Assembly: GCA_963924555.1 (NCBI GenBank)
Contig: OZ004597.1
Location: forward strand, 4,420,404 to 4,484,403
DNA: 64,000 nt
From: Crambe crambe
Lineage: Eukaryota; Porifera; Demospongiae; Poecilosclerida; Crambeidae
Direction of reading: 5' to 3'
How positions within the stretch are numbered: the stretch's first letter is position 1; each line of letters starts with the position of its first letter. This document shows positions 1 through 64,000 of the stretch, piece after piece. A program made the position numbers and the translations under genes. The notes beneath the pieces were generated by a model that searched no databases, had not been told where the DNA came from, and was given only the letters and a program-made list of their open reading frames with translations.

Positions 1-195
1 ATTCAGCTGCATTCCTATCACTCCTAGCCCTCCTAATTTCAATAACCACACCTCCCAACTTAAATCCCTACTCTTCACTCCCCCTTCAGCAGTAAGTGAG
101 CCATACCCATCACCAAACTCAAGAATCACAGCAATAACAAAACTACTATTCCTACTTCACTCCTAGGCCTCAGGAGTGAAGTAGGAATAGTATTA
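1..195. repeat. Dispersed repeat, copy 1, ending in a palindrome
   Basis: The sequence shares long blocks (TTCCTATCACTCCTAGCC, TTCAATAACCACAC, AAACTACTATTCCTACTT) with 55255-55376. It ends in a near-perfect palindrome around 150-192 (ATTCCTACTTCACTCCTAGG and its complement). Confidence 0.6.
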
Positions 196-339
196 TGTAA
201 CATAAAATGAGCAGCAAGACTCAGTGGCAGGTGTCTGTGCTAGAAGTAGAAGTTTTGACTATGACTAGCTCATTCAAGATAAAGGCTTTTATGTGGATTG
301 TAATGTACAATCTGGTCTACAGGTCCATCGAATTCAGCC

Positions 340-606
340 AACAGAGGAAAAAAACAATCCCCTTGCAGCTGCCATGGCTATTCTAGCCGACACAACTCTA
401 CCCTCATCTCAAACTTTCTTCAGATATGCCTGGACTTTCATGTCTAAATCTTCTCCAAGTAGCACTGACCTCCCTTTCTTCCTCACCTTCATCATCCTGT
501 ACGCTTTGCCTATTGACCTCACAGTTGACTTGTTTATTTTCTTTGCAAACTTTATAGAAAAGTATCTAGCAGCTGCTGCCACACCGTTTCATTTGTCCAA
601 TTTCAG
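340..606 (-). pseudogene. Relic of a pogo/Jerky-like transposase (N-terminal part)
   Basis: The minus strand reads a fragment with NGVAAAARYFSIKFAKK, STVRSIGKAYRMMK, RSVLLGEDLDMKVQAYLKK and ARIAMAAARG, the helix-turn-helix and following LLG..LD..VQ.Y block of pogo/Tigger-like DNA transposases common in invertebrate genomes. In-frame stops interrupt it, and no DDE domain is present. The plus-strand open frame 293-769 is its antisense shadow. Confidence 0.65.
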
Positions 607-1206
607 CTCTTTCTGTGGCAGTATACTGGATACAATAAAAATCATATCCCTGAAATTACTTCTGCTAGCTAGATATAAAAAAGCTAGCTATAGATACTGC
701 ATTGTGTGTTATACCTTTTGTATGGCCCATGCTCTTGCTTCTGCTTTCTTCCCGCCTAGCAGCTGCTAACTCTACCTCCACTTCACAATTCGCTCGAACA
801 TTGGCCTGAGAAGGAACAGTGTCAGACTAAGATCCCTTGGGATCCGGATTTTGAAATATTTCTTAACTGCGATGCAAGCTAGCTAGTACTTCCTACCAAT
901 GTTTTAATAATCCATTGTAGAAAATTTTTCACATGGTTGTTTGCCAACCACGAATTATTTTAACAGCAAAATTTTCCCAATTTTGAAATCACAAAAATTG
1001 AAAATCACTAAATTTTAATAATAGTTACCTTAATTATAATGGAGATTGCAAAGAACTTAAGTTAGAGAGAAGCTAGTCTTCTTGCACTAGGAGAAGTAGC
1101 AGATGGCTTAGTTCCATATTTTCAAGTGTATAAGCTGTTCAATGAATTTCAACTTGGCTTGGATCTTTGTGCACAAAGCTTTTAAAATTGCTGACTAGCT
1201 AACTTT

Positions 1207-1590
1207 AGCTCTTCATTTGTAGCCTTTCTACTCTAGAAAGTGCGTATTCAAGGTTGTTTTTTATGCTGCTACAGTCTAATTGACCTACACTATTCAGAAA
1301 CCCTCAGGCCCTTAGTAGTGCCCTCACTGTATTCAGGCTGCTACAGCCCAGGGCCCTCAGGTATTTAACGTATTTCAGGTTATTTTCAGCTCTTCATTTG
1401 TAGCCTTTCTACTCTAGTCAGTGCGTATTCATGGTTGTTTCTTTATGCTGCTACAGTCTAATTAACCTACAATATTCAGAAACCCTCAGGCCCTTAGTAG
1501 CGCCCTCACTGTATTCAGGCTGCTACAGCCCAGGGCCCTCAGGTATTCAGGTATTTAACGTATTTCAGGTATTTAACGTATTTAACGTAG
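1207..1590. repeat. 180-bp tandem duplication
   Basis: Two adjacent copies (about 1207-1387 and 1388-1570) both run AGCTCTTCATTTGTAGCC through CAGGGCCCTCAGGTATT, with few differences. The second copy ends in short internal reiterations of CAGGTATTTAACGTATTT. The rest of 606-2041 shows no gene. Confidence 0.8.
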
Positions 1591-2041
1591 GTCTTGATGT
1601 CTCTGAGAATCACTTACATCACCCTTTTATTCATGATCGCTCTATGTGGTGTGCCTTGTGCCAGTATAGCTGCTAACTCAACCTCGTTTTGCTCAAATTG
1701 CATGCTATACTCTCATTAGTGAAATTCTAGTGGTTCTGATATTGAATTTCATTTCTCATTGGTTGAGATCTAAAACAATATCTCTGTGATTGTGGGTCTC
1801 AACCCTGTGAAACTTGACGATCAATATTTCATGTGTTAACTATTTCAATCTTTGAAACTAACAGATGGGTCAGCTGGGTTCTGAAGTTGTTTGTGGTTGT
1901 ATGAGGGTGGTGATTACAAATTTTGACAACCAAAGGATAATTCCCAAAATAGCACTACTGACCCACCTATGTATCATTTGCACTTACTGTACAATTGATT
2001 ATAGTAGCCTCACAACCTCATAACGTATTTTTAATCTGTAG

Positions 2042-3210
2042 GTGATCACATTAGCAAATATTGGCACTAAACCTCTTACTTGGAGTTTTGACCTTGCTCG
2101 TTGTAAACATATAATTGATGGAACTTTTGGGTTTGTACACCCCTCTTCTGGTGATCCTCTCATACTACCACAACCTGATAACCCACAATGTCTTGTTCCT
2201 GGTGAAGAATATTCAATGAGAGTTTCATGCTCTCTTGGTAATAATAATAGTCTTAACATTAATTTGTATGAAGATATTTTGTGGTCGCTGTTTTGATAAC
2301 ATTTTGTAGGTTGTCTAGGTAGCTTAAGAGCTACTATACCATTTCTTCTGGATGAAAACCCCATACCATTTAGTGAATTACTACTGAATGCAACATTTCT
2401 TCCAAAAACAATTTCTGTGAATCCAAGTCCAGTTATTCTGCATCCTGTACCACTGGATATTAGTTTGAGGACTGAGTTTATCATTATCCTGAATGGATTT
2501 GAACGGTAATAGTCAAAAAACTGATACTATAACTGTAGTAAATAAGATTTGATGTGGAAAAGATAGCCAGAATCAGCTCACCACTAAAAGTAAGCAAGAG
2601 TATGGTTTTTTATTAGTTTGTTTGTTATTGGTTTTTGGTTTTTGTTGTTGTTGTTATTGTTGTTGTTTGGGGGGCTCCTTGTGCATTTGTAGGCCTACCC
2701 ACAAGCCTGACACATCAAACACATCAATTGCATATAATGATCCTTACATCCTTGCAAAATTATTGTAGGTTGGTGGAAGTAGATGTTGATGTTACCCTAC
2801 CAAAATTGGAAGATTATGTACATCTCACAGTGCAGTTTCCTAGTGGCTCACGATTTTCTGGAATGAAAGCTGAAATTCCATGCATTTTGGAATTTTGCTC
2901 CACTCGGCCAATATCAAAAATATGTGATCTGATTTTCATGGAAAATAATAGTGGAATAAGGTATGATGCCTTGTAATTCAGTTCTCTCTCCTCTTTACAC
3001 ATACTCTTATATATACGTAGGAATAAAGTTCCTGTCAGTATTACTGCCGATAATAGTATGTTCAGTGTGTATGAATTTGTTTCAGAAAACTTGGATTCCA
3101 CAATTATTAAACTGGATCATAATGCTGTTCCCATATTTTTTCTTGAAGAGAAAAGGTATTATATCTTTTTGCTGTATTTTATATCCAAATGTCAAGTAGC
3201 AATTACATGT

Positions 3211-3249
<39 letters not shown>

Positions 3250-6200
3250 TACTAACTATGGAAAAAGGATAATTTGTTGCACAGAATATACAACCACGAA
3301 AAGCATAGTACCAAAGAAAAGTATTGGAGCTGGCTTGCACATATCCTTTGACTGATGCACTATCCAAAGTGCTCTTGGCAAGTACTAAGTTCATGTACTT
3401 GCAAATTCTTGACTATTAGAAAAAAATAAAACTGTGGCAATTCTAGGCTGATTCTATCTCCAAACATGCATGAAAATTTCAGTTGAGTTCCTAATCTTTC
3501 TTCACATTCGAGAATTAATCAACTACTAGAGTGTATATTCACTATCATAGAATAAGATTATCACTTTACTTTTTTCTCTCTCTCTCTCTCTTTCTTGACA
3601 TAAAAAATCAACTATTGGCCATTTTTACTACAGGTTATGTGAATGTGTAGGCTCTAAACACCTAGCAACATTATAGCATTGGGCCATAGAACAAGAATTA
3701 GCCAATACCCATCAAAATTCACCAAACCACTAAGTTAGTACATAGTAGCCTTTAGCAGCTACAAAGTGGTAAGAATAATAATTTTTGCAGGCTGATAACA
3801 ATTTTTATAGGATTGTGCAGTTTAGGGCTAGGGCTAGTGTAACAGGCAAGAAATAAACTTCTTTAACTCTGCCACCATATCTTTGCTATTCAGCACCCTT
3901 TATAATAAAATGGCCCAAGATTTAGAATCCCCTGATAGACAACGAGACTAAGGGATATAAGTTTAGACCTGAAGGCCTGAGGCTGTAGCATCCCGAGCAC
4001 AGCCAGGGTGCTACTAAGGGCCTGAGGGTGTCTAATCTTATACCCCTTTGGTTGAGTTGTCTAGATCATTCATAGCAACCCTGTGCAGCAACTGCTGAGT
4101 TAGCTAGCTAGCTTGACAAACACTTATGGAAAGCATAGCTATGTGGAAAGTAATGAGTAGCCAACCCTGGCACCTCTACTCATAATCACTACATGTTATC
4201 TAAGTGAACTGTGTACAAAAAACTAACCACTTCTTGTTCTGGCTACCTGTTCAGCTGCTTTACCCCCCTAAAGTTGCTAGAAAAATGCAGTGTGCCTAAC
4301 AGCAGGGTGTATAATAGTCTCACGTGCCAGACGTATTTTTTGCGAGGAGGGGAAGGGAAAATATGTCTGGTAACAATCACCAGGTTTCCGTTCTTTCAAA
4401 TGTGCACCACATGACTCTTGGGATAATAATTTACCATATGTGCATGCGCAGACAATTAAAATCAGATAAATCCGTCTAAGCTAAAGCTACAGCAGCTGAG
4501 ATGGCTTCGCTGTGCAGAGCTGGTTCATCTGCGGCAACCCCCACCATGGCCAACTCAAGTGTCAACAAAGCTCTAAATCTTGCTTGCTTGATAGCCCAGC
4601 TTGTTGGCAGCAGCACAGATTGCTGCACTGACAGAACTCTCTGAGTATACATTCACAGCATGGCTAATAATTCACGCGCACATGCACGTTATTGAATTTT
4701 TGTGGTGGCAACAACATTCTGTCGTATATCAAGAAAACCTGGCAATTGTTACCAGACATAGTTTTTTTTCCCCCCCTCTCGCAAAAAAAAAAGTGCGGCT
4801 GGCTAGCGAGACTCAGTTTTTTCTACTAAGCTATGATCTAAGAGAGTTTATTACATGTAATATAATAACCCCTCTGCTTCAGCATGTTTATATATGATTT
4901 AGAAACCTATAAATATTCGTTTGTCTATCTGTTGACATATTATATGATATCGTATCATCAACATACGTATTTCAATTATTAATATAATCTCGACGTTTCT
5001 TTGTTGTTGTTTTTTGTTTTTCTCCTGAGGAAGGCTGGAGTAGTCCAGCCGAAACGTCGAGATTATATTAATAATTGAAATACGTATGTTGATGATACAA
5101 TATCCTATAAATATTGCTCTATTAGGAAATAGGCTGACTATATACTAAAGTCATGTGTGGCCACATGGTTTATATTGGAGAGTAGCACCACAATACCAAG
5201 TCAGTGGAGAAATTTTTCATAAAACATAGCTTTGCTAATCATTTAATTAATGGTCTTCCATCATGCATTCCAGCTCTAAGATATGTTAATAAGCACATTT
5301 TTTGGTATAACTTTCTAGGAAAAAACAAACTGTTCACATTAGGTCATTGCAGTTGTTTGTATGGGTTACAAAAGATCAGCATCAGCAATATTTGACCTGA
5401 TGCACAATCCAAGATAGGTGATCTAAACATGGAGAAGGGCAAAGTTCCATAGTAATATTATATTCCCCCTCCCTACTTGGTATGCTGTTGCTCTAACCAT
5501 AAGGTACAAGTGGAAATCATGTACGTAAGTAAATCCTTAGAAGATTCCTTGTTACTCAGGTGTGCAAAAATGTCTCTATCCAAGTACACCTCAAGGCTCT
5601 CCATTCCTCCTAATGATAGCAAAAAATATTTTCATGTGAGTTAAATTTACTTTCTGTAATATATCATTACTACTTATCATGTACCTCAATTTTAGGATTG
5701 CATAAATGCTTTATGTCGTTGGATGTCTGTATATGGCAGCCCGCATATTAAGAATTTGAACCTTCCTACTGATTTTTGTGAGAAAGTCAAGCAAGGTATA
5801 GATTCACTGGGCTGATTAATACTTCTTAAAGCATGATTCATTTCAATCCATCTACCTCACTCACTTTACTCAAGCCATGGGATAGGAAATCTCAATTACT
5901 GTGTATTAATTGGTTTGAAATCCACCAACTCTGAATGTGTATGGTATAACTTTTAAGTGAATATCAAAACACCTTGCTTTGAAATTTGACTTAATTAAAG
6001 TACCATAACCTGCCTGTTGTTTTTCAATATTTTAAGCAGAGGATACACTGCCAGTTTAGTGGCTCTATCACTGTACCCAGCTTGACTATTATTATAAGCT
6101 ATATAACAATAATCAGAGTGCTACCTGTGTTACGTAAAAATATAACTGTATAGATATTCCAACTGGACCTAAGCAGAGATCATCAGCCAATATTTCAAGA

Positions 6201-9200
6201 GGAATGCTAGTTGATATGTTAACTAGCTTATGTGGACGTATACCTCCAGGAATTCCCCATAACCTTCCTCCTTGTGCCACCATTTCAGAGAAAATCATAC
6301 AGCAATATTCCACTTATGATACGATATTAACCTTCCTAAAGTAAGTAGCTACCCCCGTGTATAAAATTAGATTATAATGAAATGAGAGAATGAGGTCATA
6401 TCACTGTATAAATTCAAAAGTCTTTTTTTGCAGTGCTAGAGGCGACTATGGTGGTACGTTTCACGTGCACGCGCAATGCACTATGAGGCATATTGAGCAC
6501 ATGCATTAACTAGACACAAGCTACAGTCGAGACCCGCTCTGTACAAGATATTAAAAATTCATAAATCGACTTTTGTTCAGTTTCATAGCTAATAATAATA
6601 ATAACTAGCCTGCACCCACAGAAAATCTGTGACAATATGAAATTGCATATTATTGGGTTGGTTTCTTCTAGCTAAGCCTATGCTGTGCTCTTCTTCCTTC
6701 AGTTCGGCTTTTCCTATGCAGTTTCTGGCATCTTGCTTGCTGTCTGCAGTGTTTGACTCCCTGCATTCTTCACTGCCCTAGGCTTACTGCAGTCTCTGGC
6801 ACCTTGCTTGTTTCTATCTTTGCCAGCCTGGCTAGGCTTGCATTACTGCAGTCACTGTAGCTATTGACCTTTGAACCATATTTCTCTTTTTCTTTCTTTC
6901 CTCCCTCACCACTTTGTAACATTGGACTCTTAGTGTAGCTATCACATTATGCGCCTTTTATTATTTTTTCAGTCACAACCTAAGAGTTAGCTTGCTCCCT
7001 CTACTTGCTCACTGCAATAAAATTGAAATATGATGATTCTTCAGTCCATTGTAGCTATAATAATACCAGACCAATCATTGTAAAATATAGGGATGGCCTG
7101 AAATTTGGCTCAAGGATGTATTGTCATTTTCATAATCACAAAGAACAAAGAATTGAATATGCTATACTTGATATACTCACTAAATTATTTTCCTATATGT
7201 AGGGCGTGGAATATCTATCTGTATAGCTGATAGCACACAAGGAAGCTGTAATTCTTACCACAAATCAATCAGTTGCCTTGGAAATTGTGACTGTGCGCAT
7301 GCTCATTGATTGAATATGGGCACTTATTTATGAGTATTAATTTATTACACTCGTCAGAGTGGAATATGGTGAGTTATTTCACTCATAGGCTGTATTTTCA
7401 CTCAGCTTCGGCTCGTTAAAATACGGCCACCTTACTCGTGAAATAACTTGCCATATTCCAGGACTCGTACGTAAAGTGGCAACCTGCTTTGGACTGTCTG
7501 TGTTTTCGAGTAGTGGATGAGAAATAGAAGATATGCCTTTTGGCTCTTCTATATAATCAAGGTTTTGGAGCATATTATTTATTGTACTACCTTGTGAGCA
7601 GTTTAGCATTTCACTTTGGGTAGGTATTATTTAGAGTACATACCACTTGGTAAGGCTTCAAAAAGCATGCAGAGATGAAAGTAAAGTGAAATAAGCTTTT
7701 AGAGCAGCAAAAAGTCCCAGCGTACAATAATTGTGACCAACTACTATACACTGTTTACAGTGAGAATGATTCGCGCGCGCCGCCTATAGACTAATACAAA
7801 AGTGAAATTCTAGTTCCCCCACTTAAACCTAACAAAAGCTACTGTGAATGATTATCCAGCCTACTAGAGCCTACTACAATGTGCAGACCAAGTTTCAGGA
7901 CCAGGGAGCTTACCGTTTCAGAAATACGGCAAGCAGGTAAATCGCAGGATTCTTCTTCTTCTCTATTGTTATTCTTCTTTGACAACCATATCTCTCGAAT
8001 TGCTCAAGCTACAGCTACAGTGGAGTAGGAAGCTAAAAAATATTGGGGGGGGGGGGGGGGGGGGCCAGCCACCTGGACTGTTCGTATTTAAAAAATCATA
8101 ATCAAAAGAACAAACAATAATAAACCCCCCAAAAATTATTGTAGCTGTTCACTATAATTATGTGTTAGCTAAGACTTAAACTGTCCAAAAAATTTCCTCC
8201 TCCTGTCAATAAATTCCTCAGATATTTCTTGGAGAGGAAAGAAAGCTATTTCTTAGAGAGGAAAGAAAATACAGGATGTCTTTCTCTTGGCCGTGTTGAC
8301 TAGCTACTAACTCACTTAGTTATAATACTACAGCATGAATATAGTAAAGTGTTTTTTTTTAAAGACACAAAATGTATGGAAAGTGTACATTCAGCTAAGT
8401 GCACTGCTAGTGGTTATTTCTTCTGTTTTATTGGGGGGCCAGGCCCCCCCCTTATTAAATATTGGGGGCACTGGCCCCCCGGCCCCCCCCCCCCCCACTT
8501 CCTACTCCACTGAGCTATGATTTCTGGATAAATCCACTCCAAATTCTACCAACTACGATCTTTTCTACTCATTGATCCTCGAAAGAATCGATGAAAAGGG
8601 AGACACTACGGAGCACAGCACTCGACTAATTCAATTTGTGGAAGCTATAATACGCATGCGCATGTATTTGATATCAATTATTCGAAATTATAATGATCAT
8701 AGACTACTGTATCAACTCGGGGATTTTAGATTCACCAATCCATCTACCGGTACACTCTATTTCAGCATCTTCGACCTCCAAGTATAACACAACACCTTGA
8801 CTCGTTGCTATGCTATTGGAGAACTATTCTTCTTTCATCTGTCCCTGCATCTAGAAGAATGAACTCTATACATAGCTAAAACCATAAAAGAGAGGAAAAA
8901 AGACCAGGAACAAGTAAGGGGAAAAGGATTTCGTGGAATGAAAAAAGATGTAGGGATGAAAGTAAGGACACAAGAAGGATGGAAATGGGATCAATCTTTG
9001 TTCTGTATATCCAGCCAACAATCCCTACATATACTTCAGATTATAGTACAGCAATGTATGTATATGTAGGGATCGTTGGCTGGATATACAGAACAAAGAT
9101 TGATCCCATTTCCGTCCTTCTTGTTTCCATACTTTTTTGAGCAGTGGTCATCCCTACATCTTTTTTTCATTTCACGAAATGCTTTTTCCCTTATTATTAT

Positions 9201-12200
9201 TATTATTATTAAACCACTCAAGCTACAGCTATGATATCTGGATAAATTCACTCCAAATTCTACCAACTACGATCTTTTCTACTCGATCCTCGATAGAGTC
9301 GATGACAAATGAGACACTACGGAGCACAGCATTCGACTAATTTAATTATTGGAAGCCATCTTTTCTATAATACGCATACGCATGTATTTGATATCCAATT
9401 ATTCGAAATTATAATATTACTCATCTATCTCTAGCTAGCTAGCTAGCTAGCTATAATGATCAAGACTACTGTATCAACTCGGGGATTTTAGATTCACCAA
9501 TCCATCTACCGGTAGACTCTATTTCAGCATCTTCGACCTCCAAGTATAGCTCAACAATAATAACACCTTGACTTGTTGATAAATAATGATTGGGCTGCTA
9601 TGCTATTGGAGAACTATTCTTCTTTCATCTGTCCCTGCATACGCATAGAAGAATGAACTCTATACATAGCTAAAACCATAAAAGAGAGGGAAAAAAGACC
9701 AGGAACAAGTAAGGCATTTCGTGAAATGAAAAAAGATGTAGGGATGACCACTGCTCAAAAAAGTAAGGAAACAAGAAGGATGGAAACGGGATTAATCTTT
9801 GTTCTGTATATCCAGCCAACAATCCCTACATATACATATATTACTGCACTATAATCTGAAGCTACCTGACATATATGTAGGGATTGTTGGCTAGATATAC
9901 AGAACAAAGATTAATCCCGTTTCCATCCTTCTTATTTCCTTACTTTTTTGAGCAGTACATCTTTTTTCATTTCATAAAATGTTTTTTCCCTTATGTAAAT
10001 ATATTTTTGGTAAGGATCATCTGTTATTGATATCATGTAAATTGATAGCACTAACGTGTGAATAATGCGAACTCAACCTATGCATAGAAAGGTGTCCCAC
10101 TGATCTATGTTTTCTGAGCAATAGTTGAGAAATAATTTTTGTCTCTTCTAGCTATGATTGTAGTAAGATTGTAGAGAGCAGAAACATTATTTTCTACTTG
10201 GTGTGTAATTTATTTTATTTTTAGGAATCAAGGTGCTATGCTCTCTAGTGTGGTTCCTGAAACACTGCTTGATTATCATGATTATTTGCTGTGGATGACT
10301 GAGATTAAAAAGTCACAACACCTTAAAGATTATAAAGAATTTAGTATTATTTCTAGTCAGTCTTGGAATTGTGTTTTAATGCAAACTGTAAAGGTATGTA
10401 CGCTTCTCCATATTCCATTCATAGATTGATTATATCAAATCTTCAGGTTCTTGTTCTTCCTTGGTTGATCAAAACTAATGATCTTGTCCAAGAATGTGGA
10501 ATATCACTAAAAACTCTTCATTCTTCTGTGAGCAATATTTACTCCACCTTGGAACGAGGTTTGCTGCTGTGGCTGAACTACCATTACAAACTCCATAAGG
10601 AGCTCTTGTGTGGAGTGAAAGGTAGGTCAAAATAGTATCACTGCCAGTGCATGAAATGGTTTACGGCCTTTATATTATTGGTTTTCAATCTCATATAGCT
10701 AGTGTGTTTATTCTGAGGGTGGATCTCCCATTCATAATTTTAGCTAGCAATTTTTATTTCACAACAAATTCTGATTTTTATAATTGTGTTAATATGGGTG
10801 TTTACAGGTTCTGAAGTTGTCAATTTTGATACCAACTTAATGGATGGTACAGTGTTGGCTTGTGTTCTCTACTCCTATTGTCCATTTCTTAAGCAATCTC
10901 ATTTCGAAAAACTTTTTTTTCAGCCATCCGCATTGGAGCAATCTGTACACAATGCAATAATTATTATCAAAGCACTTCGATACATTGGTATAAAGTATGA
11001 TGTGCAACAAACTGATATATCCTCTCCCAATCCAATCTTCATGATACTATTCTGTGCTCATCTATTTCATGTTTTGCCATCATATAAACCAAATGACACC
11101 ATCAAATTTTTGACTCCCCTTTCAACAAGTGAAGAAGTAAATGTATGTTATTATAATGTTTGAGTTTGATCTGTTATGCTATGTAAAAATTTAATTAGAA
11201 ATGGATTTTCTTTATTATTATTATTTTATTTATTTATTTATTTATTTTTTTACATTATACTCAATCTCAAACCTTAATGGGACGTGCAATATTAATGTAA
11301 GCATATTCTATTTGTATAGATTGAAGTATTTAATCAGGGTATTAAAAAAGTGGAGTATTCTGTATTAATCCGAGGAGAAAACATGAAGAATTTTGCGTCC
11401 ATTGAAAGTATCTCTGTGAGTACTTTATGTTGTTTATTATTATTGGCAGTGTTTCCCCCAGTACATGAAGTCTTCCCTGATTCAATTTCCTATGTGTGAT
11501 TCCCTTGCAGCTCCTGTTTAAAAGCTGCCTGCATGTACAGTATAGGTAGTACAGGTTGTTAGGGTTCTCCTGTTCACTGGTAGCTAGACTAGCGGTAGCA
11601 TGAGAAAATGCTAGCACTAATAATGCGGCAAACCTAAACTGCACAATCAAATCAATCATATAACAGTCTACGTAACTTTCCTAGCTAGCTAGTCCAGTTT
11701 AAAACAGCCAGTAGGATACTGGGAACACTTTCTCCATGATAGCATGTGGTCCTCTCCGTTGGGCAGATGTTTTATTCCCTTTAGGGTCTGGTAACTCTAG
11801 CATAAACGAGTTGTGTCATTACATCACAGATTACATCACCTATGACCTTGTCTCCCACCTCGAACTGTCTCTCTTTATCAAACCAGTTCTGTAGTCTGCT
11901 TGATCTTGAGCTCTGCATCTTTTGTCAAACCTGTCATACTCTCCATCTTCTTCTTCATCTCATCAATGAACTCCAGTACACGTCCCTTTCAGGGTGTCCT
12001 ATCTTCCCACTGCTCTCTCAGGATCCTCACATCCCATCCGTATAACAATTGGAAAGGTGTAAAGCATGTGGTAGAGTGGATGGAATCCCTGTATGCAAAC
12101 AGAAGATATGGTATTCAGAGGTCCAATATTCTCCTTCCACACCAGTGGCATGCTCTTCAATGAAACCATCATTGATTTCCGGATGGTAAGGTGAGTGCGA

Positions 12201-15200
12201 ATGTGGTGAATTTTTAGCAAGTTGAAAACAGCCTGCATTGCTTCTGAAATGAAGTTTCTTCCATCCAGTGTACTTGTCAATTGGCACTGCATCCTTGTGT
12301 ATCACTATCATATCAGCCCCTGTGTCTAGGCACAGATCCTGGTACTCTCTCTTCCTGCAATTTTCCTTCAGGTTGTTGATGTAGCACAATGTTGACTCTT
12401 GCTGGACATTCGGCCATTGTGTCCCCAAATTTATAACATTTCGGTCCTATGCGTAGGTGGTCATTCTTGAAATTGACTCCTCTCCAGTCTTTCCTTGATC
12501 TGCTTCAAAATAACTGTCGAGGTGTCAGGCTGCTTTCGATGCTGACTCTTGCTTCATTCCTCTTATGAAGATTGCTGCAGGTGTCGGGGCATGCTGTAGT
12601 ACCTTCTCCAGGAGCATCTTGTCTTTCAGCTCATTGAGAGTTGTCACTCCTGCTGTGTAACGGTCTAGTAGTCTCCCTTCTCTCACAAAAGTCTGTCCCT
12701 TCGATCTGTCTAGGTTCTGAGATTGTCACATCATATTCCACACTGTTGAATAAGGTGGTCCTTCACTCTATCATAATCAGTTGTAGGTAGAGCCATGAAT
12801 GCTGACCTGCATCTATCATTCAAGACAGGCTGTAAATGGCTGATCCACTTGTTTTTGTCAAGCTTTCTCTCGGCTGCCTGCTCCTTAAACAGCTCCAAGA
12901 AATCCTCCACATCTGTATTGGGCTCCATCCTTGGTATCTCCCAGCATAACATTTCTGCCTGGTCCTCCTGCACCAGATGGTCTTCTCGAGCCAGACGTTG
13001 TTCCTCCATAATCCTGAGGTCTGCTGCTCTCCTACACTCTGCTTCTCTGGCTTCTCCTTGCCTCATTTCCCATCACCAATCCTTGGCTTCCTTCATCTGA
13101 TGAACCAAAATATCCTGTAATTCACTGTCTGCTTCTTTCTGCACCTGTATGAAGGTGAGAAATTGCCTCTGCATCTGCTCCATAACGACCATTATGTCTG
13201 TGATGCTGCTTCACAAGTAATTTCCTCTTCCTGGCCTGGTTCCTCTAACTGGTGTTGGTCATCTCCCTCGACCAGCTCCCATCCTCCCTTGACCTGTTAG
13301 CTTTGGACATCTCTGAATAAGGGTAACTCTGTAGACTGACTTCGCCTTCCTCTGGCAGACTAGATCCCTTGTAGTTGAACTCCAACATTCCCACATTTGG
13401 TGGTATTCCTTTGCGACTCCAGACTACCAGCTAGCAATCTAGCTCTCCCAACTTTTCTTCATTGGTTCCTCTCCCACTTTTCTTCGTTGGTTCCTCTAGC
13501 AATCGCACAGTCGACCACCACTGCCACCAATTGTTAGAGTTCTTGTGTTCACTGGTAGCGGTAATGTGAGAAAATGCTAATAGTATTAGGAACTAATAAT
13601 GTGGCAAACCTAAACTACACAATCAAATCAGTCATATAACAGTCTAACCTTTGCTAGCTAGCTAGATTGGTCCAGTCCAAGCCAGCTAGTTTCTGATGAG
13701 TCATTGAATCAATAATTATTACGTAATAAATTTGTCAGGGGGCTTCAGTACTTGAAAGAAAGATCCCCAACTGCATTGCTGGGGGAAAACTCTGTGTTAA
13801 TGTAGCTGTATTTATTTATTATTGTGTACTAATAATGAACTTGAATTAGGTTCCTGGCCGAAAGAAAAAACAGCTCACTCTGTGTTATCAGTGCTCTATA
13901 TTGCGTCCTGCTAATGCTACTCTCTTCCTAGTGGCACGGAGTAAACAATATATCGGATCTACAATTTCATATACTTTACTAGGTTGCACAAGTGGGGCAA
14001 AACCTCAGGTAGATTTATAATTCTCTCCAGGCAGCAAAGGTTTGATTACTAGTGTCCAATGTGTGCAGTTGATTTGGAAGTAGCTTAGTGAGGGGCCTCT
14101 AGCATTTTAGTTACTTGATAATAATCAATGGTCAATTCTGTTTATTCTGTAGATTCAAAAGAAAATTGAAACTTATTTATATGAGCCAGCAGTAATGGAT
14201 TTTTTAGTGTCCAGTCCTTTTACTAATAGTGCAGAATTTGAAGTAAAAATATGTGAATCTGAAGATACTAGTCATCTGTATTCAAGAGAGTCAAAATCAA
14301 AACTGAATCACAGCCCAAGATATCTGCCATTTATACCAGTTGCTTATTTGCAAGAAGGTAAATCGAAATGGGCTGGCAAAGAGGGCTCACAGTGATCATA
14401 TTAGTGGGGTGGGGAGGGGGGGGGATTATCAATGTCATATGTATGTGTGTGTATATGGACAAGCATCAGAGCCAAATTCTGTGCGCTTCCATTTTTTCTT
14501 TACCAGTAGCCACACATACAGTAGCTAAGCTACATTGCATGTCTTGCATACACTATTTGCAACTCTTTTAGCCACACCCACTGCTAGCACACTGTATATG
14601 TATTAATAATTGTAATTATAATAATTTCTATAGCCAGTAGTTATAAGGAAATTATGACTGTGAATTGTCAAAGTCTGAGGGTGCGGCCTGAGGACAAGGC
14701 CGTTCACCATCATTTCCAAAGCAACCGTACTATAACTATTATAATCCACCTGATTAGCTGACTAGACCCAGAACTGGCAAAAGGAATGACTGTAGAATCC
14801 AGGGATTGATAGACCTCATCCATTTCCAAACTCATGTCATGCTATTTACTTGACTCACTTCACTCACCCAATTAGCCAGTCACTCTGGGTCTTCTTTTAG
14901 CCAAGGGGAGGACATTATAGCTATAAACTCCTATCACCTGGGGAGGACTTTATAGCAGTTAAAGTACTCCTGCTCTAACTAGGTGGATTATATAAGTACC
15001 ATGTTCTAAAAGATTTAGTGTGATAGTATATTGTATCCCCTTTGCATTCCCAAAACATGAAATGATTTATTAATGAAACTTATATTACTTTTCTCATTCT
15101 ATCCACCATTAATTTTGATGAGGGCATGAGGTATCGTTAGTTCAAATTTCATATTCTTGAATAAAAATTTAGCTCATATTCTTATAGCACACACATACAT

Positions 15201-18200
15201 GTAAATGTAAAAGAATACAAATGAATAGTTCAAGTTGGAAAGTGTATACCCAGTTTTCTGATCATTCCTTGCTGAGGAATCCATTGAACTTTGACCATGG
15301 TACCTAACCAGGATGTACATGGTAGTGCCTCCTCCCCCCTCACTAACATGATTACTGTGTGGGTTCCCTCTTGTATGTTATTATTATTGTTCTTTCATAG
15401 TGACAGAAAGAAGTAAGAAGAAAATGAATTTTTTTCACTGTGATGAATGTCGTATCAGTCTTGATCCTGATACTGCTACTGTACTCACTATTCAATTCAT
15501 TCCATTAAAATTCAATGACCGACATTGCTCTATAATCCTTTCAAATCCCACTCAAGGGGACATTGTTCTTTCTCTCATTGCTCATGTCAAAAAACCACTA
15601 CCAGTTTTACCCCAAACTCTCTATCGAGATCATCACACTACTATTAATCAAGAGAGTAAAACCCTTCATTTAAATAGCTTTTCTGGCCAATCCTTGACAG
15701 AAGAAATCATCATACAGAATTCAAACTTGGCATTTGAAAATGCATTACTAGAAATTAGTAAATGGAAATTAAGTGAAGAGGAATTGAAGTGGCATTCATT
15801 GACAAAGTCTCTAAAGTATGCTACACTATCAAATTGTGTGTCAAAGTTGGGTCTGGGTGAATGTGTTAATATCCATGATGATGGAGCTCATAAATATATC
15901 TTGTTTTCAATTGAAGAAAGTAATGACCATCAATTTTTGTTCCCAAGAGAAGTTAGAGTTCCAACTAATGTTAAAGGTGAATATTATGAAATATCTTAGT
16001 ATACTTGACTACATCAAATTTTTACTTGTTTTACAGATAAAGGTATCTTGCCTTTGCAATTTCATAGTGATAAAGAAGGTCAATATGAATGTCATTTAAC
16101 TTTGAAGTCTGGTTATGATGTGCGAACTTTTGTAATTGAGGCTACAGTATTTTCTAAGAAAAAAGTTGTCCAGATTGAATTTAGGACTCAGGCTACTCAA
16201 TCAATTGTGCAAAACATTCCTGTGGTAAGTCTTGTAATCTGATTTATCAGAAGTTGGCATAGAATCAAAAATGCCAGTTGTTCTACAACATACATGCTGA
16301 GAATTGCATACTTGGTGCCTCATTTTCAAGGGTAGAGTAAGTATTGCCTTGCCTGAGCATAGAAAACCTAGGTTTAAGGTCAGATTTATTAGTATGAAGC
16401 TGACTGTGTATATGCCAACATCCCAACAAACCAAGTTCACCAAATGAGGATTGAGTTTGTAATCCTGTGTGTACATCTTGACAATTGTATTTAACTAGGT
16501 AAATCCAAGTACACTGGATTGGCATCTTATTTCAACTATTTCAAGCCCACAATTCACTGGACCAAAGAAGTTTACTGCTAATGCCTTGACTACTACCTGT
16601 TATCCTTTGAGATTTTGTTCTCAGAAGGAAGGAAAAGTTGAGGTATGCCTAAAATGTCAGGAATTTAGTCTTATGAAAAAAGAGTTAGTTACGCTTTTTT
16701 TTTCCAGGGTGAATTAAAGCTTACAAACAGTGCAGATCATACTGAATATGTGTTTCAGTTGACTGGTATTGCTGATAGGCCTTTTGCTGAAGACACTGTC
16801 AAACTTAATTGCAAAGTCAACCAGAAGTATGTTCAAATATTAATTTTTTATGAATTGCAAAGAGATAGTACTTAGAATAGCAAAGGATTGATGTGCACAT
16901 TTTTTTTTTTTTTGTATAGAATGACCCACATAATTCCTGTACGTAATTATAAGGCTAGGACTACAGTCTACTCTGTGGAATCTGACTTGGATTTCATATC
17001 TGGTCCTAGTGAGATTAAAATAGGTAATAATTTAATTAAAGGTTTAAATAAATGTGGCTTCTGTTGAACATATATGAATCCTGCACTGTCATTTATCAAA
17101 TCAATTAGATGATAATCTTTAAATGAAGGTAAACATTCAAAGGGCCCATTCTCTGTACATGTGCAATTATTGGTGTGTGGAGTCCAGATGATGTGCCGAT
17201 GAGCTCTACTTAACTAAGTGGCTTAAATAGTCTACGCCACACTCCCCAAGAATTGTGCAGGTGGCATGTTGCTCATGCTACAAGCCCATGCAGCTATCAA
17301 GTCTTGGAGGCCTTGCTGGTTCATATTATGTTGCTGACCTACAGGGTGTAGATTTTTGCTATTATCCTTTATATGTTGGGGTGGCCTATGTGCGTGGGTC
17401 ACCAACTGTGCAGCCAAAGCAATTGGGAAGAGTGGCTCCTGTGACACTACCAAACCTTCTATTCCATGGATAGCATGCATGGAAGCTTATCGGTATATGG
17501 TAGGGACCCTACCATACAACTATTAGTAAAATTATGTTATCATTTGCTGTGTTATGTGATATAGTTTTCTGATATAAAGTTGCTGTATTGACTTTTCCAG
17601 GTGGTGATGAAGTATATAATTATCCATTAACAATAGTGCCTAAAAAACGTGGACAATTTTCTGGTGCAGTCCTATTTATTGCCAAACATATGGAAAGAGT
17701 CAGCAGGTAATGTTACCATATGTCAAGTTTAAAGAAAAAAGTTCCAATTACTAGCTGATTAACAGCATCATTATATCCAATATCCATTAGACTGAGACCA
17801 AGGGATGGAAACCCAAAGGCTATTGTGACCAAGCATCACTGTAAGGGCACTTGGGCTTCTAGATACATTAGATCCCATTGGTTAAAGTGTATGCCTAACT
17901 TGTTCACTATAATGTATACTGAATAATGCAAATCTTTTGAAAAGCTGCACCATATCAGCAGTTAGAAAAATGCTACTCTTGCTTAACACATCTAATAGTA
18001 CACACTTATCAACCATTGAGCTGCAGTAACCAATGCCTATAGCTTCTCAGAGAGAACCCTCCAATCAGATTTCTTTATTCAAGCTAGTAACTTCTAAATT
18101 TAGACCCCAATTTTAGGAAATAGCTAGAATGCATATTTAATCTTGCTCAGATTTTTATCATTCTATCTTTGATAGCTACCATAATTTGGGGAAATTAACA

Positions 18201-21200
18201 TTACTTTGCAGTCATCTAGAATAAAACCAGTACTAGTACAGGCTAATGAAGAGCAAGCTGTAATGAAAATTACGTAGCTTTCACCTATTCATTTCTGCTA
18301 TAACTAAACAAAATGCCTTGACCAGTGATGATATGATAAAATCATATCAATGCCCTTGTTATGTGCATAGGGGTGCTAGAAGGGCTGGAGCCCCCCACCC
18401 CCAATAATATAGGCCTGATTACATGTCGTATACTGTGGTCATTTACACAAATGGCCACAATGTGGACATCCCTGCATTCAGATTGCACCAGATTCAATCT
18501 AATTTCCTAGGGAGGCATGGATTGAGCCTCTTCTATGATTCTGAATTCATGGTCAACTCGTGATAATACTGCATATGTATAATAATTATAGCTACACCTG
18601 TAGCTTGATGATATAAGGCTGTGCTTACTCCACTGTGGAATAATATCTCTATATGCAAGGCTCTCAATTTTGGGGGAATTTTGGGGGGTACACCTCTACA
18701 CACAGTATGACTAAGTCTTGTTAGCTGTCTGTTTCATATAGTTTTTTAAATGCATGTGGTGGTTAAAAAAATTCGGTGTTTGGTGTACCTGCATGATAAT
18801 GCATGGTAACCATGCTAGAGTGGACCAATATTATAGCATGCATGTAAGCTTTTTATTCTCTCTAAGTAAATTGTGTGTCCTAAGTAAGATCAAATTATTC
18901 CAGAATTGTTTCCTTACAGCAAAGAATCTGATCTCCAAAGCATCGATGATGAGACAAACACAAATTTTTATCATATCTGGTTCCAAGTCGAGTGTCAAGT
19001 TAATCCCTCCTCTCCAGAGTGCTCTATGTTAATATCCTGTCCAGTTTTTTCAACCAAAACCATGGAACTTGATATTGTTAACCCACATAATGAGATTTTG
19101 ACATTGAACGTAAGCTTTATTTCCTTGCTTCAAGGGCCAACCAAATATTAAGTACCTTGTAGATGAATTAAGATAGAAATGTAAACGTAGTGGGAGTATT
19201 TTGGTAAGAGTTGTCACCATTGCTGGCATACATTAAGAAATGGTGTTATGCTAGCCTTGCTGAACTATCTGTGTTTTTTCTGAGCAATGGCTGAGAAATA
19301 GGAACTTTATTTTAATTTCCGGTAGCTTTTCTTTTCTTTTCTTTTTTTCAAGTGGAACCACATACCAAGTAGAAAAAGGTAAATCATGCCATGCAAGGGG
19401 CAGGGTTTCCAACTAGAAGCTAGTTCATGCCAACTAAAGCCTAGGGAAGAGAAACAAGGTACTGAAGGAGCTAGTTAGTTTATTTTTGCAAGCGTAAGCT
19501 GGAAAACTTAATTTACCACACAACCCTCTGCTCTTGGATTTTCCGTGCACGAAGCTTTCATTGCTGACTAGTGCTATATTTGAAGCCTTTTCTACTTTAG
19601 TCTAAGCTCTGAACTATCTCTGCACAGTGAACTAGTCACAGCAATGGCTGATCGATTATGTTTGTATGATACTAAGAAATTACGTAATACATGACATCTA
19701 ATTATGTATCTAGGGGGGAAATGGCATTCTGGTGGCCTCACTAAATTTTAAGTGAATGGCTGAAAAAGAGAAGATGGCATGTAATGTTTGGCTCTTTGAT
19801 ATGACACTAATAGGCACTGAGATGGGAAGAATGAAGCTCTAGAGTGCATATAATACATTATACATTGGGGAAACCCATACTGAGTAGAAAAATTATATTG
19901 CTGAATAAGCAACATGAACGTCATACCTGCACATGGATGAGTGGGCAGAGTTTTGAACCAGAAGCTAATTCTTGCTTCCTGGCACAACGAAGTACCAACT
20001 AAAGCCCAACACGATACCGAAGGTAGCATAGATAGCTTAGTTTGTTAGCGTAGGCTTATAAGCTGGAAAGCCTACCTTAATTCAGGTGATTTTCCACATG
20101 ACTCTGCTGTTGGAGAACTAGAAGATGGCCTATAATTTTTTGGCTCTAGTACAACTATAGTAAGTAATGAGATGGGAAGAATAAAGCTAGAATGCCTGTA
20201 AGAGCACAGACTTTTTTTTTTTCCAGGAAACCAATTACTTATGTGAACCTGACCAAATTCAACACACACATCAGTAGAAATGAAAAAGAATCCATGCATT
20301 TACAATTTCAGATAGCTGGCGAGTGCTAGTTTGGATCCATAATAGTAGTGGACCTGATTAGAGTTAACCGATAATCATTTATTTGTGCTCATTTTGTAGG
20401 TTAAATTTAATGGTGAGTGTCTATCTGGTCAAGACACTCTGATATTGGAACCTTTGAAGAAATCTTCATATGATATTACTTACTCACCCAAGCTCTTTGG
20501 AAAATTTAATGGAAGGTAAAGAGATTCTCACTGTATTATTTATAAGGTCAGGAGAATCGAAAACTGAAAGTGCATATCTGAATAAGTGAAAGTGCATATC
20601 TGAAATATATACGGTTATAGTATTCTAGAATGTTTTACGCCTCACAAGAATTATGTTTATGGTATCCTGTTTCTGGTCCCTTACCACTGATTAATAACAT
20701 CATATAATATGATATAATGTCATGTCGTACTGAAAATGACTGGAAGTTCTCTCTTTCCCTCTCTTTCTTTTTTTATTTATTTATTTATTTAATTTTTTTT
20801 TCAAGAGTTGACCACATACCAAGTAGAAAAAGCAGGCAATAAGAGTTTATTTCATATTTACAATGTATGCTTTTTTTACATTACAGATGTGTCATGGCAA
20901 TAATTATTTTGATCATTAAAATATTATTTTGCTAGTAAGTAAACAGGTGAAAGGTCAGGAAGCACAACTCTACTCTTTCACTAGTGTCCCAAGTCACAGA
21001 TTATTGAAGCTGGAAGGCCATAACCTGATAAAAGATAGGAAACATTTCCATAATACAAGCAGCTGATTTTGACCTAGCTGCTTTTTGTCAGTACGGATTA
21101 TAGTTAAAGCTGACTAGATACTCACCTGAACCATAATGACACTGCTTAACAGAGTCTCATCTCTGTCTGCAATCAAGCCTTGCCGCTTCTAAAGAACTCT

Positions 21201-24200
21201 GCTTGCACGTGTTCTTAGATTGATTGTCAACATGGGAGTCAATTACCGATGATAGTAAAGGCTAAAGCTGACTAGATACTCACCTGAACCACATAATGCC
21301 TGCTAATGCACACTGCTTAGCAGAGTTTCATCTCTGTCTGCAATCAAGGCTTGCCACCACAGAAGAAAGCTACTTGCTTCTTGCACGTGTTCTTAAATTG
21401 TATGGTAAAGATCGTCAGCATGGAGACGGTAGTACAATTTCTGACCCGATGTGCAGTCCAAAATAAAGTAGAGTTAGGCACTCTAAGTTAATAGCATGGA
21501 GAATGACGAAGTTGCTTTAGAGATCCATGATGGCAGCGAAACACTGAGGTACCCAGGGAAGAAATGCGCTTTGATTAGATACATTACATATTTTCTTCTC
21601 TTTTTTTCTTGGTATGTATTTTTTTTTTCAAGAGTTGACCACAAAAATAGGCAATAAGAGTTTATAAGGTATGCTTTTTTTACATTACAGATGTGTCAAG
21701 CTGTCAAGGCAATAATTATTTTGATCATTAAAAATATTATTTTGCTAGTAAGTAACTGGTGATAGGTCAGGAAGCCCAACTCTACTCTCTCACTAGTGTC
21801 CCAAGTCACAGATTATTGAAGCTGGAAGGCCATAACCTGATAAAAAGATAGGAAACATTTCCATAATACAAGTAGCTGATTATGACCTGACTAGATACTC
21901 ACATAATGCCTTTAGTCTCATCTCTCTCTGTAATCAAGGCTTGCCGCTACAGGAGAAAGCTGCTTGCACATCTTCTTAGATTGTATGGTAAAGATGGTCA
22001 ATATGGAGACGGTAGTACAATTATCGATGATAGTTAAAGCTGACTAGATACTCACCTGAACCACATAATGCCTGTACACAGTGCTTAGTGCAGAGTCTCA
22101 TCTCTGTCTGCAATCAAGGCTTGACACTGCTAAAGAACTCTGCTTGCACATGTTCTTAGATTGTATGGTAAAGATTGTCAACAGTGAGACAGTAGTACAA
22201 TTTCCGACCTGATGCGCAGTCCAAAACAAAGTAGAGTTAGGCACTCTAAGTTAATAGCATGAAGAAGAACGAAGTTGCTTTAGAGATCCGTGATGACAGT
22301 GAAGTGCTGAGGTACTCAGGGAAGAAACACGCTTTGATTATTTATTTAGATTACATTACGTTTTTTTTTTCTACTTGGTATGTAATTTTTTTCTACTTGG
22401 TATGTAACATTCTTTCTTTCTTTCTCTTTCTTTTCCCTTTCTTCTCTTCCTTCTCCTTCTCCTCCTCCTCTCCCCCTCCCCCTCTTCCTCCTTTCCCCCT
22501 CCTCCCCCTCTTCCTCCTTTCCCCCTCCTCACCCCCTACATGGTATATTCTACATATAAATATTCTCCTTTGTTCCTCTAGACACTCCAATCTTATTTGA
22601 AAATTTTGGATTTGTAGGAATAATTATATGTAGGAATTCAGTGAGCGAGTAAAGCAAGTGAGCTGATTCTCAGGTTGTTACTCATTCAATGGTTGTGTAT
22701 GATTTGCCCCAGGCTACGTGTTGTGATTAGTAGTGCTGCATAATGCTGTGCATGCTCCAATATAATCAAACTTCTGTTGCACTTGCGTAATCTTTTACTC
22801 AGATTTTTCCATTATATGCTAAATGAGCTTATCCTAATAATTTCAATCATTTGCTGCTTTATTGTTATTGCTGTGATTAACAATTTAACTTAGAGTGATA
22901 TTTGACGGATCTATTGGTGGAGAATTCTGGTATAAACTTAATCTTGAGGCATTGGATCCTGAAGAAATAATTATGCCATTAGTTGAATGTGAAGTTGGAA
23001 GGTATGTATACAGACCTTTAAAAAATATGCAACAACTTATTACACAAGTCAGTGTCAGATATTTCAGCCATATCTCACCACTGATGAGTGATTTATTCTT
23101 ATAAGCCATGCCAAGACTATACAAGATACATTCCCTTACTGATATTTTGACAAGAGCAATCAATGAGATTTTAGATATGATATGAGGGTGTGCAGGATTG
23201 GAAATCCCCATTTGACTGTTCAATCAAGAATTATTAGAGATTTATGCACAAGCAGCATCCAGTATAGCATCAGTCTAGTTTTGTGGAAACTCCTGAGTCT
23301 TGAATGTGAAAGAGAGCACCTTCAAGGCAATTGAAGTGAAGACACAGCTCACAGAAGAATTATGCATCTTTGTTAGTTGGAACTTTCAAGCTAGCTACTA
23401 CCTATCCTAAAAGATAATTGGGTGAAATTTAGCAAGTTTGCCATCTCCAATATTGTATGGAAAACAAATGCATTGACTATTCCTTGAGAAAGAGATCACA
23501 GTTTTTACCATGCAAGTGACTGTGTAACTAAAGTTTATCAGAAAAAGGGCAACAACAATTGATTTCACAAAGCATGAGAGGGATTACAGTCCACTACAAT
23601 AGGAATAAACTTTAAAATCCTGAATTTCACTAATGCCCTAGTACATTACTGTCATTACCAATCTTTTTTCAGAGCTCTTATCAGCTTTTACAAAACTACA
23701 TTTCAATGTGCCTTGAATGTTAGTAGCTAACAAGCACACATGATCCATTTTCAATCCTGTGAATCCTCGCCTTGTATCTATGGTGATCACCACTTCACTA
23801 ATGACAATGTTCAGTTAAAGGTTGCTATCAACATAACCTGGAGTAATTTAATGGGGAATGTATTAGTGGGTCGTGGGTCTCTATATTTTAGTATCCCATG
23901 TTCACTTACCAATCGGTGCATTATTCATTTAAAGTGTAATAGCTAGCTGATAGGGAATTAGATTAATGTTGTATATATCTTTTGCTTATATTAACTGATT
24001 ATTGGTGTTCATACAATGATTTCCTGTCATGCTTGAGAGGACGCTAATACCAGTATTCACCACTTATTTCTATATCAAATTTAGAAACATTTGTCAGGTT
24101 ATCACCTTGAACAATCCACTTGACAACTTTGTGAACTTCACCTGCAACAATTGTAACACTAGAAATTACACTGTTACTGGGTTAGCTGGAGGACAAGTGA

Positions 24201-24696
24201 GTCAGTTTAGTGTCCTGCACACATAAGTGATTATGTATTATTAGGTAGCTCTGGTTATTATTAGAGGCTTAAATTTATGATTCCAATGGCATGATGTGGT
24301 CTGTATTCATGTGTCCACAATTGGCTTTCTTCGAGTATTTCAACTCCTATGTCCTTTTTTGCTAAAGATATATTTTTCTCTTGAGTTTTTCCGCTCTAGC
24401 TTTGTTGTATCTAGAAGAATTAGGAGCTGGTAAGCTAGCTAGTTAGTTAACTAAGCCAGTAAATCACAATCATGAAGATAGTCTCATGGAAAACTTTCTA
24501 GATAAAAATTGAACCAAATCTTACCATATTGACGTATGCAGTCATATGTATTAATTAAATGTGTCGGTTTCATAGAATGATTGGGGAATTTTATTTATGT
24601 ACCTAGTCTATTTGCATTCACCTGTCACCTTGATCAGCTATAACTGCTATAACTTTCAACCGAATTTCTAGTTTAATGCATGAACAGAGAGCTGAT

Positions 24697-24784
<88 letters not shown>

Positions 24785-27700
24785 TGAGAAAGTTATAGTG
24801 AATGATTGAGGTGCCCAGTGAATGCAAATGGACTTTAGCTGGGTCATTATTTACCATGAAACATCACTCATCTGATTCTATTGGTATTTTTATTTATTTG
24901 CTTAGATTGAAGTATCACCTCATTCAGAAATGGATGTACATGTTTTATTCTATCCTTCATCTATAAAAAAAGAAAGTCATGTGGATTTAGCATTCATCAG
25001 TGGTGAAGTATGTTTTTCTTTGTTTATGTGTTCATTGTTGTTGTTGTTTTTTTGTTGGTTTTTTTTTTGTTGTTTTTTTTGAGCATAATCAAAATACCAT
25101 CACTCTACTCCACTTATTACATTACTGCAGTTTGGGAAACAGATATTTACTCTTAGAGGCAAAGGATTAATACCTTCAATTATGGATACTGCCACTATGA
25201 CAGCAAATCTCAATTCAACTATCGTTCATGTTATAAATTTCATGAATCCTCTTGAACTATCTGCACATTTGACTGTGCTTCTGAGTGGGAAGGATTCAGA
25301 AAGTTTTTTTTTATTAATGAAACAGTCGAATAATATCTCCATTCAGCCTGGGGAGTCAATGGATATTCCGGTCGTTTTTTCTCCACATAAAATGCATAGG
25401 CACGAGATATGCATAAAGATTTTAGCCAGTACCCAAGATGAAAATTTTGGACCAAATTACAAGGAGGATCATGAACCAAATTTGTGCTGGGAGTATCCCA
25501 TTCATGGTCAGCCAATGCTAAAGTTATCCACTTTTGATAATGCTCCGAAATTTAAGTGCTTTGCGAAAGAACAGTTGGAGCAAATAATGGAAATAACCTT
25601 GATAGAATCTTTAAATTCTACTGAACAATACTTCAAATTTTCAGGTACTCTTAATTTCTACTACTGTATAGCAGTTTAATTTGATGGAGTTTAGCTTTAA
25701 GTAATTGCTTTATTAATTTCTATGGATAGTAAGTGCTAAGTGCTTTTACAGCTGCCTGTCACATTACTCACCACCAAATCTAAGGAGTTGAGGCACAAAT
25801 GAATATCAGCTCTAAAAGCCTATAGAAATACTTGCTCGCTCACTATAAAAATAATGTTCTAGTTGTTGTTGTTATTGTTGTTGTTGTTGTTGTTATATTA
25901 TTACTATTATTATTATAGATAACTGTTCCTTGACTAACTTACATGATAGTGGAACTTACACTTCTGAGATGAAGTGTGATGATGAGTCCCTTGTGTCTCT
26001 CTTCCATCAAGCTGTTGCAGTCAAGCTACTTGGAGAAGTGAAATGTTATCTAAAGAAACCTACAAATGAAGAAATTCTTGTAGTCAAAGTTATATTCATT
26101 CCATCAAAGGCTTTTCGGTAAAAAAGAAAAAGAAAAAGAAAGAAAAAATTGATAATGTATTATTTATTGCAGTGGTGTGTGTGACCTTACTATACGTAGC
26201 AGTAAGGGAGGTGTTTGGATACTCCCTTTAAACTTTCATGCTATAGCTCCTTCTCCTGATGATGTTATAACTATTGAGGCTGTTGGACTTAACAAAGAGG
26301 CCAGGGTAACCTTTAGGCTCTCAAGTACAACTATGTGAGTATATGATTTGTCCTTTTCAAATTTCAGCATCATGCTTGTCTTCGTCTAGGAATTCAGTTC
26401 CATTTACTGCACATATTATTAGAGGATCTGACCCTGAAATTACAGTATCTCCTCTAAGTGGTACTCTTTCTTCATGTGACTCTCAAGGAACTTTATTTAC
26501 TATAAAGTATAAACCTACTATGTATGGGAAGAAGCATCATGCCAAATTAATTGTGCAGGTTAGTATTTAGCCATAGTGGAACAAATCTTAATCGAGAAGG
26601 AAGAGTGTTGGATTGGTTAGCATAAGATGCTGCCATTACTGGTCAATTTGTCACTGGTTTTGTTGTTGTTTTTTTGTTTTTGTTTTTTTTGTTGTTGTTG
26701 TTTTTTTAACCTCAAGGATCTATCTACAGCATGGCATCCAAGAGGTGCCTTGCCAATAAATAATATCCTGACTGTTAATTGGAGAAGAGAAAGTTACATG
26801 CTAGTCAGACATGAGATCAAGGTTCAAGAATCAAGGGGGCAGGGCATGATTCTATTAGAAGTAAAATGATACTGCTTTGTCTTTGCTCTTCATACTTGCA
26901 CATTGAAGGTGTTCTGTCTTCAAACAGGAGTTACTGACAGTAGGAGAGAAGTATTAAAGAAAATACTAAGTACTAAGTCCAATGGGGCATCTGTGCCATC
27001 CCTACTTAGAGATTACTATTGTACTCTCTGATGAACATATTAAATGCAACTGAAACTGTATAATCCTAGTTTTCTCCAGTGCAAACATGTCACCTTTGCT
27101 AAAATAGCAATAATTGTACTATGGATTTGTTGCAGTAACTGTATTAGCCTCAATCTATACTCCTCTATATAAAACAAGAGCAATCCCATATCTGTGAGGG
27201 AGTAGTAGCTATTCATTAAAAAATTAAAATTAAAAAAAAACAATAAAAGAGCAGGCAAGGATGTATAAAGCTACTCATCTGAAGTAAGCATCCAGTGAAG
27301 GGGTTCAAGTTTCATCATACATAATTACGTATGTGCTTTGGTTACAATATTTTTGTGCATTTGACATACCAAAATATTAAGGGTCAACAAAAGAAGATAG
27401 CATCCTCCACTACTAGCTAGCAATATGGCTAAAAGTAGTGCTCTTGTATGATGGCAGTAAGTTCAATTTTAAACCTTTGGAGTGCCCAGGGAGTTAGTTA
27501 ATCTGTCAAATCTTATATGTACACCTTTTGTAGATGCCTTAAGTGATTGGGGCTAGCCCAAGTTGGCTGAGCAATGTATAGATTATTTTGTGATGATTGC
27601 CCATCAGATAAATTTCACTCATCACATAATACTGCTGGATAGGCCAAAATCTGACTGTTTTACAAGGTTGAAACCTTGTACTATGCCAGCAGGGGGATCA

Positions 27701-27851
27701 ATATAAAAACTTCACTTTCTTGCAGTGTGACACAGCTGAATGGTGCTATGAAATAATTGGCAAGCTTCCACCATATACAGCACCGCCTCATTACTTCCCC
27801 ATGGCTGTTGATCAGTGTCCAGACTTAAAGATTAAACATAAAATCAAATAA
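2042..27851 (+). CDS. CFAP47: CFAP47 homologue, C-terminal 1749 residues (5' end outside window)
   Basis: This is a ciliary/flagellar axoneme protein built of immunoglobulin-like ASH/MSP-type beta domains plus one calponin-homology (CH) domain. I resolve 29 exons: 2042-2237, 2310-2505, 2769-2960, 3021-3155, 5560-5635, 5696-5795, 6154-6340, 10225-10393, 10447-10621, 10808-11136, 11320-11415, 13850-14008, 14153-14357, 15401-15976, 16037-16224, 16499-16642, 16708-16826, 16920-17023, 17601-17706, 18920-19109, 20400-20515, 22894-23001, 24085-24196, 24906-25007, 25131-25644, 25919-26117, 26173-26334, 26390-26558, 27726-27851. They total 5250 nt and stay in frame. All use GT-AG. The CH domain is about residues 455-570 of the visible part (ERGLLLWLNYHYK to HLFHVLPSYKP). 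The family's C-terminal block (EWCYEIIGKLPPYTAP) precedes the stop. No start codon or N-terminal exon is visible, so about half the protein lies upstream. A small extra exon near 11290 is possible. Introns are crowded with repeats. Confidence 0.9.
3212..3246. repeat. (CA)n microsatellite
   Basis: An uninterrupted CA tract of about 17 units in a CFAP47 intron. Confidence 0.95.
4316..4813. mobile_element. Terminal-inverted-repeat element, about 500 bp
   Basis: The left arm (4316-4390: GTGCCAGACGTATTTTTTGC, ATATGTCTGGTAACAATCAC) is the reverse complement of the right arm (4733-4813), with mismatches. No transposase frame lies inside, so it is a non-autonomous DNA element in a CFAP47 intron. Confidence 0.65.
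4946..5104. repeat. 54-bp inverted repeat with 51-nt spacer
   Basis: 4946-4999 and 5051-5104 are reverse complements with one mismatch; the inner 48 bp are perfect. The spacer holds a GT-rich run and a second small hairpin (5033-5050). This could be the end of a Penelope-like or other retroelement; no coding trace of it is seen nearby. Confidence 0.85.
5021..5062 (+). ncRNA. Hammerhead-ribozyme-like motif (candidate)
   Basis: The order of conserved parts is that of a type I minimal hammerhead. Stem I strand TCTC (5021-5024) is followed by core CTGAGGA (5025-5031, fits CUGANGA) and one extra A. Stem II is GGCTGGA / TCCAGCC (5033-5039 / 5044-5050, perfect 7 bp, loop GTAG). Then come GAAA (5051-5054), a stem III too short to close (ACGT, self-complementary) and the cleavage-site C (5058), and the stem I partner GAGA (5059-5062). 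The extra A and absent stem III loop make monomer activity doubtful; a dimeric form through the palindrome is conceivable. Confidence 0.4.
7348..7470. repeat. Fold-back repeat
   Basis: Imperfect inverted arms (ACTCGTCAGAGTGGAATATG with GTGAGTTATTTCACTC, and their complement at 7425-7470) surround a short CTCAGCTTCGGCTCG centre. It is a small hairpin element in a CFAP47 intron. Confidence 0.6.
8018..8512. mobile_element. 495-bp TIR element with 5-bp target duplication
   Basis: The ends are inverted (CAGTGGAGTAGGAAG / CTTCCTACTCCACTG) and carry G and C homopolymers just inside (8045-8064, 8483-8496). AGCTA flanks both sides (8013-8017, 8513-8517). The paralogous segment at 9217-9240 has the same flank with a single AGCTA and no insert, so it serves as the empty site. 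Confidence 0.8.
8915..9195. mobile_element. Fold-back element, copy 1
   Basis: Two arms of about 110-130 bp are reverse complements (GATGTAGGGATGA... and ...TCATCCCTACATC; TTTGTTCTGTATATCCAGCC inside) around a short AT-rich loop near 9045. No coding capacity. Confidence 0.75.
9705..9995. mobile_element. Fold-back element, copy 2
   Basis: This is a second copy of the fold-back at 8915-9195. With its left flank (9210-9705) it duplicates the block 7993-9195, apart from the TIR insertion at 8018-8512. Confidence 0.75.
11557..13690 (-). mobile_element. Decayed Ty3-type LTR retrotransposon
   Basis: Direct terminal repeats of about 150 bp (11557-11705 and 13532-13690) begin TGTTAG and share TTCACTGGTAGC and CAAACCTAAACT blocks. 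On the minus strand the internal region starts with a TGGTGGCAGTGG primer-site-like motif. It then has a gag-like frame (13066-12731), a retroviral-type aspartyl-protease motif LDTGAD (near 12335), and the TPFQLLYG/LREQWE tail of a Ty3-type integrase near 12060. Frameshifts, stops and a large deletion removed most of pol. It lies in a CFAP47 intron. Confidence 0.75.
20795..22390. repeat. Tandem duplication of an about 790-bp repeat unit
   Basis: Copy 1 (about 20795-21600) and copy 2 (about 21615-22380) share, in order: AAGAGTTGACCACA, CAGGCAATAAGAGTTTAT or a close variant, CTAGTGTCCCAAGTCACAGA, GCTGACTAGATACTCACC, CTCATCTCTGTCTGCAATCA, GTAGAGTTAGGCACTCTAAG and a short ATG frame. An inverted third copy of the last part is at 51100-51400. 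It occupies a CFAP47 intron. Confidence 0.8.
22400..22535. repeat. Polypyrimidine tract
   Basis: About 135 nt of almost pure C/T on the plus strand, with an internal duplication of CTCTTCCTCCTTTCCCCCTC. The minus-strand open frame here is only an Arg/Glu/Gly-rich shadow. Confidence 0.9.
24699..24780. repeat. (CT)n microsatellite, about 41 units
   Basis: A perfect CT tract in a CFAP47 intron. Confidence 0.97.
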
Positions 27852-27852
27852 A
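27847..27852 (+). terminator. AATAAA poly(A) signal overlapping the CFAP47 stop codon
   Basis: AATAAA occupies 27847-27852 and contains the TAA stop (27849-27851). If used, the CFAP47 3' UTR is only about 15-30 nt. Confidence 0.5.
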
Positions 27853-27914
27853 TGCACTTAATTTATTCTCTTGTTGTTATTATAATAATGTACACTAATA
27901 TTTTTATAAAAATT

Positions 27915-27920
27915 TTTATT
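27915..27920 (-). terminator. AATAAA poly(A) signal of LIMPETin
   Basis: TTTATT on the plus strand (AATAAA on the minus) lies 21 nt beyond the LIMPETin stop, within the 89-bp gap to the convergent CFAP47 stop. Confidence 0.5.
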
Positions 27921-27940
27921 ACATTATAAAAGAGTTTGTT

Positions 27941-30831
27941 TTAGTTTATACGTGCACACTTGGCACATAAGATTTCATTTAAGCTAGTTTCATAAAACTC
28001 TGAGTTATCAATGCTTGATCCACATAAGTTACATTTGAAACATTCAATATGAAATGTTTGACCTCTATAAACAGTATGACGAGTGGTGATGGGACCATTG
28101 CAACGAAAACATTTTTTTGCTTCTTTCAATTTGCATTCTTGACAAATTGGTTGCCCATTTTTATCTGCCACTTTACTTGCTCCAACCAAATTTTGTTTAC
28201 AAACACTGCATACAAAGCACTCTTTGTGATACACACTGATTCCAAGTAGGACACCTTTAGCTACTGACAGGTGACACACCGAACATTTTTTACTCACTTT
28301 TGTGCTATAACAATCATTGCACATAATAGTATCATCCATTTCTTGAAATTCTCCATTTGCTAGCCAACCTTTACACAATACACACTTGAAACATTCTGCA
28401 TGCCATAGGCGTTGCTTATGCTTTATATGACTGACTGTGGATTTGATGGCAAGCTTGCATTCATGACATTGAGCAACAGGTTGGCTGTTGCAGTTCTTAC
28501 AGAATAAATCTTCGTCAATTAAGTAGTATTTTTCACCCTTTAGGTCTATTTTGCAACGTTTGCATACAAAACATTCTTTATGCCATGATTTATTTTCCAA
28601 TGTTACCTTTATTGAACCCAATCCAATACTTTCTTTGCATTTGTGGCATTTTTTGGCTTCGAACTTAATGTAACATTCTTCACAAAATATGGTGTCATTA
28701 TGGTTGGTGAATTTCTTTCCATGAAGTTCTACATCACACATTGAACAAGTAAAGTGTTTTTTATGCCAGCATTTTCCTTTTGCTTCTGTGTATGTACCAG
28801 AAAAAATTAACTGTATGAAAGGTAAGAGAAAATAATAACAGGCTTGTTAACTCTGAGGACTGATTCCCAAATAAATGAGGTAGCTGTTGCATATTTTACA
28901 TCTCACTTGCCTTATAAGGCCATGCATATAATATTATTGATCTTGGTGTTAATAGCAGTTAGCTACTAAAGGACTAACTTCGTCACATCCGTTACACCTA
29001 GGTATTATGGTCTCTCCATGGTGTCTACCACAGTATATTGTATCCTTCTCCGGGGAATAGAAAAAAATGAGGTCAACAAGTAATTCCACACAGGAACTAC
29101 ACCTACAAAATAGAGATTACAAAATTTATACATCCATCAATGGATCAAAAGCATGTTACAAACCTGAAACACTGAGGGTGCCATATTCTGTCTTGTCCTA
29201 TTCTCTCTTCTGCAGTAACACAGACAGCATCTTGAGAGATGACTTCAGAACATCCATGACATAGCTATTATAGAATAGTAATTTTTAAGTAGTTCATCAT
29301 AGGTACAGGAAAATGATGTTGTTTACTGTCTCATGAACCCATTGAATATTACCCAGTAGAATATGAATAATAGTACCCAGTTGGATATGAATAATAGTAT
29401 AAGGTGATACCTTATCATTTGAAGTCACAACAAGCACCTTCCCCATGCCAAAAAAATGTTTGAAACGCCTTTCACCAAACTTAGACATCCTCTTCTTCTC
29501 AATTTCAGGCATATCATGGCAATATTCATGATATACATCATGGAGTGGATGTTGGTAACTAAACCTCTCTTCCCTCAATTGTTTTGCTTTAGTATCTCTG
29601 TATGGTACACAGTTCTGTGGGAGGCACTCCATATATTTATTTACCTACATTCCATCATAATATCTTCAACTACAGTGTATTATAAACTATGGAACTTACA
29701 GTTTCATAATCTATTCCAGATGGGTACCAGTCATATTTCAGATCTAGTCTTCTTTTATCACCAGCAGGGATATCTTCATTTAATGTACATTTCTTCAAAT
29801 ATGGAAGATCACAGTGTTGGTTTAATATTCGATGAAAGTGACGTGGACATCCACAGTTAACACACTGTTTCCTAACGAGATAAATGCAACCTATCATTAT
29901 ACCGGTCTGACTATGATTGTAATTGAACATCATGATGTTGCTGTTTATTTGACAAATGAAAAATATATATATAGACAGTAGCGAGTGCCTGCAAACAGAG
30001 ATCATGGGACTTCACAAGAACCAGAGCCGCTGCTCATCTGGTCGCAGTTTCGACTAAGGAGTCTTGTGCTTGGTTGGATGCCTTACCAATCACTGCATTG
30101 AGCCTGAGGATGGATGATGAATCTGTGAGCCTTCCAGGCTAGAGCCAACAGGCCTAATGAGAACTTGGAAAAAAGCCAGTGTCTGGGATGCGACATGCCC
30201 TGACACATTTGCCCCTTCCTACAGAACCCAAGCCACACAGGGCCCAGGTGAAGTTGCAGTATTGTCAGAGTTGAGAAAGGAGCAGAAGTAGCCTTCTCTC
30301 AAACCACATCTTCACACCAGTGGCCACTGAAACATTGGGTGCATTTGGGCCCCATTCGTGAAGGAGAGCCATTTGAGAGCACAGAAGCAAAATCTTGTGA
30401 GTACCTGATACAGAGACTATCAGTGGCAATGTAGCGAGGGAACTGCACCTCAATCATGGGTGCTATGGGTAGTAACCTTACGACTTACAAACATAATTCC
30501 ATTAGCTATCATCTACCTTTATAAAATTTAATAGCTAATTTTGTTTCAAAAAAATTAGCAAGTGAATATCTCCACTGAAGCGATAGCCATATTATATCGC
30601 CTTATATTCTCACCTCCATGAATGCGGAAGATAACCACCTAAACACTTATCTCCGCACTGCAAACACGACTGTCCAACGCTTGCAGTAGATGGAAGCTGT
30701 GGGTGGGAAAGGGGAAGATATAGCTACCACCCGGAGGCATATCTGTGGAATAATACAATACTTACAGATTTCTTACTTTGTAGCGGCGAGTGAATTTTGC
30801 TTTGCACAGATATTAAGCGCTTTGCAGACAT
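27941..30831 (-). CDS. LIMPETin: PET domain plus six LIM domains
   Basis: This is a cytoskeletal/adhesion-type scaffold, complete at 549 aa in seven exons: 30766-30831, 30614-30696, 29700-29871, 29411-29644, 29164-29264, 28979-29102, 27941-28810 (1650 nt, all in frame). The order is a short basic N-terminus, a testin-like cysteine segment (CLQCGDKC, then CVNCGC, residues about 36-58), a PET domain (about 75-180, with [10 protein letters not shown] and [10 protein letters not shown]), and six LIM zinc fingers (about 187-549), each with the paired CxxC and WHxxCF or YHKECF signatures. PET plus six LIMs is the invertebrate LIMPETin layout; testin has PET plus three, and FHL proteins have four and a half LIMs without PET. 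The start (SAKRLISVQ) is joined through a strong GTAAGT donor and is the least certain exon. The stop is 89 bp from the convergent CFAP47 stop. Function in this organism is inferred from the family. Confidence 0.9.
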
Positions 30832-30977
30832 GCTGAAGACTTGCTCAGAGTAGGAGGAGAGGGGTGGGGCTGTTCATGCAATTAATTGCGCTCGCTAGAT
30901 GCTTTGCAAAAGCGCAATCGGTAGTGACCCTTTACCAGAAAACTCAAATTAACTCATGTAACGTATTTAGGAGTAAG

Positions 30978-33900
30978 TCAACAAAAGTTAGATTCATGAA
31001 GACAACTTTTATAGAGTGGTGTTCCCTGCAACGAATGTGAGGTTGACCCTGTGATCTATGATAAAAGCTTAAATTAAATTCACTATTTTTTTAATAAATA
31101 ATTTGAGTGTTACCTTAACTACAACATAGTCTCCTCTCTTGAATCTGTTGCTTCCTGGAAATATGACTTTAGTATTTCCATCTGTTCTTCCAGCTAAATC
31201 ATCTTGTGATCTTTTACTAGTCTAAATTAGACATACAGAATTTTGCATTATGGCCATCACATCTTTCATCCAATTTTGTCAGCAAAATACAAGAAAAAAA
31301 ATTGGCAAGACTCGGTATTTAAAGCCGATATTTAAAATATTGACCTCCCTCTCTCACAAAAATTTTGACAATAAACAGCAATTCTATTCTGTGTAGTCTA
31401 TTTTGGTGGTAATTAAACTTACATCTTCAACTAGTACAAGTTGGTGGGTACCAACAAATCTTCTGTTTCCTACAGATGCTAATGATTGGAAAGTATGAAT
31501 CAATTCCTGCAACCGCTTTTTCTTAATATCCTCAGGAATGTCATCTTGCATTTTATGATAAGCATGAGTTTTCTGACATGTAACATACATCAAATTAATA
31601 TTCATCTATGTATGTAACAGATACAAACCTTTCTCATGCTATATGCAAACATGTATGCCATGTCATACTTCACAATGTTCATGAGTGTTACAGTATCATT
31701 GTGTTCCTGTTCTGTTTCTCCACAGAATCCTGTCATAAAGTCACTAGAGAGAGTCACATCTGAAAAAATTAAAATAAATTATGGGTACCGCTGAATTTTG
31801 TACCCGTGAATAATAGTTACCTTAAAATAAAATTAAAAGTAAGAGTTGGTGCACATACCTGGTATAATGTCACGAATATTATTAACAAGGTCTAAATATG
31901 CTTCCCGAGTGTGCCTGTATAATGAAATTAAATAATTAAAGAAGATAATTTTGTTTTAAATAAGTTGGCTACAAAATTTTCAACTTGGCAAAAACAACTG
32001 GCACAGTGTGCAGCACTGCACGTGTGCATTAGCTCATTTCCAAGTTACAAGTTAAAAAACAAAACCAAACCAAATCTCCCAATTGGTTGCAGGCTACATA
32101 AACAGCAGGGGCAATTATAAGACCTGATATAGCACCAAATTTCAAACACCTGCTCTACAGTGTCAGATCAACAGGAAAATGGCTGGACAATGCAGTTTTG
32201 CCCAGACATTGTCCTGTGTCATATTGTTGTACTCGCCCCAGATACCGAATCCACCAACACTATGTATGTTTGCACAATCAGGCTATTCCATCAGTGTGCA
32301 GGGAAGATGCAACCTGGAAAAATGCAAATCACCGCAAGAGCTGGCGACAGCATGGAAGTGAAACTTCTGAACATAGCTGTTGCATGATTTGTCCATAATA
32401 ATAATAATTATTGTTGAATAGCTACATTTGATTAGTGTCATGTTCCATACCTAGCCTCGTCCCCAGGCTCTAAAATTTTGTGGAGGCAGCTTGGTACCCA
32501 CTGTTTGTGCATGTGCCAATTTTTCCCCCTAATTGGGAATCTCTCAGTAATCTTCCGTGATGCATGACGCAATACTGCTGAATCAGCACTGCAGCAGACT
32601 AGCCAGTTCTTCTTCATGGACAGCGTGTTTGTTTTATGCCTGGTACAACCCCACCTAGTACTGAACAAGGAGCAGCAGTAAGCAATTCTCTCCGTTCATT
32701 TGTTCGTTGGGGAATAGTGCAGAGCTGAAGCTGTGATCATCTCCTCTGGATTTAAGGGAGAGCGGCTTAAGAAATTCTTGCCACTATGAATAGTTTTAGA
32801 AGTGCCAGTCTCGTCTTCTCTTCTCTAGAGAATTTCCTTGATACATGCTCATACGCGTAGTTACATGCTGTGACATCACACACCATCATAATAGGTGGGA
32901 ATTTCGCGTGAAATTTTTGGCGCATGGGCAAACAGTGGGTACCAGGCTCTATTTCCCGCCTCCGCATAATTTTAGAGCCTGGCTAGTTCCATACCTTACT
33001 TAAAGCTAGCTAAGACTTTGATTTTTGATGATGTATTGTGCAGTTACATGTTTTGAGCTTTGAATGTGCATACCATGTCCTGGCACTATGTCTCAACACT
33101 CTGGTGCCAAATAAAACACATTTTTGGGGTTAAATTTTGGACAAACATACCCCCTTCGCATTCTTTTGAGCACTTCTGTACTTCCACTTTGAGCTGGCAA
33201 ATGTATATGCTTGCAAATGTTTCGACGTTCCTTCATCAAATACAATAGCTGCATAGCATACATGCATACATGTTTCAATAGTCCATAACCATAGGGCTTA
33301 ATACTATTACTGAGTAGTGATTGAAAGCTGTACTGAGGCACATGGCTAATTCTAGGTAGTTTACTCTTGAGAGGGAGAATTCTACAATATCATTACCTCT
33401 GAATATATGACTCTCTAGTTCCAACTAAAGATATGTAAATATCATGTCTTACCTCATCAGGAAAATCTTTTGGATGAGGAGAGGTAAATCTCACTCTCAT
33501 ATCCAGATCCACCTAGTATGTATAAAATACTTTAAGCAATAAAGTTGGTGTGTGTATATAGTCTGTGAATACTAATATTTTCATGTAAAATAATTAATGT
33601 CTCTACAGCTAACTTGTGATTGCTGCTTATAAACTTCTGCTGCCTTCAATTATATTAAACCTGAGAAACTTTATCCAGGAGATCGACAAATCTACGCCCT
33701 CCTTCCTTATTGTGATATATAGTCTGGAATCCATGACTGAGATTAGTTTGAGTTTGATAAGACAAAGGAATTGAGCTTGATGAAAGATCACGATAACTGT
33801 TCACATTTTGACCCAATAATGTGACTTCTTTGATACCCTAAAATATATGTAATACGGTAAAGTGAAACTTCATAACATCAATAAAATTATTCTAGTAGTA

Positions 33901-36900
33901 GAACCCTATTACACAGAAGTTATAAACAATAGCTAGTAGCCTGAGAAGCTACTGACTAAAGTCTGGCATGGTAGTTCTATTTCATCCATACCCACCTCGT
34001 AATTACCTGATTAGAGAGCACCTTGATTTCTTCCAATATTGACTCTATAGGTCGACTTCTTTCCTTTCCTCGTGTAAATGGGACAATACAGAAGCTACAC
34101 ATATTCTCACATCCCCGCATTATTGAACTAATGAAAAAGTATTAGCTACATATAAATATGGTGAGTGGGGAAGATCATACCAAAAGTACTCAATGAATAC
34201 ATGTGCCTTCCTTTCTCATATAACCTGAACCTGAACCCATCCAATCCTTCACCAATTTGAAGAGCTACTGACTTACACAAATGCAGATGGAGAGTCCATG
34301 TTCAATCTGACAGGAATCACATCACCATAAGTTTCATCCAAAGAAAGCATAACATTTACTTGAAAAAAAACGAAAACAAAAAACAAGTGTATAATCTACT
34401 TCACCTCATTAACCTTATGAGTACCTGCAGATTGCCCAAATTCAGTCAATGATAACATTCTAGGAAGATCTCGATAGGCATCTGTTGATGTTTAATAGTA
34501 CAAATAACCATGTTAGTCGAATAAAGGGAAGGGGAAAGAGAAGGGAGAGAATTTATCCATAACTAATCCTTTTCTTTCTTTCCGGTTCTACAGTACTCAT
34601 TCTAAGATCATAGGATCCATCACAGATATGATGAATTTTAAAAGAGAAAGAATGAACATATGTATCTTTGTTGGAAATTGATTCTATACTAGCCTCCTCC
34701 CTCCCTCCCCCCCCCCCCCCCCAAATTGTCCCCAAAATGAATCAGATGCTCCTGCAAAAAAATTTACCTGGACCAGCTACCAAGTCAATCATTTTATCAG
34801 TTTCTAGTAGCTTTACTTTCAGCCTTTCTGCCATACACCCTAGGGAAAACAGAATAAATAAATAAATAACATACACTAATCATATTTTACAGCCACAAGG
34901 TGAGCAATTTCATACCTAATAATCCTATCTTCAGTGGAGCAAGGTGACGAGATCGTTTCCGTTTCAGGCTCTTGAAATAATCTAATCGGTTCCAAATCTT
35001 GGCTTCTGCATTTTCTCGCACTGCACAAGTGACAGCCAAAATAACATCAGCCTACAGTACAAACAGATTCTATTCATAACATTATTCACAAATGGTGCTT
35101 CCTTGGACTCACTTGATCTACATCACTAGTCTTAGCATATCCAGCATCTTGAAGAATGGACCAAGCAATTTCAGTATCATTGACATTCATTTGGCAGCCA
35201 TATGTTTCAAAGTACACTGTTGGTTAATCAAGAAAATGTGGACATGAAAGAGGTGGTTCAATAGGGTAACTGGTACACACAGAATTTACCTAATTTGCAC
35301 TTGTGTAGTAATGTCTATGTCCCCCTAAACCCATTGATATGATACCACAGAGGGGATGAAAATAACAAGTAACCATGAAATAATAAGCAAGGAGTCAATC
35401 GCTAAAAAAGAGCAGGCTGAATGGATGAGAGTATGCAACAATGAAGTTGAATGCCTGGATTTGACCATCCTTTTAGTAACTGAGCATGACTTGACTATAC
35501 ACTGGTAAATCATACCCTCACACCCCAGACTATCCAAGAAAATTTTGATTTGTGGAGGCTTCATAATGCAATGCAATGTTTAAGATCAGTGAAGTAGTCC
35601 AATCCAGTGCTTGCACTACACCGTCCAAACGAGTCTGAGCTAGCTAATATGCTGGTAGCACTTCTCAGAGACCAACCTTATTGCAACAGATTGACCATCA
35701 ACAAGTCTACCAAGCACCCTACCTACGTATTGCCTCATACTTAATATGCCAATACCACGGTGAATATTAACTAGCATTATATAATGTGCCCCTCCCCTTC
35801 ATAGGAGAAGGCCCATTTTAAACATGTGGGAGTTAGTGGATTTCATGGTTTCAAAAAAAAAGAAAGAAAGAAAAAAAAGAAAGAAGTATATTATTGTTCA
35901 TGCTTTAAAATTTATCCTGTGAATTTCACACTATTATTGGAACTGACCCACGAGGGTTGAATATGTGTTTTTATGGAAGAAAGTGTAGTAGATCAGATCT
36001 CACTAATATTAGCTATATCCCCTGACTCAAATAACCTACTTAATCAACATTGCCAGGACACCGGCCCAATCAGTTGCTAGAAATTGGTGCGCGCAGTCTT
36101 CTTAATCACCCACGTGCTTCCTGGCATGCATGGCCCCTGTGTATGACGGAGTGCTTCAAGAAGCATCTTCAAAGCTGGGATTCGACTCAATAAAGCTTGA
36201 ACAGCTAAAGGCTGTAGCAGGGATAATTATTCTGAGAACAGCCTCAAGATCCAGGCTCTCTCCCCTCTCCTCTAGCTATGGTCTTCCACATTGCCATCCT
36301 TTCCCTCTTTGCCTATCAGCCTCCACACTAACCAACATCAGAAGTAGCCATAGCGCACGTATGAGGACTAGTGGTAAGCCCCACCCATTGATCAATTCCA
36401 TATTACATGAGTGAAAATATTTGTGATGATGTAATCTGTGATGTAATCACACAACTCGAGTTACCACTCCTCCACCCCCAAGAAAAAGGAGGTAAAGGGT
36501 CGGCGCTGCCAGACTATGTATGATGAGGATGAAATGTCATTATCACTAGTGTGGGGCGAGCAAATCAGTAAAAGTACCAAATATCAATAGCCAACTAGTA
36601 AGTTATTTAGATGAATTTGAAAGGGACCAGTTACTTCTACTTGATAATTAGAGTAAGATATAATTTCAGTAAAAGTGCCAATTAATATTAATAGCATGTC
36701 TCTGTTCTCCAGTATACACTATGGTAGTAATATGCTAGAGTTACCAGACCCTTTCCGGAATTCCTTCAAGTAAAGGGTCAGCGCTGCCAGACTACCTCAT
36801 ATGTATTGATATTTATATCGTCCTTCCTAGCATTGTAGCTGTGATGAACTGCTGTAAGTGGCCCACCCAATATTTATTTGGATGAGCCAGCCCTGTCACA

Positions 36901-37950
36901 GGGGGAGGTCACTCCCATGCACTCTGTATATACATTCGCAACCAGGGTCAAAGTGAGGTCAAGGTGTCAAGATAGATTTTCAGTTCCGGTCAGATGGTCA
37001 ACATCTCTTCACAGTTTCAGTCAAAGGGTCAAGACATGACTTGGGCAAAAGTCTTCCCAATGAACAATAAAGAGTAGCTAGATACAATCATAACCTTCGT
37101 CTTACATTTAGACGTCTCTATAATAGCTAGCTAGCTACATAACATTATATTTAACATTAACAATAACATTAGTTCTGCGCTGTGCACGTGCACATTATTA
37201 TGTAATCATAATAAGTCCTGCACATGCTGGCAATTCAATGGAAACAAAGCTAAAGAATACAAGATGTAGAGTGTGTGTTGTGACATCAAAGAGGATTTTC
37301 CCTGATTTCGTTATCACCATGATAGCATTACTCTACAATATTAGATGGCTATTGGTTGCAGTTCTGGCAGTCCCGAATGAAATCTTTTTCCCATCACATT
37401 TGCTGAAATAGAGCATGCAATACTCCGAGTCTTCTTAATTATTGCGCATGTGTAATACACCACAAAATTTATTACATCATCAACGGTATAGCCAGCTGGT
37501 ACATGGTACGCCAACAGTACCGGTCAAGAAAAGTTTTAGGTATGGTCAACAGGTCAAGGAAAATTTCTGAGCATGGTCAAGATGTCAACATAGATCTTTG
37601 GGTGGTCAAAAATCTTGACCCCGGTTGTGAACATATGTACAGAGTGGATGGGAGTGACCTCCCCCTGTACGCAACAAAGCATTGCACACACAACACTGGT
37701 TCCTTGAGTTTTGCATAAATATACGTGGGAGAATAAGTGATCTCGCTGTCTCACCTTTTCTTCCCCGAGCTCTAATATCTCCATCTTGGATGTAAGGAGA
37801 TTGATCCCAAAGTTCATCTGTGTCACTAGGATGTTGTGTAGCAGCTAAGAAATCTTTCAAAGCCGGACCATCTTCTATCTTTTTTCTCGTTGACTTCCAC
37901 CGGCTACATCTAAACAGATTTGGCCTCGTTCTCAGCACTCTGCTATACAT
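30978..37950 (-). CDS. CDK5RAP1: CDK5RAP1, mitochondrial tRNA methylthiotransferase
   Basis: This is a radical-SAM enzyme of the MiaB/CDK5RAP1 family that converts N6-isopentenyladenosine to its 2-methylthio form in mitochondrial tRNAs. The model is 541 aa in 15 exons: 37755-37950, 35113-35216, 34916-35051, 34768-34839, 34425-34481, 34277-34358, 34007-34127, 33661-33837, 33453-33512, 33151-33248, 31859-31914, 31629-31759, 31423-31572, 31114-31221, 30978-31055 (1626 nt). The N-terminus ([20 protein letters not shown]) is basic with no acidic residue, as in a mitochondrial targeting peptide. The MTTase domain has its three cluster cysteines at C73 (YGCQMN), C109 and C147. The radical-SAM CxxxCxxC motif is C222/C226/C229 (GCENMCSFC). 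[10 protein letters not shown] is also present. A TRAM-like C-terminus has [10 protein letters not shown] and GDYVVVKITGS. Intron 1 is 2.5 kb and repeat-laden. A competing readthrough after 31114 reaches a stop within the intron; the spliced end matches the family better. Confidence 0.93.
32442..32996. mobile_element. TIR element with 11-bp flanking direct repeat
   Basis: The ends CCAGGCTCTAAAATT...TGGTACCCACTGTTTG are inverted (32463 onward and up to 32982). GTTCCATACCT flanks both sides (32442-32452, 32986-32996), a plausible target-site duplication. Small frames inside resemble nothing I know. It sits in a CDK5RAP1 intron. Confidence 0.65.
34707..34722. repeat. Poly(C) run
   Basis: 16 C residues in a CDK5RAP1 intron. 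Length is likely polymorphic or error-prone. Confidence 0.9.
36130..36240 (+). pseudogene. Possible fragment of a RecQ-like helicase N-terminus
   Basis: The frame contains [15 protein letters not shown], similar to the (L/Y)GF..(L/F)K.EQ..A(V/I) segment that precedes motif I in RecQ-type helicases. No Walker A follows; the frame turns to unrelated sequence. This is a weak call and could be chance. Confidence 0.25.
36897..37673. mobile_element. TIR element, about 780 bp, with GTCAA-rich interior
   Basis: The left arm (ACAGGGGGAGGTCACTCCCA, CACTCTGTATATACATTC, AACCAGGGTCAA) is inverted at 37605-37673. The subterminal parts are rich in GGTCAA/GTCAAG words. No transposase frame. It lies in CDK5RAP1 intron 1. 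Confidence 0.65.
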
Positions 37951-38213
37951 AGCTTAATATCGGAAAAGGGTCAACACATCAATTGTCTCAGCTATAGCTA
38001 GCCAGCTAGCTAGAGAGAGAGATCAGCAGCAACACTTGCATGTAACATTACATGACATCATCCTAAGCTAGCTTTCATAATGGCTACTGATAAATTCCAG
38101 CATAACGTGGCTCTGTGGTCTTAGACTATACTATGGTGCACTTAGTAGTTTCAAATAATAATGATCTAAACTGTTTCCCACTTTTTTTTCTTTGTTGGTG
38201 GTGAGTCAAGAGT
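37951..38213. other. Intergenic, RBM34 to CDK5RAP1
   Basis: 263 bp between the RBM34 stop and the CDK5RAP1 start. It contains a short GCTAGC-rich stretch and nothing else I can support. Confidence 0.5.
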
Positions 38214-39305
38214 TCACACCTTTTCACTATTCTGTCTGCCCTCAATACTATAGTATCGATATCGGTTTTTTCTGCCATCTGGCCTTCGTTTACCAGTAAA
38301 TCTCATTATAATTGACTGTTGCGATTCACTATCAGTGGGTTTGACCTTGTTCCCTTTGACACCACAACACTTCTGAGCTTGTTTATTCCTTGTAACAGGA
38401 CTGCCATCTGCTCTTTTTCCTGCGCTCTTCCCTGGATTAGACTTTGATTTTGGAAGTGTTCGGTTGCGCCTGCTGCTTTGAATGCCACCAAACTTCACTT
38501 GTTGCTCTTTCTGAAGTGTTTGTTCATTTTTGGATTTAAAAACCCTAAGGTATCTTCCATCCAATTTTATTTTCTTGTTTTGTTTCAATGCAAACATGAC
38601 ACCACACCTATCATTGAATAGTATAAATCCAAATCCTTTTCCAATGCCAGTTTTTGTATCTCTGACTATTCTCACAGATTCAATAGCACCACAGTCACTA
38701 AAAGTGGTTCTCAACTGCTCTTCATCTGCAGAAAAAGGCAAATTGCCAACAAAAACTGATCTGTGTTTATCCTGTAATGTTGTGGTTTTTCCTACCAAAT
38801 CCACTCTCAGATGCCTTCCTTGAAAAATGGTTCCATTAAGAACCAGAGAACTTTCAGCATCACTCACAGAGGTAAAAATCACATAAGCATTAAAGGTACT
38901 GCCTTCTACTAATTGTCTGTGAGTTACTTTAGCTAATTTTGATGGCATATTACCTGATGCAACTCTAACTGACCGTAAACGAATACTTTGAATTTGTCCG
39001 TAGGCCTTAAATAATCGTCTTACATGCTTTTTTGAGCAAGAAGCTGGGATATTGCCAACAAATACTGTTCTATCACTTCTAATATCATTCTCATACAATC
39101 TGCTGCTGGGGATAAATTTAGTCCTCTGACCATGACCACGTGTACGTGTTGGCGAGTTCATCTCAGAATCTTTCGAGACAGTAGCTAGTTCCTGACGGGA
39201 TTCTACATAATTTTCTACCTTCAGGCGTCCTTTGTCCTCATGTATGGATTGGGAGATGGCTTTAAAGCGAGGAACGACAGGAGGAAATGCTTGGAAAACA
39301 GCCAT
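38214..39305 (-). CDS. RBM34: RBM34-like two-RRM nucleolar RNA-binding protein
   Basis: This is an intronless 363-aa protein. Two RNA-recognition motifs occupy about residues 79-170 and 182-258. RRM1 starts TVFVGNIP and has the long insert typical of RBM34/Nop12. RRM2 has RNP2 VFVGNL (184-189) and RNP1 GKGFGFILF (222-230). The C-terminal 100 residues are Lys/Arg/Ser-rich and of low complexity, consistent with nucleolar targeting. RBM34 relatives act in ribosome biogenesis; that role here is inferred. The start is the first in-frame ATG. The gene is in tandem with CDK5RAP1 (263 bp between RBM34 stop and CDK5RAP1 start) and divergent from the kinase gene (281 bp between ATGs). The lack of introns contrasts with most neighbours. 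Confidence 0.9.
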   Translation of the reverse strand: MAVFQAFPPVVPRFKAISQSIHEDKGRLKVENYVESRQELATVSKDSEMNSPTRTRGHGQRTKFIPSSRLYENDIRSDRTVFVGNIPASCSKKHVRRLFKAYGQIQSIRLRSVRVASGNMPSKLAKVTHRQLVEGSTFNAYVIFTSVSDAESSLVLNGTIFQGRHLRVDLVGKTTTLQDKHRSVFVGNLPFSADEEQLRTTFSDCGAIESVRIVRDTKTGIGKGFGFILFNDRCGVMFALKQNKKIKLDGRYLRVFKSKNEQTLQKEQQVKFGGIQSSRRNRTLPKSKSNPGKSAGKRADGSPVTRNKQAQKCCGVKGNKVKPTDSESQQSIIMRFTGKRRPDGRKNRYRYYSIEGRQNSEKV

Positions 39306-39586
39306 CTTTTGGCGGGGTCAGAGGTCGATCGATTATATTCAACCCTTTTCCAATCGCAAGAGCTACCTTAAGTGACGTAGTTTGCTGGGGCGTGGTGATA
39401 CAAGAGCTTATAAGGGTGCCATAGATATTATGATCTATAAGTAAGTGTACAGAGACTGGTGCCTGCTTAATAAAGTTGCAAAAAGAAGATCCTGCAAGCT
39501 CATGAAAATGGTGTGTTCTTTAATAGACTTAGCTAGTATACTTCATTGTTGACATTACAGTGAGTCTATAATTATTTGGATGAAGC
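39306..39586. promoter_or_regulatory. Divergent intergenic interval RBM34 / PH-kinase
   Basis: This is 281 bp between two divergent start codons. It contains an inverted CCAAT (CCAAT at about 39350) and a CRE-like TGACGTAG near 39373. No other gene is seen. A shared promoter is inferred from position. Confidence 0.4.
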
Positions 39587-42500
39587 ATGGGGCCAAAGGA
39601 GTACGTGATGATTAGCCTTCCTGTGCATGATTTTAAAATGTACTAACTAGATAACTGAACCACTTGGTTATACTTGGGTTCAGTATCAAAGCATCCACAA
39701 GTTGTATTATTTCTTAATTTATTAGAGCACAAGAAACAGAAAGACTAAAACTGGGTATATTAATATGCTAAAGAAGAGGAACTGGAAACAGTATAGATTC
39801 CAAGTGACTGCAATGTACCTCTTATATTTCAAAACTGATGATGTAAGTTCAGCAATCTTCCCCCCCCCCCCCCCCCCCCCAACAAGAAAACAAAATCAGG
39901 AGGGGGGAGTTAAGTGACTAAGTGTTAGTTCAGGGGGACACCCCCTTGCCCCCACCTTTAAAAAAATGGTTGCATTGAAATCAATTTGTAAGCATTTGTC
40001 TATATAAGAACTGTAATCGGAAATTTGCAACTGATATTGTCATTGTATATCCAAGAATGAAGCAACAATAACAAAACAACCAAACAGACAAACAAACAAA
40101 AAAACCCAAACAACTATGTTTGGTACACACAATTCATAGTTTCTTCAGACTGATGAAGGTGTATTGATTGAGGATGTTCTACATTATGTTCATGGAGGTC
40201 AAAACATGATTCATATACACTCACTTGCTCAGTTATTATTATCATTTTGGCCAATAATTACCTATAGACGCATAAACCAGATGGCCAGATTCTTCTGAGC
40301 AGTATCACTAGTTTGGAAACAGAGATCACAAAAAATTCTACTTACCCTCTTCAAGTTCACTTTAAAGGAAAAGCTGAACAAGGCTCAGGATCTCCTTGGG
40401 TATTGGACCTCACCTCTAATGTAAGAACTGCTGATAGTAAAATGCCATACAGATGAAATTGAATCACTGTGCATGGTATTCTTTTTATTACCTCATATTA
40501 TGCATGTCTGTGGACAAAAAATTAATATTGTACTTTTCCACTGTATGGACTTGTTGCCTCTGGTTAAAACAATAGCTGTGAATTCAAGCTTTAGCAGACT
40601 ACCTAATTTTGTTCCTATGCCCATTTGTGCACGAACAAGATATGAAATCTTTTTATTTATTTGTTTTGTTGTTCAAAATTAAGATCAATGAAGTAAGCCT
40701 ACATACTAATCATAAAAAAATTATTGCCGGGCATGTACAATTTTGCAGAGTCAAAGTGGAATGATTCTTATCAGCAGAACCTTTCCAGCAAGTTAGTGTG
40801 AACTCTTCCGGGAATGAGTGGCTAGAAAATTTCTAGAACATTAGAGAGCAATTAAAATACTGGTTCACATGCTAGCTGCTATAGCAAGAAGATATTTGCT
40901 ATATGCATAAAGAAGAAGAAAAAAACCTTCATCAGCCCCATAATCTGTAAAGCCTGGGCATAGGGACTTAACTGTAGTAGCTTTAGGCTTATCAGTGATG
41001 GTTTTGATCATCCAGAGGGAAGCCCCAAAATGAACATAGTTGGGCATAGCAAAATAAATTTCAGCCACTGCTCAAGAATTCTGGGCAGAACCCTGCATGC
41101 TCATTCAGCATTTTGTGCATATGGGTTGGCAAGTGTGTATAATGAGTGGTGGCCAAAATAGCCAAGTGGTGGCCAAAATGGCCACTGTCGACCAGTGTGG
41201 GCAGAACCCTGAGCATACCTTATTAGTACAACTATCACCATCTCTTGGTCTATAACATGATAGGATGAACGAATAGATTGGATGGAGGCCATCAAACCAG
41301 GAGCTAGTGCTAGTCTGCAGAGGTTCAGTAAATCAGGGTCCCTCCACCGGATGCCACCTAATTCACAGGACTTGCATTCAGCATATGATCCCTATTCAGT
41401 GGAAAACCAGTATGTTAGTAATGGGACCCATGGACGGCATGATTCTGCTAGTTCATTGAAAAGCCTGCCATCACCACTTTCTCATGCTGAAAACTACATC
41501 GAACCAGTGTCTTCTGGTGGATGGAGCTATGGCTCACAAAGTGAATGTATCGGTGGATCACCTCCTGTGAAGTCACCCCAGAATCTCGCTCAATCTGTGG
41601 ACAGCAGACTCACCTCATTCAAGCAAAGGAGCAGTGATACTACTGCTAAATCAAATACTTCCAAAAGAGTAACATATTCCCACAATCCACGAGAACAATT
41701 GACTGTATTATCACGGTCAAACACTGAAAGAAGAAGTAAGAGTCCAGAGCACCTGTATGAAATGGACACTACAAATATGACTAGGATTGTAAAACAGACC
41801 AAACCTCCACTTCCTGATCGTAATCCTACTCCACCCAAACCCAAACCAAGAAAACCAAAGGGTCCTCCTAAGGGACTATATAACAAAAGTCCTGACTCCA
41901 GTATTGCTTCGCCTAATGAATTGGAATCTCGCTATACTGCTTTGTGTCAAATTGATGGGGCCAACAAGGAACCAGATTATGACATTCCAATTGTTCAATC
42001 TCTTTCATCAAGGGAGCAGTCTAAAGTATCGATTGACATAGATGAGCCAAGACCTGATCAAACTAATAAACCAAAAGTTACACCAAGGAAAAAGGCTCCT
42101 CACTCGCCGAAGAAACTAGAAGAACCAGAATACCTAGAATTGACAGACCAGGCTAAACCAAGAGCAGCTGAAAATGTTTCTGGTGATCTTAGTAAACTAC
42201 AAAATTTCTCTCCTGACCAGATAGACATGCTCACTAAAATGTTGCAACAGATTCAAAGTGGTGGAATGCAACAGCCTGTTGTTAAAGAAGTGAAATCAGC
42301 TGATGACGTATCAGGGCAAGGTATGAACAGCAGGGAAGATGTAGCTGACACTTCGACTATTCATACAACAGACGCTACTCAACTTAAGAGGAAATTTGGT
42401 GAGTTTTAAGTTGCACTGTGTGGATCGGTGCATGCACTATATATATGATTCCAATATTGTATTTATTGTAGAGAGTATGATCATTTCGACACCAACATTG

Positions 42501-45500
42501 AGATCAGGGAAAATGTACGTAAGACACAAAATTTGAAGACTCTATGTAAGATTTTAAATGGAGGGGGGAGGGAAGTCTCGGGCTAAACCATACAGCCTGT
42601 GTGTGCATAAAGGGTGCTGAGTAATTTGTATGAAGAAATGGGAAACTATCATAACTCCTACGTAGCTGACTTGAAATGTTATCAGCAACAGCAAGGAAGG
42701 ACTTGGACTAATTATGTAAAAGTCAACTTCATCATCCCTTAATTATGTAGATGTTTATATAGATGTGTGTATAGTGTAAGCATAGAAATGCAGGGCTAGG
42801 ACTAGCTAGAGTTCCTAACTGAGTTAGGACTAGGGCTGGGGCTAGGGGGCTAGGGTTAGAGTTAGGACTAGGGTTAGAGTTGGGACTAGGGCTAGGGCTA
42901 GGACTAGGGCCTCCATAGTGAGCATGTAATTAGAAGGATGGCTGATAATTCTGTTGATATTGACAATCTTGATTAGATTTGTCTGTTTAGATTGGTAACA
43001 GAAGAGGATGATATTGAAGGCTATGAGTCACGACCTGCCTGGGCTAAAGCTGTTGGTTTACAACAACAGTCTGCTGTGCACCACCAACAAGATGGTGATC
43101 CTGACACACTCTTTGACTTGCAGGAGGATGCGTTGTATATACCTTGCTCAAGGCTAACAGACTTCACTGAAATTGGAGAAGGTATTTCATGTTTATATCT
43201 CCTGAAAGTAGTATGTATGAACATGTAAGTGTGTGTACCTCTCCTTGCTGTATGCAACAACCAAAACAGTGTGTGCCCATTCTGGGGGTAGAATGCAAAG
43301 TTTGCAGTTATAGGATGTTATATATATAGCTGGGCTCATACTTATTAGAAATATTAATGGAGTCAAGGCTCTCAAAAAAGCTATCTGGCTACTGATAACT
43401 TCATGGCTTACCTAGCAGCTGATTACTTGATTATCGTGGTTGCTTTTAGTAAAAGGAGGAATAGCTGAGTAGAAACAGGTTTATTTCTGTACTGTGTTGT
43501 TGCATTGTGACAACAACATCTTTAGTATGCTTCCCATCAAGATTGACAGTTAAACCTAGAGTATGTAATCTTGTTCAGTTTCGACTGCAAGCACCCACTA
43601 AACACATGTACAACCATGTGTTTCAAGCTCTGCTAATATTATGGTAAAGTAAAGTTGGACTATCATATTATGTGTGCGTTGAATTTAGGCCAGTTTGGGA
43701 AAGTGTTTCAAGCTGTGATGCGAAGAGGTGCAGACAATATCACTGTAGCTGTTAAAACTGCTAAGAAAAGCACCTCAGCTAAAGAACAAAAGGAATTTTG
43801 TCAAGAAATGAACATCATGGCTCAAATGATGCACCCAAACATTGTCCGGTTATATGGAATCGTCAGAGATGGTTAGTTTATGCATCTCTAGATTGTAGGT
43901 TTATAGCAAGGGAAGCAACTCCTGATGCAGTGTGTACATGATTAAATAGCTATGGAAAGCACTCTAGATATACTATTTCAACTGGCAAGAAAATAATTAG
44001 CAAACAATTTTATTTTCATAGATGTTTCTGCTCCCTGGATCGTTTTGGAATACTTAAAATATGGTGACCTAAAACATTTCCTAATTGTAAGTCATAATCT
44101 TTAGCAGCAAAAGTTAGAAACTGCTCCAGACCATGGAGTGTTTAGAAACCCTTGACCACTGTTGCTGGACTTGGGCTGCTACCCCACGGCCCTCAGATTT
44201 TTAAAACACTGTAGATCCCATTGGTCAAGGTAACAATAGGAATCCAGAAGTTTTGCCAATGCCCTGAGAGCAAGCAAGGGCTACTGAACCTACCCTTCAT
44301 TCTAAAGAATGGATGATGCAACTTCTAAATGGTGACAGAGCATGTGCATGTAACCTTTGACCACTTTTTAGATGCTTTGTTCCAAAGAGGTGCTTATGAT
44401 ATTGACTGGACATGATGTCCCCACAGGTAGCACAGGAGTTATCTGGGTATAGAGGTTGCACTATAATTATAGTACTGATTTCCTTCATTCTGCAGAAACA
44501 CCAGCGACCTATAGAAAAGCTAGTAAAGTATATGATTGATGTCTCAATGGGGATGCATTATCTTTCAGAGAGAGGACTTGTGCATAGAGTAAGTATGTAT
44601 TCAAGTTTGAAAATATTAACAACATATTATTAAAATGGATATCTAACCATATTCAATCTACCTAGTTAATTAGCTGACTCCTATTTCCTTGTTCAGCTAA
44701 ATATACATAGTATCTTTGGGTGTATCAAGTCACTTATTTTTAATGCATGTGGGTTGCTATTATGTAACATGGTGATAGTTCATATTCCAAACTCTCTAGG
44801 ATCTTGCTGCTCGTAATGTATTGATTGGAGAAGATGAGACATGTAAAGTTTCTGATTTTGGTCTGCTACGAGAACTCCCAAAAGACGACTCTATATATCA
44901 TATGCAGACCAATGTGCCTTGCCCAGTGCGATGGATGCCACCTGAAAGTATATCCGACAGATTGTTTTCTCCTGCTTCAGATGTGTGGAGCTTTGGGATT
45001 CTTCAGTGGGAGATGTTTTACCCCTCAAAAACACCATATGAAAATCTGGGGAATTTGGAAGTAGCAATGAAAGTGAGTACTAGTTATACTCATCTCACTG
45101 TTTGAGGGGTTTAAGATATGCACAATGAAGTATGACTACGTTCTCAGTTCAGTTTAGCAATTGTGATTGCCCCTTTGCAAGTGTGTCAGCTATGGAGAGA
45201 GACAAACTCTGCCAAAATATATATCCTCAAAAAATTACTTATTACTGTCATGGCATAAGACCTAAGTAATGATGTCTAAAATGTGAATCACTTAAGTTGG
45301 TAAGGGTCATCAACATTGCTGGCACTCGTATTAGACTTCAAGCTACATAACTAAAATCACATTGGACTGTTTGTGTTTTCTGACCAATGGCTGATAAGTA
45401 TACGGCTTTTCTAGAGACCGTATCTCTTTCTTGGCCATCACTCGGCTAGTAAGAGGCCTTTTCTTCTATGTAGTTGAAAATATGACATGTCAGTGCACAA

Positions 45501-45860
45501 ATTAACATATTATGGGTCAATGGTGACAACCCTTACCAAACTAATATACTATTTAAAAAGTTTAAAAGGTACCTGCTTTGACTGAGCAGATTCAGAATAA
45601 TCTAGCTCCTCCTATGAGAAGTTCAACAGGTGCTATTACTATTTGTAGCTGTGCATGAAAAATTTGTATCATGCATTGTTGTGCTTCCCTCCCAAAATGC
45701 ACAGGTTATGAAAGGTTATCGACTAGAAGTTCCTCCTGCTTGCCCTCCTGTGGTTGTTAGAATCATGAAAGCATGTTGGCATAAAAATCCTGACAAGAGG
45801 CCAAGTTTTCTCCTCATTGCAACTCTTCTAAGTCAAGTTGCTTTTGAACATCAGCAGTAA
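39587..45860 (+). CDS. PH-domain cytoplasmic tyrosine kinase with adaptor-like docking region
   Basis: The model is 806 aa in 11 exons: 39587-39600, 39728-39842, 40268-40420, 41264-42398, 42472-42514, 42991-43181, 43689-43871, 44022-44086, 44496-44588, 44800-45072, 45705-45860 (2421 nt, in frame). A PH domain covers about residues 12-105 (TGYINMLKKRNWKQYRF to DERIDWMEAI). A long region (106-540) is Ser/Pro-rich, with a Lys/Pro stretch at 275-296 (PPKPKPRKPKGPP) and tyrosine motifs YIEP (Y172) and YDIP (Y333) plus an acidic EYLEL. The kinase domain runs from about 543 to the end: GEGQFGKV (549-556), K573, alpha-C E590, HRDLAARN (D665), DFG (D683), activation-loop Y697, and RWMPPES. All catalytic residues are present. 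HRDLAARN marks a tyrosine kinase. No SH2, SH3, SAM or transmembrane segment is visible, so it fits neither Tec nor other standard PH-kinases. The 14-nt first coding exon is the weakest call. Confidence 0.85.
39860..39880. repeat. Poly(C) run
   Basis: About 21 C residues in kinase intron 2, followed by GGGGGG and CCCCC blocks (39900-39955) that could pair with it. Confidence 0.9.
42824..42911. repeat. Telomere-like degenerate TTAGGG/CTAGGG array
   Basis: About 14 imperfect hexamers (CTAGGG, TTAGAG, TTAGGA, CTAGGG) run head to tail in a kinase intron. They resemble a decayed TTAGGG array. Confidence 0.7.
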
Positions 45861-46130
45861 TATTGTATCATTATATAAATTACCCATACTGATGTTTGAG
45901 ATATTGATTGTTGCCTAACATAATTATTACAATGAAATGTAGCTAAATTATTACTTATAGTAGCTAATTGCAGTTGGAATGTCTAACTGCCTACCCAAAC
46001 CTCTAAGCATACTTTTGGGAATGTTGTGATCATGATTTCAACCAATAATTGCATTGTTAGCTAATTGCTGGAATGTAGAGACTATAAATGGAAAGCCTCA
46101 GCCCTGGCCCCCCAAAAAATTGTTAGCAAA
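45861..46130. other. Intergenic, kinase to CNG channel
   Basis: 270 bp between two genes on the same strand. I see no further gene, repeat or clear promoter motif. Confidence 0.5.
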
Positions 46131-47978
46131 ATGGATCACATTGATAGAAAATATTTGAGTCCTTTCTCTGGTTCGAATTCCAGTATCAAGAGAAAAATAA
46201 GTCAACTGACAAGAAAAGAAAAGCATGAATTTATCAACAAGTATGGTCCACTTAGTCCAACAAAAGGTATAAGTAGTGAATGTCAGTCTAATGCAAAAGG
46301 CAGCTCAATCATAAAATATTTCATATTGGATCCAACTAGTAAACAAGCTCATTATTGGTTATTTACAGTGGCAGTAGCTGCAATATATTTTTGCTGGAGT
46401 GTTAGTCTCAGAGTGGCCTATGGTACTATCCAGGAACTTTGGTGGCTGTGGATGATATTTGACACTATATTCTACAGTGTGTACTTTGCAGATCTCTTCA
46501 TCCAGATGCGCACAAGTTACCTGCATGATGGCATTTTAGAACAAGATCTAATCAAACTCAAACTTTTCTACATGCAGTCCATATATTTCAAGATTGATAT
46601 CTTGAGTTTGCTACCTTTGAACTTGGTATATGGTTCTATTTTCTGGACAACTTCTCCTCCAGTGTTACATTGCACAAAATTGGTGAAGATTTATCGTGTA
46701 TGGCAATTCTATATCCGTTCAGAAAGCAGATCTCACTGTCCCAATATGTGCAGAGTACTCTTCCTTGTGCATAACTTGTTAATGATTATTCATTGGAACG
46801 CTTGTTGGTACTACCTCCTGAGTAACTGGATAGGTATGGGAAGTGATTCATGGGTTTATCCTGCCTGGAACAGTACGTATAATAGAGAGTGGGGGTACAT
46901 CTCTAGACAATATCTCTATTCGTTCTACTGGTCAACATTAACACTTACAACAATTGGTGAACTGCCAGAACCAAGATCAAACTTGGAATATCTATTCATG
47001 ACTTTGGAGTACCTGATTGGTATTTTAATGTTTGCTACAGTAGTTGGAAATATTGGAAGCATTATTGAAAATACACAAAAGAATAGGACCAAATTTCAAA
47101 CCAAAATGGATAATATTAAGAAGTATATGAAAGCGAATAAAATTTCTGATGACCTCCAAGAAAGGGTTATCAAATGGTTTGACTACCAATGGAGTTATGG
47201 GAATTCAGTGGAGGAACATGTGCTAGATAATTTGCCAGACAAGCTCAAAGCGGAAATAGGAATGCATGTGTACTTTAAAACACTCAAAAAAGTCGATTTC
47301 TTTGAAGAGTGTGAGCAAGGTTTGCTTTGGGAAATAGTGCTTAGACTGAGAACTCAAGTGTATTCACCAGGAGAGTACGTCTGCAAGAAAGGTGATGTGG
47401 GAAGGGAAATGTACATAGTGAATAGTGGCAAGTTAGAAGTATTGGTGGAAGAGGATGGCATGGTATTAAAACAACTGACACATGGAGAGTATTTTGGCGA
47501 AATCAGCGTCCTCAATCTGGGAATGGGTAAAAGTCACAGAAGACGCACTGCTTTCGTACGATCACTCGGTTACACATCCCTTTTATGCCTCACTCAAGCT
47601 AATCTTTTTGAAGTCTTGAAAGATTATCCTAATGCCAAGCAAAAGTTAATGGAGAAGAGCAGGAATGAGTTACAAAATGATGCTAAGTATAACCAAGACG
47701 AAGTATTAAAAGAAACCACCATACCCACCATACTCACAGAAGATGAATGTGATTCAATACCTGACAGCACTGACCTGTTGAACAGACCCCCATTAGAAGT
47801 AACCTCTATGGCTGACCAAGTTACTAATCTTAGTGAGAGGTTACTCAAGATTGAAGATCTGATACACACAGTCTTAGCTGAAGTACAGAAAAATTCTACT
47901 TCAAAATCCACTATAGCTGGATCTAGTACTCTTTTTGAAATCAAGGAACGTGTACGAAAGTTATCTTCACAGATGTAA
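46131..47978 (+). CDS. Cyclic-nucleotide-gated cation channel subunit (CNGA type)
   Basis: This is an intronless 615-aa plasma-membrane channel opened by cGMP or cAMP. S1 lies near residues 76-96, S4 is in the KLVKIYRVWQF stretch, and the pore has STLTLTTIGELPEP with the selectivity glutamate near E277, which is the CNGA signature and not the GYG of potassium channels. The C-linker contains RVIKWFDYQWSYG. The cyclic-nucleotide-binding domain has YSPGEYVCKKGDVGREMYI and the phosphate-binding cassette YFGEIS followed by RRTA (about 470-474). A coiled coil near 560-600 resembles the leucine-zipper segment that sets CNGA stoichiometry. The open frame extends upstream to a TTG at 46065, but 46131 is the first ATG, in a good context (AAAATGG). 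The stop codon overlaps an AATAAA signal. Ligand preference cannot be read from the sequence. Confidence 0.92.
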   Translation: MDHIDRKYLSPFSGSNSSIKRKISQLTRKEKHEFINKYGPLSPTKGISSECQSNAKGSSIIKYFILDPTSKQAHYWLFTVAVAAIYFCWSVSLRVAYGTIQELWWLWMIFDTIFYSVYFADLFIQMRTSYLHDGILEQDLIKLKLFYMQSIYFKIDILSLLPLNLVYGSIFWTTSPPVLHCTKLVKIYRVWQFYIRSESRSHCPNMCRVLFLVHNLLMIIHWNACWYYLLSNWIGMGSDSWVYPAWNSTYNREWGYISRQYLYSFYWSTLTLTTIGELPEPRSNLEYLFMTLEYLIGILMFATVVGNIGSIIENTQKNRTKFQTKMDNIKKYMKANKISDDLQERVIKWFDYQWSYGNSVEEHVLDNLPDKLKAEIGMHVYFKTLKKVDFFEECEQGLLWEIVLRLRTQVYSPGEYVCKKGDVGREMYIVNSGKLEVLVEEDGMVLKQLTHGEYFGEISVLNLGMGKSHRRRTAFVRSLGYTSLLCLTQANLFEVLKDYPNAKQKLMEKSRNELQNDAKYNQDEVLKETTIPTILTEDECDSIPDSTDLLNRPPLEVTSMADQVTNLSERLLKIEDLIHTVLAEVQKNSTSKSTIAGSSTLFEIKERVRKLSSQM

Positions 47979-47982
47979 TAAA
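47977..47982 (+). terminator. AATAAA poly(A) signal overlapping the CNG-channel stop codon
   Basis: TAATAAA: the stop TAA (47976-47978) runs directly into AATAAA. Further AATAAA-like sites occur near 48080 and 48140, so alternative 3' ends are possible. The 284 bp from here to the convergent ZC4H2 stop hold no other feature. Confidence 0.4.
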
Positions 47983-48262
47983 TTTATCATTACCATTTTT
48001 GATTATAAGTGTACTCTGATTCTGATCCTGAATGCTTAACTTTTAATTGCTAAAATATAGTAAACTTTTTGTTGTTAATAAATAATATCTGTTGTCTTGT
48101 TCAACAATTGTACCATAAACTAGAGTGAAAGGGAATTATAAATAAAGCTGTAACAGTAACAACGAAATAAACACCCTCTATTGTTACTTGAAAATTTTCC
48201 AATTTACAGTACAATAACATGAAAGTGATTGCAGTGGTTCACCACTGTGTCCCTTTGCTAGC

Positions 48263-51200
48263 CTACTTTGGTCGACAAGTCTTGGCACACACTGACATAC
48301 AATATGGGCAAGACGTAGCATTCCTCGAAACACGTTTGAAACAGCAAGGACAGAGCTTATGAGATCTCCCAGCCTTTACCTCCATAGCTGAATCCAAAGA
48401 TGTCTCTAGTGAAGTACAGGACTTGCCAAGATCCCTACCAATAAAAACACTCATTATGCTGTGAATGTACAAAGAGTATAAAATTTCTAACTTATTTGTA
48501 ACAAGTTATAGAAGAAATTACAATTGTTATACGTCATGGATCAACATTTGACAGGTTTCATATTTCCTTATTGTCTATGGTTGTGTAGGTCAAACTATCG
48601 CTGCAATTCAAATAAACTGCATACTTGTGGGGGGGGGGGGGGAAATCAACAAAAAATGATCATTACATTATGTATTATGGGAACCTATTTGTAGAGATTG
48701 GTGAAATATTCTTTTCTTTATGTGGGCAGCCTAAAGGATTTCTTAGGGCTGCACCAATAATCTTTTGGGATATGCCCCTTGAAGGTACCTTCAGTATGGT
48801 TCCTCAAGCGTGCACTAAACATTAATTTTAGTGCACATGTGACTAGTTGAAATAAATTTCCCGTCTCATGATACACAATGTACCTGCAGGAAAATGAGTA
48901 TATTATACGAAACGTTTGCTGAAGAATGTGTCAAAATTCGAACTTGCGCTAACCAGTTAATCATATGTCAAGTGCAAGCAAGAAACAAATTCTGTGTAAA
49001 TATGCATTATATGTGAGTGTAGATTATTAGCTATTACAAATGGCCAACTCGCATGGGCAAAAGGCTGGTGACCCAAGGAAGGCATTTTTGTTGTTGGAAC
49101 ATGAGAATGCTAGTGGAATCTGATGGTATGATAGCAACAGCAGTGGTGAGGAAGGGTGGTAGATCATGAATGTTGTAGGCATTAGTGAGACCAACAGGAT
49201 ATATATCATGTGGTGATTCTCCATTCTGGGCGTCCTGTGCCAGGAACTGGTGAGAGGAAGGTATTGTGCTGGACTGTTGCTGGAAGAATGCTGGTGAGGT
49301 GTGGAATCCTGTCAGTTCTTGTATTATCTACTAAGAGGTACTATTGTTGTGTGGATTGCTGGACAGACCACAAGTTGCTGCATGTACAACTGAAGATTGG
49401 AAAAGAGTGAAAACTGAGGATAAGATTTGCAATTAATGGGTAATGGTGTTGAAAGGTTTATGAAAAAAGTGTGTGAGACGGTGGAAGGCAGTTTGAGAAG
49501 AAGAAAGTGCACCTGACAATCTGGAAGCATCCTACCAACAGTCCATATGCTCGATTTTGTGGTGATGACGAGAAGAGAATAGTGGGGACTTTGTCCTACT
49601 GTTTGTTGGACCACCACTCCAGCTTAGGGGGAAGAAAAAGAGGTGGAAGACTAGTGTTCCCTAGCAGTGTACACTCAGCACCCACATGATGAATGTAGAA
49701 CTCTGGAAGAGAAGTTAAAAAAGTGAATCATGGAGACAGTTGAAGAGTGTGTGGGAAGAGAGAAGAAGAAACAACCAGACTGGTTCTCAGATGCAGTAGA
49801 TACTCTCCGATGCCCCTGGTATCTGCCAAGCGACAAGCCCATTGCAAGTTCTTACAGACGACACCTATCATAGCCAGGAAGAAAGAGTTCAAGAAACATC
49901 AAAGAGCTGAAGCTGTGGACAAGGCAGAAGAGTTGTCAGAGAGGCAGATAGTATGAAGAGGGATGGGAAATAAAATTGGATAAGCATCAGTGGCTCATGC
50001 AGGAAGAAGATCTGTTAGGACAACTAACTGTATACATGAGTGCTAATTTGGCGCTATGGCACCAAAGGTGGCACTGAAGGATAATCAGGTGGTGCCAACA
50101 TTTGAAATTGTGGTGCCAGCTGTAAAGTGTTGAGTTTTGATTAATCACATGACAAACACCTGACTAGTACATTATATACTTATTTAGAAAGCTTTGATTT
50201 GGTGCCGATACTTATCTTGGCACCACAAAGAGGTCCCCGGCAAAATTGAATATTAGCACCCCTGGTATAAGGAGTGGGACAGAGGAAGTAAAGATGACTT
50301 GGCATGAGCACTTCCCAAAACAGGAAATCCTTGATGAGATGCCTGCCCTGCATTCAGAGCTGATGGAGGCCCTGAGCAAGATAAAGAGAGGGAAAGCAGG
50401 TGGGAGGACAGGAATTCTATCAGAATTTTAATTGTTTGAGTCTCAGTGTTTCAGAAAAGGGAGAGTGTATAATTATACTAACAAGTAAAGAAGAGTTAAA
50501 GAACACAATTCGTCATTTTTCAGGAGAGCCTATGACTTGTGGTGTGTGTTGGAGTTAACTACACACACAATTGTGAAATGTCAAGCTGGCTCCATGTACC
50601 CAACTTTTACAACAGCATTCATTCCTAGCCTCATACCCAGGCCCATTTTTTTAATTGGGCCTGTATATGAAGCTACATTCATTCCACCATGGAAGGATCT
50701 AATAACAGAGAGCATTACTGGGGGCACACTGTACCTCTAAATCTTACCATTTGGCATCCCCACTTCCCTGGAGGAAAGTGAATGCAGAGGATTCATTTAG
50801 TGGCAATAGTTGCCCCATAGCTGCTCTTTGCAGGTTAGTAGTATTCAAAAGCTGAGAATACTCTGATAATGGAGCACCTGCATACTGGTGTGACTTCTCC
50901 CTTGTTAAAGATTCAGTCAAATCTAAGAGCTGGAGGTAAATCCACATTACAACACACATCTTTCACTATTAAAGCTCTTTTTCTTGTTCTTAATTTTTAT
51001 CTTGTCAAACAACTTATTTTTTGACAAGAAACTGCCAACGTTTCAACCAACCAACTTTTTTTCTTCAGGGCTACAGTATTAGTGAGGTGATTTTTCAAAT
51101 TACATACCAAGTAGAAATACGTAATGTAATCTAAACAAATAAATAATCAAAGTGCGTTTCTTCCAGAGTACCTCAGCGCTTCGTTGCCATCACGGATCTC

Positions 51201-52700
51201 TTTGTCCTTCTCCATGCTATTAACTTAGAGCACCTAACTCTACTTCGTTTTGGATGCGCATCAGGTCAGAAATTGTACTACCACCTCCATGTTGACGATC
51301 TTTATCATACAATATAAGAACACATGCAAGAGGAGTTCTTTAGCTTTCTCACTGCTAAGTCTTGTGGCCATCAATTGTAAGGTTTGCAAAAATGTACCTC
51401 TCCCCCTTCAGTAAGAAATCTGTATAAGTAAAGAATACATTGTAGGCAGTTCTGGAGGTAAGCCCAAGGACACTGGTGTCAGTGATGGTTACTCTGTAGG
51501 CCGGCACTGTGGTGCCAGTAGGCAGTTTTAAAGATAGGCCCAAGGGCACTGGTGCCAGTTATACGTAGTTACTCTGTAGGCCGTTCTGGAGGGGCACTGG
51601 TGCCAGTAGGCAGTTCTGGACGTAGGCCTGAGGGCACTGATGCCAGTGAAGGTTACTCCACTATTAGGCTGTTCTGGAGGGCACTGGGATCTCTGAGGGT
51701 AATAAATCATTACTGTGATAAACTAGTTTACCTGCCTCGTCTTCCCTCTGCCACCACAACACATTATCATTCCACACCTCCACCACTGCCCCCTCCACTA
51801 GCACCACAAGACCAAAGATACTTTCACACCCTACCCATAACTTATTGTAATGTTATTATTATAATGAAAATAGGTATAATATTAAAGCACAAATAACATG
51901 CACTGTATGCTGTTCTACTTGGTATGTCGGTATGCTTAAAAAAAAATCAAAATCAAAACTAGCTCAACCATAATCCCTAAAGAGAAAGTTGGTTGAAAGG
52001 TTGGTCCAAAAAATAAGAACATTACATGTTTTCAGTTGCATTCACTTATTTGGTTGGAAATAGACCAATGACCAGCTGCTATTTTGACTCTGTATGTATA
52101 CCACTTCAAAGCTTTCACCCACACACATTAGTCATCACTTTATCCATGTCATTTCCCTTGCTGTTTGGATCATGCAACCATACTGAACTTCTTAATGAGA
52201 TAAGACACACTCTCATTGCACTGGCATACATAAGGGTGGCTGTAAGGGCCCCCTAAACCAAATTATCTTTCTATGCCTATGTATTGTTAATGTATAGTCA
52301 TACATGTCCATTCATACCTTAGCTAGATCTTGGTCAATTTCCCATATCCGCTCCACCAGTCTTTTCCTTTCGCATTTCAAGAGGTCTATTTCTCTCTTGG
52401 ATCCTTCAATTAGTTTATTGCACTCTTGGACTACCTCATATGACTGTTCCACTCGACCCTCTGCTCGACTCAGCAGTCGTTGCTGATCACTCCATGAAAA
52501 AACAAAAAACAACGAAAAAAACACAATAAATTGTTACAGAAACTGGCTATGTCTATAATACTATTCTCTTGAATGTGAGGGGCTGAATATGCTTTATCCA
52601 TATAGGCCATCATCACTGAAGGGGGAAGTTGAATTTACCTGAGTTCTTTTAAACATTCTAGGCGTTCCAGGAAGGTGCTTACATCCGGACTCAACTCCAT
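48263..52700 (-). CDS. ZC4H2: ZC4H2-like coiled-coil zinc-finger protein
   Basis: The model is 195 aa in four exons: 52639-52700, 52318-52489, 50748-50929, 48263-48434 (588 nt, in frame). The first 90 residues are charged and predicted coiled coil, matching the N-terminal half of ZC4H2. The third exon carries the family's weak landmarks (APLSEY, LQR, and AKW against KAEW in vertebrates). The last exon ends with CPCCFKRVSRNATSCPYC and a basic tail, aligned to the ZC4H2 finger whose core is RNAP.CPLC. All four cysteines are kept, but the two histidines of the vertebrate motif are replaced by Phe and Ser. Vertebrate ZC4H2 (224 aa) acts in neural development and BMP/RNF220 signalling; the role here is unknown. 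Intron 3 holds a LINE relic. The gene is head-to-head with MSH2. Confidence 0.75.
49200..50430 (+). pseudogene. Relic of an RTE-type LINE (endonuclease to start of RT)
   Basis: Broken frames on the plus strand give a stretch with AKRQAHCKFLQT (49823 onward) and, at 50300-50430, a block WHEHFPKQEILDEMPALHSE ending in KAGGRTGILSEF. The latter matches the linker and start of the reverse transcriptase in RTE/CFDP2-like LINEs (K.GKAGG.TGI). Many stops, and the rest of the RT is missing. It lies in ZC4H2 intron 3, opposite in orientation to the host gene. Confidence 0.6.
51100..51400 (-). repeat. Inverted third copy of the 20795-22390 repeat
   Basis: Read on the minus strand it repeats GTAGAGTTAGGTGCTCTAAG, TTAATAGCATGGAGAA and the Tyr/Gly-rich short frame of the CFAP47-intron repeat, and ends at a TACATACCAAGTAG hairpin half. 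Confidence 0.7.
51443..51690. repeat. Minisatellite, three to four units of about 60-80 bp
   Basis: The unit is built from GTAGGCAGTTCTGGAGGTA, GGCACTGGTGCCAGT and GGTTACTCTGTAGGCC, repeated with variable spacing. GGCACTGGTGCC is itself palindromic. It lies in the intron between ZC4H2 exons 2 and 3. Confidence 0.75.
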
Positions 52701-52788
52701 CTTCCACGATCTGAGAGGGGATTCCCCTAGCTCGTGCAGCTGTTGCTATCCCCACGTGGCTTGCTAGCTAGCTGGCTAGGCTCTAGAC
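52701..52788. promoter_or_regulatory. Putative bidirectional promoter of ZC4H2 and MSH2
   Basis: The ATGs of ZC4H2 (-) and MSH2 (+) are separated by 88 bp, so both 5' untranslated regions and core promoters must overlap here or extend into the partner gene. A perfect E-box CACGTG lies at 52753-52758. No TATA box is visible. Promoter activity is inferred from geometry only. Confidence 0.5.
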
Positions 52789-53331
52789 ATGGCTGTTCAA
52801 TCTTCTCAGCAATTATCCATGGGTACGTTTGACATTGGTTCATGGTGTGAAAGTAAATTTATTGTGTATTTGTAGATACAGCAACCCAAGGAGGGTTCAT
52901 CAAGTTTTTTAATTTCCTTGGTGAGGTAGGTAACTCTATTAAATGGTATATTCAGCATTATCTAATAGCATTTTTTGTAACATTGATTCAGAAACCAACT
53001 ACCACCATTAGAATATTTGACAGGAATGTAAGTTCAGCAGGCACAGTAGTTCTTTTATGATAATTCCTAGGTAGTCTCCTAACATGACTGGTCTCCTTGC
53101 CATATTTCTCTATGGGAGGAAAGGGTCTGGACTTACTAGCATACACAACTTCAGCTGCAACGATAGTTGTGGGCGGCCCAATTTATGTGTGCCAAGCACA
53201 TCCAGTCATCACTGCATGGCAGTGAAGGTAGGAGAAGAAATTGACTGTGAAATTGTGGTTTGTTGGGTATTACATTCCAACTGTGTGTGCATGATGTGCA
53301 GACCCTTTCCTCTGTAAGGAAATAGGCTATA

Positions 53332-53367
<36 letters not shown>

Positions 53368-56300
53368 AGGACATCCTTTTTGCAAAATTGGCTTGCAAGA
53401 AGAGAAGGTGCTTGTAAGTGTTTGTGGATAATTTTATCTGGACACACGGAAGTTCTGGTAAACTAGTTGCTAAAAAGCAAACTAGAAACTTTTTAGCTGG
53501 GCTTTGGAATTCAGGTACCAATTAACCTTTTTCTAAATCTCCAAAACAGGAGGGGGCACAATTGGATATCTACCTGTTAGATCTAGCTACAATCCATAGG
53601 GGTGATTCTAGCCCTTGAAATTGATAGTCTTCCACCTAATACCCAAGCACATTCTGAAAACTTTTTATCTGACCACGCCCACCTTTCCTTAGTCATGCCC
53701 ATTTCATAACAATTACAATAACAGTATTAAGAGTAGTTAGGTATAAAAATTTTGAAGATGGTCCTTACTGATGCCCCAGCTATCTCAATGTCTAAAGCTT
53801 CATAACATTCAGCTGTAGCCTGTAGCTAGCCTCAATGTCTAAAGCATTCAGGTAGCCTGTAGCTAGCTGGTAGAAATAAATTTGATACTGGCTAAAACAC
53901 CTTCCCATTGCTTCTAAAAGTGAAAGTGATGTAGGGATGACTATAGTTAAAAGAATTGGAACAAGAGCTGAGTAGAGATTATGCAAGGATAAAGTCAAAT
54001 GTGGGTATGTCACTTAGTGACTGCACCTGGATTTGACTTCATCCTTGTATAATCTCTATTCAGCCCTTGTTTCAACTCTTTTTTGACCAGTTAACTGTAG
54101 TCATCCCTACATCATGAATAAATATTTTTTCTTTACTTGTTTTTTTCCAAGCATAACCGACATACCATGCAGCGCACATTATTCATTACAATAATAAGCT
54201 ATGGGGTAGGATCTTTGGTCTTGTGGTGCTAGTGGAGGGTGAAATGGTGGCAGGGTGGTATGGCGTGATTTGACCTGCACAAAGTCAGAGAGTACACTAA
54301 CACTCTCTAAGTAGGGATGGCAGGTCAAAGGTCATAGGACTTTATAAACTAAAAACTCTTCTTTCTCTTCTACCCTTAATCTACAGGTTCTCAGAAGGCT
54401 AGATTGAATCATTACATCTACATATATAGAAGAATGTTCAGATCTAAAATTCATTCGCTAATATAAGGGAAAAAATTAACTTTTGTTCTGGTAATAAATA
54501 AGATCGACGCCCTGACTTACTGGCTATAGTTATCGAAATTCTGTTCGGGCCATCTGTTAGAGTGGCACCTGAGGCTGCTTAATTTTGACTACAGTTTGAT
54601 TTCACAATTCAGTGATATCGGTAGCACTCAGAACAGTAGCTAATTTTTCATTTTTTGGAAGCCACACACGTACTCTAAGGGGTGGGGCCACGTAGAAGTC
54701 AGGTGTGCATGAGCTAGAGCTAGAGCTGTTTAGCTTTGTTTAGCTAGCTCTTTGTTCTGATCAGATGGTGTTTCAGTCATTCCTCAGTACAGATTCTTCA
54801 CCATGCCAGTGCCTCCAACCTGTGAAGAGCGTGAATTTTGACTTCAGGGTCCCATTTTTGCTAGCTAAGCTAGCTCTTCAGTTTAATCGTTTAGCTAGCT
54901 ATCTATTCTGGTCAGATGGTGTTCTAGCCACTACTTGGTAAACTTACATATAAAATGTAAGTTTACCTGAAAATTCCAGTACTAATATTGAGGAATCAGT
55001 ATGGTTGGAGGCTCTGCCATGCACATGTTATTCAGCTACGTTGCTGTTGCTGTAAAGTTTGATATTGAATAATACACAAATTTTGTTATACGTAAATAGC
55101 TAATCTTTGATCACCAGTGCTATATACCTAAAAAGGAGGAAGATAAGATAGATTAAAAAGGTTGTTGTGAATTTCTATATCTAGAAAAAGAATGGAAACA
55201 AGTGAGCGCAAAAATTTCTTCTAAATAAAAAGTGAAGTAGGGATAGCAATAAAATTTTACTATTCCTATCACTCCTAGCCTTCCTAATTTCAATAACCAC
55301 ACTTCTCTCCCCCTAAGTGAACCCCTTACCTGTACCCACAGCAATATTACAAAACTACTATTCCTACTTTAGTACAGCAATAACTAATAGCCAGCTGATT
55401 TTTGTTCTGACCTCAGAAGAAATGGCTTTTATTTAGAGTCATGGCAACTTCGTTGTTTACACATGTGCATTATATTTTATGGCTTCTTCGTAGTCTACTG
55501 TACTAAAAAAGTGGCTTTTTTTCTTTTTCTTTTTTTTTTTGAGTTAAACCAATGGGACGTGGACCTGGTCCGAGTAAATTATATAGAACATGGCCCAAGT
55601 GCAGCCCAATTTTCTACAGCTCATGCCATAAAGAAGATGATTAAGAACAAGAAAATAAGAAATCATGAAAAAGTGTGCTCTTCCATGTTAATTTTTTCTT
55701 TAATTTTAGTGTCGAAGTGGACACAAGGTGATAAGGCTGCCTAATTAAGTCTTTCAGCCTCCAAAATTCTCCTCCATGATAAGAATGTGCACAAAATACA
55801 GGGTAGGCAGTCATAGCAGTTATAACATACTGTTTTCTGAGAAAATCTAACTTCATTTTGTATTAGTCCTATGGATGGTCCTAGGTCATCCCTACATAGA
55901 GAGCGCTATCGCACTCACTGATAAATCATGCTCTTTGAGCTTCGAGTATAAAATCAGTCTGTGCATGAGCTGACGATCTTTATGTAATATTGACTGTCTT
56001 CTGGAACACGGAAGAAGACTGGCTCCCTGATCCAGGCTGGGTCTGCTCAAAGCTTAAAGAATAGCACCTTTAGAATAAGAAGTGCCTAACCCCCCATGCA
56101 ATATTGAAATAGTTTTATAACTTACGTAACTATTACTAGAGCTTCTAACTATAGGATTATTATACTGTGCATGGAGAGGATGCAACTTATGCTGCAAATG
56201 AAGTTTTCCATACTAATTCAGTCATCAAACTGATAGGAAGTGGTATGCATATTAACTGAATATAATATATATTTTTTATAATTTCAAGTTATTTTTTCAG

Positions 56301-58769
56301 GTAACTCCAAGTTATCATCAGTTATCCTTAGCAAGCCTAATTTTGAGAGCTTTGTGCGTGACCTGCTATTAGTGAAGCAATACCGTGTGGAGATATACTG
56401 TTGTAAATCTAAGACTAGCAATGACTGGAAACTCACCTATAAGGTATCCCTACAATTTAGAAGGGGCCTTTTCACCATAACCCTTTGAATGTATAATGTG
56501 CCCAACACAGGCATCTCCAGGAAATTTACAGCAACTTGAAGATGTATTATTTGGTAGTTTGGATATGGCGAGTTCTCTTACCATTATGGCAGTAAAGTTG
56601 ACCACTGAGAATGGCCAGAGAGTATTGGGAATAGCCTATGCTGAACTGTCATCTGAGAGATTAGGAGTTGCTGAATTCATTGAGAATGATCAATTTTCTA
56701 ATTTGGAGGTGTGTGCCTATAATAATGATGTATGCATCGACATAACAATTCTTGTAACTAGGCAGTGGTTGTGCAGTTGTGTCCTAAGGAATGCTTAGTG
56801 GTTGCACATGACAGCAGTTCAGATTCACGTAAACTGATACAAACTCTTGAAAAGAGTGGAGTTCTCGTTAGTGAGAGGAAAAGAAGTTAGCAATAAGAAT
56901 TTGTTCATAAAGGTGTGCTTGTTGTGAGTATAGCACTTTCTGTAGCCGAATTTTTGAATAATGACATAGTTCAAGATTTGGACCGTCTTCTTACTCTACA
57001 GCCTGGTGTAGGAGCTGCTTCTCTATGTAATTCAAAGTTCTGCTACTATTTGAGCTATTTTCACATTTCATTTTTCCTTTAGCACAAGTTGATTTGAATC
57101 GTGCCATGTGTTCCCTTGCAGCACTTATCAAGTACTTAGAAGTAGGGTCAGAGTGTGCCATATTACTTTATCTTGAGTTAAGTTTATTGCATATACAGCT
57201 ATTATCTGATGAGTCTAATTTTGGAGTGTATAGTCTTTCTACTTTCGATTTTTCTCAATATTTATGCCTGGATAGTGCTGCTGTTCGAGCCCTCAACTTG
57301 GAGCCACAGCCTGGAGATTCACATACCAGCCATCTCTTGGGGATTTTGAATCATTGCCGCTCCCCTCAGGGTCAGAGGTTATTGATGCACTGGCTTCGGC
57401 AGCCACTGTTGGACAAGAATAAAATAGGTATTAATTTATATGTGTATGTTTTTCCTTGCTCTATATGTAATAATTTATGTAGAGGAGCGGCTGGATGTAG
57501 TAGAAATCTTGTCTTCTGATCTGGCCATGAGGCGCAGTTTACAGGATTGTTTAAAAATTATTCCTGATTATTTTCGTCTTGCTAAGAAACTGAACAAAGG
57601 GAAGGGCTCACTGCAGGTAATGTAATGTAGGTATTTCAAAATACTGAACAATTGTTCAGTGTTGTGTCATGATTAGGATGTGGTGCGAGTGTACCAGTCT
57701 GTCTGCAAGCTACCGATCATTATAAATTCTCTTAGTACATATGATGGGACCAAGTCTAATCTTTTGAAGGATTTGCTCATCACTCCACTCAAAGTAATCA
57801 ACTTCAACCGTCACTCATCTTATAATAGTATGAAATGCATGTAGGAGCTTCGTGAAGATTTTTCTAAATTTACTAAAATGGTTGAAGAAACTGTTGACAT
57901 GGATTTGGTGAATACTCATGAATATGTGATAAAGTCTTCATTTGATAAAGGACTGAGTGGTAACTTCAAGGAGGAATGGTTGAAAGCTGTTTTATATGCA
58001 CTTTTATCTTCTTTAGACTTGAGGGATCAGATGAACAAAATTGAGTCTAAAATAAATGTACAACTTAAGAAGGTAAGTATGTAATTGACTGCCTGCACTA
58101 GTAAATTTAAACTTTAATTTTGCAGGCTTCTAAGGAGTTGGGTCTTGAAATGCATAAAGCCATCAAACTAGAGTTTACTTTACAGCTGGGATACTGTTTC
58201 AGGGTCACAAAAAAGGTTGGAATAGTTGTACACATTGTAAAAGTGGTGTTTAATGAGGCGGAACATTCATCCTGGATAATGATGTGGAGGATTTAAACAC
58301 CAATTCAATGGGTGACTACATCCAGCTGTCAAATCACTGTTGCTTGATATTGTTAGGTCTTTCTGTAGTATTTATCAAGTGATTATTTCATATAGACTGA
58401 GAAGTGTTTGCGTTCTCATAGTCACTATAGAATTCTGGAGACTCATAAAGATGGTGTGCGCTTCAACACTTCAGTTGTTGATGGTTTGAACGAAGAGTAC
58501 CTGTCCTTGAAACGGGAGTATTCAACCACTCAAGCATCACTAGTTAACGATGTACTCCACATAGTAGTTGGCTATACTGAACCCATGCTGACCCTAAACC
58601 ACATATTGTCACAATTGGACGTAATGGTCAGCTTTGGTCATGCATCCACTATTGCTCCAATACCATATGTGAGACCAATCATCACCCCCAGAGGTAAGTT
58701 GAAAACATTACTTCATATCCCAAATTTTCATTATACCAAGTATATGTGAAACAGTGGTGCAAGTGTGGT

Positions 58770-58820
<51 letters not shown>

Positions 58821-61800
58821 GTTTTCATATGACCATAACACCCCCTTCTGCATTGTTGTATAAAAAAATAGGTGAAGGAGATATTATCCTCAAGGGTTGT
58901 CGGCATCCATGCATGGAAATGCAGGATGATGTCTCCTTCATTGCCAATGACGTGTCACTCTTGAGGGGAAGAGAGAGTTTTCAAATAATTACAGGACCCA
59001 ACATGGGAGGGAAGTCCACTTATATGAGACAGGTAGGTGCATGTGGGTAGTAGATGGCATATAGTATAATTTTGGCTCTTCTATGATAATAGTAAATACT
59101 TGGTATGTATTTTTTTGTTTGTTTGTTGTTGTTGTTGTTTTCAAGGGCAACCACATACCAAGTAGAGGATAAAACACCTTATAGAAGAACTATCTTGTAC
59201 AAGTTATCTGTGGCTAGTATTGTACAAGTACTATGTATAGTATCTGTACAAGTACTATCTGTAGCTAGTACTATCTCTACTAGCTTGACCACTATGTCAA
59301 GCTACATAACTAATAAGCTATGCATAAAGTTACTGAACTATCAGCAATAGCTGGGAAATAGAAGATGGCATGAAATTTTTGGCTCTTTATGGCAAAATGA
59401 AACTTGGTAGGGTGTAAGAGCAGAAGCAGTAAAACCTGGGAATATGACTGTTATAAGTTTGTAGTCTGTGCTGCTGCACACATCACTTGGTGTTGAGGTA
59501 GAAAATTTTTGGTGTGTTTAGAGCAATGGTAGAACAAACTAAACAGTTTATAACTTGGGTATTTATAGCTGTGAGGTTCTACTGTATATGAAGTGTTTCT
59601 CTACTTGGTATGTTTTTTGTCGTTTTCTGTCAAGGGCAAATGTAGAAAAATAAAGTGCTGCACAACTGGCTCAGCAGACAAAAAATATGCATATTTTTGT
59701 TATGAAACTATATTTATGCATAATTAATTTCGATATGATAGGTAAAGGTCGTCAACATTGAATACCACTATGTAACAAAATATAATGGTGTCCTGGCAGC
59801 CTCGCTAAACTGAGCAGATTATGCCCATAACAATATAAACAATCCGTGTAAGTAGCTGTTTGTGCTAAATTGCCCCAAACAAACGAGGGAGGAGAAGTAG
59901 TGTGCCAAACTATAGCCAATTGGTAAATTTAAAGAATGCAAAGAGTGAGGGAGTACAGTGCCAAACAAGCATAGTTCTTAAAAAGGCTGGTTTCTCAAGT
60001 ACAGAGGGTATAATTGAGAGTAGATAATGGTAGTTTGACTTTGTGGACTTCTGGAGCTTGGATGTTAAAAGTATAGTCTCTCTTTCCCCACTAATTTGTT
60101 AGGTAGTGATCATTCATACGTACATGTGTACTTTTTAAAAGTGTCTGTAAAAAAATTATCAATGTTACTGTTTCTCATGACCGGCTGTCAAGAAAAGCTA
60201 TAGTAAAGAAGTATACTATAATGTAGCAACTAATACTGTCACTTTACACATATTTTCTTTCATGTTATATAACAAAATGATAATAACAAGTACTGATAGG
60301 GCACTGCTGAACAATAATTTCATTCCAATTCATCGAGAGATTTGTTGTGATATACTTTTTGGGGGGATCAAGATGAGGAGCAAAGCTGCCCCAGTGTATC
60401 CTTTCCTGCCCTTGATTCAAGAAGGCATCTCATCTCCTCATAAATTAATTTTTAAAATAACAACATAGTGTTGGGTCCGGGCTACCAGACTTAAAGTAGT
60501 GGTCAGCCAGTGCGGCTAGCTCCCTGAGAGATTTGTCTTCTTTGTCCCTGAGGTATGCTGCTGCTGCATACGGTACTTCCTGAAACAGTCTCTCTCTCTC
60601 TACTGCCTTACTTGCTTGGTGCATTGTTGTTACTCCTGTTAAGTAGCGATCGAGTAACCTCACTCTCTTACTGACCAGCTCAACATAGGATTGTCCCTTC
60701 TTTTTGTTGTAGGTCCACCATACTTTTCCTAGTCTCTTTGGTCCTGCTCCACAGTTTTGGATGATACTCTCTTTCAGATCTGCTGCTCGTGTAAGTCAAG
60801 AGTCTTCACAGCTCGGTTAGCTGACTCTGACAACAGTGGCAAGAGGTAGATCACCCATTCTTCTTCTGGTATCTCGAGTGACCCCACATACCTTTCAAAG
60901 TCGTACATATATTCGTCTACATCAGCATCTTCTGTCATCCTCTTGAGCTTTGGAGTGTCTCTTCTCTTTAGTTCCAATGCTCTCTCGGCTTTGAGGCGTT
61001 GTTCCCTTCGGCGCTCCCTCTCCCTGTCTTCTGCTCGACACGCCTCTTCTCTCTCTAGGCACTCCTCTTGTTCACGTCTACATTCTTCTCTCTCGAGACG
61101 TCTTTCCTCTTCCACGGCCCTACGAGCTGCTTCACGCTCTTCGGACTGCGTCTTGAACATCTGAACTAGTGTTTGTTGAAACGCCTGCTGGTCCTCCCGT
61201 CTGAGTTTATCCTGGCGTTCCTGCTCCTCTCGGCGATCTTTCTTGCTTTCCTTCTGCTGTCTCTGTAGCATTTCCATTAGAGTGCACAGTGGTTCAACCA
61301 TGGTCCACTGGTACCCTGTCTCTCAGCTTTTGTCTGCCTAGACATCTTTTATTTCCTTTCAAACTCCACTCTCACTCTTCAAATCTTCAGCTTCCACTGC
61401 CAGACAAGTTTTCAGCCTCTCTCCTGAGAAGCCAGATGATAGTAGTTAGATGAGCACCGCTGCCACCAAATGTTGGGTCCGGGCTACCAGACTATAGCTA
61501 GCTATTCGCGGTGCGAAGATAGAAGAGATCACAATGGCGACTATTAGAATATGAGTGACTAAAGGTAGCATGGCCTAAATAGTGAGCCAAAATTAGATAT
61601 GACATAATCAACATAATGAGCGTAGTGATACAATAATATATAATTGTCGGGTTTACATAATGAGGGTGGTGATTGAATCAAAGGTGAATTGTATTAGTAG
61701 GTCAGATGGTGTCAGCATCACCTATCGTTGGGGCAGCATCCCCAACAATAGTGAAAATGGCTTCTTATAATACGAGCAAATGGCGTGCCATCTCCAGCCC

Positions 61801-63939
61801 TGCACAAAATTAAAACTACTTGAGTACATAATATGGTCAACTAGTATCTTTCATTTTATACCAAAAGTAAGACAGCTAGACTTCTATTTTAGTACTGAGA
61901 GTGCCACAAACTTCAGTCACCTGTTTCCACGATAAAAAAAATCATTTTTCTTCCATAGCAACAGTAAATAGTAAATAGACTAAACTGACATGATAAACTA
62001 TAAATCATTGAGCCTTTTCACTTTTTGTTGCGCTAAATACCTTGCCTCTGTTCGCCAGGTACCTACCCTATAGATTATATGTGCACATGCCTGTTTCCAA
62101 TCCTGTGTACGTAGTCTAGTATATCTGCATTTATCTACTTGGTATGTTTTTTTTTTGTCCTTTTTTCCAAGGGCAACCACATACTAAGTAGAAGAACATT
62201 AGAAGAACATTTTTGCAGAAGAATAAAGACACTAACCTAGCAATTAGAATCAGTTTTTCGGTTGGAGTATTTTTGGAAGGGTCATCACTGTTGCTGGCAT
62301 TTGACATGTATTGGTTAATGGCAAATACATCAAGCTATGTAAGCTAAAAAAGAAATGGCATCCCTCACTGAACTATCTTTATTTTCTGAGCAATGGCTGA
62401 GGATGGCATAATTTTGGTTTGAGAACAGAAACTACATTGGGGCAACCACATATCAAGAGAAAAGAAGTAGTAGAAGAAATGAAGATGCTAACCTGGAAGA
62501 AAGTATTATAGAAGAAATGGAGATGCTAACCTAGCAGTATCAAGAAGAAAAGTATGCTAACCTAAGGAGTGTAAAGATTGTCACTTTTTGCTGGTACTCA
62601 GTCAATAAAATAGAGCAGTGCTATATGAGCCATTCGTAGAGAGAGAAGCATCTTGCTAGCCTTGAACTGAGCAATGGCTGAGAAATAGAAGGTGGTGTAT
62701 AATTAATTTTTTCAGTAGCTAAAATGTCAGAACTTGTAAATGTCCATGTTTGACTCCTTATCATAGTTTATGTGGTCTTTGCATAGATTGGTGTTGCAGT
62801 ATTGATGGCCCAGGCTGGATGTTTTGTCCCATGCACATCAGCGTCAATTTGCATAGTGGACTCAATATTGGCACGGGTAGGAGCTGGAGACTCCCAACTC
62901 AAAGGTGTATCTACATTCATGGCAGAAATGCTGGAAACTTCCTCAATACTCAAGGTATGGACATGTGCTTATATATCACTGTGGACCAGGAGTGCAATTA
63001 TATTTTCCTTGAGCAATTAGCCAATTTTATTGAGCTAGAGCACATGGCCCTTAAAAGAATGAAGTAAAAAGACTGGAAACTATTTGCTACATAGTCAAAA
63101 CTTTGGCCTCAATACTGGGTTCATTTCATGGCAAGATATAAATTGAACTAGCTAGCCTGGATTCTAGGGCAGTGCATGTTTCTTTGCCATACTTCAAGTA
63201 CAGTTTGTGTGCAGGCAGCAACTTCAGATTCACTGGTGATCATTGATGAGTTGGGTAGAGGGACATCTACTTATGATGGATTTGGACTTGCTTGGGCTAT
63301 ATCAAGGCAGGTTTGCGCTGCAGCATTTGCTGATTAAAATTAAACCTTTTTTTTTTTTTTTTTTTCAGGCACATTGCTACTGAAATAAAATGTTTTTGTT
63401 TATTTGCTACTCATTTTCATGAACTTACTCTTCTTGCTAATGAAGTTCCTACAGTCAGGAATCTTCATGTTACAGCTCTGACTTCAAATGAAAAACTGAC
63501 TCTGCTATATCGAGTGAAGCCTGGAGTGTGTGACCAAAGCTTTGGACTGCATGTGGCAGAACTAGCCCAGTTTCCTGCTCATGTGATCGAGTTCGCTAAA
63601 AAAAAGGTGGTGGAGTTAGAAATTTGGAATTCTCATCAGTTGAAAGGTCTGTCGTAAGGCATGGGTATTTACACTGATTTTAGTTTGTTATTTTGGTGTA
63701 TAGCTTCCACTGAAACTATTGATGAACCTCCTCAGGCGAAGAAGAAGAAATTAGAGAAAGAAGAAAACGAAGAAGGTGAAAAAATCATTGAAAATTTTCT
63801 TTCTTCAGTTCGTGAACTTGCGTCTTCCGGTATCAGTGATCAAGAAATGACTTTAAAACTGGAAAAATTAAAGTTAGATTTTTTGAGTACAGATAATGCA
63901 TACGTCAAATCAATCCTGGTAACTCTTCAACACAACTGA
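52789..63939 (+). CDS. MSH2: MSH2, MutS-homologue mismatch-repair ATPase
   Basis: The model is complete at 928 aa (human 934). It is the common subunit of MutS-alpha and MutS-beta, which bind mispairs and loops in nuclear DNA. There are 21 exons: 52789-52822, 52876-52925, 52992-53027, 56155-56242, 56301-56443, 56511-56708, 56762-56885, 56946-57026, 57083-57141, 57199-57427, 57483-57616, 57677-57793, 57845-57959, 58017-58072, 58126-58215, 58396-58693, 58872-59032, 62787-62954, 63215-63306, 63369-63646, 63704-63939 (2787 nt). The N-terminus has [11 protein letters not shown]. Walker A is GPNMGGKST (659-667). The Walker B aspartate and glutamate are D738/E739 in [22 protein letters not shown] follows. 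All ATPase residues are intact. Two splice sites are odd: intron 63307-63368 must use a GC donor, and 57960-58016 is a 57-nt stop-free intron. Intron 3 (3.1 kb) and intron 17 (3.75 kb) carry repeats and a decayed LTR element. Confidence 0.95.
53335..53366. repeat. Poly(G) run, 32 nt
   Basis: A pure G tract in MSH2 intron 3. The Pro-rich minus-strand frames here are shadows of it. Confidence 0.95.
53929..54113. mobile_element. Fold-back element with GATGTAGGGATGAC ends
   Basis: The termini GATGTAGGGATGACTA and TAGTCATCCCTACATC are inverted, with paired internal blocks (GAGATTATGCAAGGATAAAG and complement). The ends match the fold-backs at 8915-9195 and 9705-9995, so they belong to one family. 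Confidence 0.7.
55224..55376. repeat. Dispersed repeat, copy 2 (MSH2 intron 3)
   Basis: This is the second copy of the repeat at the window start, bounded by GTGAAGTAGGGATAG and a terminal CTATTCCTACTTTAG, which suggests a small fold-back transposon with inverted ends. Confidence 0.55.
58772..58820. repeat. (TC)n microsatellite
   Basis: About 24 CT/TC units with one interruption, in the MSH2 intron before the Walker A exon. Confidence 0.95.
59098..59166. repeat. CTACTTGGTATGT hairpin repeat
   Basis: TACTTGGTATGT at the left pairs with ACATACCAAGTA at the right; a T/G-rich loop with CAAGGGCAACC lies between. It is a member of the dispersed family described in the findings, in MSH2 intron 17. 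Confidence 0.7.
60469..61747 (-). mobile_element. Decayed LTR retroelement with gag-like frame
   Basis: One intact-looking LTR (61471-61747, TGTTGGG...CCCCAACA ends) and a 23-nt stub of the other (60469-60491) bound it. Internal to the LTR on the minus strand is a TGGTGGCAGCGGTG primer-site-like motif. A gag-like frame (61301-60774) is strongly charged, predicted coiled coil (Glu/Arg-rich), and leads to a capsid-like segment ending near 60500 after frameshifts. No protease, reverse transcriptase or integrase is present. It lies in MSH2 intron 17. Confidence 0.7.
62135..62191. repeat. CTACTTGGTATGT hairpin repeat
   Basis: CTACTTGGTATGT and ACATACTAAGTAG form the arms, with CCAAGGGCAACC just inside the right arm. 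It is followed at 62275-62400 by the family's GTCATCACTGTTGCTGGCA and TTTTCTGAGCAATGGCTGA blocks. Confidence 0.7.
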
Positions 63940-64000
63940 TTTTATTCTCAACGTTTTGTTGCGATGCGCATGCGCAGCAAGGGGACATCAAGCTATTCTC

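Follow-up and report, generated by a model that had tools for sequence, protein, structure and literature searches.

The gene at positions 39580-45860 (+) of the window, the 64,000-nucleotide stretch analyzed here, is best explained as one of five kinase genes with the order PH–linker–TK (tyrosine kinase) in this genome. It would have lost an upstream second kinase (K1), and its product would be localized and would dock partners through its own linker. We regard this reading as probable rather than firm.

Gene model and domain content

The gene reads as a single spliced frame in an 11-exon model, with GT..AG borders and the frame kept. Starting at ATG 39587 with the 39740-type acceptor, the protein is 802 aa long; the alternative start, ATG 39580 joined to a phase-0 acceptor before 39726, gives 809 aa by arithmetic. 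The second version is preferred, as it matches the phase of the paralogs, and the ambiguity affects only the first ~5-12 residues. The first-pass annotation had described a complete frame of 806 aa, and a complete long frame is indeed present under either start. The predicted exons are as follows.

(39580 or 39587)-39600, + strand: exon 1, short N-terminus; donor GTACGT, predicted; the phase-0 join to 39726 agrees with the paralogs
(39726 or 39740)-39842, + strand: exon 2, first part of the PH domain (GYINMLKKRNWKQYRFQV...); gene model and Pfam
40268-40420, + strand: exon 3, middle of the PH domain; gene model and Pfam
41264-42398, + strand: exon 4, C-terminal segment of the PH domain (DERIDWMEAIKPG) and bulk of the Ser/Pro/Tyr linker; gene model
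42472-42514, + strand: exon 5, 43 nt, phase 1 to 2; gene model
42991-43181, + strand: exon 6, pre-kinase segment EDD..YES.RPAW.KA and first half of the Gly loop; gene model
43689-43871, + strand: exon 7, N-lobe of the TK with Gly loop, VAVK lysine, and alpha-C Glu; gene model, Pfam, and motifs
44022-44086, + strand: exon 8, TK hinge (WIVLEYLKYGDLKHFLI); gene model
44496-44588, + strand: exon 9, TK segment as far as the HR of HRD; gene model
44800-45072, + strand: exon 10, catalytic loop DLAARN, DFG, activation-loop Tyr (SIYHM), and PPE; gene model and motifs
45705-45860, + strand: exon 11, end of the TK C-lobe and stop; gene model; the preceding intron is absent from the paralogs

Pfam placed a PH domain (PF00169) at residues 15-101 (E 7e-10, 39.8 bits against a cut-off of 25.1), where 12-105 had been assigned earlier, and PK_Tyr at 542-790 (E 3.4e-86). 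The tyrosine-kinase domain, previously read as full, carries GEGQFG, VAVK, the alpha-C Glu, HRD, AARN, and DFG, with APE appearing as PPE. HRD.AARN, DFG, the TK Pfam match, and a position within the TK part of the tree together identify it as a member of the TK group. In the PH domain, the slot where GRP1 has WKRR reads WKQY, WKTY, WKMF, or WKEF in the four genes compared; an aromatic residue occupies the canonical phosphoinositide Arg slot in all four, and the PH domain of the window gene is, as read from its sequence, without the canonical basic slot. A divergent RRM gene has its start codon 274 bp upstream, and 270 bp downstream a CNG-like frame begins, leaving little space for missing exons.

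Paralogs and the upstream kinase

The PH–linker–TK order was found in four more genes of the genome, three on contig C5 (L039, L040, and L041) and one on C17, all identified via kinase domain searches. Crossing the 97 PH matches by eye with those of the 160 TK matches that were listed yielded no PH-bearing kinase, because introns interrupt PH domains in this genome. Intron phase is shared between the window gene and its paralogs for the PH, for the entry to the linker, and for most of the TK: in the window gene and the C5 genes, both PH and linker exons enter in phase 0, with a phase-1 exit from the big linker exon, and the exon 4 layout, with the PH end and the linker in one exon, recurs in all four paralogs. 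Exon 5 has counterparts with the same phases of 40 nt in L040 and of 76 nt in L041, the latter with borders chosen to keep the frame. The C5 genes have one extra intron within the exon 6 region, before the Gly loop, and are without the window gene's last intron; the last intron of the C17 gene lies elsewhere. Exon 8 of L041 was not found, and the intron concerned holds an M20-peptidase-like frame. In the tree, the five TKs form one clade (100/99), within which the window TK adjoins that of C17 at 99/81, though the branches behind this internal position are short (99/81 and 99/78). The window gene is placed in the family by its domain order, its PH and linker-entry intron phases, and this clade. 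The catalytic Asp of the TK has been lost in two of the four relatives.

All four paralogs have a second, TKL-like kinase, K1, directly upstream of PH. In L039, L040, and L041, a phase-0 donor can close the K1 exon, and PH likewise begins with a phase-0 exon; the same joining can be read in C17 and in a partial copy on C21. In L040, 40 nt lie between the stop of the K1 frame and the PH exon, whose first in-frame ATG comes only after 21 codons. In C17 and C21, an in-frame ATG stands at the very start of the first PH exon, and in L041 one stands at codon 5; a separate PH start is possible in these three. Judged by the gene models, the family looks to be of a dual-kinase type, and the simple fusion of adaptor and kinase originally envisaged does not accommodate the in-frame upstream kinase modeled in the four paralogs.

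A tblastn search of the 64-kb window with two K1 sequences (E 1e-3) found no K1 and matched only the window gene's own TK. As the window gene is without K1 and is nested inside the family tree, it has probably lost K1 and would be a reduced member of the family. The PH-linked K1s were not recovered as one clade, so two separate K1 gains are possible; a single clade was not rejected (p 0.547). More tentatively, and at somewhat less than even chances, the family may be a so far undescribed one of single-chain dual kinases, TKL–PH–phosphotyrosine docking linker–TK, whose halves regulate each other in cis, a parallel to the JAK design with a separate origin. The window gene would then be a member that gave up its TKL half and is alone among the five in having a fully intact TK.

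The linker as docking region or spacer

Between PH and TK lies a Ser/Pro-rich, low-complexity linker of ~430 aa, with the following features.

41495-41506, + strand: YIEP (Y168); sequence motif
41804-41866, + strand: Pro/Lys-rich, SH3-ligand-like stretch (PPLPDRNPTPPKPKPRKPKGP); sequence motif
41978-41989, + strand: YDIP (Y329); sequence motif
42131-42142, + strand: YLEL (Y380); a similar EYLEL occurs in L040, by eye
42197-42253, + strand: short helical-looking motif LQNFSPDQIDMLTKMLQQI; ungapped matching of linkers

Six patterns, picked after the sequence had been viewed, were tested on each of four linkers. In the window linker, YxxP occurs twice against a shuffle mean of 1.18, a count of at least two being reached in 33% of 2000 shuffles, and is thus at chance level; Yxx[PLIVMN] is likewise not over chance. 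Basic SH3-type PxxP, counted over the whole linker, occurs five times against 0.9 expected (0.2% of shuffles), and an acid residue stands at most three places before Tyr in 11 cases against 4.8 expected (0.25% of shuffles). In the L040 linker, Yxx[PLIVMN] is found 10 times against 4.4 expected (0.1% of shuffles), and the C17 linker is Tyr-rich by eye. Only three Tyr occur in the linker of L041, where none of the patterns is enriched; as a quantity, docking is therefore not conserved. The paralog linkers scarcely align with one another and were poorly aligned by MAFFT; ungapped matching was used instead for the LQNFSPDQIDMLTKMLQQI motif, whose region is the top match to each C5 paralog (first in 3/3 comparisons), standing against shuffles at 1/200 for L040, 21/200 for L039, and 82/200 for L041.

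The docking region proposed in the first-pass annotation is therefore partly supported: YIEP and YDIP are present, and basic PxxP and acid-before-Tyr are enriched, but the YxxP count is no higher than chance. SH2 domains, potential phosphotyrosine readers, are numerous in the genome (145 matches). The most serious rival, unlikely though still to be reckoned with, takes the linker as a disordered spacer, its tyrosines and prolines not docking sites and the protein an ordinary kinase. The chance-level tyrosine patterns of the window linker, the three Tyr of L041, and the poor alignment among paralogs all suit a spacer, whereas the two enriched patterns of the window linker, the Yxx[PLIVMN] excess in L040, and the Tyr-rich linker of C17 speak for docking, which we continue to favor.

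Placement of the kinase domain

The best-scoring single PDB domains against the window TK were Eph receptors (204 bits); a two-domain EGFR chain reached 318 bits, which is the sum of 159 for each domain. The PH-TK group joined Eph at 98/94 in the last tree and at 86/95 and 92/94 in earlier trees; throughout, the human references were few, 7 of the 11 sequences provisional (SRC, ABL1, FAK1, SYK, CSK, FER, and ACK1), and the branches long. Trees grouping PH-TK with ACK1 (p 0.189) or FAK1 (p 0.148) were not rejected. The activation loop looked ACK-like by eye, but no ACK grouping appeared in the tree. A divergent FAK- or ACK-family kinase domain, or one derived from Eph, could have moved into a new context, and both the Eph scores and the unrejected groupings would fit. 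We consider this improbable: Pfam found no FERM, FAT, SAM, CRIB, or receptor ectodomain in the window protein, and the groupings come from the sparse, partly provisional reference set just described. A search for relatives in a collection of genome contigs returned nine bacterial kinases at 23-29% identity, and none were found in viral contigs.

One transcription unit or two

The locus could also hold two genes or promoters, one for a PH–linker adaptor (exons 1-4, read through to a stop at 42407) and one for a kinase starting in exon 5. That stop lies just past the exon 4 donor, exon 5 contains an in-frame ATG, and short isoforms are possible. Against this, five diverged genes all retain PH, linker, and TK side by side in one order, and the small exon 5, phase 1 to 2, is present in the window gene, in L040, and, given a border selected for fit, in L041. 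The order and intron phases shared by the four paralogs speak for one transcription unit in the window gene, and we give the two-gene arrangement little credence.

SH2, SH3, and the Tec family

No SH2, SH3, or BTK motif was found in the window protein by Pfam, as had been noted for SH2 and SH3 at the outset. At C20:4459990-4466263, the locus of the window gene, lay none of the genome's 145 SH2 matches, 105 SH3 matches, or five BTK zinc motif (PF00779) matches, in an exon-by-exon search that also missed the gene's own split PH, such that domains split over small exons could escape it. Ten intron frames, including the longest per frame of introns 3 and 5 (40421-41263 and 42515-42990), where hidden SH2 or SH3 exons might have lain, had no SH2 or SH3 match and gave two weak matches to unrelated families (E 0.13 and 0.22).

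A Tec-type gene does exist elsewhere in the genome, at C20 ~917-924 kb: it has a PH exon bearing FKKR (by eye), a BTK motif, an SH3, an SH2 of which the second half was matched, and TK exons 43-71% identical to BTK. That the window gene is a Tec-family kinase after loss of BTK motif, SH3, and SH2 is very improbable: its PH is N-terminal in a tyrosine kinase, the PH–SH3–SH2–kinase arrangement is described as ancient (PMC8662651), and PH-TK with BTK alone was not rejected (p 0.064), but BTK and the genome's own Tec group at 100/99 with PH-TK outside, and a tree joining PH-TK to that pair, a group chosen after the first tree, was rejected (AU p 0.0215). The genome's own Tec gene and this test argue against the window gene as a Tec-family member or remnant, and the separation from the SH3/SH2-bearing Tec family drawn earlier is upheld.

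Proposed mechanism

Tyrosine kinase signaling of animals and their relatives has diversified largely by joining kinases to targeting domains. The PH–linker–TK protein is likely a localized kinase whose own linker is a substrate that, once phosphorylated, recruits SH2 and SH3 proteins. The PH domain would place it at the membrane or at a protein partner, probably not via a canonical PIP3 pocket; once clustered, the intact TK would autophosphorylate its activation loop (SIYHM) and then phosphorylate its own linker tyrosines, in cis or between copies. Linker phosphotyrosines and basic PxxP stretches would gather SH2 and SH3 proteins, a single chain thereby covering work that usually takes a kinase plus a separate docking protein of the GAB/DOS type. 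For the dual-kinase relatives, K1 may be an additional switch or a partner of the TK; two of the four have lost the catalytic Asp of the TK, and in those two the main part may fall to K1 or to docking.

If this is correct, a kinase with its own docking tail and relatives with a second kinase would represent a distinct way to couple kinase and adaptor. The gene set, with K1 present or absent and TK intact or degenerate, offers natural material for testing the role of each half. PH plus tyrosine kinase need not mean Tec.

Comparison with known systems

No PH-TK without SH2 and no TKL–PH–TK was encountered in the titles and abstract openings listed, a set outside which fall the sponge and choanoflagellate kinome papers Srivastava 2010, Manning 2008, and Suga 2012.

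Like the Tec family (BTK, ITK, and TEC), the window gene combines an N-terminal PH and a C-terminal tyrosine kinase in one cytoplasmic protein. It differs in being without BTK motif, SH3, and SH2; its kinase domain does not belong to the clade that BTK forms with the genome's own Tec, and its PH has no basic slot.

JAK resembles the relatives of the window gene in that these, too, seem to combine two kinase domains in a single chain, with a TK that is degenerate in some. The 60 best PDB chains for K1 include JAK1, JAK2, and TYK2; the best of all, 7t6f (97 bits), is named 'Tyrosine-protein kinase' and is presumably a JAK. The design departs from JAK in that K1, which has HRD and DLG, is of a TKL-like type, the two kinases are separated by PH and linker, and the window gene has a single kinase. 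Scans of the window protein and all three C5 models (for L041, minus the 3' part) found neither FERM nor SH2, the domains that precede the two kinases of JAK. In contrast to FAK, the window protein has no FERM before or FAT after the kinase by Pfam, and in contrast to ACK, it ends at the kinase domain, with no SH3-CRIB after it.

Choanoflagellate tyrosine kinases of the HMTK1 type also join a non-SH2 targeting domain to a tyrosine kinase; the unusual partners named for them are C2, FYVE, and PTB (as in HMTK1), with no PH–linker or TKL–PH–TK among those named (PMC3082566).

GAB/DOS docking proteins resemble the window gene in having a PH and, behind it, a long region rich in Ser, Pro, and Tyr that includes SH3-ligand-like stretches, a likeness of domain layout and putative docking that does not imply PH homology. 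Docking proteins in general are described as having no intrinsic enzymatic activity (PMC2747914), whereas the window gene has its own kinase domain, with TK motifs that appear intact.

Structure of the window gene

The genome searched comprises 143 Mb in 119 contigs, with the window at C20:4420404-4484403. Splice sites and frame divide W, the window gene, into 11 exons, the first starting at 39587 (or 39580) and the last ending at 45860, and Pfam placed a PH domain at 15-101 (E 7e-10) and a tyrosine-kinase (TK) domain at 542-790 (E 3e-86) of its 802-aa version. A phase-0 PH entry is also possible, with an ATG at 39580, the donor GTACGT after 39600, and an acceptor before 39726; the resulting 809-aa version fits the phase-0 PH entry of all four paralogs. 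W is closely flanked on both sides by single-exon frames (Pfam):

38214-39305, minus strand: two-RRM frame, start codon at 39305, head-to-head with W, 274 bp between
46131-47978, plus strand: CNG-like channel frame (Ion_trans, cNMP_binding), beginning 270 bp past the W stop

We take the two-RRM frame to resemble RBM34. The first-pass annotation had described a full TK domain with every catalytic residue and neither SH2 nor SH3, and both points were borne out. All TK catalytic motifs checked in W are intact. SH2, SH3, and the BTK motif were absent from the 802-aa product (Pfam); none of the 145 SH2, 105 SH3, and 5 BTK matches genome-wide fell within C20:4459990-4466263, and ten W intron frames gave no SH2 or SH3 match, though split domains can escape such exon-wise searches, as W's own PH was missed by the genome PH search (97 matches). 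The genome has a separate Tec-type gene:

C20, about 917-924 kb (L050): PH exon, BTK motif, SH3, SH2 (matched in its second half), TK

At C17 1.293, 1.307, and 1.320 Mb are three equal-scoring SH3 domains with SH2 exons near each, which looks like a tandem triplicated adaptor-type gene.

A family of PH-linker-TK genes

A whole-protein genome search recovered three C5 loci, L039, L040, and L041, with TKs 44-49% identical to W over the domain and PH pieces upstream, seen by tblastn at two loci and on translation at the third. The models comprise 1085 aa (L039), 1035 aa (L040), and 768 aa plus a 3' part with one exon missing (L041). That TK exon was not found in the intron where it was expected, which holds another frame:

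C5, about 3.826 Mb (L041 2949-1762), minus strand: single-exon M20-peptidase-like frame, same strand as the L041 gene

All three models open with K1, a TKL-like single-exon kinase of ~345 aa whose possible phase-0 donor would join it to a phase-0 PH exon. Pfam read two kinase stretches and a PH domain in each; the PH passed its cut-off in L041 alone (E 1.6e-7), with sub-threshold values for L039 (5e-4) and L040 (9e-3). Between K1 and PH of L039 (4700-5150), a direct tandem repeat of ~52 bp was noted by eye.

Beyond C5, three K1-like loci were read with downstream sequence (C21, C13, and C17), and a PH exon pair follows K1 in two, C17 and C21. The C17 gene continues through a large exon rich in Tyr to a TK. 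C21:3603500-3611499 (L061, L063) is a partial near-copy of the K1-PH part that opens the C17 gene, and possibly a recent partial duplicate; the 8 kb read there contained neither a TK match nor a large linker frame. No PH-like match lay downstream of K1 on C13 (L062). Five PH-linker-TK genes (PH-TKs) were found, four with K1.

W and the three C5 genes have in common two PH introns and the linker-exon entry (phase 0), the big linker exon exit (phase 1), and the Gly-loop intron (phase 1), the L041 exon-5 border having been set so as to keep frame. Phases 1, 0, and 0 after exons 7, 8, and 9 are the same in W, L039, L040, and C17, the C17 comparison here covering the introns within the TK. Relative to W, the C5 genes have one additional intron before the Gly loop, and L039 has exon 5 fused with the following exon; the last TK intron of W is missing from the C5 genes and elsewhere in C17. 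Among the paralog TKs, L040 has the Gly loop ASGQFG with remaining motifs kept, L041 has HGD, L039 has HRK with DLE replacing DFG, and in C17 the motifs read AGGHFG and NFG, with Asp at the alpha-C Glu position.

Phylogenetic placement

The last tree (42 rows) held five PH-TKs, eleven human references (BTK with its sequence checked, three from PDB matches, and seven with provisional sequences), the genome's own Tec, three K1s, and 22 of its other TKs, these being the single-exon-domain ones among the matches listed, with identical sequences entered once. The PH-TKs formed a single clade (100/99) that lay apart from the Src-module clade and adjoined the two Eph receptors (98/94). W paired with C17 (99/81), the C5 genes forming the other branch (99/78); earlier trees without C17 set W beside the three C5 genes. 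The W branch was the shortest of the five (0.33). Grouping the PH-TKs with Tec (BTK plus the genome's own) was rejected (p 0.0215); grouping them with BTK alone, ACK1, or FAK1 gave p 0.064, 0.189, and 0.148. On C16 (4.98-6.05 Mb), a run of single-exon tyrosine kinases bears HRDLATRN, and the twelve in the tree, among the matches listed, form one clade.

As W is nested within the family, parsimony suggests that K1 was present before W branched off and was then lost in W. A single origin of the PH-linked K1s was neither shown nor rejected by the K1 tree (p 0.547).

K1: fused or adjacent

The top PDB relatives of K1 are 7t6f ("Tyrosine-protein kinase", 97 bits), TNNI3K, CTR1, IRAK4, and RIPK2; HRD is kept and DLG stands in place of DFG. 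With at least 104 matched K1-like pieces in the genome, a kinase of the K1 type is nothing unusual here, unlike its linkage to PH and TK. TKL K1-like kinases occur on C12, C13, C9, C18, and C5, several in tandem-looking runs.

K1 and PH-TK could instead be two neighboring genes duplicated together, mimicking a fusion. L040 and L041 are tandem neighbors, hence not independent cases, and the PH exon of C17, C21, and L041 has an early in-frame ATG. However, four diverged copies, spread over two contigs, each allow a phase-0 K1-PH junction, and only 40 nt separate the K1 frame stop from the PH exon in L040. The first PH exon of L039 also lacks any in-frame ATG, and in that of L040 the earliest one is at codon 22.

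Linker motifs and proposed mechanism

Six patterns were compared with 2000 shuffles each in four linkers; across these 24 tests, fractions close to 0.002 suggest enrichment without establishing it. The docking region proposed at first pass stood in part: in W, basic PxxP (5 vs 0.9, fraction 0.002) and acidic residues at the three positions preceding Tyr (11 vs 4.8, 0.0025) exceeded shuffles, but YxxP was at chance (2 vs mean 1.18, 0.33). Values for Yxx[PLIVMN] (6 vs 3.9, 0.17), Yx[NLI] (1 vs 1.9, 0.88), and PxxP (6 vs 3.6, 0.15) complete the W set. L040 showed Yxx[PLIVMN] at 10 vs 4.4 (0.001) and no acid-before-Tyr enrichment (8 vs 6.8), L039 showed PxxP alone (6 vs 2.1, 0.016), and L041 showed none of the six patterns enriched. 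The W segment around 400-420 is the best ungapped linker match to each C5 paralog (shuffles: L040 1/200, L041 82/200, L039 21/200); between paralogs, it came second for L040-L039 and outside the top three for L040-L041 and L041-L039.

A WKRR-type PH slot matters for 3-phosphoinositides. The GRP1 slot WKRRWF reads WKQYRF, WKTYAF, WKMFTF, and WKEFVF in the four PH-TK genes compared (NFKKR in the genome's own Tec). Canonical PIP3 binding by these four therefore appears unlikely, and the PH domains probably have another target.

Architecture, intact TK motifs, and family membership of W are shown at the sequence level. Mechanistically, the PH domain would place the kinase, the TK may phosphorylate the linker in trans or cis, and SH2/SH3 proteins could be recruited there; in the dual-kinase relatives, K1 and TK may be coupled. 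In one account, the TK arrangements with the most ancient conservation are said to be PH-SH3-SH2-kinase and SH3-SH2-kinase, and Src-Aque1 is an SH3-SH2-kinase family specific to sponges (PMC8662651); in another, choanoflagellate TKs carry unusual non-SH2 partners (PMC3082566).
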